From Jaapia argillacea MUCL 33604 (taxonomy: Eukaryota; Basidiomycota; Agaricomycetes; Jaapiales; Jaapiaceae), in contig KL197722.1 of the NCBI GenBank assembly GCA_000697665.1, forward strand, positions 210,844 through 274,843: 64,000 nucleotides of DNA, read 5' to 3'. Position 1 is the stretch's first letter. Each line of letters starts with the position of its first letter. A program made the position numbers and the translations under genes. Positions 1 to 64,000 of this stretch are shown piece after piece. Under the pieces are notes generated by a model, which saw only the letters and a program-made list of their open reading frames with translations, was not told where the DNA came from and ran no database searches.

Positions 1-1523
1 TTCCTGGTGATGGTGTAGATCTGGAGACCAAGCATGTGAGGAGTAAGATATGATAGGAGGTTGTTGAACCTGAGGTCCATCTTGCCTGGAGTGCATAGGC
101 ACACAATGCAACATGAGGAGAGTTTAGATTGTTCAGGACCAGGATCCAGTGCATCCACAGATAGTTTCAACCTCCTTGGGGGTTGAGGTTCAACAACAAC
201 ACTGCACACTTGAGAGGACACACTAGAATCTTGATGTAACACATTGTAATGGGTTGCCACACCCAAAGTCGAAGGTTCTTCCAGATGTGAGATCAGCAAG
301 CATGTAGAAGGGGGTTGAACAAGTGATGTATTGGTAGTGTTGCCTCAGTTTTGAGCTTGTGGCACTGCAAGTGGAAGATCAGTGTAGTTCAGAGTCAAGA
401 ATTAAGGGTGACATGACAACACTGAGTGATGCATTGTCTTCCTGAAGTTGGGAGGCTCCTTGAGAAAGGAAGAACGGATGTGACTGGGAGGAACATCAAC
501 CCCAGCTCGGAACTGAGGGTAGGGGATACTGTGGACTCTGTAAATATCTTCATATGTTGCCATAGAAGGTTTGGCTTTCACTACAAGTTGTATAGACTGT
601 TTCAAGAGCCTAGGCTGTAGGAGTTCAAAATAAAAAGTTCAAAGTTCAAAAAGGTATAAGACACTCAATGAAACATTCCTAAGTCACACAAGTAGAACTG
701 TTACCTGTCTTATAAAGATAAACCATAACCTATACTAGAGCAACAAGAGAGAACAATAGAGAGTGAATGAGACCATAGACAACATAGTGTGTAAGACAAT
801 CTGGGGAAACGCGAGAGTGTGCCATTGCACATGAACAAGAATGGAACCAAACAAGACCAAGCTTCAGCCACAACTTCAGCCACCTTCCTAAACCAGATCC
901 CAATCCTTACAGGTTTGGACTAGCACTTGAACAGAACCATAGGTCAGGTTCTGTGTTCAGAGAATAGGTTACTGAACTGCACAGACCTAGACCATCACAT
1001 CACCATCCATCACCTTTGCCAGCACCACCACCACCAACCCAGTTGCTTCCATCTCCATTGCTAAGTTTCTACCACCAACCTCCCTGATAATCTTCCACCA
1101 TGTCCTCAACAAAGTAATGAACCAATTGTAATGGTCTTGGCCACTATCTGTGCCCACTATATATGCTTTGCTAGAATTCTGGAGGATGCCTTCCAACAAG
1201 CCATGACAGGACATAACAGAAGATTTTAATGCTTTGGGAGGAAGTTAGTTGATGCTAATCAATCACAATCTGAGGTATGGATTACAGTTCTGGGAAATGG
1301 CATTGTATGGGAGATTGAGGCTGTTTTGATCCTCATAATGATAAAGGTGATAAGGTTTGGTTTTATCACTGAGAAGACCTGATACTGTAACATTTCAACC
1401 AATCTGGCAGGGGTTACAACACCAGATAGGCCCACCACTAAGCAACCAACTGGTGAGGATATCTTTGATATCAGACAAGGGTCAGGAGCAGCCAGTATAG
1501 TGGTCTGATGCAACCAAAACCAG
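1..1523. other. Non-coding, CpG-poor repeat-like DNA
   Basis: No open frame here shows a recognisable domain. The DNA is AT-leaning and rich in TG/CA steps, like the LTR elements to its right, so it is probably old transposon sequence. A short inverted repeat is visible: GTTGTTGAACCT near 60-72 and its complement near 184-197. The stretch was continuous with 7206 onward before the 1524-7200 element inserted, because that element is flanked by a 5 bp duplication. Confidence 0.5.
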
Positions 1524-1752
1524 TGTTAAAATATCCTTAGAAAGGTCTCTCAGATTCAGATGCAAGAAGGCTATTTGGGTCGTAGCAGGGAACCCTCACA
1601 AATGCGCAAAGGGAAACATACAATGAATCTAGCTATAAATAGTGGAATAATACTGAATGTGGGGGATAAAACATTGATCCAAAGTAAGTAAATAGCTGAG
1701 GGACTACAAAAGTTCATGTGAGCTCATTCGTACATTAACCATAAATCCAACA
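1524..1752 (-). repeat. 3' LTR of the gag-only element
   Basis: 229 bp repeat bounded by TG and CA. It matches 6972-7200 except for about a dozen substitutions, several of them CG/TG/CA alternatives at former CpG sites. It contains CTATAAATAG, which could act as a TATA-like core. The left flank ACCAG is the target duplication. Confidence 0.9.
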
Positions 1753-1836
1753 CACCCCTGCGAGCGAAGCATGAACAACCAGAAAAATAGAAACCAAAGA
1801 TGTAAAAGCACACCCCTGTAATCTGCACCCCTGCAT

Positions 1837-2685
1837 TCACCAAGCCTCATTCTCCAAATCCAAGTCCACATTGACAACAGCAGCCATTTCAGCACCTCCC
1901 TTTGAAGCTTCCCACTTCCTTTTCTCAGGACAATCAGATTTGTAATGTCCCTTTCCATCACAGAAGAAGCACGTAACATCCAAACAATCGCGTGTGTTGA
2001 CGGCCATAGCCACATCCTGATCAGAGCGAGTAGCATAATGAGAAGTGGTGGCAGTCGATGACGATTGATGAGTTTCTTCATTGATCAAGTGGGTGATAAC
2101 AACATTGAGTGTGAGCTCCTTGGGTGGGGTAGAGTCGAAAGTGATGATGAGAGAATCGTACACCAAAGGCAGGCCCATAGTGAGAGCCAGGATCATGTCC
2201 TGCTTGGAGACCAGAACACCAGATTCTTCCATAGCAAATGCTTGCGTGTGAACCTGGCCAATCCAACCCTGCATCGATTGCTTCGTCCCCTTCCTCCCAG
2301 TCAAGAAGCAGCGCCTGAGCACCAAGCTTGTGGTAAATCCTCTCACCCAATGAACACTCTTCAGGTTTTCCCAAACATCTCTTGGATCCTTCGCCCTCAT
2401 GTGAGCCAGCTGCCCACCATCAACTCTCAAAATGATTTCAGCACAAGCTTCTGCCATCTTTGTCGTGCTTCTCTTTACCAACTTTGCCAAAAGCTTCTTC
2501 TTGACATCCTCCAGGTCCTTTCCCATCCCATCTACCTCAACTAACACAAGATCCCAATACTTCTTTTGGACTAGCTCGGCCTCCATCATAATGGCCCACT
2601 CGAAGTAGTTAGAATCATTGAGTTTTGCAAATACAGAGAATGTAGAGCACTGATGTTCAGTATTGGACTGAGCCATGGTGATCAA
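1837..2685 (-). CDS. Gag polyprotein, copia type, with CCHC zinc knuckle
   Basis: The uninterrupted frame encodes 282 residues. Residues about 15-215 resemble the gag-polypeptide/UBN2 region of Ty1-copia elements: an N-terminal LNDSNYFEWAIMMEAEL segment followed by helical sequence. A single zinc knuckle of the C-X2-C-X4-H-X4-C form (CFFCDGKGHYKSDC) lies near residues 240-255. Gag would package element RNA into particles. The ATG at 2685 gives the normal N-terminus of this family. The stop lies about 85 bp from the 3' LTR, leaving no room for pol. Two overlapping shadow frames have no domain. The frame is intact despite LTR decay, so the element may be fairly recent or its gag may have been kept under selection. 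Confidence 0.85.
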   Translation of the reverse strand: MITMAQSNTEHQCSTFSVFAKLNDSNYFEWAIMMEAELVQKKYWDLVLVEVDGMGKDLEDVKKKLLAKLVKRSTTKMAEACAEIILRVDGGQLAHMRAKDPRDVWENLKSVHWVRGFTTSLVLRRCFLTGRKGTKQSMQGWIGQVHTQAFAMEESGVLVSKQDMILALTMGLPLVYDSLIITFDSTPPKELTLNVVITHLINEETHQSSSTATTSHYATRSDQDVAMAVNTRDCLDVTCFFCDGKGHYKSDCPEKRKWEASKGGAEMAAVVNVDLDLENEAW

Positions 2686-2760
2686 GGTGTAAAAATGGTG
2701 CCTCGGCTTGTGAGGGCTTCTCGGTGGATCGTCTGCATGTGAATAATTTTCAAAGCAAGT

Positions 2761-2776
2761 GGATGACTTCCTGCAA
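2761..2776 (+). repeat. Left terminal inverted repeat of the Harbinger-like element
   Basis: GGATGACTTCCTGCAA, preceded by the target duplication AGT. It pairs with 6884-6899 with one mismatch. Confidence 0.85.
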
Positions 2777-3367
2777 GGATTTAGAAACGATTTCTTCTAG
2801 ATTTCGTCTCCAAACCTTGGTTTGCTGAGATGCCAAGTCCAGCCACTGCATTCCAGCTCATCGTTGTCACGCACAGGTCTGTTACAAACCTTGTCGTCTA
2901 GAGAAATCTAGAGAGGGGTCAGGACCCCTCTCTAAACCGACAATTCGTTCTAAATTGCGCTATTTGCTCTCAAATTTGCTCTTTGAGCCCTAGACTCTGG
3001 ATCTGAAAACCTATTTATGGCAACTGGATCCAACATGAAGGAAGCATTGCATTTTCCCTCCATCGTCACAACAAGTTTTCTTCAACTGTCCTCCTCGTTC
3101 TCGTTACCTGTGCATGAATGAATCTGGCATTCCTTACCAATTCAAGCATGACAAAGTCGTGCAAACTCCATCCGAGCAGCACCCAAGTTGGCGTTTTCAG
3201 GCTGGTCCAAGTGCTGATAATGTTTGTTGATTCCTACCACTTCCCTCACTCCCTTTTGATGTGGCTTGAGAATAGATACCGGAAGTTCCAGTATCACCTC
3301 GGATGGCAGCAGTCGTCCTTGCCCACGCCCCGCATTCCAAGGTGTAGCCAGGACCGAGTATGGTGTT

Positions 3368-4729
3368 ATGCAAGAAGGCACCTCTTGTTTCCCCATGGGT
3401 GCTTTTGCCGACTTCCGTTTCCCCGTGTTTATGAGAAATCCTCAAGACCGTCTCCCTCCCATCCAATCAGCCTTCTCCCCCTCCAACCTGCCCCGCCTCC
3501 CGCCTCCCAATGTCCCACCTCCATATCCGTTACACCCAGATGATCCACAACCTTCTCAACTGAAGTCTCGTAATCTAACATCTCGCCTCCCTAATCCTCG
3601 CCTATCGAATTCTCACCCCCCAAATCCCCCCCTCCTCAACCCCACCTCTGATGCAGAGTCCAACGAACTACCCGATTCCATTCTCTCTCCAAAACTGAAG
3701 CCAGCTCCTTTGAAGAACAAGAAACGAGCTGCTCCTAAGCCTCCCAATGCTGCCACCAAAGGGAAAAAGCCCAAGATCATCAAGGGTCCACCTGCAAAGG
3801 TGACAGCTGAGTCTGGGGGAGGAAATGTCACCACGGGAGGGAGGGGAGGCCAGAAGAAGGGGGTGGTTGGGTGCTCGGTGGCAGAAATCAATCAACTGCT
3901 TGATATTGTCACCCACTTTCTCCCAACTTGCGCCATTGCATGGGGATGGGTTGCGAAAGAGTACAGCAAGTTCGCGACTGATGAAGGCTACCCTACACGC
4001 GAGTTGAAGCAACTACGTGCGAAATTTGACTCGGTATGTATTTCCATAGTATATTATGCCCCCCAAGAGCCACACTCACTACCACTCTAGATTGTGAAGA
4101 CGAAGAAGCCCACGGGGGATGCTGAGGTCCCTGAGTATGTTACGAGGGCTTGGAGCCTTGATGAGCAGATCAGCGACAAGGCCGCAATGATGGAAATTGA
4201 TGATGCAGACATCATCGATATCTCATCCGACGAGGAGGATACCGGTAAAGGTCACCCTGATAGACCCACGGAAGATCCTCACAGTGGTCTATCCAAGGGG
4301 AAGATGCCAGCAACTACTCTTGTCAAGTCGTACATCGCAAATCCCCCACCACCACCACCACCCACCACAAAACGTTCTCACTCTGGTGTCGCTGCAGAGG
4401 CTCTCTCCGTCCTCACAACCTCATTGGATCCCGAAGCTTGTGTGCGCCGCAATGATCAGTGTCTGTTGTCAGCATTCCAGCTGACCCAACTCACCACCCT
4501 CCAGTCAGAGCTGCGAGAATGTCGTGCGTGCAACGATGTACTTCAAGATCGCATGACCCTTGAGATGAGGCGAGCTGATAAAACAGAGCATGAACTTACG
4601 CTGATGAAGGCACTCGCTCCACATGGTACTGGCCATCGTCATTCAGGCTCACCGTCTTCTCACACATGGTATTCGCCATCTCCTCCATGTCGCACTTGGT
4701 ATTCACCATCTCCCCCCCATTGCGCTTGA
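3368..4729 (+). CDS. Myb/SANT-like accessory protein of the Harbinger element
   Basis: Two exons (3368-4033 and 4091-4729) are joined over a 57 nt intron (GTATGT...CTCTAG). The join restores a continuous reading: a basic, Pro-rich N-terminus, then a conserved block near residues 170-240. That block contains VVGCSVAEINQLLDIV, the tryptophan segment AIAWGWVAKEY, then LRAKFDSIVKTKKPTGD across the splice. It resembles the Myb/SANT-like DUF6818-type domain of transposon-borne proteins in fungi and oomycetes, which probably helps transposase bind DNA. ATG 3368 or 3395 is the likely start; frames opening further upstream do so at non-ATG codons. After the TGA at 4729 similar sequence continues in another frame (about 4800-4980, ending near LGASRAPLDP), so the C-terminus may be frameshifted. 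Confidence 0.65.
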
Positions 4730-5509
4730 GGTGGCTGCCACTATCGTCAACATTCCATCCCTGCAACAGCCAAGTATGATTGACCCCATTCCCGATGTGA
4801 GGATATGTTCAACGTGTCCAAGGGCCCATCCCGCACTCCTCTCAAGAAGCGACAGCCTTTGGCTGATTCTAACATTCAGCCTGTTACCAAATCCCCAATT
4901 CCCACATCTATCCCATCATCTGGGCTCGATGTGCTCGCCAATGCTGTGCTAGGTGCTTCACGTGCACCCCTTGACCCTTGACCTCCAAACACAAATGTTC
5001 CTATTGTTGTCAATGTGACACCTTCGAAGACGAAGATCTCTTTACACGTTACCCCTGTCCGTGGCTCATCCTCTGAGCCCTTCTTGTCCTGGGAACTGAC
5101 ACCACGTCATTGAATTTTCACTTTATCGTGTGCATACTGTAGCACCTGACACACTCAGTCTCTCCTTCTGTTCTCTCATCGAAACCCCCACTCTCTCAAA
5201 AACCCACATCATTATGCCTCCTTCATTCATTGTGTAACATTATGCTGTTCGTCGTGTACTTCTAGATGTCTATTGTGGGCTTCACCTTCCTTCCAAACCC
5301 CCCCTCTCTCGGGACCCAGATCATTATGCCTCCTTCCCCATTCATTGTGTACTTCTAGATGTTTATCGTGGAGTTTGTCATATGCTCCTACTTCGTCTCA
5401 TCCATTCTCACATTGTAAATTATGTATTCTTTAGATGTTCATTGTGTATTTTTTAGATGTTTACTGTGTAGAACTTCTATATGTCTATCATGTACCTCGT
5501 AGCTGTCCA

Positions 5510-6764
5510 TCATGTAACAACAAGGTGAAATCGTGAAACACAGTCACGATGTTGAATCTCTCTGAAGAGCAAGTCACCTAAGTTATCCCAAAGCTCGTCA
5601 TCCTCTGATTGTCTCCAAACCGGCATGTAGACATTCCAAATCTCATTGATTCCAACACATCTCGCACACACATTATTGAGATGGCAACACAACTCAAGAA
5701 GCAAACACTGTCCATCAGGGTTGTTGGTGTCCAAGGGCATGCGTAAGCAGCCAAAGGAACCTTGTAACGTGCGCATGCCCCATTCTGCGGTTTGTCGATA
5801 CAACAACAGTTGCCAATTGAACCATAAAATTTGATACTGTCCGTGGGCGTCGTCGGTTATATGCTCCCCAGACTTCAACAGTGCTCGTATCTTGCCTTTG
5901 ATAGAGCGTGTACCGCGAGGAAAGGCAGTGTCTGCAACGAGATAATAACCTTCAGGTGTTTTCACCCTGAGTTTCTCGAAGAGTGGTTGGGCTGTGTGGG
6001 CATCGTGCCAGCTACCGGGAGCATTGATTGTCGCATGCATGATAGTGCCTTTTGGTTAAACTTGTCAGATGCGAGTACGGCATTCGTGAATAGGCAATCA
6101 CGTACCATCTGGCGAAAAAGCAAACACATTATTGATGAAATGCTCACTTTTCCACCCATTATAAGTTGCATTCTCGATCTCAGCGTCTGATGACGCTGAG
6201 ACAGGAAGACCCAAGCCATCTGCTCCCCCAAAGGCATGCATCAGTAGTGGGTGGCGGGTCCTGATAACTGTAGAGTTCTCTTCAAATTCCAACCCTCGAG
6301 GCCACATAATTCTTGCTTCTCTCATCTCCTTCAAAGTCTCTAACAGGATAACTATGGAAAATAAGGCTGAGGGCACCAACTGAGTCAAGTGAACGACCTC
6401 CAACATGAGGTTGACCCGTAAGCACAACATCACTGTGAGGGATGGGTGTGTCGTTCCACCGCCGTGCGGAGCCGGAATTGTGAATCAAGAAGAATGTATT
6501 GACATCGAAACCCATAGTAGTGATGAAGGCACGATCGTTGCGACTGTGTACGAGCCGTTGCCAGGGACTGTCGACATGAGGAAGTGGCATGAGCTCAGGA
6601 CGAGTGAGATACAGTCGATGACCATGGCGTCTACGAGCTCGAGCCTCCTGAGCTTCTTCAACACCAATGAAGAGGGCAGCAGCAACTACCAAGAGGGCTT
6701 CATCCTCATCATCTTCATCCTGAAGGAAGGAGACATCGAGTAAATCTTGTGCAGAGTCACCCAT
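5510..6764 (-). pseudogene. PIF/Harbinger DDE transposase (DDE_Tnp_4 type), internally deleted
   Basis: Reading from 6764 the frame gives an acidic N-terminus and a helix-rich segment ending near LDSVGALSLIF (about 6360). The family pattern then resumes in another frame at EMREARIMWPRGLEF (about 6330). Roughly 20-30 codons are missing and the frame is shifted, so the gene is broken. The catalytic region is otherwise recognisable: GGADGLGLPV (first Asp), YNGWKSEHFINNVF, NAPGSWHDA and VADTAFP (second Asp region), and QTAEWGMRTLQGSFG (Glu). A 57 nt intron (6049-6105 on this strand, GTACGT...AAAAG) joins SPDG to TIMHATINAPGSW cleanly. The protein would cut and paste the element; in this state it is predicted inactive. 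Confidence 0.8.
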
Positions 6765-6883
6765 CGGATGCGAGATTTAGAAACTTTCAGCCTTGCGGTT
6801 TAGAACGTGATGACTAAGATTTTCTAAATAATTACAAATCAGTCATGAAAAAGGACTTAGAAAATAGGATCTGGAATTTAGCA

Positions 6884-6899
6884 TTGCGGGAAGTCATCC
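6884..6899 (-). repeat. Right terminal inverted repeat of the Harbinger-like element
   Basis: TTGCGGGAAGTCATCC, followed by the target duplication AGT. It is the complement of the left end with one mismatch. TTTAGAA-like subterminal motifs lie between it and the transposase start. Confidence 0.85.
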
Positions 6900-6971
6900 A
6901 GTAAGACCCTAATAGTGACCGAAGGGAATGGCAGCGTCGACAAGATAACAGAGGGTTATGCAGCGCATTTG

Positions 6972-7200
6972 TGTTAAAATAGCCTTAGAAAGGTCTCTCG
7001 GATTTGGATGCAAGAAGGCTATTTGGGTCGTAGCAGGGAACCCTCACAAATGCGAAAAGGGAAACATACAACGAATCTAGCTATAAATAGTGGAATAATA
7101 CTAAATGTGGGGGATCAAATGTTGATCCAAAGTAAGTAGATAGCTGAGGGACTACAAATGTTCATGTGAGCTCATTTGTACATTAACCATAAATCCAACA
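6972..7200 (-). repeat. 5' LTR of the gag-only element
   Basis: 229 bp repeat matching 1524-1752, followed by the target duplication ACCAG (7201-7205). In the sense (minus) orientation it is the upstream LTR and would supply the promoter for gag before the nested insertion separated them by 4.1 kb. Confidence 0.9.
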
Positions 7201-7205
7201 ACCAG

Positions 7206-7744
7206 CACCTCAGGCACACTCTGAGAGAGATTTCAACTAGGTGACAGTGCTTTCAGGATTTCTGGCCTGTTTGTAACATTTCCTACTTTTGTAGCCCTTG
7301 CAGGGACAGAAATCTTTGGATATTTTGATTTGGGTAAATTTGTCACAAGTGGTGGGGTAGCCGTGACAGTGGACACAGCCAAAATCCAGTGTCAGCAAGG
7401 AATTTATGACATGTGACCACCAATTTGATTGAAATGGTACAGTATATGCTCTGTAAGTTCTCCACATCTGTCTCTCAATGTCAATCCTCACTTAACTGAG
7501 GCTGGCAAAGATAATGTACATTATCTAATGTGAACACAAAGTCAAATGAAGGGCTCTCACAATGAGTGGTAGTGTTTTTGTTTTCCCACAGTATGCTGTC
7601 CAATCAGATAGCCCTCAGTACTGGCACATCTGGGGTGGTTTGTCCACCAGACTGTATGACAGCTCTCTACTCCTGCCATTACTTAACTGACACCCACCAT
7701 ACACAGAGTCTTGATTCAAGTGATAGAGAAGGTGGATGTACAAT
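7206..7744. other. Non-coding remnant between two LTR elements
   Basis: No credible gene. A minus-strand frame at 7237-7491 contains a cysteine/histidine cluster (FGCVHCHGYPTTC, then FCPCKGYKSRKC) that could be a degraded zinc-binding segment of an older transposon, but it is short and unsupported. Confidence 0.35.
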
Positions 7745-7749
7745 GCCTG

Positions 7750-8276
7750 TGTAATGGGTGTTTACTGGTGAATACTCTCCAGTATCACTCTGGACTAAGT
7801 GTGGGAAGTTGGGGTTTGGAGTTTGAATTTATATGTGTACCTGAGTAGCTTCCTCTTTCAAATACAATCATCTATTACTTACCCATTCATGATTGGCCTT
7901 CTCTGAGAGAGTGCTGACTGTGTGAAGTGGGTTCTCTTCTAGTTACTAGCCATCCTCAAGACTCAACCCCCAAGAGAGGGTCAAGTAGCAAGACCTTAGT
8001 TACTTCTGTGAGATTTGGTTGCAACTGTGTTGCAACCTCCCCAAGTCATCTGTAGGGTGTGCACACAGGTGCACGCACCTAGCAGTTGATCTAGCTCTAT
8101 GACCTATACAAAGATGTGGGTCCGAGCAACATGTCTACCACATGTAGATCAACCGTAGGTTACCTGCAAGCTACTGAGGTCTTTACACCTCAGTGCTGGG
8201 CTCCAGGCTTGCCAGTTCCTCTGACAACACCATCTCCTCCCATTATAGCAACACAGGTTGAACCCTGCCTGTCACA
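7750..8276 (+). repeat. Left LTR of the 10 kb element
   Basis: 527 bp, TG...CA, preceded by GCCTG. Against the right LTR the differences are almost all transitions, many of them reciprocal TG versus CA at the same site (see findings). Confidence 0.9.
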
Positions 8277-11200
8277 AAGGTGGACACTGAGAGGACTTGT
8301 TGTTCAACCTGGCTAGCCCACAACAAGCCTGAAATTCAATTAAATCAAGTTCTATTCATGTTCAAAGCACTCCTATCACTGAGTTCTCAGTAAAATCTTG
8401 AGAACAGCCTATCAGTCCATTTTGAGATCTCTTATCACCTCAACAATTGATTCTTGCCCCTCCCCACTACTGTCTTATCTATATGTTCAAAATCGAGACA
8501 GATAGCAAGTCATTTGACAGATATTGTTTGCTCAGTTACTTCCTCCTAGGACTGACCCTTGGAGTGTGTTCCCTGTATTTCGTTTACCTCCACCTCCCAA
8601 ATCAACTAGCTTCTATTTGCAAGACAATTATTGCACACTCAGCCAGTCATCAATCCCTTGCTCCTACCACTTTCCTCCCACTTTCCCCACAAGACAGTTA
8701 TCAGCTCTTCTGCCATGACTATGTTCAACTCCACTGGATTTGTCTAATCACTCTCCATCATCCAATATCAGTAACCCTCATGTCAACGACTTTGCAATCA
8801 ATACACTCTTCACTTGTTAAGCAAGAACGAAGGGCGACTGCAAGTCTGATTAGAATGATCCCTTCTTGGCACCCTTAGTGAATCACTCCTCAATGCCACC
8901 CTTCTTCCTCTGCAACCCACATATCCCATATTTCCTGTGCATTGTCACAACACACTGGAATATTTGACTCAAGTGGTATTGAGCCTGCTGTTGATCGAGT
9001 CTTCCCAGGCTTCACAACCGACTATGCATCTGCAGCATCTCACCAGCTCTTTAGCACCTCACAACAACTATTGGAAAAATACCCTCTGTAGCAACTGAAC
9101 TCTCGTTTGGTGATCCTATGCCCCTTGGTGCCCATGCATTCATCGACATCCTCTCCTTCAATATGCCTTCCCCATGACCTCCTACCATTCCACTAAATCA
9201 TTCTGTGGTTCTCTCTGAGCTGGGTGAATACAGTCATCAGGCTCAACCCTATAGTTAGTGTTCACCATATCATGCACACAACCCACAAAGACACTTGCTG
9301 GAATGTTTGCATCTAGTACTTGTCTCACAAAGCTTGGTCTGAGCATCTACCATCTTGTATCAAGGCTGCAGAGTACATTGCCTATTCAGTTATACTCATT
9401 CTGGTCAGTCGAGCCTTTCTACACTTGACAGTGTCAACACTGGTCAGGGTTTCATTCACCCACACACTTGTCCCCTACACACTCTGAGTGAGGACACTCT
9501 TCATCCAATTGGTACTCCTGCATCCATAATATCCACAGACCAGTGTAGTTCTTGCTACTTGTCTTCAACACAAGTGAATCTGGACCCTCTGTTGACATTA
9601 CATACACACCAGGCTTGGGTAGACTGGTGAACACGAACATTTGCACCCTGTAATCTGACACTCTCTCTCTGGGTTGACTGAACTCACACTGGTGCTGTTC
9701 TCGATCTCGCTCATGATTTCAAGTTGCAATTACACTTGGACATTCCACTATTACCTCTGCTGCTGCCTCCAGCCAATTGACTCATCTGAGCAGCAAGTCC
9801 CTTCGGTGTTGCTGTTTTGTTCATCGAATATCAAGTGTCTGGTTGCTAGATCCCACTCAGTGGTAGCACATCACCCCCACAACCTCAAGTTGTTGTGGTG
9901 AATCAACCACTGTGCCTAAGACCAATCTCATCACTTTTCAGGAGATCCCACAGACCTGTCTATAGCCTCTTGTCAACATCCCCACCTCTCAATGTCTGAA
10001 ACAATCATCTGTCTCCCATTCCTTGTCATCTCAGACACTCTCAAAGACTACAAGCAATAGACTGTAGAGAATCGAGAAGCAGTGAAGTGGATCACAGGAG
10101 TAGAGTTCTTATGAAAGGGGGACATTTTTTCTTGGGGGGCTATGGGGGTATCATAGGGCCATCGATTGTACTGGGCTGTCTTGCCCAGCCTGCAAGAATG
10201 GCTCTCTGTTACGTTTCAGACCCTTTGAGCCATCTCAGAGGCCAATCCAACCTTTCTGTACAAAGTTGATCTTGACCCTCATGGAATCCTGCTTTGGATG
10301 CTTGTGAGAACCACTTCTTGCCAGTGGTTGGACACAGTGTGGATGGCTTTCCGAATTGTCTTTCTCTTATTTCGAGAAAAACTACTTGACTATTACCAGG
10401 AGGCTGTCCAGGCACTTCAACAGTACATTGAGGTCTTAACCATGCATAAGATTGCTGATACCAATACAGCTGAAGTAGCCTCATATACAAGAGGAGCAAT
10501 CAAAGCACTGTTACATCTTGCAGAGGACAGTCAACTAGTCAGTTAAAATTATTGAGATATTTTGAAGTTCAAATCCTTTGTTGAGATTTGCATGAACCTA
10601 AGCAAACAATGTGATAGCCTCCAAGATGCTCATCATCTCAACTCTTGAGTTGTTCATACTGAGCTCAAAGCAGCTTGGCTAATGCTATCTGTACATATTC
10701 AATCTGCTGCAAATCTCATATTTGCGATCATTGATCTCTCAGGCCCTGACCCAGCAGTGCACGACTCTGCCTCCACAATTGGGAGACAACTAGCAAAAGA
10801 ATCTTCCATGGACACAGCCACTGACACCAGTAAAACTCTCTTGTTGACAGTACTCCTAGCTTCGAAATCTTCTTCCCCTGAGTCTCAACTATCTGAAAGC
10901 CCAGATTCTCCTTGCATTGAGACTGCTAGTACTAATTGCAACAACCCTCTAACGTTTATTGGTGTTTTAGACTTGCACGACTCCTTGGGTGTGCTCTCTT
11001 TCACCCAATCACACTTATACTACTCTACTGGACTCTTCTGCGAAGGACAGAAGATTGTCAGGAACTCAAGGAGCACAGAGGATTACAGAAGACGTCAGGC
11101 ACTTGGTACACCTCTCATTATTCTGAGTTCTTGACCTGTAGACAACTGGTATGGTTGCCAAGACTGCCCAGGGATTCCACAAAGTATCTGGCAAATCCTA

Positions 11201-12171
11201 AGATCCTCTCAGGATCTTGGGTACTCCAGATCAGCACCTCCTCTCACTGTTGGTTCTCTTGCACTCTCTCCCTGCTTGCTCCTCCCATGGTCTGGCTCGT
11301 GGCTACCAGTCACTCTTGTGGTCACACCATCATCTTGCTCAGCCATTCCATCTTTTGGCAGCAATGAAGCTGCAGAACCTATACAAGTTGAAATGATCAC
11401 ACCATTGGCTAGCTGTGCTGGTTATAGTTTGTCTGATCAATGCCTGACTCTATCAATGTGCGGCATGGCTTCAAGCAGCTCCTTTCCTACCACCCACCTC
11501 CCTAAAGTCCAAGAAGGTGAAGATTCCAATGTTCAATGGCTGGCTGATAGTCTTTAACAACCTAGCTTGCAAACATTGCTACACCCCTCATTGCTGTGCA
11601 CTGTGGACATGAACCCACTTCCTTGCAGCCTAATGACCCCGGTTCTTCTCAAGTCAAGTGTCCTAATCAATCGCAATATATGACATTGCAAATGAAGAGG
11701 ATGCACCCCCAGGAACCTAGAGTGCTGATTTTCATTGGGACTGTTTCCCAGAGGACACCGGATGCTGCACACACAGAAAGCAATGCTTGACACTATGCAG
11801 ATTCAGAAGTCACTCCTGATGCTACCATATACCTCAGTGAAACTCAGCCAGAGATTCTTTTAGGCAAAACTAATGTCTGTCAAGGGCTCCATCTTGCAGC
11901 ATTCTCTCCATCTACAACCACTGCTCATTGTTCAAGTATTGGCATCAACCCTTCAAGCTCTCCACTCAGGAAGTCCATAGCCACTGTTCAGGGAGCTGGC
12001 TACATCAAATTGAATCTCTGGAGCCCCCAATCATCAAGTGTAACAGTTTATTTGGGTACCACCCTCATCATCAACTCAACGGTCGCAAGTACTTGACAAC
12101 CGCTTACTAGGCTGGTGTTGAAGGATCCCAACAAGCTCTTAGTCCATGGCTCATTGTCTCTCCCCTCCAAT
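8277..12171. other. Interior of the 10 kb element, left part: no coding signal
   Basis: Frames of 60-150 codons occur on both strands, but none shows a conserved motif, zinc knuckle, YxDD or integrase HHCC/DDE pattern. CpG is scarce and TG/CA abundant. Confidence 0.5.
8281..8298 (+). promoter_or_regulatory. Possible tRNA primer-binding site
   Basis: TGGACACTGAGAGG begins 4 nt after the left LTR. Primer sites normally start with TGG, complementary to tRNA CCA ends. I cannot assign the tRNA, and the purine tract expected next to the right LTR is absent. Confidence 0.3.
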
Positions 12172-12284
12172 GTAGGATGTACATACAGGTGTGTGTGCCT
12201 TACAACTGTCCTCTCCTGTGGGTCATGAAAGCACAGCTCCAGAGACACACTTTACATGTATGACAGTCACTGGTTACCTACAGG
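12172..12284 (+). repeat. Hairpin repeat family, copy A
   Basis: About 113 bp running from GTAGGATGTACATACAGG to TGGTTACCTACAGG. The layout is shared with copies B, C and D: a TGTGTGCCTT block, a CTGTGGGT...GAAAGCACAG block, then GAGACACACTTT. Complementary blocks inside each copy (for example ACATACAGGTGTGTGTGCC) can form hairpins. Confidence 0.55.
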
Positions 12285-12583
12285 GTTCCTTACCTGTCCA
12301 AAGGAGTTGGGGTGAACACCACCTGTTTACATGGGGATGAATTTCAATCCCAGAGTCCATATGAGTTTTTTGAAGTTTGAGTCCTACTTGAAGAATAGCA
12401 ACTATGATACCCAAGACTAGATGTACCTTGTATGGCCAGGGTCAGTCCTCCTGAACCCAGCAAATATATTCCCCATGCCTACAGCCTTCATGGAAGTGTT
12501 ACATCTGCCTCCTCCAGAGTCCTCTACTATGGAACTGGTATTCAACAATCTGATGAACTACTAGTCCCTCCTCCCACATCCAA

Positions 12584-12699
12584 CATAGGACATGTGCATA
12601 GGTAGGTGTGCCTTCTGGCTGTTCTCTTTCGCAGGTTGCGAAAGTGCAGCCTCAAAGACACACTTTGTGTGTGTAATGGTTGGTGGTTACCTACCAGGA
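12584..12699 (+). repeat. Hairpin repeat family, copy B
   Basis: Runs from CATAGGACATGTGCATAGG to GGTTACCTACCAGG. Contains GTTGCGAAAGTGCAG and GACACACTTTGTGTGTG, a perfect short hairpin. Same orientation as the other copies. Confidence 0.55.
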
Positions 12700-14029
12700 C
12701 CCTTATCCAGATCCTCCAAGTATATGTGGACTCTGAGCCAAAGCTCTGTACAGAGCACAATAAGGTTCCTCCCTACTATGTGAACGCTTGCAAAGGGTGC
12801 CATTGGATAAATTGGTTATCGATCTCTTTACCTGCCCATAACACTGCTGTCCTCACACTGAAATACATATACCTACACTACAATTCACCCATAAGCTTGC
12901 AAGTCGCTGGAATTCATTTGAGTGAGGGATGTCACACCCACAATTACTCACGCCCTTGCCCCTCATCCCATCCTTGGCAGCAATCAAACTGCACCATCAT
13001 CTCGATCACTCATCTTCACCAACCTCTCTTCCTCAATGAATATGTCATCAAGGCAACATCTCAATTGATGGGTTCCAGCAACACAAATTAATTGGAGGAT
13101 CAGTGGAAGGCTCAAGAGTTGTCAAAGTCTCAGGGGGCTGGGAGAGATGCTGCTGGTTTAGACAAGCACCCAGTGGATAGATATAGCCATTTTCTGGCTC
13201 TCTCACCAGAGGGTACGCTTGCTGCCTCTGCTCAGAGATCAACTTTCTTTAGCCCTTGACACCATATACTTATCAGTAGATCTGTCAGATCCACACCATC
13301 TTCAACCACCCCTTCAGTTCGAAGATTGCTACCTCTCTCCATCTCTCAATCTGTTGATCTCTGCATGGAACTCAGTCCCAACACACCTACACATGCAGAG
13401 AGTTCAGATGGTCACTTTGTGACCTCATTTATTTGATCTCCACTGCCACTTTTAAATGCAATTTGCTTGTCTTGAGAACTATGATCTTCAACTCATAGAC
13501 AAGCCTCTGGACCACAGTCAATGAGATCTAAACCCGATGGTGCCCAAGCAGTCACCACAGCCAATCAAAGGCTGGCAGTTGGCTCCGAATCACATACATC
13601 AATGGTTCACTCTGGTTTGCTTGATTCTCGCCTCACCATGAAGGAGAAATTGCCCAATCTCCAACCTCCAAGCACATCATGCCCTCAGAATCTGCAGAAT
13701 GACCATAATTATTTGATGATTGAACTAGGAGACATTTGCCTCATCATCACCAAGTGTCACCATACAGGCACCAGATCTACAGCAGGCCTTTTTCAAGAAC
13801 CTGGGTACATCAGATCGTTACTATCGCCCACAGGTGACTCTCTTGTTCTTTCTTCCCACTTCTCCCCTCTTCCTGCTGTCTCCTGGAGAAGTCTGACAGT
13901 GTGCCTTTGTGCTAAGGCAAAGATCATCACATCACTCATCTCTTCAATAGCTGTATCCCCATCTGGCCTCAATGTAGATGCTTCAGGAACCAGTGATAAT
14001 GTGCCACCTCCAGGGAGGACTGGAAAAGG

Positions 14030-14704
14030 TGTTAAGAATCACACCGCGCTACGCCTATTTTCATTTTTCTTGTTATCTCGACGCTCCTCACGGATATCTG
14101 ATCCTTCCATATGGATCATCAAGCATTACAATTGTATTCCTCCTGAACACAAGGAACGGGTTCATATCCCTTCGACACCCCTTCGACACATCCTCATTCC
14201 TGCACATCCAGCCTCTAGTGCACTATCCTTTACCTTTGTCCCTCTGACTCCTCGTCATCTTGTCACTCCACCTTCCAGTATGACCCAGGCCATGGACTAC
14301 AGACCCCTATGTCTCTGACTCATAGATCAGACCATTGACTGTGGACTACAGACTACAGACCCCTAACTACAGACTCCTATTCCTCCTGACTCACTTCGAC
14401 TCATGCTTACTACTGTCTTACTGATTGTCTTACTCATCGTTACTACGGACTACGGACTGTGCTTCATCCTAGTATATATACTTCCCTGTATTCACTAGTA
14501 TTCCCCATCTTGTTCACTTTGTCAATATAGATTGTTATCTCTATTCACATTGTTCTAACTTGATCCCTGTTTGATCATCTGTCTGGAAACCTCTGATAGT
14601 CTCTCATCCTCTCGCCGTTCTACTTCTGGGGCTGTAGCCTAGGTATCATCAGAGAAGTATCCAAGTCTTACATCGTATACTTCATTGAAGTAACAATCTT
14701 AACA
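14030..14704. repeat. Solo LTR (675 bp) with target duplication
   Basis: The segment starts TGTTAAGA and ends TCTTAACA, an 8 bp perfect inverted terminus. It is flanked by AAAGG on both sides (14025-14029 and 14705-14709). A TATA-like GTATATATACTT lies near 14471, a plausible core promoter for plus orientation. There is no internal domain, so it is the product of LTR-LTR recombination after insertion. It retains more CpG than its host element, which suggests a younger insertion. Confidence 0.88.
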
Positions 14705-15171
14705 AAAGGCCTCAGCCCTGGTCCTGCTGTCTTCTGTGTTCAAATATTGCCTCAACCCATACTATCTCATTGAGGGGCTTGGAATTGTGTGCATCGGATG
14801 AGCTGACTGGCAGTTAGTGCTCTTGTCATTCCAACACTCAGTTGTTTGTATTCAGGATTATCATCACTGAGAACAAACCTTAGTATGCCTACCGTGACAC
14901 TCTCAGACTATGTGTTGGTTCTTTGGATGAAGCCATGGTATCACAACCAAGAATCCACCTACAAATCACCTGATGGTTCAAATGGAAGGTTCTTTGCAGT
15001 GTTTGGACGAACATGGCTGGCTATATTGATAACTGCTCACAATTATACTCTGAATCCTAGCAGCCCAGCTGTGAAATGTGCTGCTTGTAGGAATCAATGG
15101 GCCAGCATCTATGGCCACTTCATTCACATGTCTCATATTCTTTGTCAGTTTTGTTCCTCCCTTTAATGGAC

Positions 15172-15286
15172 GTAGGGTGCATGCATAGGCATACATGCCT
15201 TCTGGTTGTCCTCTTCCATGAGTTGCGAAAGTGCAGCTCTGGAGACACACTTTGTGTGTGTGACAATTGCTGGCTACCTATCAGGA
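15172..15286 (+). repeat. Hairpin repeat family, copy C
   Basis: Runs from GTAGGGTGCATGCATAGGC to GGCTACCTATCAGGA. Contains GAGTTGCGAAAGTGCAGC and GACACACTTTGTGTGTGTG. Very similar to copy B. Confidence 0.55.
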
Positions 15287-15842
15287 TCTTAACCTTGCCA
15301 GGGAATCTTTTGACATCCCAGTCTGTCATTAATGTTAACTGGGATATCTGTGGATCTCATACTATGGTTGCTTACAGCCTCTGTCATCCTCTCACTGAAG
15401 ATAAATTTGACCTTGATGAGTTGGCATTCCACTTGAACATGCAATATGCAACCAATCTTGCCTTCAGAGCCATTATAACCACTCCAAGTTATGACCTTTC
15501 TCTAAACCCTCTTGGCTTGGGCTAGTTTCCTGGCTCCTACTTAATTTCCCCACTTGTGCTGCTCTTGTTGAACACTAGCACCCTGCTGGCTAGCTTGTCC
15601 ATATGGCTTTTCACACATTGCACCAGAACATGGATGAACTCTGGTCATGCTGCAAGGTTCCCCTTCAGATCCTGCTATGATGGAACCTCTATGGAAAGAT
15701 CCAAACAAGCAAGTCTGGTCTCTGCTTTCTGGAACAGGACATATACCGAGGTACACATGCCTTGCAATTGTCCACTTCCAGATCTTTTCTTCTTGGACAG
15801 AGCCCAATAGTTCAGTGCTCTCCTTATCCCCCTTTGTCAAAG

Positions 15843-15955
15843 AAGGACATGCACATGGAGACATGTGCCTTATGGTTGTTCTCTTCTGTGGGTTGCGAGA
15901 GCACAGCCCTAGAGACACACTTTGTGTGCATAGTGACTGCTGGTTACCTATGGAG
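15843..15955 (+). repeat. Hairpin repeat family, copy D
   Basis: Runs from AAGGACATGCACATGG to TGGTTACCTATGGAG. Contains GGGTTGCGAGAGCACAGC and GACACACTTTGTGTGC. Same orientation as copies A-C; a more distant relative lies inside each LTR (8052-8170 and 17526-17644). Confidence 0.55.
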
Positions 15956-16481
15956 ATCCCTATACTTGGGATGCTTAGGAGAATGCTGCCAGTTGGTAGT
16001 TCCTCTTGCTTTTGGGGACAACAAACATGCATTATCCAAGTATGGCCTCTGCCAACAATGGAGCCCTATCATCAAGGACATCTTTCTGCTCAAAGACTCC
16101 TCCATACCAGGCTCATAGCAAGCCCTGGGTTTTGTCATCCCTGGCAAACTCATTATGGTGGCCGTAAATTGGCAAGATCTTGGCATTAGCTCCACCTCCC
16201 TATGCTGGCAATTGCAAGTAAATATTTGGGCACTTAGCAACTCTATTTCATTCAACTATTCATTTCCAACAAAATTCTTCAACCCCATCTCTGTCTACGG
16301 CTTGTCTTCATTTAATCAACCTGCCTGCACAAATTCTCTCCTCTATGCATCCCTCTAATATGGCCTATGATTGTCAATTCCTGCTTTCCTCCTAATTCAC
16401 CATCAACTTTTCAGCTGGGTGTTGTGTATATTCAAATAATTTGGAATCAAGAGAATGGGGGGCAGATACCAAGTGGATGCT

Positions 16482-17221
16482 GGAGAGTGGGGGGCTATGT
16501 TGGAAAAATCCAAATCACCTGTTTGGGCCAGACATGGACTTACCAGACCTGATCAGTCCATCAGGATTTTGGGTGGCTGATCAGGTTTAAAAACAACCTA
16601 TAACAACTGATCAGGCTTGTCAGACCTGACGACCTAACAAGGGGTTACCAGTGCCGATAACCCCTGGTCAGCCTTCACAGCTGGATAACAGAAAAGTGAT
16701 GCTTCACATCCCTCTTCTTACTTACTAGCTTACCCATTCACTGTTTCTTACTTGAGTTCCATTGATTGTTACTTATTATCATAGGTACAGTTCATGGGTG
16801 GTTCACATATTGTAACATTGGTTATTGAGTTTATTTATTAATTACGAGCAGGGTTCAAATGTGTGGCCTCACAATCTAATTTAGCTATCCAACACATGCA
16901 CAATTCTACCACAAGGCTAAATGGTCTCGATTTCTGAGGTGACTACGAGGAATATGTACCATGATTTAATGCCAGCCCTAGGACTTGTACCACCAACCAC
17001 AACTGAAAGTAAGGAAGCCAAGCTCAGAAACACCCCCAGATGGTAGGTTATGCCTTCGGACCACCAACAGACTGTATATCTGAGAAGGATGAGGGCCTAT
17101 ACTGTTCAGCCCTGACAGATGCTGACTGGGACCTGTTCAGCCTTTACTTCAAGCCTGATCAGTCCTGACAAGTGGTTCAGGCCTCACCAGGCCTGACCAG
17201 CCAAATCACGTTTTTCTGACA
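16482..17221 (+). repeat. Possible 3' LTR relic with polypurine tract
   Basis: A purine run GGAGAGTGGGGGG (16482-16494) lies just before TGTTGGAAAAATCC (16498). The segment ends TTTTTCTGACA (17221), so its termini are imperfect inverted repeats (TGTTGGAAAAA versus TGTCAGAAAAA). This is the layout of a Ty3/Gypsy polypurine tract plus 3' LTR of about 724 bp. No matching 5' copy or target duplication is visible, so the call is tentative. Confidence 0.4.
16845..16930 (-). other. tRNA-like (SINE-like) segment
   Basis: On the minus strand TAGCCTTGTGG (16919-16909) resembles a Pol III A box. ATTTGAACCC (16860-16851) resembles a B box with two C-to-T type changes. An AT-rich tail follows toward 16820. 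The box spacing of about 60 nt is long for an ordinary tRNA. It may be a decayed tRNA-derived SINE head; no anticodon arm can be folded with confidence. Confidence 0.25.
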
Positions 17222-17223
17222 TA

Positions 17224-17750
17224 TGTAATGGGTGTTTACTGGTGAATACTCTCCAGTATCACTCTGGACTAAGTGTGGGAAGTTGGGGTTTGGAGTTTGA
17301 ATTTATATGTGTACCTGAGTAGCTTCCTCTTTCAAATACAATCATCTATTACTTACCCATTCACGATTGGCCTCCTCTGAGAGAGTGCCAACTGTGTGAA
17401 GTGGGTTCTCTTCTAGTTACTAGCCATCCTCAAGGCTTGACCCCCAAGAGAGGGTCAAGTAGCAAGACCTTAGTTACTTCTGCAAGATTCAGTTGTGACT
17501 GTGTTGCAACCTCCCCAAGTCATCTGTAGGGCATGCACACAGGTGCACACATCTAGTGGTTGATCTAGCTCTATGAACTGCACAAAGGTGTGGGTCCAAG
17601 CAACATGTCTATGACACGTAGATCAACTGCAGGTTACCTGCAAGGTACTGAGGTCTTTACACCTCAGTGTCAGGCTCCAAGCTTGCCAGCTTCTCTGACA
17701 ACACCATCTCCTCCTGTCATGGTGATGCAGGTCGAACCCTGCCCCTCACA
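17224..17750 (+). repeat. Right LTR of the 10 kb element
   Basis: 527 bp copy of 7750-8276, followed by the GCCTG duplication (17751-17755). Confidence 0.9.
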
Positions 17751-17755
17751 GCCTG

Positions 17756-18296
17756 ATAAGTTTCAAATTGGGTTCAACATGAGCATGGTTAACAAGTTTG
17801 GTGAGGGCAGGGTATTTGTTACATGGGGTAAGCTGCCTCCACCTTTATCTAACCAAAACCTGATCACCATAGACTTGTGTAGATGCCACACATGTTTATA
17901 GCCCAGCCAGAGAATGGGTAGGAAGGTCAAGAGTCTTCTGAAGGATGGGCAACATCCCTTCTGGAAGTTGGTAGTCCATGTTGAAGCAGTAGAGAAATCT
18001 AACAACCTTATGGTACAGCCAGTCATACTTACAACAAATCAACAGGGATATGCAAGACTATAAGAGTATATATTATGTTTTTTAAATACTGAATATTGTG
18101 TCCCATTATTCAGTTGCTTGATGCTGCAAGTAGCTGAGACTGCTTGGCATAACAGAGCCTGACTAGATACCCTAGACACAGCTAATCAGATCACTAAACT
18201 CTACAAGCATTCATAGCTGAACCAAAGGAAATAGGGTTGTGATTTGCTGGAGAGCTAAGGTCTCTAACTAGCCCAGTGTAGCTTATCTAATCTTAG
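17756..18296. other. Non-coding repeat-like DNA
   Basis: This was continuous with the DNA left of 7745 before the 10 kb insertion. A minus-strand frame (17763-18026) has no recognisable domain. No gene is supported. Confidence 0.4.
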
Positions 18297-18595
18297 TGTT
18301 GTTGAGGAATAGGTTCCTTGCCATTGGTTCATCATTCCATTGTTCCACTTTGGACTTTTCATTTTTCCACACTGCCACATTCCTTCCCATGCTTTGTACT
18401 GCTTATGGACTGCATTTCCCCTGCTATTGTTGTACCTACCTTTGCACTGCTCAGCACTGCCACATTCCCTCCAGTATATAAGACCTGCCTTGCCTGTACA
18501 GCTCCTCAGTCTTTTCTGCACTACTGAGGAGTAAGTCACTTGTTATGTTTCTTACAATGTATCCACAATCCTGACAATCATTACCTAGCCTAACA
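18297..18595 (+). repeat. Probable solo LTR inserted at the kinase tail
   Basis: 299 bp from TGTTGTTGAGG to CCTAACA with a TATA box (AGTATATAAGACC, about 18471) placed as in an LTR promoter. The flanks CTTAG and CTTGT share only three of five bases, so a target duplication is uncertain. On the minus strand the kinase-tail reading stops making sense exactly at this edge. Confidence 0.45.
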
Positions 18596-18599
18596 CTTG

Positions 18600-20926
18600 T
18601 ATGCTTACTAGGTATACCAATCCAAACTGAGGAAGGATTTGTAGATGTTTTGACTCCAGATCTACTTGGGCCCATCTGACCAGAGTCATTCTGGAACGAA
18701 GGGTTTGTGGAAGTGGTGGCTTGGGATCTGGCAGAACTTGTCTAACCGGATGTAGAGCCAAAGGCATCATTCTCAAATGTTTGGGAAGGGTTTGCAGAAT
18801 TGATGACTTGGTCCGACACATACACCCACATCAGTGATATAGTCAGACTTGACCAACCAGATCTAGCAACAGGTAAAGAGTCAAAATCATCATTATAGAA
18901 TGAAGGGTCTGTAGATGTATTGACAGGTAAAGAGTCAAGAATGTTGCTCTGCACTGAAGGGTCAGGGTCAGGGTTGAGTTGCATAACCCAAGAATGGGAT
19001 GTAGTGGGAGGTTGCTGGGGGAGGTCATAGGGATTATAGTTGTATGTTTGGGGAGTCAAAGAGTGGGCCTGGAACGAGGAGCCCTGAGTGAGTCAGGTAG
19101 TACTCAGCAATCCCCAGGGTGGGTAGTAAGGGTCTCTGGTGGGGGTCAAATGGTGGTTCCTGAATAGAGGCGGACCATCCTCTCCTAAATCATTCACCAA
19201 ACAACTAACCTCATTCATCTCCAGTCTACCCTTCGGCATAGGATCCCAACACCTCTCAAGTTCCACCCATAACATATCTGTTATATACCAACCTGAGTAT
19301 GGATGTTTGGGGGATGTTTAGGTGGGCAGGGGTATTTGAGAAGGTTGAGTTTGGAGTGGTCTTAGAAGGGGACTTGGGATGTGAATACCTGCAAGTAGTA
19401 TTAGGGCAAGAAAGGGAAAGGGGAGGAGAGAGGAAAGGGGGTACTTCGAGACAGGTTAGACCAAATGAATAAACATCCATTGCTGTTGTCGGTTTCCTGT
19501 CATTTTCAGAGGTGGAGGAAGAGGAAGAGGTGGGTTGGAGAAGTTCGGGTGCCATCCATCGTAGTGAACCTGTGTTGGTTGATTGTACCATTTCAGCTGT
19601 TTGGCTTAAACCAAAATCACTGATTTGGACTTGGCATTTTTGGGAGATGAGTATGTTTGGCTGGTGGATTCAATGATTATTGTTGGGTTTGTTATGTGGG
19701 AGGGGCGGACTTACGCCTTTAACGTTGCCATGGACGAGGCCTTCGTTATGTAGGAATTCTAATCTGTGAGCAACCTGGTCCAGCTAGATTCTGCGTTATG
19801 ACGAGATAACGAAATGAGAGTTGGGTTGTGGAGACATACGAGTTTACAGGTCTGGATGGTGGATAGGTGGTTCCGCTGGACGTATTCTGTTATGTTACCG
19901 TTTGACATCCATGGGGAAACGAAGACGAAAGGACATATATCTTCATCCATTTGGTGGATCCCGAGGAGAGGGAGGATGTTGGGGTGTTTTGGGGATTGCC
20001 AGATTGCGACTTCGTGATATAGTTTCTGGAGGTACCCCATAAGTTCGTGAAGGATACCACACTGCATATTGGATTGGAGAGGGGACTTGCCTTTATCGTA
20101 CCGTCACTTTCGAAATCGGCTGAGGTGAAAATATACGGATCCTCTTCAACGCTACTGGTTTTCCACAGAGGTATCCCATGTAGATTGATGAGGAGCCGCC
20201 GGAACCTATTGGGTCTTTTCCTTTCCTTTGGATGGAATCGACGGCTATTGATGATGGGAGTCTGTGATGGGATATTGCGAGATCGTAGAGGATGTGATGG
20301 GCCCTGAGACGGTGCCAGTTAACTGTTGATTCTTGGAGGGCGAATAAGCTTTTGTCACAGGCCTGTAACACGGCAATAAGAAAAGAGAGTAGGAGAGAGG
20401 GTGTGGAGAGACAGACATAGTGGAGGATATCGACGAGAAGGCGGAGATAGTCATAGGATAGTTGCTCTCGCAGTTGTTCGATTGGTTCTTCTATGATTCG
20501 TTTGACGTGAGCGACAAGTTGGGCTTCTTGTTGCTTGCGCCCTTCGAAGTTGGAGGTATCGGATTGCAGTTGGGTGAAGATCGTCGAGGCGCTATATTAG
20601 GCTAACCCTCGTAAGCCGGTGAGACGTCGGAGTGTCGTATATCAACGTACAGCTGAAGTTCCTGGGTGATAATCTGTCCTGAGCTGGGCATCGTCAACAG
20701 GGGTGAATGTGCTTAGTGCGGGTACTAGTGAAATATTAGTGAAAGCACAAAGTTGAGTGTGCAGAGCTTTCGCAGCGGGGTGTTGACTCCGATACCATTG
20801 TTTGAACGGAAGAAGGCGAAACACAGCCACGTCCGAGAATAGATGCCGGACGTGTCGTCTTGGCAGATTTTCCAACACATGCAACATCCATCGCCACGTC
20901 TTGCTGGCTACTAAATCCGAGACCAT
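18600..20926 (-). pseudogene. Protein kinase gene (TKL-like), decayed
   Basis: Minus-strand exons assemble into a kinase: an N-terminal helical region from ATG 20926, a Gly loop GSGGSSSIYMGYL, VALKRIR (Lys), LYHEVAIW (Glu), HPNILPLLGI, the catalytic loop HGNVKGPNIL, DFGLS, MAPELL, DVYSFGLTCLE, and LERCWDPMPKGRLEMNEV. A GTAAGT...CACCAG intron joins HGNVKG to PNIL cleanly. The catalytic loop has Asn where the proton-accepting Asp (HxD) should be, so activity is doubtful even apart from the breaks. In-frame stops appear after VFTSQVPF, after GLLSTT (TGA, probably from CGA) and after FGSTSG. The tail carries degenerate repeats of about 30 residues around TSTDPSFYND/STNPSFQND and ends at a probable LTR insertion. 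The 5' splicing near 20590-20640 could not be resolved. Confidence 0.7.
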
Positions 20927-21049
20927 ACCTGCTCCTGGTCAACTTATTCGCCCTTTGCTCGGGCTGCGACCACTCGGTCTACGATTACAAACCATAACAA
21001 GTTAAACCTCTGAGCACATAGCTCCTACTGCGGATCCTCGCTCGCTGGC

Positions 21050-25373
<4,324 letters not shown>

Positions 25374-25965
25374 TTAGTCGTCGAGGAGAGGATTGGTATT
25401 ACAAATTTGACTCTAGACCGAGGTGGTAGTCGTATTCGTCTTTGGATGGCTCAAGGATGGTTTGCTGGTTTACATACCTGCGCTCCCTTCGGAGAGGAGA
25501 CAAACAGATTGAGTCTAGCTACGGCAGACCTTCTGGAGCCTTTTGGAGGATGCTCCCAACTTGAGATGTGATTGGACCCTTTTGATTGCTTTTTTTTTGA
25601 ACGTGGTGGTGGATTGGTGGCCTTAAGGTTGGCACAGCCTTGCACAGCTCGCCGTTTAGTCCCTCGGTACTATCTTCCCAGCGAATTCCAAACTACCGTA
25701 CGCGAGGCATTAGGAGGGTGATCGGATGCATTGATAGTGTGAGCCGGTTCAGCAAGTGTTGAAACAGGTGCCCTAGAAATGACGTCCAACTCTCCTTTCC
25801 AGGTTACATTCACTCGAGCGCTCCACTTCGGCCAACTTTTTTCGCTCCAGGTTCAGTATTGAATTGTTGCGAGGACGGAGGACGCGTCTCGGGTGATATA
25901 AGGAGGCCGTTAAGGTTGTCTCCATACTCTTTGACTATTTCGCTCAATCCGGGAGTGCTCTTGCT
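25374..25965. other. Intergenic region between PMR1 and the FAD oxidase
   Basis: No gene seen. It should hold the PMR1 3' end and the promoter of the downstream gene. A TGATATAAGG near 25895 is a possible TATA-like element about 70 bp before the oxidase ATG. Confidence 0.4.
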
Positions 25966-28890
25966 ATGACGGACAGTGTACAATCTGCGGACTTGGCTGA
26001 TTCTCTATACGAGGAGTTGATACAATCCATACGGGGCCCGCTATATCGACGCGACGATCCTAGGTATGTGGTTGAAGCCTTGAACTGCTGCTGGTCCCTT
26101 TCTTGACCGCCACCATTATCGCAAGTTATGGAATACGGTCGAAATTGTTCAATGGCAACGTCAAAACTTCGGCCAAGGCGGTTGTTTGCCCCTTTGACGC
26201 CCAAGATGTCAGCAAGTGAGTAATCTGGAACTCGCCTACCGCCTGCCTCGGATGACGAGCCCGTCGCAGGATAGTGTTGTTCTGTTCCAAGTACGACATT
26301 ACACTCTCTGTGAAAGCAGGGGGTTACGGTACTGCAGGTTGGGCAGTGAATGGCGAACTTATCGTCGATCTGTCCAAGTTAGTGGACATGGATATCGAGG
26401 CTCCCCTTGATGAAGATGGCGGTTTCACCAGCTTGCGCGACGTAGCGTCGACAGTCGGTAAGGGCAAGGGGAAAGTCGGCTCTTCCGCTCCCATTCGCCC
26501 ACCTGCAATCAAAGCCGACTCGTCGAAGAGGAAAAGGCAAGAAGTCGACGATGAAACCGAAGCGCTGAACGCTCGCCGAATCGAACTTCGGTCTTATGAT
26601 AACGCTTCTCTTGCCGTCGCGTCGTTCTTCAAGGGACCTCCACTACCCGAGGATCCAACTGGTGAGCTACCTCGTCAACCGCCGGGTATTAGGCGACGTT
26701 TGGATATTTTCCGGGATGGCGATGCCCTCATGGGTTTTGTATCGCCTGTAATGGAAGCTCGCCAGACCTCCTCTGAGTCCAACAACAGTACCAGTGCAAA
26801 CAGTGGCAGTAGCGAGGCTGGTGGCCAATCATCGACAGACGCGACGTCTCCCGCTACCTCGACGGGTGATTCCTCTGAGGAGAAGGAGAAACCCTTTGGA
26901 CCCGCTGGGGGATCTGACCCTTTCGGTTACATGTCGATGAACCCTGGCCCTTCGGCTGTACACCAGACGCCACGAGCTCTTGTGACAATAGGAAGGCCCA
27001 ATGCTCCGGCTGAACGTGCACCTCAGAACGTTGCTGCTGATCCGTTCGGTTATATGACCGCAGGTAGTGGAGGACCTTCTTCGGTCCAAGCTCCATTCTC
27101 TTCTCGCCCTCAGAACAGCGCAGCACGATCGTCTGCTGGCTCGTCCATGTTTTCCTCAGGTTCTGACCCGTTCAGCTACCTGAGCTCAAACCAACCAGCA
27201 CCCCCCATCCCGACATTGCCACCCACATTTTCGGCCATTCGATCAGGCCCGATCCTTCCTACCTGGCTGTCTCATTCTCACCATTCCCTTCCGAACCCTG
27301 TTTCGCAGGCGGAACCAATACACAAGTTTGCATACGTGACTGTTGGAGCTGGGAAGCTGCAGAAGGAAATGGATATGTACACGGCTGAGCACCCTCTCGA
27401 GGCTCGAGGGTTGACCGGAACACTTACTCATGTTCCATACCACGTTCCATCGTGAGTGACACCTGCATCAGTTACCCGCCGCATTATTCTGATCCATGGA
27501 TTGGTTACAGCGCAGCGCATCCGGTGGGCTCATCAAATTTGATTCTGGGTGGCTTTGGGTTCCTTAGCCGCCTGCACGGGTTGAGCATCGACAACCTGGT
27601 TGAGGTGGAAATGGTCATCCCTGACGGGCGAATTGTCTATGTGAGCGAGAAGGAAAATTCTGGTAAGTTTCGCCGCGTTGGTACTCTTTCCATCGATATC
27701 AGACCATCTTACCCATTCTGCGACACAAGATTTGTGGTGGGGTATGAGAGGCGCTGGACCTGCTTTTGGTATCGTGACGAGATATAAGGCGAAGGCGTAC
27801 CCCGTCCCTGTAGTGTTTGCGGGGAATCTTATTTAGTATGCATTCACTTATCCCTTCCGGCGCGATAGATATATCTTGCTGATCCTCCCCATCCTTAGTC
27901 GTTTCCACCGTGCTACCGCGCCCTCGCTCATTAAACATTTCCGCGACTGTGTCAAAGGAGCTCCTCGTGAACTGTACGCCAATGTCCTTCTCACCGCCGG
28001 TCCAGCCGACCAAGATTCTCTCGTCGTCATCCAAATCTGTTATGTTGGTCCGAAGGAGCAGGGGCAAGTGTTCTTGGAAGCCATCTCTAGTTGGGATGGG
28101 GAGAGGTGTCTTTTGAACGAAGTCAATGAGAAAGCTTTCCTTGATCAACAGGATAGCGTCGCTCAGGTACTGAGAGCCAAAGGTGCGCATATAGTTGCTC
28201 TTACTGTTAACCCGTCGTTGACAATGGGATGTGGTTGAGTAGCGGGAAGGAACTGGTTTATTCGATCTCAGCTTATTACATCCTTGCCTGATGAAGTTAT
28301 CAACCAAACTGTGATGCAGTTCGCCGATACTCCCATAGGATGCAGTGCGTTACGTCTCCCTTGAAAGTGTTGTGATGGTTGATAATCGATTTGCCAAATT
28401 AGCTTGGTTGTTCGAGCTTGCCGGAGGGGCCATCACGGACTTCGAAGATACCTGCGTTCCAAAGTCTCAGCGTGAGGCCACTTTCACCGTTGCCACCCTT
28501 CATCAATGGGACATGGACGTGGATGATCCCCGATGCAGAACATCTGCAGAGATTGTGGGTTCTCGACTCCTGTTCATGGCAGACTGTTGGCTGATAACTT
28601 TGTAGTGGATCAACGAGACCTTGTCGCCAGTTTCGACGGGTGCGCCGTACCCAAGCGTAAGTCGTATTGGTGCTTCGTACTGCTCATTTCCTTATGCCAC
28701 GCGTTTCCAGTTTTTGGGTCGACATGAACCACCGTCCCGTACAATGGCTTGCTACGGCGAAAATTGGGGTCGACTCTGCGACCTCAAACGCAAATATGAT
28801 CCAACCAACATGTTCAAGAATACATTCTGGCCTGTAGACACGGCCTTCGAAGCTGTCGAATCGTCCCTCCATGAGCCACCCTCTCCATAA
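25966..28890 (+). CDS. FAD-linked oxidase (PCMH/BBE-like) with a large disordered insertion
   Basis: Ten exons (25966-26063, 26126-26215, 26270-27451, 27511-27662, 27730-27835, 27899-28182, 28243-28344, 28403-28554, 28606-28656, 28711-28890) join in frame to 798 residues. The FAD-binding fold is seen at residues about 45-105 (KAGGYGTAGWAVNGELIVDL) and again from about 412 (YVTVGAGKLQKEM, LILGGFGFLSRLHGLSIDNL, WWGMRGAGPAFGIVTRY). The C-terminal BBE motif is YGENWGRLCDLKRKYDPTNM. Such enzymes oxidise alcohols, sugars or alkaloid-like substrates. The His that binds FAD covalently in berberine-bridge enzymes is Tyr here (GGY), and the partner Cys is missing, so FAD is probably non-covalent. About 300 residues of Ser/Pro/Gly-rich sequence with three DPFGYM-like repeats split the FAD domain. 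No signal peptide is visible. The substrate is unknown. Confidence 0.85.
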
Positions 28891-29265
28891 ACCCTCTCCT
28901 GTTGTCGTAAAATTAACTCAACATCTGTTGACCAGACTTGATTGCTATTCCTCGCATCTTGGTTTTATCTACTTGCTGTCGTTGTTCTATTTATAATGGA
29001 GTTCTGCGTCTTCCGCCCAAATCCCAGGGTCTTCCACAAGAGTAATATACAATGGGAAACTACAAGATATTGTCCACGAATGAGAGTTGAGATACAAAGA
29101 TGAGACCAGGAGTTTGAAAAGAGTGGAACATGAGTTTTGGTTCTACGCTACCAACAAACGGCGACCGGTAATTGAGAAGTGTTCAGAGAGGATATCGATA
29201 GCAAAGGTCGTCGTGACGAAGACGGATGAGGGTGTTGGTGCGATGGGTATGGGAAACCGTGGACG
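28891..29265. other. Convergent intergenic region
   Basis: Lies between the 3' ends of the oxidase (+) and the membrane protein (-). No coding signal; probably the two terminators. Confidence 0.4.
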
Positions 29266-31996
29266 TCAAACTTCCATGGTAGAAGAGTCATCTTCCATGT
29301 CGAAGAAATCTGGTCGAGAATGAGCCCAGTCAACATAACGCCCGATGGGGTGACAAAACTCAAACTCACCGATAGGGGACGTGAAGGTCGTAACCTAACA
29401 AACCATTCAATGGATGTTCAAACTAGGAGTGCGCATATTGGACTCACGTAGGGATGTAAATTAGAATTAGACCGAGATCGAGGTATATCTTGAGATTCTC
29501 TTCCAGTGGGACGCCGTCGATATGGAGGAGCTATATTATTATGCTGAGATGATTCTGCTTCTAACCCAAGTCCGAGCTCCTGCTCAGACGAAGCTTCAAC
29601 CACAACCCCCACATCAACCATCCTCCGACTGGCTCTCTTCGAAGGAGGCACATCAGCGTCGAGCATGATTTCAGAACCAGGGGAGTATGGATGAGATTGA
29701 GGGTAATGATGGAAGTAACTTCCAGAGACTGAAGAGGATGCTGGGTGGGAGGTCGGTGGATGGGATATGTGATGATGGTATTCATCATCGGATATAGAGG
29801 GTAGATGGTCGTTGAAAGCTTCAACGGACTTCGGTGAGGGGGAAGGATCTGAGAGAGGTTTGGCTTTGTAGCCTGATTCCTTGGTGATGGAGCGAGGGAA
29901 GAAGATCTGGCCCCATGTTCATGAGGGTGAGTTTTGACAAAAGTGATGATCAAGTACTCACGAGCAGGGTAATCGTGGACGACACGAAAGCACCTAGGCC
30001 AGCGATCATTATCATGAAATCTGTGAAAAGACCGGGGTCAAGAAACCGCCGTTTGGATGAAGGATAGAGTCTCACCAGACCAAAATCTGAAGTGCAGAGA
30101 CATCAGCGATGTGGACAGAAGAGAGGTTGCACAGCACCACTTACGGATTCATGATAATTCTGTGTCGGCCTTGGATGCCGTCAAGGGCCAAGACCAGTAA
30201 TGGAACGGACACCATAAAACGGAAAACCACTCGGACGACCTTCGAAATACCCAAAGATCAGCATATGAACGCAAATCATGCATGCATGAATCTTACATTG
30301 AGCTGGAAAAATAACGTTAGCCGAACAACGACGTCGGGTTCTGCTCCTTCCACTTTCACGTATCGCAAGAAACCAGGGAATCGAAAGAGGACGTGGATGA
30401 AAGCGACGTTGGTCAGCGTCGACGCTACTGATCCGACTAGGAAGATCCATGCCAGACACTATCGACAATTAATCAATACGAATTTGGATTCATTGACAGA
30501 TGGCGTGATTGGGAAGATTGGCGGGGGAGAACACTGACCGTGCTGAGATCACGTCTGGTGATTAGCGTCGTCAGAGGCATTCCGACAACAGCCACCATAC
30601 TTCCTGTACAAATGAGGTGATGAGTTAGCGAGGGAGGAATAACCGGTCGGGATTCGGGGCGGGAAGCTCACCAATGTACCAAAGGCGAAACTCCCCACTA
30701 CGGAACCACTCGCGTTTCCGGGGACCTTGGTGGAGTAAGAAAAGCCAGAATGCGAACTCTGACTCGGAAATGAATACCGTGCGAGGACACGAGGAATTAA
30801 ATTCTCACCTTCTAAGTGGGTCACCCTATATAACCGTGGTGAGGTTGAAAAACAGAATGGGGGACGAAAACAGGATAACGTACAACTCGAATGACCAGCC
30901 CACACTGAAGACAAAGTAGAGGGGAAGGACCCAGGCGATCGAGCTCGCTCGCCAAAGCTCAAGGGGTCGGGGCGTGACTATGAAACGTCGGTTAAGCTCT
31001 AGTTCAACCATTAACCCAACAAAATCATACTTTGGCCTTGGGGCAAGACGACGTATCCTGAATAACACAATCGGAACTCCGTCTCGCGTCCGGAGCAGAA
31101 AAGACTTACCTTCTTTGAATTTGAGGACGGTCATAGCAACACCAAAGCAAATGAGCAGCGGCACGGTGGCCAGATATGAGTACTGCAAGGACGACGGTCA
31201 AAAATCTGCCACGGTATGGACACAATCGATACGTACGGTCATTACACGCTTGAAAGTTCCTGGCTGTCGACCGGCGTGCCATCTAATGCACTTGAACCTG
31301 TCATACAACCAGAGGTGAACGATATGGAAGATCTGAAACTACAACCAAGCCACAGATCCCCGGTCAGCCCGCAACTCTAGTCAAACAATTCAACTGACGA
31401 CACATACGAGAACGGACAGGATCGCCCATAGTAAGAATGCAGTTGGAGAGCCAACGCTCATGAAAGGGAAACAGCAAACAGATTGTTGAAAAGCGTGTAT
31501 GAAGCCAGGTTTGCGATAGAAAAAATTACAAGAGAAAACGTTGACGAGCCGACAATTCAATGGAGGAAAGTTGTGTTGATCATTCCGTAACTGCAAACTG
31601 ATGCCGAGGCCTTTACCCCGCATTTTCGGTGCCTGTACGTCACAGCCACCGACTCGGTCCGGCGTTCGAGGCACATCTTCCCCCAACATGGCACACGACC
31701 TCAATTTCGTCCAATACGAGATGAATGAAAGTGGGCAAGATAGACAAGCGTTTAACACGCCTAACAGATAAGGGGTTGGTCGAATAGGATGATAATTCGT
31801 GGAACTCGGGCCCTCAAAATGCGGAAACATTCTCCGAAGTTCGGAACGAAGTCAAGGACAAACGATCCGGAAAGCTGCAACATCGCGATGACGACGAAGC
31901 CCATCATCATCAACCTCCGAGCCAATTGCACCTCATCATCCAAACAAGCCGCGAAGCATTCTGGAGGCAAAACTGGACTCGGCTACGTGCAAGCGA
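29266..31996 (-). CDS. Multi-pass (probably seven-helix) membrane protein of agaric type
   Basis: Many short exons on the minus strand assemble into a hydrophobic protein. It begins with PPECFAACLDDEVQLARR, then a helix MMMGFVVIAMLQLSG, then SPTAFLLWAILSVLV. Next come DRFKCIRW...GRQPGTFKRVMT, helix YSYLATVPLLICFGVAM, IAWVLPLYFVFSVGW, and AFWLFLLHQGPRKREW. Further helices and FPRSITKESGYK follow. The tail is cytosolic, Ser/His-rich and acidic. The C-terminus is built by three small exons ending FTSPIDFFDMEDDSSTMEV at 29266. The architecture matches an uncharacterised GPCR-like family I know from mushroom-forming fungi; no ligand or G protein can be assigned. The 5' end is unresolved: no in-frame ATG precedes PPECF without another upstream exon. 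Confidence 0.6.
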
Positions 31997-32147
31997 CGAG
32001 GAGGTTATCAGATATTGTTGGTCTGATGCGGAGATAATAAGCGAGGATGGCAAATGGTCGAGGGGCTGGAGAGTGGGAATGTGAGTCAATTTTATGAGTC
32101 GAGGACGGCGAGGGGCCGGGATGGGTGATGGGGTGACTTACTTGGGG

Positions 32148-33175
32148 TCATTCATCCATGTCAAAGTCGGATCCCTCGGCCTCCTCTTCGTCATCGTCGT
32201 CTTCACCAAAGAAATGGTCTTGCTGAACCTCCTCTGGCGACTCGTCCGTCTTCGACCTTTTACCTTGCTTCTTCTGCCCTAGTGCTACACCAACTTTCCG
32301 AGCATCAGGGTCTCCAGCGGGTCGGCGATGGTTTGACCCAAGGTGCAACTCCGGCTCCGAACTAAGCTCCCCACTCCCCATCCTCTCACGAGTTCGAGCT
32401 CGCAGCTCCTGTCTCTTGAGGTCCGTTTTGGCGTCCTCCTTGTTCGCCTCCTGATCTGTCGCGGGGGCTGCACCCTCGCCGTGACGGACCTCTGGAGGGA
32501 ATAGAGAGATGTATTTCTCGAGACGAGGATAATACTGCAGTAAGAATAATGATAAGAATAAATGTCAGCGAAAAGGAAACACAGAAGAACAAAATACATA
32601 CTAGGATGTAATTTAGGTCCACTCTCAGCTCCTTCAAAGCATTCTGGAGCTTCTTCCTCGACGATCCTGAGAGATCGTCTTCAGAGAGACGTGTCTTGGT
32701 CTGACTGATCTTCCGACACACTTTCTGTCGTTCTAAGACGATCATCAACAACCCATCCAAATAGGAGAGGACAATCGGGCAGGGAAGAATTCCTCACCAA
32801 AAAACTTAATCTTATGATACCTAACAGCCAACGTCCTCTCCTTCTTCGCTATCTCAGCTTTTGCCAAGTCGCCTTCTAAGGACTTCAACCGTCGTTCAGT
32901 CGCAACTCGGACATCCGCCGCCAAGTTATCCTAGGAGGTGAGAAGTGTCTGCATTGATGAAAAATTGAAGAATAGAATGTAATGGGACGAACTTTGGCGA
33001 GTAAGCGACGAGTCTGTCTCAATTGTGATTTCAATTTCTGGACTCCTGGTAGAGCACCATTCGACGGTTCCTGCGCTCGCGGCCGTCTTGATTTTGATTT
33101 GCCTTTAGGATCGTGCGGAACTGGTGCTGATAAAGAGGATGCATGGTTTGACGCCCCCGTGCGGCTTGGAGCCAT
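32148..33175 (-). CDS. EFG1: rRNA-processing protein EFG1
   Basis: Four exons on the minus strand (33175-32993, 32930-32798, 32732-32602, 32534-32148) give 277 residues in frame. The conserved block spans exons 1-3: LPGVQKLKSQLRQTRRLLAK, then DNLAADVRVATERRLKSLE, KKERTLAVRYHKIKFFERQK and VCRKISQTKTRL. This long charged helical core is diagnostic of the Efg1 family, which acts in nucleolar 18S rRNA maturation and 40S assembly. The C-terminal half is charged and ends in an acidic run (FFGEDDDDEEEAEGSDFDMDE region), as in other family members. The length is normal for a fungal Efg1. The start ATG at 33175 is followed by a basic disordered leader. The 5' end lies about 220 bp from the 3' end of the next gene on the same strand. 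Confidence 0.88.
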
Positions 33176-33396
33176 TGAGCTGGACAGTGTCTAGCGAATA
33201 TCGAGGAAATTTTGGGATGCGAATGGGATACGAAACGGTAAAGCGGTAAGGAAAACCTGAGGGCGTCGTTGATTGGTTGGAAAATCGGGCCGGAGTAACC
33301 GGCAACAAACTTGCTGAACTCGATGGTATTCGCACTGAGAGGCTGAGAACGGTAAACTACACAGTACATGGCATTGTGGTAGTATAATCGATTCGC

Positions 33397-35655
33397 TTAT
33401 GAGTTGGAAATACCGAGATCTGCGAGCAGCTCCATATGGGGTGAAGTCGGTGATGGCGTGCCCGAATTCTTTCGACGCCTGGCTTCCTGTTTCGTTGCGT
33501 TATCAAAATTGTGTGGGTGACCATGGCCGCTTGGAGAGGGTCGCCCACTCGAAGGAGAGAATTGGGCATGGCGTGCAGGGGAGGCCCGAGGACGATCGAC
33601 AGGAGATGGCTGAACATGACTAGCGGGAGATGGCCGAGTGGGGCCAACAGGAGAAGGTCGATTCGGTGATGGCGCTGGCGTGTATGAATTGGCACTCTCA
33701 ACATCAACTATAAGTCCATCGTTATCTCCAGACCCCATGGTTCGGGAGCGAGGACCTGACCCGCTCCTGCCTTTTTTCACAGGTTTTCTCAAGTAAGATA
33801 TCTGGGAGCTATTTGATTGGACGCTGCGTTGAGGTTTTTGTGCGTTGTTCTGCCAATGTTGGGTGTTTGCAGTTGTATCAGCTGAGCGATCGTTTCGTGG
33901 AGGAGTTTCCACGGGTGGAGGGTTGTGTTGTATGTGTTCGACTCGTCTGGGTGCAGGGTGAAGGTCGGGTGGATCTGTTCCCCCATGCTCGCCTCTGGGA
34001 TTTGAGGGGCCTGGCTGCGAGAGCACGGGTCGTTGGTTGAAAGGGGATGGAATAATAGGTGGCTGCAAAGCGTGGCTGTCATAGGCCGCCGCCGGTGGTG
34101 TCCCGCTGATCTTAGGAATGGGGAAGATGTCGACAAACACCGGCCCTAAGCCGTCATCTCGATGCTGTATCAATGGTCGTCAGTGAGGACCAGTACATAC
34201 GCAAGTCTACAACTCACCTGAAAACAGATGATATTAAACCTCGAGATCAAAATTCGGCGGGGTGGCCAGGTCAGGTTAAATTCTATCTTGAAGTACGGTT
34301 GGTGCACTTTTCCGAGACTCCCGACGAAACCATAATCTGGGATATGTTCATCAACCTGGTTTCCGGTACGTGGATTCCCCGGTGGTTTGATCATAGCAGC
34401 TTTAACATGGCGACCGTCAAATTCAGCGGTGGTCTCGCAAGCTATGGAACTGAAGGAACTCAAGTTCACGGTTTCGATAAGTGTCGCCTTCTCATCTCTC
34501 GCGTAGATCAACTGGGTTCCAAAGACACCCAGTGGTGGCGGACTCTCTGTCTCACCGATGTTGCCAAGGTCGACAACTATACATTCTGGCGGGGATTTAT
34601 CCCAGTCTGACTGGGCCGGCCTAGTACCCAATGGTGTCCTCGTGAACACAGTGATGGCTAGAAGGAGGGCATATTGAAAACGACCCCTCCGTGAGAGGTG
34701 ACAGGTCACGACAACGGCAATTGTGCGCTGGTCAGCGGTTGATGCGACGCCATTGTCGTCTTGACTGTAGATATCGATGCCGATAATCGCCGGTGCCGGT
34801 GACTTCACGAAGTGTGGCATCTTGAAAGTGTGACGGTCGTGGGTGGATAATGAATAGGCTACGAGTACCGCCGGATGGACGGGATTTTTCTTGGGAGGGC
34901 TCTTGAGAGCGAAGAGGAGTGTGTCCTCGTTGAGGAAGGTAAATGCACAAGCAGTCTCGAAAGGTCGGGAGCCGTGCAAAGAGGACTGGAGATCATCTGA
35001 TCAAAATCTGCTCCTACGGACATATATCAATATACTCACGAAAGTTAGGGTCGGAAGAGCTCCTCTGTCCCGGCGCCAGTTGATGGCCAGAATCTCTTGT
35101 TCAACAGCAACATTAATCTGAATGCCAATGTGACGACCCTGAATGCAGCTATAGACAGACGCCTATTCGAGAGGCCGATTCGCCGAGAAAGCATGCAGGA
35201 GGCCCACATAATTGATAATACTATCACTATCTGCGTCATGATGTGTCTGGATAGTCTGGGGCGTCATTTCCAAGCCCGCAAATGAGAGACAGCGCAGTGC
35301 GATGGTCGGTGGTTGGTCTGGTAATGCTAGCCTGAATTAGCCCAGTTTTCAGCATACGGAATGGTCGAATAGAAGGAAGAGAGACTTGCCGGAGGGTAAC
35401 CAGGACCAAAAGATCTTGATCCGGATCAATCGCAAAACCGGCGGGTACAAAGCCCATATTATACTCGTACGACTTCTCTTGATCTTTCAAGTGACGCCAT
35501 TTCAGAGTCTTGCCTTCTATAAAGGCGAGTATGCCGCCATAGACACGGGCGGACGCGCAATCTGGCATTCGGAATGACATTATGGCCAGGGAGGGATGGT
35601 TTCGATGTCGTGGGATTAACTCTGGGCAGAAGTCGCAGCTATGGAGCCCTTCCAA
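33397..35655 (-). CDS. Beta-propeller-like protein of the agaric F-box family, F-box not visible
   Basis: Minus-strand exons read VYGGILAFIEGKTLKWRHLK, GFAIDPDQDLLVLVT, then a segment at 35240-35040 (GIQINVAVEQEILAINWRRD). Exon 34170-34979 follows (ACAFTFLNEDTLLFAL, IIGIDIYSQDD, VDLGNIGE, FGTQLIYARDE). A GTGAGT...ATACAG intron leads to exon 33397-34150, which is a Pro/Ser-rich tail with SPVGPTRPSP-type repeats ending LLADLGISNS. The phrase order (a propeller strand after 'DPDQDLLVL', then 'IEILAINW') resembles the C-terminal half of the large agaric F-box protein family, in which the propeller would recruit substrates to an SCF ubiquitin ligase. I could not find an F-box or a convincing ATG upstream of 35655, so the gene may be 5' truncated or miss an exon. 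Confidence 0.5.
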
Positions 35656-37963
35656 TGAGGATGTCCTTGTGCAATACGAGAATGAGGTATCGGTTGGGTA
35701 ACGGAATGGGGGAGACCGGCTCCGGGTGTTGTAGAATAGCAGAAGGAGTAGAGGGATTCAGGTCGTACCGTCGCAGAAAATGGGGATTATGGAGAAGGGG
35801 GATATTATACTGCCCTGAATGAAAGGGTAGACCATAGAACTGCCCAAGTTATATGAGGAGCCGCGACAAGATTGCGGAGATGAAACAACAAAAGGGGCTA
35901 TGTCGATCAATCATATGTCGGGAAGTAACAATCCATCATTCCCGACACTAAAAGCAAAGATATCAACGAGGTGGGGACAACTGGGCTAATGATAGGAACC
36001 ACAAGTTTGGTCTTGACAGTGCAGGAGAACAAAAGCACCTCACAAGAAAGGGTCTGAACAGCAAGGGAGAGCACAGAGCTCGAATTCATCAGATTCAACA
36101 ATAAAGACGACAAGGCAGGAGACAACATGGATCAAATCTTCGCGACATACCTCGAGGTGGACCCACGAAAGCAAACCGTGACATTGATCCAGGAGACAAT
36201 ACTTGGTAACTGCCAAGAGTCCAAGACGAGTCAGAAAATAGCGAGGACGGGAGGATCACGAGATTTCTTCATCCAGAGGTAGAATGTGGGTGAGACTCAA
36301 GGTACCAGTCGGGTGGATTCAGATCCTGCAGGACTGGCCCGGCGAGCTCTCAGAATCGGAGCAGTTCCTGTCGAAGCTAGATATTCCCTGACTGCTGACC
36401 CTCACGGCCGATACACTTCATGGTGGTGTTTTGATAAGGTGAAGGTGCTTGTCTCAGAGAAGGGAACGAGTCGGACATTCTCGTCGAGTCGTAGTCACTC
36501 GTGCACAGGTCGCCCAAGTCCGCGTTGGACTGCTATGGACCATCATGTGATGTCTGACGTCACGCGTCAGGGTGAAACCTCAGGCCCTACCCTCCGAGGT
36601 CCTCTTCCGAGCTCTTTATACCCTGGCGAAATATCGGTTTCCGAGATACTTACTTCAAGTCAACTGGACGTTTCGATAAGTCCTTAGGTCCTAGTACTCG
36701 GCTACTGACTAAGAAACCTGCGGTGACCATCCGGTACCACGATCATCCAAGCAAAATCTCCACCAAGTAGGCCCACCGACGTCCCCACTGTCAAGTGGAA
36801 CAATCACACACGAACCCTTCTCCCATCCAAGATTCACGTGATTTCACATTTGTGATTCTATAGAAGCCCGTCTACAATTCCCCTCGTCTTTCCGACCTCC
36901 CGGTTCCATAGCTCATGTCTGGTTACTGGCAGTATTCTCGGCGCACGAAACTCATTTTTTGACAGCAGCGAGTTGCACTGACTGAGACTACCATGGCTCC
37001 CAGGTGGATGATGCAGGCCTAGGATGATGTGTATTCTGATCGGTTCTTGGGAGTTTTGATTTCGGACTCTTCGACGAGCGCGTATCCTTTCCTCTCCTCC
37101 TGCTGGTGACCATTTCCTGGCTCTGTGCTGTCCTCAGGACCCTGGGACGCGCGAAACCTAGGCGATTCCGTGACGGAGATAGATGTGCTGACTGAGCTAT
37201 GGTCGTCAGTAGACACATATGACGACAGCGATTTTGAACCCCTTATACCCTCATGCCTAGTTTTCTAAGGCTGCAAGCCACATCTCTTGACAGTCTGATC
37301 TGGGAGTGACGCATTGGGGTGAATCGGGTTGCTGGTCGATTAGAGTTGACTGGGGGATACACTTTCCGTCGCGGTGGGCGAAGCATTGTCCCAACTCCCA
37401 ATTCCGATCTTGGATTAGTGTCCTCGACAGGATTCAGCATGCACTATCCGTAGGAAACCGAAGTAATTTCATCGACGCATAGTAAGCTATTGTACAGTCG
37501 TAAGTTGGTGGAACAGTGGTACAAAGAACAGACACGTGAAGGAGCATACCAACATGATCTGCGGAGTCGCACGAAGGATCGGGTGTACATGATGAACAAA
37601 TACAACAGGCGAGAATCGATGGTACAACTGGGATTTAGCACAAAAGGTAAAAGACGCAGCAGTGGAAATAGAAGATAAGTTATCGTGGTGATTGAGGACC
37701 TCGCAGGACCTGTTATTGCCTCGAGGTTCATAGAAGATATTGGATGAGGCAACGTGGAGGAGTAGCGCCGAGAGTCAACGATGTGGGGCAATCGAGCCGT
37801 AGGGTTGATGGAGAAGTAGATTAAGTGAATGGCGAGATGAATGTGAAAGGCATGCGGGTGACAATAAATATGACAACGATGGGCTCTGGTATTGGGGTGG
37901 GTGGGTCGGGGGGCTCCTGTTTCGAATGAGGCCATTCCGGAAGGAACGAACCTCAAGATCTTC
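35656..37963. other. Gene-poor interval, 2.3 kb
   Basis: No gene is supported. Weak candidates are a plus frame at 36286-36687 opening with GTG, a minus frame at 37019-37216 with a polar C-terminus-like sequence (STSISVTESPRFRASQ), and a minus hydrophobic frame at 37444-37977. None has a recognisable domain or clear splice sites. Promoter-like DNA with GATTTCACATTTGTGATT occurs near 36840-36860. Confidence 0.4.
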
Positions 37964-39111
37964 TCAACAAGTCGCATTGGAGCGAGATTGGGCCGGAACC
38001 GGGCCGGAAAGAGCGGGTGCGGATTTAGAGAGCGATAAAGAGGGAGAGGACAAAATCCTGCGGAGCCTCGAAACGGAGTCGACGTCGGTGGTTGCTTGCG
38101 TCGGCGTGGAAGTAGAAGGGGCAGGAACCGAAGAACTCAGTGGACGTGGAGGGCTAGAGGAGGACCGCTGCGTCGTCGATGTGGATTGGATAGGAGTTGT
38201 AGAATCCATCCCGGGCGAGGGACTCGTGTGGTGTCTCCTGGGCGATGGAGGGGCTCCCGGAGTTGCCTAGGGGCACAAAGGTGGTGAGACAAGAGGTCAA
38301 AATTCGTAATCGTATCCCAGAGGCTTACCCTCAGCTCCTTCCTAAATGCCGTATTGACCTTGTTCGACCAACTGTCCAATTTTCCCTTTGCCTTAGCATC
38401 CCCGAATGTCCTCATCAAGCAAGCACCGTGAACATGCCCCTGAACTCTCCCAAACTTTTTCGCGTCCCACTTTTTCATATTTTCCTCTCCAGCCACCTCC
38501 TTCCATAACCCGGCCAATTCCTCTTCCAGAACTAATACAAACGTCATCTCATCGTCCTTCGCAAGCTGAACAATATTCTTCCAAATGATCCCCACGAACC
38601 ACCAGCAGTTGACGGTCCACATATTGTAGATGCCAGCAATTTTACTGATGACATCCAGGAGAATAACGAGTTTGAGGAGAGGGATGTCATTACGAAGAAA
38701 GCCGACAGAAGCGACAGATTGTGATGGATGAGGCCCTGTTTTCAAAAGAGAGCCCCATCCGAACGCTTCTGCAAAAGTCACCTTGTCCTTGCACCGCGAC
38801 TTTGCGTGCGGTCGATATAAGGTAAACCAGGTTGCCGCATCTCGTTCGATACGAAGGTAGGTGGGCTGCTCTAATTGGGGGCCCGCGATGGATACGATCA
38901 AGAATTCGTGTGATGGTAGGCCAGGTTCTTTCATCCACATCAGATCAGAGATATACATGAGGTCAACGTTGTCGGCCTTGGCAGCGTCGGACTTGGCCCA
39001 CTCGATGAACTTCGAAAGTCTATTGGCCTTGGTATGAAGCCCGTATTGTTGGGCGGAAGGAAGTTCCGGGATTGTGGATACAGAAACGACATCGGGGGTT
39101 GGGGTAGTCAT
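37964..39111 (-). CDS. Uncharacterised protein with an H...NCWWFVG domain
   Basis: Two exons (39111-38329 and 38266-37964, intron GTAAGC...CCCTAG, 62 nt) encode 361 residues. Residues about 25-240 form a compact domain: RLSKFIEWAKSD, then PGLPSHEFLIVSIAGP (His68), TYLRIERD, then IYNMWTVNCWWFVGIIWKN (Cys169), and KKFGRVQGHVHGACLM. The last 110 residues are Ser/Pro/Thr-rich and disordered. The domain recurs in the N-terminal half of the 52426-54516 protein. The family is not one I can name. His to Asn-Cys spacing of about 100 and the 'HEFLIV' beta-strand context recall LRAT/NlpC-P60-like circularly permuted papain folds (inference). No signal peptide or membrane segment is seen. Confidence 0.75.
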
Positions 39112-39560
39112 GTCTCACGGAATCCTGTGACGTAGATATTAGTCAATCCTTCGAACTCGAGTAGCTGACACGTACAAAATGCTCTCTCTTCGGTGGCTAG
39201 AAGGAGGCGAATCCCTTGGTTCAATGAAGGCGCGGAAGGATAGAAACTAGTCAGCTCTTCCGTCATCGGCACAGCTATTCAAGTAAAAACTAGGGTGGAA
39301 CGTGGTAGATGCAAGGCAGCAAACATAATAGAGGGCCAAGGGCATTGCGGTTACGCGGGAAGAAGAGCGCCCAAAGAATAACAGTTCTGACGCCGGATCG
39401 AAGGAACCACCGTAAACCACCATAAACCACAGGCTGACCAGTGCTTTAGCGCTGACAACCAGCCGGAGGCAAGATATGAAGAAACCACGTGATTTCGTGA
39501 CGATTTAATTTAGCACCAAATCGACGACACCAGGAGCAAGTATACGTCTATCATGCACAC

Positions 39561-41085
39561 CTACTGTATCCTCACTGGATTCGACGCACCCTTCTCCTCC
39601 GGTTCCCCAAAGATGTTGATATCCCACCTCGGGTTATAGTTGTATGGGATGTTGAACCTGCGAATTCCAAATGGAGTGAGCGTGGATCACGATGGCATGC
39701 GGTTAACGACCCGCACCGCGTATAGTTGTTGTGTCCCAAAGCCGAAATAGTCTCGTAATCTTCCTTCGAAAGTTCAACTTGCTTAAAGTTCGAGATAATC
39801 CGCTCTGCATTCGACCGGTCAGCAATTGCCATCTCCGACAGGCAAACGGAATGCGGGTGATCAACCTTCTTGGACGCTCTTCGGAATTACTGAATAGCCC
39901 CTGTACACGCCCCAAGCAACCAAGACCTGCGCAGTTGAAGCGCCTAACTGTGACGCGATTGCTTGCACCTCAGGGTAGTCGGTTAATTTGGGCTTGCCAA
40001 CAACTGTTGGGTTTAATGTGAAGAGCCGCCCGAGCGCCAAAAATCATGGTTAGGGCGAGTTGGAAGTTGAGTAAACATGTAAATGACGCACGATTGTTAC
40101 CAAGCGGGCTGTAGGCGGTGATATGCACACCCGCTTCTTTACAATAAGCAACGAGGTCGTCTTGAGGGAGAAGAGGATGGGCTTCGACTTGGTTTACAGC
40201 CTTCGCATTTGATGGAGAACGTGAGTTAGGGACGACTGACAGCAAGGGGTGGCGGGAGGCGGCTTACAGGTGTAACTCCAGTTGCGGCGACGATTGCCTT
40301 GATGTGCTCGGCCGTGAAGTTAGATACACCAACGGCACGGACCTACATTTACGGACGATGATGAACAAAAAGTAAGGGATGAGGCAAAGAAGCGCACCTT
40401 CCCGGTCTTAGGCAATAATGTCATAGCCTTCCACGTATCCACCAGAGATGTGAACAGATCGAGCTCAACTTCGCCCTCCTTGCCTGGAGGGAAAAGGCCC
40501 TTTCCGGGGCGAAACGCGACGGGCCAGTGAATCACTACGCATCCAAGGTGAGGTCAGTCATTTTAGCTCTACACAAAGACACGTGCAACGTTGGGACCAT
40601 TCCAGATGGAGAAAGGAATAGAGTGTGGAGCTCACGGTACAAATCAAGGTATTCAATACCCAATTGCCTCAGGGTCTCATCTAACTCTTTCTCCACATTA
40701 ATCGGTTGATGGGAGGAGTTCCACAGTTTGGACGTAATGAAGAGGTCTGAGCGCTGGACAACCGATGGGATGACTTTTTTGAGGACTCTCCCAACCTGTA
40801 TCGAGCGACGAATCGGGTCTTGATAGTTGAATTCAAGATCGAACAAGTCGTACCTCGTCTTGGTTGCGATAAACCATCGCAAGATCGAGGTGTCGGTACC
40901 CATTCTTCACAGCGATCTCGACCTATCCGCATGTTCGCGTTTATAAAATGAAACGTATGTAAAAGAAACACAAGGAAAGGGCTCACAGCGTTTTCAACTT
41001 CATGAGGTTTCGACAGCCAGGTTCCAAGTCCGATCTGAGGGATGGAAACACCGGAGTTCAAGGATAAAGTTTTTCCGAAAGACAT
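39561..41085 (-). CDS. Aldo-keto reductase (NADPH-dependent)
   Basis: Nine exons on the minus strand (41085-40987, 40922-40854, 40795-40636, 40534-40398, 40342-40268, 40200-40092, 40003-39866, 39804-39717, 39657-39561) join in frame to 323 residues, the usual length. The catalytic tetrad is present: Asp46 and Tyr51 in HLDLAMVY, Lys79 in FITSKLW, His112 in LIHWPV. The signatures [11 protein letters not shown] and [18 protein letters not shown] are also seen. The cofactor segment reads [15 protein letters not shown], matching the NADPH-binding motif IPKSxxxxRI. It would reduce aldehydes or sugars with NADPH; relatives include xylose, glycerol and GCY1-type reductases, and the exact substrate is not predictable. 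It ends [13 protein letters not shown]...VRIQ, as in fungal AKRs. The intact frame and complete motifs indicate a working gene. Confidence 0.92.
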
Positions 41086-42251
41086 GGTGATTGAGGTGAA
41101 GGGGTGAAGTGAAGGTGGATGATAGTAGACTTCAATCCAGGTATGATATATAGACCAAGCGTGTCGTCATCAGGAGGACAGATTCTGCCAGAATTGAGGG
41201 AACTGCCGGACCGGAATCACCGGGCATTAGCCATCGATAGCCGACCGACACTGCAAAATTACCTATGAGCTCGAAAGTGAACCATCTCAGAAGAGTCGAC
41301 TGACCAGCAAGCCACGGCAGCGACGCCACGCCGGCAGCCCGAGGCTGTCGAGCTGTTCTGAACATGTCATCACTTTGGAGAGTTCTGCTCCTCGCAGCAC
41401 TCGAAGCAGATCCCACACGACCTGTCTTCGTAGGTATCGGGCTGCCGAATGATTGCTTCTTCCCGCAGGGAGAGCGTCAGCCAACAATGCAACGTGGCTC
41501 ATGGACGCCGAGCCTTTGCACCGCGCCTTTGTCGAACATGGTCGGAGAGCCGAACGAACCCGTCCGACCGCCTCTGGCTTCGAACGAAAACGGATAAGTA
41601 ACGTACTTACTCATGCGGGCTTATTCGTGCAGAAATTTCCAAAGTGGCTGTTGGCAGGGTGAGGACCATCTAAGTGGTTGAAAGTTACGATAGAGGGCCG
41701 AAAGAAAAGACAAGTTCAGGTTGTGATGCTGGGTGTCCAGCGCCAGCAACGTGAACCAAACATGGACCCACTAGTACTGTCTTCGAGTGACCGGTTTTTC
41801 CTTTCTTTTGTGCTCAACTTTTTTCTGTTCTGATTTGACCATGGATACCGCTTCTTGCTGTCACTGTCTTCATCACATCTCACTTGTGATCATCTCCTCT
41901 GTTGTCTTCGGAGACCCGTTGCCAGGACAACCCCACCGAGTCGCTCTCGACAATCTCTTGTTGCCATTTTGGGAACATTCATGGCAGAACAGAGTCTTGT
42001 TCTTCCTTGTTTGATCCCCCTGAGCCAACGTGTCCTGCAGCCACGGCCTTTGTTTCTGGACATTCCTGGCGCTGAGGCGTCGTAATTGTGTGGCACTCGG
42101 TTGTTCTCCTCGAGTCGGATGGACTGCCCTCGCCACTATATTAAGAGGCAATGTACTGCCACATGCCGTTGTCACTGCTCCTGGTTTGAGCTCGCCCTCG
42201 CCTTCTCACTCATTACACGAACCCTCCCATTTGCACCTGTGTTTTGTAGGG
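41086..42251. other. Divergent intergenic region
   Basis: Separates the 5' ends of the aldo-keto reductase (-) and the disordered protein gene (+), so it should hold both promoters. TATGATATATAG near 41139-41150 lies about 55 bp before the reductase ATG and could be its TATA element. No gene is supported inside. Confidence 0.45.
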
Positions 42252-45200
42252 ATGGCCACCAATCGCCCAGCCAGCGGTTTCTCAGGAAGTCACGGACGGA
42301 CATCATCCATGTCTCACCAAGCCGCCCAAACATCTGAACATTCCCATCCAATCCATGATGGACCTAAAGCCGAGGTTATTTCGCCAACCGAGCCTGGGGC
42401 TCGGCTTCAATCTCCCCAATCTTCAACTCCATCTACTGTTGTTCTCTCACCCGATTCACAATATACCCCTAACCCTCCGCTGATCGTTTCGACGGGTCAT
42501 AGGTATCTATCAAGTAGATACCATGACAATCTGACGACCTCGACAGTTCACCAAGAAGCCACACAAACTTCCGTGCGCCCCGCCCGACATACTTCGGATC
42601 TTCATCCGACGTTGAGCAATGTCATCTATGCGGCCCAATATCATGACCCTTACCGCACATCCGACGTAGAATATCAACTCACTCAAACATCTTTTCCTCA
42701 GCCTGAACCGGGCTATGCTGCACCAGAACGGGATACGTCTTCTGATGCGTGGTCGGAACTGCCACAGTTTCGACAGAACTCCGAGACGCAGCAGCCTGCC
42801 TCCAATGGTTTCCCAAACACGAGTGAACCACAACCTTCTCCGAGCGGTGACCAAGGACGGCGCACGTCACCAGTGCATTTGTCATCCTCGCAGGATGCTC
42901 CATACGCCCATCCTGGTCCTAATCCGCTCGACTCTAGACGGTTTACCCACGCCGCGTCAGAATCCTTCCCCGACCCCCAGCAATCACAGGAAATCCCACC
43001 TTCTCGCGCACACTCATTCATACCAGAAGCCTTTGCGAGCGGGAACGAGGCTCTGCCTGTAGAATCTCATCCAGCGCCTGCATCAACAGCGCCTACCCCA
43101 TTGGATACCGCTTCACCTAGACCTTGGACCCGTCCATCAGGGGAGGGCGCTCACCAACCCCTTCGACGCGATCCTGCGCACAGAAGACCAGCAAGGGCCC
43201 GTCCAAGCCGAAGATCGACTGAGGAAACGACTTGGAGTGAGCTGCAGGATCGGACACCTCCCCCTCCTGGTCGTCTCGGACCAGCACTCACTCTACTCAC
43301 CGAGGCGGAAGCTCGCGTCGATTCTCCCGCCCCTCCTTATCTAAACCCGCCCGCTTATTCCAGTCCACCACTTGCGGACATTCCACCCCTGCGTAGAGTG
43401 GTTTCCGAGTCAGCTCGTGTCCCTCAGCCATCAACTCCACCTGTTAATAATGTTGGGGAAAACATCCTCTCTCTCACGATCATCCACGCCAACCTCTGGT
43501 GAACTACGATGTGGGTCATAGCGAGGAACAGAACGGAGCACCTTCCCATGAGTCTATGCTCAGGAGAACTGCATCCGCTCCGTCCCGTGTCGCGGAGCAA
43601 TATGTTCGGCGGCGTCAAGAAGTTCTCTCGCGTGCACCACTGAGGGGAAGTGATCCGACGGCTTCGGTATCACCTGTTACATATGTCTCCGTTACTCGTC
43701 CATCGGATGATGAGGGCCAACACCGGCTTCACACTCAAGGCTCTCCACGGTAAGTTTCGACTTATATTTGTTCGTTCCCTTGTTCTGACTATGACTCAAT
43801 AGGCCCGGAATTACTCAAGAACATATCCTAGAGGCTCGGGCAGAGGGGCTATCCCCGGACGGGACTCGGATTCCCCAGTTGGCCGGGACGCTTTACGCCC
43901 CCGCCCCAACTTTCCGTGACGACTCAGCACATCGGGACAGCACAATCCATCCCAATCAATTCCCTGTAAATGGAGGTCATCGCTCACAGCCTGGGTACGA
44001 TAGCAGTGTATCAACTCCCGTAATGCGAGCTTTGCACCGAGAGATGAGTGCAATCTTTGGCGCTCTTCCAGCCGGCGGGGACACCAGTGGTTATCGGCCC
44101 CATCATGAAGAGATTGACGAGAGCCAATATCCGGGAAACCTTGGCCCCACTCACCCCTCCCATGATCTGGGATACGGCCATTGTCCTGAAAATCTCGACC
44201 CGACTCGTCATAACGGAGCGGAGTATCCTCGCCCTTCCGCCACAGTAACATCTCGCCAGAATGCGCAGAGTCCCTCTCGAGGATGTCACCCATCTTCTGC
44301 CAACACTTCCGTTGTTTTCCGGGGAGGACCACATCACAATCATGAAAGAGGTGACTCTTGTAATAGGGGATCGCCTAGGACGTCGGTCCATCGCAATGAC
44401 CCGGGGGTAGTACACCCGTCGTTACTTGCCGCCCCTGGACAGTATCCTGGTGAGGCGATGTCTTCGATGAACACGAACTCCCATGTCTCGTCTGGCCAGA
44501 TGCATGAGGTTATTCCTATCCATGCACCTCGACCTTCCATTCACGTTACGATTCCGTCGTTCAACCTTCCACCATCCACGCCAGATCACCCTACTATCAC
44601 CGTCACCCCTGCCCAGCCATCGGCTTCTCCAAGTCGTTTCTCCGCCCTTGGGATGCCACCGACGCCTGCAGATGCTCTTCGGAAGGCAGCGGGGTCCGTA
44701 TTGTCATCTGGAAATCATCTCGCAGTTCCTGATACTCTCTTCGCCCCTAGACAAGAACCTTCGAATGATCTTGTGCCACAGACAGGAACATTACTTGACT
44801 CGCCTTATCAAACACCTCGACTTCGACTCGGTAACTGGGCAGTGGAAGGATCTCCTGGACATTATACACCGAGTGGAGCTGGATCCGACTTTGTGCGCGG
44901 TTCCTCCAAAGGAAAAGAGCGAATGGATGAGCCGCCAAGCCCAACCATCTCTATACCAATATCAACACCGACTCGCTCGCCCAAGAATCGACCTGGAATG
45001 CTAGCGGATTCCCCTGTCAAGTGTGAGGCTGTGAGGTCGGAGGCGTCTGCACACGCCATGGCTGTCCCTCAGAGGAATACTACTCCAACCCTCTGTCAAG
45101 CCCAGCCAAAGGTTTCAACACAGCTTGTAGGGGAAGCGATGGTGACAACTACTACTCAAGCTCGCAATACAACTCCTACTCAAACTACAACTCCTGATAC

Positions 45201-46107
45201 GCGGTCCCACTGCTCCACTCACGCTGCCAAAACCATTTCACCGAGGAGAGAGCCTGAGGACGACACGACTCTCGGAAATAACCAAGTACTTCAACCTGCC
45301 GATCCGACTTCTAATCAAGTTGGGATAGAACCAATTACCCAAAGAGTAAACCACTGCGCTGCAGCAGTGCGAAAATTAGAATCTGTACGTCTCGTCTCTC
45401 ATCGTTATCCACAGCAGTCTCCTGATTCTGAGCCAGCATTTCGTGACATGCAACTTATTGCCTGAGCGAGAACTGGAGAAATCATTCCAACCGCTGCATT
45501 CCGCTCTTGAGACGGTCATTTTGGCACTCAATCGCCTGAGTTTGGCGAACCTTTTGGAGGCAACAGATCGATACGCCCATTTACAAGACGTTGTTGACTC
45601 CACCGATCGGTGAGTATATCCGCAATGCTGAACGTTTGACCTTACTCTGACGAAGTGGAAATTTAGAAACTGTGAAAACCTCCACCGCTTAGTCGAACAA
45701 GGCGAACGTCGACCACCTAAAACGAACTCTGTCCCAGAGTTCATGGCGAAGCTACAAAGCTACCAAGTCAAGTTTACCTACCTGGGCAATAGACTCAATG
45801 TTCGTCTCCTCCCTCGAGCCAACACTTTTACAAAGAGCTAACCCATCACAAACAGTTCTATTGTGAAAAGCTTGCAGCCCATCGTTTAAAGTCCCAACAT
45901 AATGAGAGGCGGGAAAAGGCAGTAGAGTCTGTGCACGCCGAAACCGAGCGACGGCGCGTATTCAACACCTACATCAAGTCGGAAAGGCAAGCCCTTCGCG
46001 AAATCCGAGTACAAATCCACGATACAAACGACCGCGCACGAGTATACAAGCAACGAGTTGATCGCCAAGGACGGAGACGCTCGATTGACGAGAATAATGC
46101 CTTATAA
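42252..46107 (+). CDS. Large disordered protein with C-terminal coiled coil, unknown function
   Basis: Starts at ATG 42252 (MATNRPASGFSGSHGR), right after a possible acceptor TTTTGTAG. Long Ser/Pro/Thr/Gln-rich exons follow: 42252 to about 43440, then about 43520-43749, then 43803-45384. Shorter exons encode a helical C-terminus: HFVTCNLLPERELEKSF, then RNCENLHRLVEQGERR, EFMAKLQSYQVKFTYLGN and EKLAAHRLKSQHNERREKA. The last part is Arg/Lys/Glu-rich coiled coil ending at TAA 46107. Introns 43750-43802 (GTAAGT...AATAG) and the GTACGT...GCCAG one near 45385-45433 keep the frame. The junction near 43440-43520 is uncertain. Nothing identifies a function; a scaffold at septa, spindle or cell cortex would suit such a layout, but that is a guess. 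Confidence 0.6.
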
Positions 46108-46246
46108 CGAGTTCAATAGATATGTGTTAACGTATTGAACGATCAATAATGTAATGAAGGAACGACCAAATGATACATCATAATGCATACAACGATTCAA
46201 TTTTGACTCTCCAGCCTAATAGCCAGGTCTCACATCAACCAGGGAT

Positions 46247-47660
46247 CAAATGCGTGCACTGCTCATCGCAAACCGAGCACTGAACAAGGGTCTCATGGCA
46301 GATACAGTTATCGACTCCAGCGAGTTCAGGTCTGCACCATCCCGTGAGTGTGCCAAGCGTTGGTACTTTGTCCTCCTACCTTCTGTAATCTGTGGATGGA
46401 AGCCTGGTGCGATGTGACTGTGATTGCTCTCCACGAGTGCGGACAATACATCCGGCTTATGATATACATTGTCAGGGCCATCAAGCAACTCGAGGTTACT
46501 GTAAAGAAACGTCCCATTCAGTGGATGACCAAAGTGAACATAGGATGCACGAACGATAGAACCGGATCAAACGGAATCGATGCGATTTGTCCAAGTAAAT
46601 GTGATGACCCCTCAAAACGGCAATTTTGTATGGTGCCGATGGCCGTGAACTTTTGTGGAGTGGATTTCGCGTCATGGCTTGAAGGGGTGGACGAAAAACC
46701 GCTTGTAACGGCATCCTTCAACTCTAGAAACATCTGAACAAACTGCTGAGTCTTCTTCGCAAGGCCATCGGCAAGTTTGGCAAATAGATTGGTGTATCGG
46801 AAACCTTTCTGAAGACCGTCTCGACTTGAAATCATCCCCAGATTACCATCCACCACCTCTTCATCACCAGATTCCTCCTGTCCTAAACCTCCTGAATGGT
46901 CATTAACATCACCGCATCCAGTTTGGTCCTCTTCGAGTCCTTGTATCCGATCTGCGTGTGGAGAATGCTCATATACATCCACCTCAATCCTCATCTTGAC
47001 GTCAAATCGGAGATCCCTTTCGGGAGATCCAACGTCCAGCATCCGTGAGTCGTTCGAAACATGCATGTTCCAGAGCATGTTCACGAGCTGAGACGAGTTG
47101 GTTCGGGATAGCCGGTGGTCGGCCGGAGGGGAAGGGAGGGTCAAGCACCGATCATTGTGGTGCACCACGTCCGATGTCGATGCTCCGTGTTTGATGGAAA
47201 TGGGCTGAGCGTCGTTGCGAGATCCGTGCTTGTAACTCGAGGTCAATCCGAACGCACGAGGAGAGCTGACAATTGCTGGTGTTCTCGGAGGAGAAAGGGG
47301 AGTGTCGTTTAACGATAACCTCTCGAGAGCCCGTATAACCTCATCGACGGCGTCGGCTCCATCTGGGCTATCAAGAGAAAAATCGGATAGCGGGCTGCCG
47401 AATCTCGAGATACCAACTAACGGTGGGCTCCGTGGAGGATCCTTGATGTCGGGGCTGTGGGTGTGAAGAGAGGGGGAGGATGACAGGTCGTAAGGCTCTG
47501 AGTCAGAAGGTTCACTTCTGTCCTCAACCAAGATGGTGGGGTACATAGAGTACATGCGCGGAGACGGGACGACGAGTTCCAATGCCTGCATATCGGTGCT
47601 GTCGGGCGGGGCGAAAGGCGGGTTACAGTCGACCAATGGTGAATATATGGTAAATTGCAA
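46247..47660 (-). CDS. Uncharacterised Ser/Pro-rich protein
   Basis: One long minus-strand frame (47660-46518) reads as a disordered protein: SPSLHTHSPDIKDPPRSPPL, then FSLDSPDGADAVDEVIRALE, then SSQLVNMLWNMHVSNDSRML, an acidic stretch, and a helical DGLAKKTQQFVQMFLELKDA. The first in-frame ATG is near 47590 (MQALELVVPSPRM). An upstream exon with MQKLGTKVAEMTSSN (about 47740) may provide the true start. A further exon (46490-46247, GPDNVYHKPDVLSALVES) may follow through a short intron that I could not place. No family is recognised. Codon use and length speak for a real gene, but the exon model is provisional. Confidence 0.45.
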
Positions 47661-47799
47661 TGAATTGATCGGTGGGCTGTATTGAATGGGTCAGCATTGC
47701 TCGACGTCATTTCAGCCACCTTCGTACCCAACTTTTGCATTGTGCCTGTTGGTGAAGAGCAGCTCTCGTCGAAACCGAGGTAGCGATCCCGAAGATACA

Positions 47800-48466
47800 C
47801 TCGGCCTGAGAGGAAGAGGATTAAAAGCTACAGTGACGCCTCTTTTGCTTTACGAGCTCTCCATAGCAGAGCTCATCGATCTTCCCAAGATGCGGCAACT
47901 ACAGTGTCGGTAGCTCATTCATCTAGGTGCCTTAGGATCATAGACATTGAGACTATCCTTGATCTAAGGTTCCGATATTGGGATGAGATTGACAGTGGTG
48001 TCACCCTCCCAACTCCAGCCAAAATGGGGACCATGCGAAGACAACCACACGCCTAAGCAGGGTTCTTCAAATGGCATGGAACTTGAGAACTGTCTTCATG
48101 AGTGGGGCCGGTTGCTCTCCAAAAAAAGCTCCTTGATAACTGAGATGCCAGAGGCGAGGGTCACATAACAACGGAAAGCATAGAACATGCCTGATCTTCG
48201 GATAGTCAACTTGAACGACCCGTTCAGATACAACGAGACGATGCATATAGAATATACGTCAAAACAGGGAGAGATTATCACGTCCATTGCTTGACTATTA
48301 TCATGCCTGGTGGAAAAGTTGACACCGGAAAACCTCTACGGAGCTGCAGTGGAAACAGCGCCACAAACCTATTTGGCTCTGCTTGCCTTGTGGCACCTGA
48401 ACCAACCCACCATCCTCCAACTCTACTTAGCTTGCGTCTCAGCCTTAATTTCCTCCATCTTTTGCA
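47800..48466. other. Intergenic region upstream of CWC15
   Basis: No coding signal; probably shared promoter DNA for the minus-strand gene and CWC15. Confidence 0.4.
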
Positions 48467-49491
48467 ATGTCTACAGCTCACAGGCCAACATGGGATCCCG
48501 CGCAAGCTCGGGAAGTGAAAGGCGGCTCGCGCCAATTCTCTGTGCGGGATATGGCCGCTCACACAAAGCTCAAATTCCGGTTCGTCACTCGGCTACCCAA
48601 CCCCCTTCTCGTCGACTAACCCACGGTATCTTGTATAGACAACCTGGTCAGACCTCTCAAGCAGAGGTTACCAAGAAGGACTTGAGGGCGGAGTTATTGG
48701 CTGCCGAAGCTGAGGCCAAGAATAAGAAGAGGAAGGCTGAAGGGTTGCCACCACTTGAGATCGAGTCTTCTTCAGCTGGACCTGCGAAAGCTATCGAGTC
48801 TGCGGACGACGAAGCGAACAAGCGGAGGAAGCTGCTACAGGAGGCGCTGGAGATGGACAAAGACGACGACGATTCTGACGACAGTGAGAACGAGGCAATT
48901 GGGGAGAAAGGGAAGGGGAAAGAAAACGGAGATGGGGACGAGGAAGAGGATTCTGATGAGGATGACGACGAGGATGACACGGCCGAGCTCCTGCGTGAGT
49001 TGGAGAAGATTAAGAGGGAACGAGCAGAGGAGAAGGCGAGAGTGGAGAGGGAGCAGAATGCTTCAGTAGAGGCCGAACGAGAAGCCCAGGTTGCAAGCGC
49101 GAATCCTTTGCTCACCCACTTGGCGGCGGCGTTAGGCCAGTCGACTGGGGTTAACACCACAGTCCCCGGGACGTTTGCTGTGAAAAGGCGATGGGATGAT
49201 GGTACGTCGTCCACCATTTCGCGAGTCACACTTTGCCGATCACTATCCCCCTTCTGTGCAGACCTCATATTCAAGAACCAAGCTATGGGGTCGAGAGATA
49301 AGGACAAACCAGGACAGTTCGTCAATGATCTTCTACGGACAGAGTTCCACAAGTACGTGTCCTATGCCTTGGTCTGTTCCATGGTGCGAACCTGACACCT
49401 CACTTTCACAGAAAATTCATGGCGAAGTTCATCAAGGTGCGTCGCTCGAACTCCCCATTTGCATATTCCATTCTAATCCTTCTCGCAGTGA
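48467..49491 (+). CDS. CWC15: Spliceosome-associated protein CWC15
   Basis: Five exons (48467-48579, 48639-49201, 49262-49352, 49412-49436, 49489-49491) join to 264 residues. The N-terminus [20 protein letters not shown] followed by [14 protein letters not shown] is the Cwf15/Cwc15 signature. The middle is a Lys/Glu/Asp-rich region with an acidic run. The C-terminus [38 protein letters not shown] is highly conserved. The last intron (GTGCGT...TCGCAG) places only the TGA stop on the final exon, an odd but credible layout. CWC15 belongs to the Prp19/NTC-associated Cdc5 complex and helps spliceosome activation. It converges with the pseudouridine synthase gene; the stops lie about 180 bp apart. 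The minus-strand serine-rich frame over the acidic region is its shadow. Confidence 0.93.
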
Positions 49492-49669
49492 GCAACTTGC
49501 ATTCTGCTATATTTATTATGTACCCTCCTCTACCTTGTGCCTATCCTACACACCACTGTGTGAACCTCGCGCTCCCGATATGACATGTAACCTCGAGCAC
49601 AAGGCGATATGCCACAACCGTAATATATTCGAAAGCCAACAAAACTATTCTAACGACCCACCTCAGTCC

Positions 49670-51866
49670 CTACTCCTCTCCACGATCCCACTCCCACCCC
49701 TCTTTCGCCCACTCAGGCATCTCAGTCTCGAACGTCCCGAGACTGGTAGTATATCTCAACGCATGCAAGAATATATACAACTTCTCAGGTTTCGGATCTG
49801 GGTGCAGTGGAAGGTAACACTCCGGGCAGTATAGGACGTCTTCGGTGTGAGTATGAGGCGTGGGCGTGGTTGAACGGGGTGTAGGAGGATCGATGATGGT
49901 TAACTTCGCGAGAGCCTCGGACGTAGTGAGCTGTTTAGAATCAACGTCCTCCTCCAGTTGGGCGGTCTCGGTCAATTCCACGTCCGCGACTTGGACTGCG
50001 TAGTTTTGAGCCGTGCTATTGGTACTGACAGGAGTGTCGGCATCTGGAGCGGGCGGAGGGACATGAACTTTCGACTTTAAAGGTCCCCCACGTTCCCTAC
50101 GATGGGGAGGTGCCAGTGGTCGATGTGTTATCCCAGTCGGTGTGAGTCTCCCTTTTGCACGGAAGACTACGTCACGCCAACGACTCCAGTCCTCATCTTC
50201 ATCCTACCAAACACGAATTAGAAAGTTTCATCCCATAATCGCCCTTGTAATCAGGACAAGACACCAACCTTCATGTTTCGCAACCTCGTTATGATCCCCA
50301 CAGCTTCAGCACTCAAAGGAACAGGCGATCCCATCCCAATATCATGCCCCGTTTCCCTCGGTAACAATTTCCTGAATGGAGTGGACGTTCCACTGGTATC
50401 ATCTTGGATGTCAGGTAAACCTGGCGATGGCGCTGGCGATTCTGGGTTAGAATCCAACTGAAGTCTTGCTCGTGCTTCAGATGGAGGTATTGGGGCGAGT
50501 CGAGAATCTGATGGAGTGAGGTCAATGCCACCTTTGCCTAGCTTGTCACCCTGTAGGTCGGCGATTAGAAAAGGGAAATACTAAAGGACGGAGGACACGA
50601 ACCCAGATTCGGGTCTCAGAGTAAATGGGATCATTGGCGATTGGATATCCTAGGTACTGTAGGTGCACTCTGATCTGATGCGCTGGAAAACACCGGTTCA
50701 GTGGGATAGTTCTCGGATGTATCAAGGTGAACTTACAACGACCTGTCAACGGCCGACCTATGGAAACGAAATGATAGATCAAAATATGGTAACGAAGAGG
50801 AATAGCTGTGCACACACAGTGGAGGACACTAGAGTCTGTATTTTCGTCGTAGTGTAGTCGCTTGAAAATTGTCTTGGCGTTCTATCATACGCACACTTTA
50901 GCAATTAGGCGAGGGGGATATGCAGAGGATGATGATCTCACTTTCCCTTCAGGATGGATGATATTCAAGCCAATTTGTCGGTCTACAGTCAACATCGGCT
51001 GGTCGCAAACGATCTCCTCTCTAAGTATAATTGAGCATATACGTGGGGAAGGTCGATCTCGTGGACTTACTCGGGAAATTTCCCTTTGCATCTTGCGATA
51101 TACTCCTTGCGAACGGTGCCTGCCAGGAACTCGTCGGAAAGGACTCTGGCACATTTTGTGGAGATGGCCATGACCATTAGACCAGAAGTCAATCTATCCA
51201 ACCGATTGACCGCTACGAGAGAATTCAGCGATCGGCATTCTCGGAGCGAAAACCAACTTACGATAGACCTTGTCGTAGTCAAACTCATCTTGTAAGATCT
51301 CGACAAGGCTGTTCTTGAAATAGCGCCCTGTGGCATGAACCGGCTAGCAGCACCCAAAGAAAACTCAGGTTTAGAAAAGAACGAGATGTGGATCAGACGA
51401 ACGAACGATAGATCCAGGTTTATCGATAACAATGAATTCACGACCGGCATCGTGATGCAAAACGCGAACAGGTGTTGAAGTTACAGGAGGTTCATGACGA
51501 TGCACGACGTTCCTGCGTAAGACTCAGGTGACGGAAATGGGATCCAAGGGCAAAACTAACATACTCGATCCTGTCTCCATTCAAGATGATGGTATCAGGT
51601 TGGGCAACCTTCCCATTGATGGTAGTTACACCTGATTCCAGCGCATATCTCTGCGGCTTGTTTCAAATGGGTTCGTCGGTGGAGAAGGATGGAGAACGCA
51701 CATAATATTCCATAGACCGATCTCTAAACTCTGTTGACACAACTTCTAAGATCTCACGATTGAGCCATCGACCCTTGGCCATCGTAATGTACGGGTACCA
51801 GTAGGGTGTAATCTTCTTCAAACCATTCACAGTTATCTTGGTGAGTGGTGGGGGGGAGTCGGACAT
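49670..51866 (-). CDS. tRNA pseudouridine synthase, RluA type (PUS8/PUS9/RIB2-like)
   Basis: Minus-strand exons from ATG 51866: 51866-51702 ([40 protein letters not shown]), 51650-51565, 51512-51407 ([17 protein letters not shown]), 51343-51262 ([17 protein letters not shown]) and 51212-51071. The last of these has the catalytic motif [12 protein letters not shown], whose Asp attacks uridine. Exon 51020-50942 follows, then [20 protein letters not shown], a disordered linker, and the C-terminal [30 protein letters not shown]. These are the marks of the fungal tRNA Psi32 synthases (yeast Pus8/Rib2 and Pus9). No deaminase domain is visible, so it looks Pus9-like, or the fused deaminase was lost. 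Non-ATG frame upstream of 51866 could encode a mitochondrial presequence. One splice near 50760-50830 is unresolved. Confidence 0.85.
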
Positions 51867-52425
51867 GGCAGTAGACAGGAATCGGGCCAAGACGTGGCGA
51901 AACTGGGCGTGGGCGGGTAAAGGGATGAGAGGCAAGTGCCGTCTTGTCGGACGCTGCGAATGGGCCAGGGCGACTCGCAGAATGGTGAACAACTTTGGCA
52001 GTCACGTCAACGGTCAAAGGAGGGTTCATGAAAAGATGTTGGTGCCAGTTATAGTATAAGTGATCACGTGGTAATACTGTAGTGAGTTGGTAATTATAGT
52101 AAATAAATATCCAACCCCACCTCAACCTCACGCACAGTAATCCCAAGTTAATTAGCTATTACAAGTACTAGTACCGCCTGTGGCCCTATGCTGCAAACAA
52201 CGCCCCAGACACCGACAGCTCCTTTCCCTTGTACAGTCGAGGTACTTGCAAAAGCTACTACTTATTAGAAGTTGAGAGTCCGTGAGGTTGAGGTGTCCAG
52301 CCTCCGATCGTGTGCTCATTCCGCCCTCTACATGCCTTGTAGGCTGACATACCTATCCAGCCAAAAGACTATACAATGCGAAGATCCAAATGACAAAGAC
52401 ATGAAAAACCTTATAGACCCAGCGT
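51867..52425. other. Intergenic region
   Basis: Contains the 5' flank of the pseudouridine synthase gene and the 3' flank of the next minus-strand gene. No gene seen. Confidence 0.4.
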
Positions 52426-54516
52426 TCAAATAACAGGCTCCAAAAAACTCGCCAATGCCCACCCAATCTGCCCGCCATTGTCTCTCACGACCAGCAAGCA
52501 ATCATCTCCATCATCCACATAGAGGGGCAAATTTCTATGAGATAAAGGATGTCCCTCTTCGGAGAGAACATCCAATTTCTGGCCGAGAGAGAGATCGAAG
52601 AAGGGCAAAGAATCGTAGAAAATACCAGCCGGGGGTTGGCATGGGTGGACGACTTGACATGTATAGAGCACTCGATTAAGCGCACGCCGCGATTTCTGAA
52701 GTTCAGGATCTCCATTGGGTGTTGTCGGGAGGGAAGGAGTTGACGAATGACTCGGAGACAGGATTACAGGAGGTGGTCTCATTGCTGGCATAGCAAAATG
52801 GCGATCAAGGCGGGATGGAGATGTGAATGAAGGTGTCCGATCTCTCAACGGAAGAGGGTGTGGCGACGGCGAGGGTGGCCTAAGCGCCAAGCTGGAACCA
52901 GATGGATCGGATGGCTTCGTCGTATGACTCGTGGTAGTGGTCCGACTCCATTGGGCATCTAGCTCAGCGAAAGGAGACATAGCCTCAGTCACAATCCTCT
53001 TCGTCTCCATGTGAACTCCCTTCCGACGTTTCACAATCCCCAAGCTTGCAGTGATTTCATCAACTTGCACCCATCGATTCCACCACCTGGCAACAGTCTC
53101 AACCGAGTCCATTCGCTCTACGCCCCCAGGCCCAACCAACAGGCGCTCCCCTTCGATCCTAAGGGAATCCCAAAGATCTCGCCAGCTCCCGACGACACGT
53201 TTCCAAAAACCTCTCTGCAATTTTATGAAATCACACCAGACGTATCTGACCCCTTTCTCCAATAATGCGATGTATTGAGGCAACTCTGCTACCAGCTGGC
53301 TCCGGAGTGTGATGTATGAGGTAGTCGATGGTAACGGTGCGAAAGACGGGAGGTATTTGCGGTTGACAGTGGCGTAGTGAGTTGATTTCGAAGACTGGAG
53401 GGAATTCAATAGTCCCAGAGGAGATGTCGCGCTCTCAGAAAGTCGAGCAAGCTGCAGAAACAGCCTCTTTTGCACATCAGTCTCCATGGCCTGACAGAAT
53501 GACAACAACTCATCCCGAACAACTTCCAAGTAGGCATCGAATGCCTCGCTTATAACTTCAGATTGACCATCCACACCACACACGCCAACCAACTTCCCGA
53601 AACAAATTGACCACGCCAACAGCCGCTCATAAAGCGTCCTGACCGTCACTGCCAAGTCCCGAATACGTTCCTCCAAAGTGCGGATGAGTGCTTCTGTGCG
53701 TAGGAGGGTTTTTTCAAGAGAAGCGATGAAGGAGTCCTCGTCGATGGCATTCCTCAGTGTGAGTGGCCCAGACAAGCATTTGGCGTATGCGTTGTCTACT
53801 AAAGCTGACGACCGTTCCACCTCCCCCTTCGCTCCAATAGATCCACGGATTCGACCGAGTAAACTGAGGTGTTGAAATTGTTGAAAATCTGCGAAATTCC
53901 CTGCGTTCCAGGTGTGGCCCCCACGAGACTGGTTCATCGGCCATGCTTCTTCCTTCCCTTCCGCCACGAAATAGAATTTCATGGAGTCGGAATTGACACA
54001 GCGAACGAGATTCCTCCACAGGCATCCCACGAACCACCAACAATTGGTGGTCCAGATATTGTACGCGGTTACTCTGTCGGTGATGACTCGTAATAGAAGG
54101 GTGATATGCAGGACGCCGATGTCCTGGTTTTGAATGGTGACACGGGCGACGGTCTCGTCACGAGCGCCGAGGGTATCGCCGACTTTGTTGGCTATGATGA
54201 CGGTATCCCTGGTAACAGTAGAATGTTTCGGGCCTATCAGAGATTTCCACGACTTCGTGTCTCGTTCGAGTCGAAGGCTAAGGTCGAATACACCTGAGAA
54301 GGTAACCACCAAGTACTCGTGAGAGGGTGTTCCAGGTTGTTTAACCCAGTGGATGCTGGAGATCCGTAGATCATCTACACTGTCTGACGAAGCCTCGGAT
54401 GAGGTTGACCAGCGAATGAAGGTTTCAATGTCAACTTGACGAGGGAGTTTGTGTTGCCGTATAGAAGGAAGAAGGAAAACATCGACAGCTGTTGGCAAGC
54501 GCGCGGAGGACTCCAT
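52426..54516 (-). CDS. Fusion protein: H...NCWWFVG domain + BAR-like + SH3
   Basis: An intronless frame of 696 residues from ATG 54516 (MESSARLPTAVDVF). ATG 54687 would add 57 residues with a hydrophobic stretch that homology does not support. Residues about 20-235 match the 37964-39111 protein: FIRWSTSSE, PGTPSHEYLVVTFSG (His66), LRLERD, YNIWTTNCWWFVGCLWRNL (Cys159). Residues about 243-500 are a helical BAR-like region parallel to that of the 55365-59172 GEF (LLAWSICFGKLVGVCGVDG, SEAFDAYLEVVRDELL, FWKRVVGSWRDLWDSL). A Ser/Pro linker and a C-terminal SH3-like domain (residues about 622-696: LPLYVDDGDDCLLVV, GQIGWALASFLEP) follow. No DH domain remains. It should bind curved membranes and proline-rich partners. 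The role of the N-terminal domain is unknown. Confidence 0.8.
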   Translation of the reverse strand: MESSARLPTAVDVFLLPSIRQHKLPRQVDIETFIRWSTSSEASSDSVDDLRISSIHWVKQPGTPSHEYLVVTFSGVFDLSLRLERDTKSWKSLIGPKHSTVTRDTVIIANKVGDTLGARDETVARVTIQNQDIGVLHITLLLRVITDRVTAYNIWTTNCWWFVGCLWRNLVRCVNSDSMKFYFVAEGKEEAWPMNQSRGGHTWNAGNFADFQQFQHLSLLGRIRGSIGAKGEVERSSALVDNAYAKCLSGPLTLRNAIDEDSFIASLEKTLLRTEALIRTLEERIRDLAVTVRTLYERLLAWSICFGKLVGVCGVDGQSEVISEAFDAYLEVVRDELLSFCQAMETDVQKRLFLQLARLSESATSPLGLLNSLQSSKSTHYATVNRKYLPSFAPLPSTTSYITLRSQLVAELPQYIALLEKGVRYVWCDFIKLQRGFWKRVVGSWRDLWDSLRIEGERLLVGPGGVERMDSVETVARWWNRWVQVDEITASLGIVKRRKGVHMETKRIVTEAMSPFAELDAQWSRTTTTSHTTKPSDPSGSSLALRPPSPSPHPLPLRDRTPSFTSPSRLDRHFAMPAMRPPPVILSPSHSSTPSLPTTPNGDPELQKSRRALNRVLYTCQVVHPCQPPAGIFYDSLPFFDLSLGQKLDVLSEEGHPLSHRNLPLYVDDGDDCLLVVRDNGGQIGWALASFLEPVI

Positions 54517-55364
54517 GGAGGCGGTAGCTATCTGGAACATTGTCAGAGCAAGAAAGGAGAGAAAATAGAGACCACAATCGCTCACAGAGAGGACTGCCAG
54601 ACTCCAGAGGTTAGTGTCTAGGTCGTGAAGGACGTAGGAGCACGATTGCAGTGCACGCTGTGCAATGGGATTAGATTCCCTTCCCAAGCTTAAGCTCGAC
54701 GGTATGAAGGCGTGAAGGCATGAGGCGACACCCTGGAATAGACCATGCCTTAAAAGTTAACGATCTAATGATAAGATGGATACGTCGAGTTGAAGGGAAT
54801 GTCGGCCATCTTGGCGCCTGCTGGGCTTCTGGCAGTCAAGGCAGTGGTCGAGGGTCCTACGGTAACGCAAGTGAATCAGTACACTTGACTTACTACCTGC
54901 GTCCCCGTCGAGTCCTTCCAAAGGAGCGAAGCCGACTAAAGAGGATTAAAGCGAGGCCCCGAAAATCGGAATACAGAGATGCACTTACCAGGGATCGCGT
55001 AGCAAAGTAACAAACATGCATTTCCATGGCCATGCGTGGCACGCTTGCGAATTGTGGGCTGGGGATCCGAGCAGAGCCAGAGGTCGTGTTTAAAGATGCG
55101 AACATCCTCCAGTTACGTAGTGACTCTTTTGATCAAGGTATTTCAACAGCGTACTTCGCAGCATCCAGATATCCTCTAAGTACATCTATAAAATTACAAC
55201 GAGCACAGATATAGCACAACCAAACCGAGAACTAAATCCAAAGAATACATGGTATGATCCAAACAGATCCACAAAACAGATCACACACACAAATTAAAAA
55301 AGAAAAAGTCAATGGCAAACCGAAAGGCAAAAGTGAACTAACGACCCAAGGGTCCGTTGAACGT
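54517..55364. other. Intergenic region between the two paralogues
   Basis: About 850 bp without a supported gene. It must hold the promoter of the fusion gene and the terminator of the GEF gene. Confidence 0.4.
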
Positions 55365-58300
55365 TCAATCAACAGGCATCAAAAAACTAGCCAACGCCCA
55401 CCCAATCTGTCCATTATGATCTCTCACCAACAACAAACAATCCTCTCCATCATCCACATACAACGGTAAATCCTGATGACTAGACGGGTGTCCAGCTTCG
55501 GTCAACACATCAAACTTCGCCCCCGGTCTCAGCGGGAAAAACGGCAAAGAATGATACGAAACGTTCGAAGGAGGTTCACAAGGATGAACCACTCTACAAG
55601 CATAGAGCGCTCTACCAAGTGACCTACGTGGTCGGATAGGTTCCAAATCCCTCGTAGGCGTTCTCCGTGGCGAGGGAGTAGAGGAAGGAGTTGAAGAATG
55701 TGATTGAGCGAATGCAGCTGAAGGAGCGGAACGTAAACCATTGTGACGTGATGAAGCATGCGAAGGTGTGGGTTCCTTCAACGTCGCAAATGATGAACTC
55801 CTCGACGAGACCGGCGGTGGTTGGTGTGACTTTGATATCGATACGGGTGGTGGCGAAGGCGAACGTGGTCGGATTGTCGACGAACTAGATGACTCGGAGG
55901 CCTTCATCGTACTAGCCGTCCACCTCCTCTTGAAACTCGGCTTCCTCGAAGGCGTAGCCGCCCCCTTGCCATCACCACCACCCCTATCGTCGTCATACTG
56001 CGGTGGCGTCTGAGGCGCGCTCAGAGTCACAGTACTCCCATTACTAACCGAACCCTTCCTCCTCCCATGCCCGTTCACCCTCCCACTAGAAGCGGGTACA
56101 GGCACCGACGCATTCCTAGTTGGAGTAGGAGGAGGAGGGTGTAACGAAGCCATGATATCCCCAACCTCATCCGCCAAAGTATAAGGAGGATATTGCAATC
56201 CAGCACTAGACCCACTCCTCCTCGACCTCCCACTCTTCCCACTCTTAGCCGACTTGCCGGATTGTAGACTCTCCATACTCCTCCTCTTCTCAACCTGCAT
56301 CGCCCTCCCACTCCCACCATCCCAATTCCCACTACCCCCAGGCGTCCTAGGTCTCCTCCTCCTCTCCTCTTTCATTTGAGTAGGTGGGTGGGGTTGCGAA
56401 GCTCCAGCCATAACAGCATAATAAGCATGCGCATAAGCCCTATCGATCCCATCACCCATCACCTCCCCAACCTCCCTCAAATCCTCCTCATCAGAAAAAC
56501 TCGCCCTATAAGCCGAAGGCGTCGGAGTAGGCGGGTGCGAGAGCGACAAGGGCGTAGGGTCCAAAGAAGCCAAGACGTTCGCAACGCTCCCATTCGCTCT
56601 CAACTTTTCCTTCTCCCTCTCTCTCATCGCCGACCTCCCATCTCTATCCCTATCCCTCTCGCGATCTTTCTCTTTATCCCTCTCCCTAGGTAAAGGCGTC
56701 ACAATCTCCAACCCATCCACCTCCGCACCAACCTCCCTCCACCGATCCCACCACCTCCTAATAGTCTCCTCCGCACCCCCAGCAACTTCACCCGGCGCAC
56801 CGCCCGGCCCAGGCCCACCATCCAACTCCTCTCCATCCATCTTCAACGCATCCCAAAGCTCTCCCCACCTCCCTCTCACCCCCTCCCAAAAACCACCTTG
56901 CCAACTCCCAAAAACCCTAACAACCCCTTTAACACCCCTCTCCAAACTCTCGAGATAAACCGGTAGTTCAACTGCTAGTTGACCACGGAGTGCGACGTAT
57001 GATTGGGATGCTTCTAGTAGAGCTGGAGGAGGTCGGGAGGAAGGTGTGAATGAATGATGGAGGAGTGTTGAATGGAGTGGTTCGAGTGTATGCATAGCTT
57101 CCAATAACCGATACGGAGCCTTCATGCTCGAGACTAACCGAGAAAGAGCGATCAACAACCTCTTCTCAATAGCCGCTTCCAACTCATCACAAAGCACCAA
57201 AACACTCCTCCTTATAACACTCAAAAACGCATCAAAAGCTTCACTAGCACTCTCCCCTTCACCTTCGAACCCATCAGGCCCAACAACACCAATAACCTTC
57301 CCAAACCCAACAGACCAAACCAAAAGCTGGAAATGTAAAGCTTTGACGCTCGCTCCCCATTCTTTAGCTTGTTTGGCAAAAGTGTGGATGAAGATATCGG
57401 TTTCTCTCAGCCTCTTCTCTAACCGCGCGACCAACGCAGCTTCTTCATGAGCTTCTTCGTTACTCGGTAACCCAAGCGAAGAAACCTTCTTCGTAAAACT
57501 CTTCATCCTCCCCAATCTCACACTAGCAGCCACACCCAACCCACCACTACCCCCACCGCCACTAGTCCTCTTCTCCCCTTTCCTCTTCCCATCTTTCCCA
57601 CCTCCCTCCTTCCCACCATTCAAAACATCCCTAACGACTTCCCACCTCCTCCTCCCCTCATTAACACCTCTCGCAACCTCCTCCATCCTCCCCCTAGCCT
57701 CTTTTAACCGCGCCTTATCTCCATGGTCTAATGGTGTTTCCTCGAAAATGGTGGAGAGGAGGAGAGGGTATTTGAGGAGACGTTGGACGGGTTTGATTAG
57801 GAGGGAAGGGAGGTCCCAGGAGTGGGTTAGGGCGGAGGTTAGTTGGACGGTTTTTTCGAGGTAGGTTTGGAGGGAGGGAGATGGAGGGGAGGTTAGGGAG
57901 GTTAGGTGGGAGAGGGCTGTTGGATGACGGGTTATGTATGTCTTGTATGGGGGTTCGAGTTTGGGGATCTGGGGGGGACGTCGATGGCAGGTTTGGTTAG
58001 TGGGCGTGATGGATTAGGGAAGAGAGCGATGAACGTACGATTTCTAGGAATAGCAACCCAACATGATCCTCCCCTGTACCTCCTTCAATAACATCTCCGA
58101 GCGCCTCCTGTAACAAATCACAAAAAGCGTCGGAGAACTCTGCTAGTTCAGCGATGTTGCCAAAGATGATTTTCGCGTCCTCTTTTGTCATGGGTGAGGG
58201 GTGAGAGACTAGCGTCGCGGAACTTGCGGAACCGGATGAAGAGGTTGAGAGTGTGCGCGTTGAGGATGAGGACGATGAGGACGATGAGGAGGGTGGGGAG

Positions 58301-59172
58301 TTGTTGAAGGTTGTTTGATGGCCTGTGGGGGTGAGGGTGGGTTAGTATGGGGTATGTGATGGGGTTGATCGAGGTGGGCGCCTGTGTAGCGGGGATCATA
58401 CAGAGTTTGACCGCCCACGTGTGATGGCCTATGAGATTGTAGCGCCCGTGGTGCTGGCCTTGTCGTCGATACGAGCGAGCAAACGAATGCGCCGGCGGAG
58501 TAGACGAGAATAAAATTGATGACTGTTGAAGGAATGCTCACCTAAGGCCAAAGGTATATGGACATCTCGTATGAGAGCCAAATCCGATGCGTACGCCCTT
58601 TCAGAAGAAAGGAGTTCGAGCAAAGCGTGTGTCCTCTTGGAGGTGGTGCCAGAGCCGGCGGGAGTTACGATGGGAGCGGCTGTTTGCAATAAGGATTCTG
58701 TGGACTCTGTTGAATCATTGTCGACAGGTGAAAGTGGGAGAGGCGAGTCTGGAACGGGATCAGGTGGGAGGGGCAACGGTTTGAGGACATCGACGAGATG
58801 AGTCTGTATCTGTGGCGACTGAGCCTGTTGTGTGATGGAACCGAGGAGGCCAGAGAGGGTGCCGAAAGATTTGGCATGTAGGAGAGGCATTTGGTGTTGA
58901 ATTGGGGGTGGATTGACAGATGCAGCGCGAGGTCGCGGGGCGGGACGGAGAGGAGAACGAGGAGGAATTGTTGGCGGCGATGATGAGATAGCCGTGGTCG
59001 TGAATTCGTTATTCGTGAATATTGGGGGCAGAGCAGGGGGCAGCGCGAGGGGAGAGGAGTCTTGAGCGGTGGTGTAGCTTTCGACAGAGTCCTGTGGCGA
59101 GGGCACGTTGTCCACACCTGCTCCATCCGCCGCAAACACGCCTGAATAATTCTTCGCCTTCTTCTCCGTCAT
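55365..59172 (-). CDS. Rho GEF with DH, BAR-like and SH3 domains (Tuba/Gef1-like)
   Basis: Three exons (59172-58542, 58322-58039, 57968-55365) give 1172 residues in frame. Residues 1-175 are Pro/Ser-rich. The DH domain runs from about 179 (KRTHALLELLSSERAYASDL) through IIFGNIAELAEFSDAF to LLIKPVQRLLKYPLLLS (about 375), the signature helix of Dbl-type exchange factors. A polyserine stretch interrupts the DH domain after the first exon. The BAR-like helical region spans about 470-725 (LLVWSVGFGKVIGVVGPDG, SEAFDAFLSVIRRSV, FWEGVRGRWGELWDAL). A long low-complexity linker precedes an SH3-like domain at about 1098-1172 (LPLYVDDGEDCLLLV, GQIGWALASFLMP). It should activate Cdc42/Rho at membranes for polarity and endocytosis. 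The adjacent 52426-54516 gene is its partial paralogue. Confidence 0.88.
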
Positions 59173-60518
59173 TTCCTCGAACTCTGATCATCCACAACGA
59201 CGACGGTCTTGTAAGTCTGTAGGAAACAGTGTACACGTATTCACTCCGTCCACCGTTTCCGAATCTCAACCCGTCAGTCAACTGTCGTCTCCCAAGTCGG
59301 CCCTAATCTTCCACCCCACTGGTTCCAGGCTTCCAGCCCTCTACAGCTAAACACGTGAACCTAATTTGCCCTGTGCTCCCGTGGCCCCCTTCTTCTTCTG
59401 TCAACTCATTCCTTGACTTGTTCACCTCTGCCGGTCAGACAAAGTATCAACCTTCCCGACGATCGTCCGATGCTTTCCGTCGGTGAAAACAAACCGCGCG
59501 GATGTAGTCTAACCGTCCAAACCACGTCCGCCGTGTCTTAAACCGTTGCATCATGTGTTGGAGCGTGCCTGGCGTGGCAACTATTTTGGGCTTTCACCAC
59601 CGAATCCCCATTTTTTTCAAGTTTGCTATCGCGCCAGGCTACGGTATCGTGTTCAGCGACGGCCCGAAGGTAACGTACATTTGCCATAACTATGAGCCTG
59701 AACCGCCCAGCGATGTTGTCTGACGCTCGGTATGACTTTGTGTAGTTACAACCCGACCGCATGCGCAATAATGGTTCCGGTGTTCAGCTTTGGTTGGACA
59801 GGCGACCAGCGCTCAATCGCCGCTCCGACGATCATCCTTTTCTGAATCCATCAACAAGACTCGTCGTCCCTTGTTTCTTGTTGAGATGTCGCGAAATTCT
59901 TTTCCTTCTGCGATCTGCAAAATTTAAAACCTTTCCTCTTGCGCAACTACAGCTATTATGCAGCGACACCTGTTTGGGGGCAGGGGGACTGATACGAACC
60001 GATCTTCTGGGCTTTACATAAACTTGTTTTTCTTGATTTTTGGTTGGGAGATCGATAGGTTAGGTGTGAAATGGGATTTTAACGGGGGTTGGAGGCCATC
60101 TAGCAAACCAAGGGCTTGAGATCAGTGCTTGGTACAATTATCCTCTGGGAGAACTCTCTTTCACCTTCCTCTCCACGAGATCTCACCTTGCCTACGATAT
60201 CGTATCATGCATAACGCTCTACCAACCACAGCCAGTTCCTAAGTTAGTCATCCCATCGTACGTGCCCATTGGACGTGGACGTGATACAATTTCTGTCATC
60301 GGCGCTCTACGCCTCCTTCAAGCCAACCCACTCCCTCAGTCTGGGTCGCTCGCTAGCCCGTCTTTTGTTTCCAGTCACTTCTCTCGGCTTTTACTTGGTC
60401 CTATGACCCTTGGCAAAGGGCAGTTCTCGACGCTAGAGCAATGGGTTAAAGACCCTACAGTTCGATACTCCAAGATGAACGAAATACTTGCCCCAATCTC
60501 CTTCACGATTCAGATTCG
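59173..60518. other. Divergent promoter region
   Basis: 1.35 kb between the GEF (-) and the first short-chain dehydrogenase (+). Frames such as 59761-60021 and 60262-60558 have no domain; the latter overlaps the dehydrogenase start in another frame. No gene is supported. Confidence 0.45.
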
Positions 60519-61788
60519 ATGTCACAAATTGCTAGCGTCGCTCGTGTTGCGATCGTAACAGGATCAGCTCAAGGCATAGGACGAGCCATCGCTCTCCAAC
60601 TCGCAGAAGATGGTCCCGACGTCGTAGTCAACGATATCAAGTCATGCTACGATAAAGTGGAGGAAGTTGTCAACCAGATTCGGGCGAAAGGGGGAAAGGC
60701 CGTTGGCGCGGTTGGAGATGTTTCGAGTGAAGTGGAAGTTCAAGCTGTGGTTGATAAGGCTGTTAGTGAATTTGGAGGGTTGGATGTGGTGAGTCCCACT
60801 TTCAAATGTGTTTCCATTCATGTCAAGGCTGACGCCAGTGGGCGACTAGATGGTAGCAAATGCTGGGGTACTTGCTATCAAGCCTTTCCTGGACAGTAAG
60901 TATATCATGTCGGAAATAATCCTGCGCCGTCTGATACTGGCGTCCATAGCCTCTGTTAAGGATTGGGAACGTATCCTTAGTATTAACTCTCGAGGGACGT
61001 TCTTGTTATATCAAGCCGCTGCCCGACAGATGATCAAACAAGGGAGAGGGGGGAGTATCATTGGTCTGTAGCCCACCTCCTACTTCTTTTAGTTCTATAG
61101 ATACTGACTTCCCTCGTACCTTAGCCGCATGTTCTGATGCAGGGACTAGAGGTGAGCAAGCTGAAATTCGAATCCTATACTCTCTCTGACTTTCTCTCGT
61201 AGGTATGCCGATGCTCTCAGCCTACTCAGCATCCAAAGCTGCCGTTCGTGGTCTCACCCAAACGGCCTGTGAGTTATTCTCGATTGTCTCTCCTGTCGCG
61301 TATATTGTGAGTGAACGATGTCACGTGTTCTAGCAACTGAATTATGGAGGCATGGAATCACCGTGAATGCATACGCTCCTGGAGCAATCGCTACAGATAT
61401 GGGTAAGTTTCTTCGTTCGGACCCCCTTGGATTGCGGTTCGATCATACGTTCCTTGTATTGTCTGTAGCCCTCCACGCCATCGCTGAAGGAGGCGCCGAA
61501 GAGAAAGTCGTACGTCACGAATCCAGTTTTCACTGATTTGGTGTTGATCACCTCTTTTGCGATAGGCGAATGACACAGCGGAGACGGTCGGTTTACCATC
61601 TGATACCCCTGTTGGAACTCCGGAAGATGTTGCTGCTCTGGTATCGTTTTTGGCGTCGCCCAAAGCTCGTTGGATTTCGGGTTTGTCTCCCCTTTTTTTT
61701 ATGTTGGGTGTGGAAGATCATGCTGATATTTTTGGTTACTTTTTTAGGGCAGACGATTCATGTGAATGGTGGTGCTCAGTTTGAGTGA
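60519..61788 (+). CDS. Short-chain dehydrogenase/reductase, copy 1
   Basis: From ATG 60519 (MSQIASVARVAIVTGSAQGI) multiple exons with GT-AG introns encode a classical SDR. The elements are TGSAQGIGRAIA (cofactor), the loop VVVNDIK, DVSSEVEVQAVVDKA, the NAG motif in MVANAGVLAIKPFLD, ILSINSRGTFLLYQAAARQM, ACSDAG (Ser), YSASKAAVRGLTQ (YxxxK), and ITVNAYAPGAIATDM. It ends GQTIHVNGGAQFE. The sequence pattern is that of the diacetyl/acetoin and (R,R)-butanediol-type reductases (Asp after the second strand suggests NAD(H)). The true substrate is unknown. It is followed in tandem by a close paralogue with the same intron layout. Confidence 0.88.
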
Positions 61789-62253
61789 GGTCCGAACTGT
61801 TCGGGTTTCGATAACGTCTTTCCGACCTTCGAGATGTTGTACCCTTTCTCAGAGATACTTGGCGGTTAACCTTGCCTCTTGTCAGCCGCGTCGCGTTTGT
61901 TTCGAGCAATTGTTCTTGTGCTTCTTGGCATGCAGTGACTAAGCTCTCAGTTCCTGGGTTATCCTGGTTCTTCAAGCTAGAATCTTTGGAGCCCTTCCCT
62001 TCACTTTCCTGCCTCAGGGACAAGGGAATAATCATATCAACGAACCACATGTTTGCACTTCGTGCTTCCATTATGTATGTGTGCTCCTTCCCATCAACAT
62101 CGATCAGTCCGTGTTCTCGCTCAAAGGACCTACCAGCTCAGGAGAGCCAAGTTTCGGGTTTGGCGGTCTGATCATGATGGGGCATCAAAAGTAGCCCTAA
62201 GCTTGGAACTTGTATTTCAGTTCGTCTGCAAGAACTGAGAGATATCAATCACA
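61789..62253. other. Spacer between tandem dehydrogenases
   Basis: Includes the terminator of copy 1 and the promoter of copy 2. A short minus frame (61736-62071) has no domain. Confidence 0.4.
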
Positions 62254-63508
62254 ATGTCTCAATCTTCTGGCACTCGCATCGCTATCGTCACTGGCTCAGC
62301 ACAAGGCATTGGTCGTGCTATTGCTCTAAAGCTTGCCGATGATGGTCTTGATATCGTGGTGAATGATATTGAGGCGAAGGCGTCTAGTGTTGATGAGGTT
62401 GTGAAAGAGATTGTTGCGAAGGGGAGGAAGGCCGTCGCGATCTGTGCGGATATTTCGAATGAAGCTAGTGTGCAAGCGCTAGTGGATCAGACGGTGGAAC
62501 ATTTTGGAGGTTTGGACGTGGTAAGTCCTGCCCAACTCGTTATGACTTCTAATATGGACTTACGGTGCGGGGCTTGGTTGTTCTAGATGGTCGCGAACGC
62601 TGGAGTTTTTGCTATGGGGCCTTTGCTTGATGGTATGGGCCCACGCTCTTGCCTATAGGTCTAGTAAATTCATCGTAGACTGTGGTTTTGAACAGTCACC
62701 GCGGAGCAATGGGACAAAGTAGTCTCTATCAACTCTCGTGGGGTACTCTTCCTCTACCAAGCAGCTGCTCGTCAAATGATCAAACAAGGACGAGGGGGTA
62801 GAATCGTAGGCAAGCTTTCTTGGTCCTGTCGCTAATCCTTTCCCTCACAACTCTCTATGGTTTAGGCGCCTGTTCTGACGCAGGAAAGAAAGGTATTTGG
62901 CTCTCGATCTGCGTTCGCAAAATATTCATTGATGACGGCGAAAAGGGTACCAAATGCTCTCGATCTATGGAGCATCCAAGGCTGCTGTTCGTACACTCAC
63001 GCAGAGTGCCTGTAAGTTTCTTCGCATACGGTTCTCGATAACTCACTCATCCGTCGTCTTGCTGTAGCAACGGAATTTTGGAAGCATGGGATAACGGTCA
63101 ACTGTTATGCTCCTGGCGCAATCTTCACTGACATGGGTAAGATTCCTAATTCATAATCAAGGCGACAGTTGCTCACGTTAACTCTACAGTTGCTTTTATG
63201 ACTGAAGAAGACGGGGCCGGTGGACGGAAAGTCAAGGTGGGTTCCAGTAAAGTTCACGCATGCTCATCTTGGATATGTACTGATCATATTGTATGTCAAA
63301 GGGTGGTGTTGGGTCGGATGCGGTTCCTGTTGGGGCTCCAGAGGATGTAGCCTCTTTGGTTTCCTTCATCGTCTCTCCTGGTGCGCGTTGGATAACTGGT
63401 AAGTGCAAAATGTGCGAGCTTGCGGTAGTATTGTTCTTGCTCACCTGGCCTGGGCCGTGTTCCACAGGACAAACCATCCATGTCAATGCTGGTGCTTTGT
63501 TTGAGTAG
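62254..63508 (+). CDS. Short-chain dehydrogenase/reductase, copy 2
   Basis: From ATG 62254 (MSQSSGTRIAIVTGSAQGI) the exons encode TGSAQGIGRAIALKLADDG, VVNDIEAKASS, DVMVANAGVFAMGPLLD, VSINSRGVLFLYQAAARQM, ACSDAGKK, then YGASKAAVRTLTQSA after an intron. WKHGITVNCYAPGAIFTDM and a final GQTIHVNAGALFE follow. NAG, Ser and YxxxK are all kept, so the enzyme should be active. Its intron positions mirror copy 1, so the pair arose by tandem duplication. One intron (GTATTT...GAAAAG, about 62893-62948) is needed to restore GYQMLSIYGASK. The lid region before the C-terminus (VAFMTEEDGAGGRKV) differs from copy 1 (ALHAIAEGGAEEKV), a likely site of substrate divergence. Confidence 0.87.
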
Positions 63509-63884
63509 ATTGCAGCGGAATATTTAGACGGCGTTTTGGACCACATCAAGCTGGGAATTGTACGATACCAAGGAGGTCGACTTGTGTACGATTGTTCAGA
63601 TTTGTTCGTGACTTTTATGATGAGCCGAATCTCGCCTGGGTAGTCGTGAGGGGAGGATGAGGAAAATGTGAAACACAAGACCGTAAATAATGTGCTCTTG
63701 CCTTCACCACGCTCTGGTAGGCTAGTTTCCAGGTCGACAGAGACATGAAGGATGGTTTGATCCTTCCAAATGTGGTAATTGACGTTCAGTGTTGTTGACC
63801 GAAGTTGAAGCTCCGACAGCACCCCATCTCTCTCCAATACCTCTATCATCTCTTGCTACATCCTGCGATACCTCACTTGCAACC

Positions 63885-64000
63885 ATGATTCCCATACTGT
63901 ATGCCGCTTGGGCTACAATTTTGTACATCCCCTTCATGTCCCTCTTTCTCAACCCCACAATGTTCTTCTCATTCTTCCAGGCAAAACACCAAGCCACCCT
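63885..64000 (+). CDS. Possible 5' end of a gene running off the window
   Basis: ATG 63885 opens MIPILYAAWATILYIPFMSL then FLNPTMFFSFFQAKHQAT, a hydrophobic start resembling a membrane anchor, still open at the window edge. Nothing more can be said; the opposite strand also has a frame here. Confidence 0.25.
   Translation, partial: MIPILYAAWATILYIPFMSLFLNPTMFFSFFQAKHQAT

Follow-up and report, generated by a model that had tools for sequence, protein, structure and literature searches.

Rho GEFs of the DH-BAR(-SH3) type include Tuba/DNMBP, fungal MsgA and Fus2. For MsgA of Talaromyces marneffei, a DH-BAR protein, it has been reported that a DH-less allele completely complemented the deletion and was normally localised, unlike a BAR-less one, and that the BAR domain, not DH, carried localisation and function during infection; the same report gives MsgA orthologues as absent from the basidiomycetes examined in it (PMC7840665). 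Among thiol enzymes, strand 2 of PLAAT proteins is described as carrying the His and strand 3 the third residue, the Cys being part of the sequence NCEHFV (PMC10102619), and the account of BcPPNE gives His49, Glu64 and Cys154 together with an active-site Tyr127, the His and the polar residue preceding the Cys (PMC3142127). Forced recruitment of PLAAT3 to mitochondria is reported to deform them, for which the catalytic Cys113 was needed and a transmembrane segment was also required (PMC9338259).

The window analysed here, a stretch of 64 000 nucleotides from contig KL197722.1 of the basidiomycete Jaapia argillacea MUCL 33604, contains a gene that joins an unrelated module to the BAR-SH3 part of such a GEF. 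Its parts, with the evidence for each, are as follows:

52426–54516, minus strand: fusion gene (module, BAR-like region, linker, SH3-like end), a single 696-codon frame
53770–54516, minus strand: NCWWFVG module, residues 1–249 (∼250 residues), a candidate circularly permuted papain-like (LRAT/PPPDE-like) domain (homology to an expanded family, conservation, motif test, low-confidence secondary structure)
53017–53745, minus strand: BAR-like helical region, approximately residues 258–500 (homology to the neighbouring GEF, long model helices, a BAR-rich but non-significant Foldseek list)
52669–53016, minus strand: linker, residues 501–616, rich in Ser/Pro over most of its length, its beginning predicted to be helical (sequence and model)
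52429–52668, minus strand: SH3-like C-terminus, residues 617–696 (identity to the neighbouring GEF, model strands)

The minus-strand interval 52426–54756 is open from stop to stop for 776 codons and encodes 696 aa from the ATG at 54516, with a second in-frame ATG at 54540. Scanning the coding stretch for fungal-type introns (GTRNGY, CTRAY branch, YAG) yielded none; around the junction of module and BAR-like region the other two frames carry stops, and third-position G+C differs little between the halves (0.56 and 0.52). A Pfam search of the fusion protein returned no families, RhoGEF included, and the 15 own-genome matches to PF00621 do not include C14:263272–265359, where this gene lies. No transmembrane segment was seen in the protein by eye. 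The original prediction of an NCWWFVG module and BAR-SH3 in one GEF-less frame is thus borne out by 696 uninterrupted codons, by the lack of any Pfam family in the product and by the presence of PF00621 in the neighbour. The fusion is genuine in the assembly, and 52426–54516 is very probably one gene, made up of module and BAR-SH3.

Upstream of the fusion gene and on the same strand lies the neighbouring GEF, in which the RhoGEF domain (PF00621) was recognised by Pfam with an E-value of 2.7e-17:

55365–58013, minus strand: last exon (stop to stop) of the neighbouring DH-BAR-SH3 GEF, comprising the end of DH, a BAR-like region, a long linker and an SH3-like end, with PF00621 at residues 17–118

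By inspection, earlier exons of this gene extend to ∼59172. When the fusion protein was searched against its own genome, residues 255–553 matched this last exon at 1.7e-50 (37 % identity) and residues 529–695 at 5.0e-41 (58 %), and the neighbour was the only BAR-SH3 match among the 67 own-genome matches listed; as the search scores the best candidates only, its counts are lower bounds. The predicted homology of both parts to the adjacent GEF is confirmed by these matches, and the two motifs that had been quoted for the SH3 ends, LPLYVDDG[DE]DCLL and GQIGWALASFL, are both present in both proteins.

In pairwise alignment, the BAR-like parts share 98 of 243 residues (40 %) and the SH3-like ends 56 of 80 (70 %). 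Codon positions 1 and 2 are identical at 61 % of sites in the BAR-like part and 78 % in the SH3-like end, third positions at 41 and 51 %, respectively, and fourfold-degenerate sites at 18 of 43 (42 %) and 9 of 23 (39 %), values that are near saturation. As third positions and fourfold sites are almost saturated, the BAR-SH3 duplication must be old, and the excess of identity at positions 1 and 2 points to selection on the fusion protein rather than decay. We also considered that the SH3 end might have been duplicated or converted recently and rejected this, as fourfold sites are as diverged there as in the BAR-like part. At this age two histories are indistinguishable: duplication followed by replacement of DH, and acquisition of an incomplete duplicate by a module gene.

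The names given to the two shared parts deserve comment. A Pfam search matched neither the BAR-like nor the SH3-like part to a family, and a PDB profile search with the pair gave three matches, none of them BAR or SH3. A full-length AF2 model built from three sequences has a mean pLDDT of only 42; it places helices at residues 251–313, 319–364 and 401–460 and, with the same low confidence, strands at the C-terminal end, where pLDDT blocks over residues 631–696 range from 45 to 72. Foldseek searches with this model returned BAR or F-BAR in 19 titles among the best 50 of 281 matches, all with E > 0.02 and none significant. The SH3 label is one that we assume from the end motifs, beside the 70 % identity to the neighbour. 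On this evidence the BAR-like region might bind curved membrane, and the SH3-like end might have binding partners.

The module belongs to an expanded family. The own-genome search with the fusion listed 67 matching pieces, again a lower bound, and a 24-member profile, applied in six frames and without gene models to the window and the loci retrieved from the genome, resolved 44 near-complete modules in the 43.7-Mb genome, plus 16 loci with modules that are split by introns or stops, or are partial. In half of the near-complete copies (22 of 44) at least 60 residues follow the module in the same frame, and by eye these C-termini include coiled coils, an acidic tail, Pro/Ser-rich tails and, in copy L054, a long helical region; Pfam scans of two of them (L046 and L054) gave no significant family. 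A BAR-SH3 C-terminus occurs in the fusion only, among the 44 near-complete copies. In a tree of the 44 modules the fusion module forms a long branch (0.91) of unsettled placement, the deepest forks being weak. Single scans with profile A1 of a prokaryote and a viral contig collection gave 55 and 94 pattern stretches, respectively, and no confirmed relative. Judged by titles and the beginnings of abstracts, our literature searches found no description of the module family or of the module plus BAR-SH3 architecture, nor any paper pairing 'LRAT domain' with 'BAR domain', and the papers with 'NCWW' strings among the matches listed look unrelated by title.

One further family member lies within the window:

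38323–39111, minus strand: second module gene of the window, without BAR-SH3 (family profile; tree sister of L012)

The original prediction had the N-terminal half of the fusion homologous to a gene at 37964–39111. That homology holds (2.5e-37, 37 % identity) and, like that of the BAR-SH3 part to the GEF, far exceeds chance similarity, but the gene is one of at least 60 copies, is not a close one, and the interval is not one frame, 38137–39114 being open and 37964–38266 open in another frame. An intron near 38280–38330 is likely, the gene end being uncertain, and the 63 residues that follow the module in frame probably run into an intron. The further suggestion that the module was derived from this gene 13 kb away was rejected: with self excluded, the gene ranks 20th by bits among the module matches listed, and in the tree of the 44 modules it pairs with L012, a copy on another contig, at 100/100.

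Alignment of the 44 modules revealed a small set of nearly invariant residues, four of which could form an active site:

54319–54321, minus strand: codon for His66 within PSHEYL, a putative catalytic residue with which predicted strand 2 (66–75) begins, present in 44 of 44 modules
54265–54267, minus strand: codon for Glu84 within RLERD, a putative third member of the catalytic set, predicted to lie on strand 3 (Glu in 42 of 44 modules, Gln or Asp in the others)
54061–54063, minus strand: codon of Tyr152, seven residues ahead of the Cys, in 41 of 44
54040–54042, minus strand: codon for Cys159 within NCWWF, a putative nucleophile lying close to where predicted helix 157–173 begins, in 42 of 44

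Cys159 is the single Cys conserved at ≥ 90 % across the 44 modules. Asn158 is found in 43 of them, Arg82, Arg85, Trp57, Trp160 and Trp161 in every one, and Trp167 in 43; at each of the 24 conserved columns listed, the fusion module carries the residue most common in the family. The conserved His stands before the conserved Cys, and a polar residue follows the His, as is characteristic of the permuted NlpC/P60 superfamily. Furthermore, the spacing Tyr(-7)-Asn(-1)-Cys(0) is that of bacterial LRAT proteins, of C97-like proteins and of PLAAT2 (YSLTSDNCEHF); shuffling alignment columns reproduced it in 16 of 200 000 trials, three of them with Phe, Tyr or Leu at +3, a count made after the fact as the motif had been noticed before the shuffle test. 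The only two modules without the conserved Cys, L052 (C24:334917–335567) and L053 (C7:849793–850278), have Tyr152 and Glu84 changed too and are divergent elsewhere as well; judged from their sequences, they are candidate pseudoenzymes, in which such joint changes would be expected, and could serve as a natural control.

Independent support for the fold itself is weak. A low-confidence AF2 model of the module from two sequences (mean pLDDT 41) shows five strands and one helix, and then Cys159 in helix 157–173; His66 begins strand 66–75 and Glu84 lies within strand 79–86. Foldseek with this model gave no papain-like enzyme title in the best 50 of 125 matches, and a PDB profile search with the module gave nothing relevant. 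When 24 members were scanned, there was no Pfam match better than E 0.05 and no NCBIfam match better than 0.069. The only Pfam family found by more than one member was PF05903 (PPPDE), with two members and a best E-value of 0.05. One of these matches covers residues 101–156 of L008, with the Cys at residue 144 (E 0.055; 13.8 bits against a cut-off of 29.2). When 20 of the 24 members were rescanned one at a time, PF05903 came up once, for L008, the second match being among the four members outside the rescan; L010 and L020, close relatives of L008, gave no PF05903 match, and the two matches may not be independent.

Profile comparisons by hhalign against reference families likewise gave no significant match (E 0.037 to 0.65, probabilities of ∼1 % or less). 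The E-value was 0.037 for a C97-like profile, which consists of two proteins that score 23.5 and 23.3 bits, below the 29.2 bits required for PF05903, 0.22 for LRAT, 0.11 for a joint profile and 0.063 for A1 against A6, and shuffled modules scored as well in none of 100 trials for the C97-like profile, 12 of 100 for LRAT and 5 of 100 for the joint profile. For both the LRAT and the C97-like profiles, the best local match aligns the NC boxes in register. The A6 set of LRAT proteins is reliable, as it retrieves PLAAT structures from the PDB (2.2e-14), and a PDB search with a C97-like protein gave myosin matches, the best at E 0.46. Global hhalign alignment of the module produced nothing useful, and the LRAT model PF04970 run over this genome found nothing at E up to 10. 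Kinship with YiiX-type proteins was rejected, as 71 of 100 shuffles were as good, the reversed module scored higher and the active-site residues were not in register. On balance, the module probably has a circularly permuted papain-like fold, as in LRAT/PLAAT and PPPDE enzymes. A gene at G000:C3:661396–661996 (L031–L033, three exon matches) is the only PF05903 gene found in the genome and is distinct from the module family.

Compared with described enzymes, the module shares with the LRAT/PLAAT (HRASLS) thiol phospholipase A/acyltransferases (PF04970) a His on what is predicted as strand 2, a polar residue on predicted strand 3, the Cys in an Asn-Cys-x-x-Phe box and the Tyr at -7, and its His-to-Cys distance of 93 may be set against ∼90 in PLAAT3. 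It differs in having NCWWF rather than NCEHF, Glu rather than His or Asn as third residue, an extra N-terminal segment and ∼90 residues past the Cys, the whole being unrecognised by the LRAT model; its invariant Trp-Trp after the Cys, Arg82, Arg85 and Trp57 are absent from LRAT features. With the PPPDE/DeSI-type peptidases (PF05903, C97) it has in common the proposed permuted papain order and the Asn-Cys box, and these gave its best local hhalign match, to the two sub-threshold relatives; in contrast, the module's own matches to PPPDE are sub-threshold and the genome's over-cut-off PPPDE gene lies elsewhere (C3). The YaeF/YiiX-type permuted NlpC/P60 proteins (BcPPNE; PF05708) have a His-Glu(+15)-Cys triad, and the module's Glu lies 15 to ∼24 residues after its His, depending on the loop, but there is no in-register profile similarity; moreover, Tyr127 of BcPPNE lies 27 residues before its Cys, whereas a Tyr at -7 is a feature of LRAT and C97-like proteins. 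As for the DH-BAR(-SH3) Rho GEFs (Tuba, MsgA), the BAR-SH3 half of the fusion is homologous to that of its DH-bearing neighbour, but the fusion has an unrelated module in place of DH.

We consider it plausible, at just under even chances, that this is an old, constrained, single fusion in which a permuted papain-like thiol enzyme module is carried to curved membrane by BAR-SH3. In such a protein Cys159, placed where the helix following the sheet begins, would be activated by His66 of strand 2. Glu84 of strand 3 would hold His66 in orientation, and Tyr152 would also belong to the active site. The BAR-like and SH3-like parts would place the module on curved plasma or endosomal membrane, the SH3-like end docking the same proline-rich partners as the sister GEF, and the module would there act on an acyl or amide bond, by cleavage or transfer, in either a lipid of the membrane or a protein bound to it, perhaps as a Cys-His phospholipase/acyltransferase on a membrane common to the fusion and the sister GEF. 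The 'unknown activity' originally assigned to the protein can thus be sharpened, from its conserved residues, to that of a hypothetical Cys-His enzyme. Whether the module is catalytic in this way is, from sequence, an evenly balanced question, and a lipid substrate is a more tentative proposal. The recruitment of PLAAT3 to mitochondria, as reported, provides a precedent that makes a membrane effect plausible, although a transmembrane segment was needed there and none was seen in the fusion by eye (PMC9338259).

Other explanations account for part of these observations. Somewhat less probably than the enzyme reading, the module could be non-enzymatic, a small protein-binding or scaffold domain, common in this fungus, with a structural Trp-rich core, and the fusion an adaptor in competition with the GEF over sites on the membrane: Trp57, Trp160, Trp161 and Trp167 match the His and Cys in conservation, the module lacks a significant profile match to any enzyme, and the coiled-coil, acidic and low-complexity tails noted by eye on several paralogues would suit scaffolds. 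A structural role does not, however, readily account for an invariant His, a sole Cys conserved at ≥ 90 %, an acidic residue and a Tyr that are spaced as in LRAT/PPPDE, and the Cys-less L052 and L053 have lost Tyr152 and Glu84 as well, though both are generally divergent. It is improbable that the fusion is a decoy or dominant-negative GEF in which BAR-SH3 retains the localisation of the GEF without nucleotide exchange and the module is a passenger; in this direction point the SH3-like end, which is the best preserved part (70 % identity), and the reported MsgA allele, according to which DH-less BAR proteins can function (PMC7840665), but the module, with the commonest residue at 24 of 24 listed columns despite its long branch, looks constrained. 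Least probable is that two separate genes, or an assembly join, have been read as one. Both halves do occur separately within the window, but the frame runs through the junction without a stop codon or shift and no consensus intron lies there, an assembly error would need to have joined two coding frames in phase, and both halves are diverged from the other genomic copies found, such that neither looks pasted from those.

Should the reading of a membrane-guided thiol enzyme be true, it would provide a catalytic Cys159/His66 hypothesis for a large fungal family in which 24 scanned members had no Pfam match better than E 0.05 and no NCBIfam match better than 0.069, as well as a natural case of a GEF address tag reused to carry an enzyme. 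Two sisters that share BAR-SH3 but differ in their heads would also let one ask directly what BAR-SH3 addresses alone. A broader and rather unlikely version is that this lineage expanded permuted papain-like thiol enzymes to ∼60 copies as plug-in heads on varied carriers, and that here such a head took the place of DH in a Tuba-like GEF, giving a BAR-SH3-guided lipid-modifying enzyme, in effect a curvature-targeted PLAAT.

Several minor observations were made in passing. L054 (G000:C12:129500–133500) has a frame of 777 codons at 285 (plus strand) that comprises the module and ∼470 helical-looking residues, and it ends in several hydrophobic, membrane-like segments; it is a possible membrane-anchored relative of the fusion. 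L059, L062, L064, L065, L066 and L067, on contigs C5, C7 and C28, form a second, divergent subfamily (e.g. YDLTTFNCWWYAGCIWE), in five of which the His and Cys halves are in separate frames or exons, L065 having both in one frame. By eye, the NC box of this subfamily is the closest to LRAT; a Pfam scan of the six stretches found no papain-like family. Members of the family cluster on contigs C4 (∼950–1023 kb), C9 (∼477–495 kb) and C18 (∼256–271 kb) of G000, and some copies within these clusters are split or carry stops, which suggests rapid gene birth and death. Finally, pieces on the minus strand of the window at 50546–52001 look, by a motif, like an RluA-type pseudouridine synthase gene with introns.
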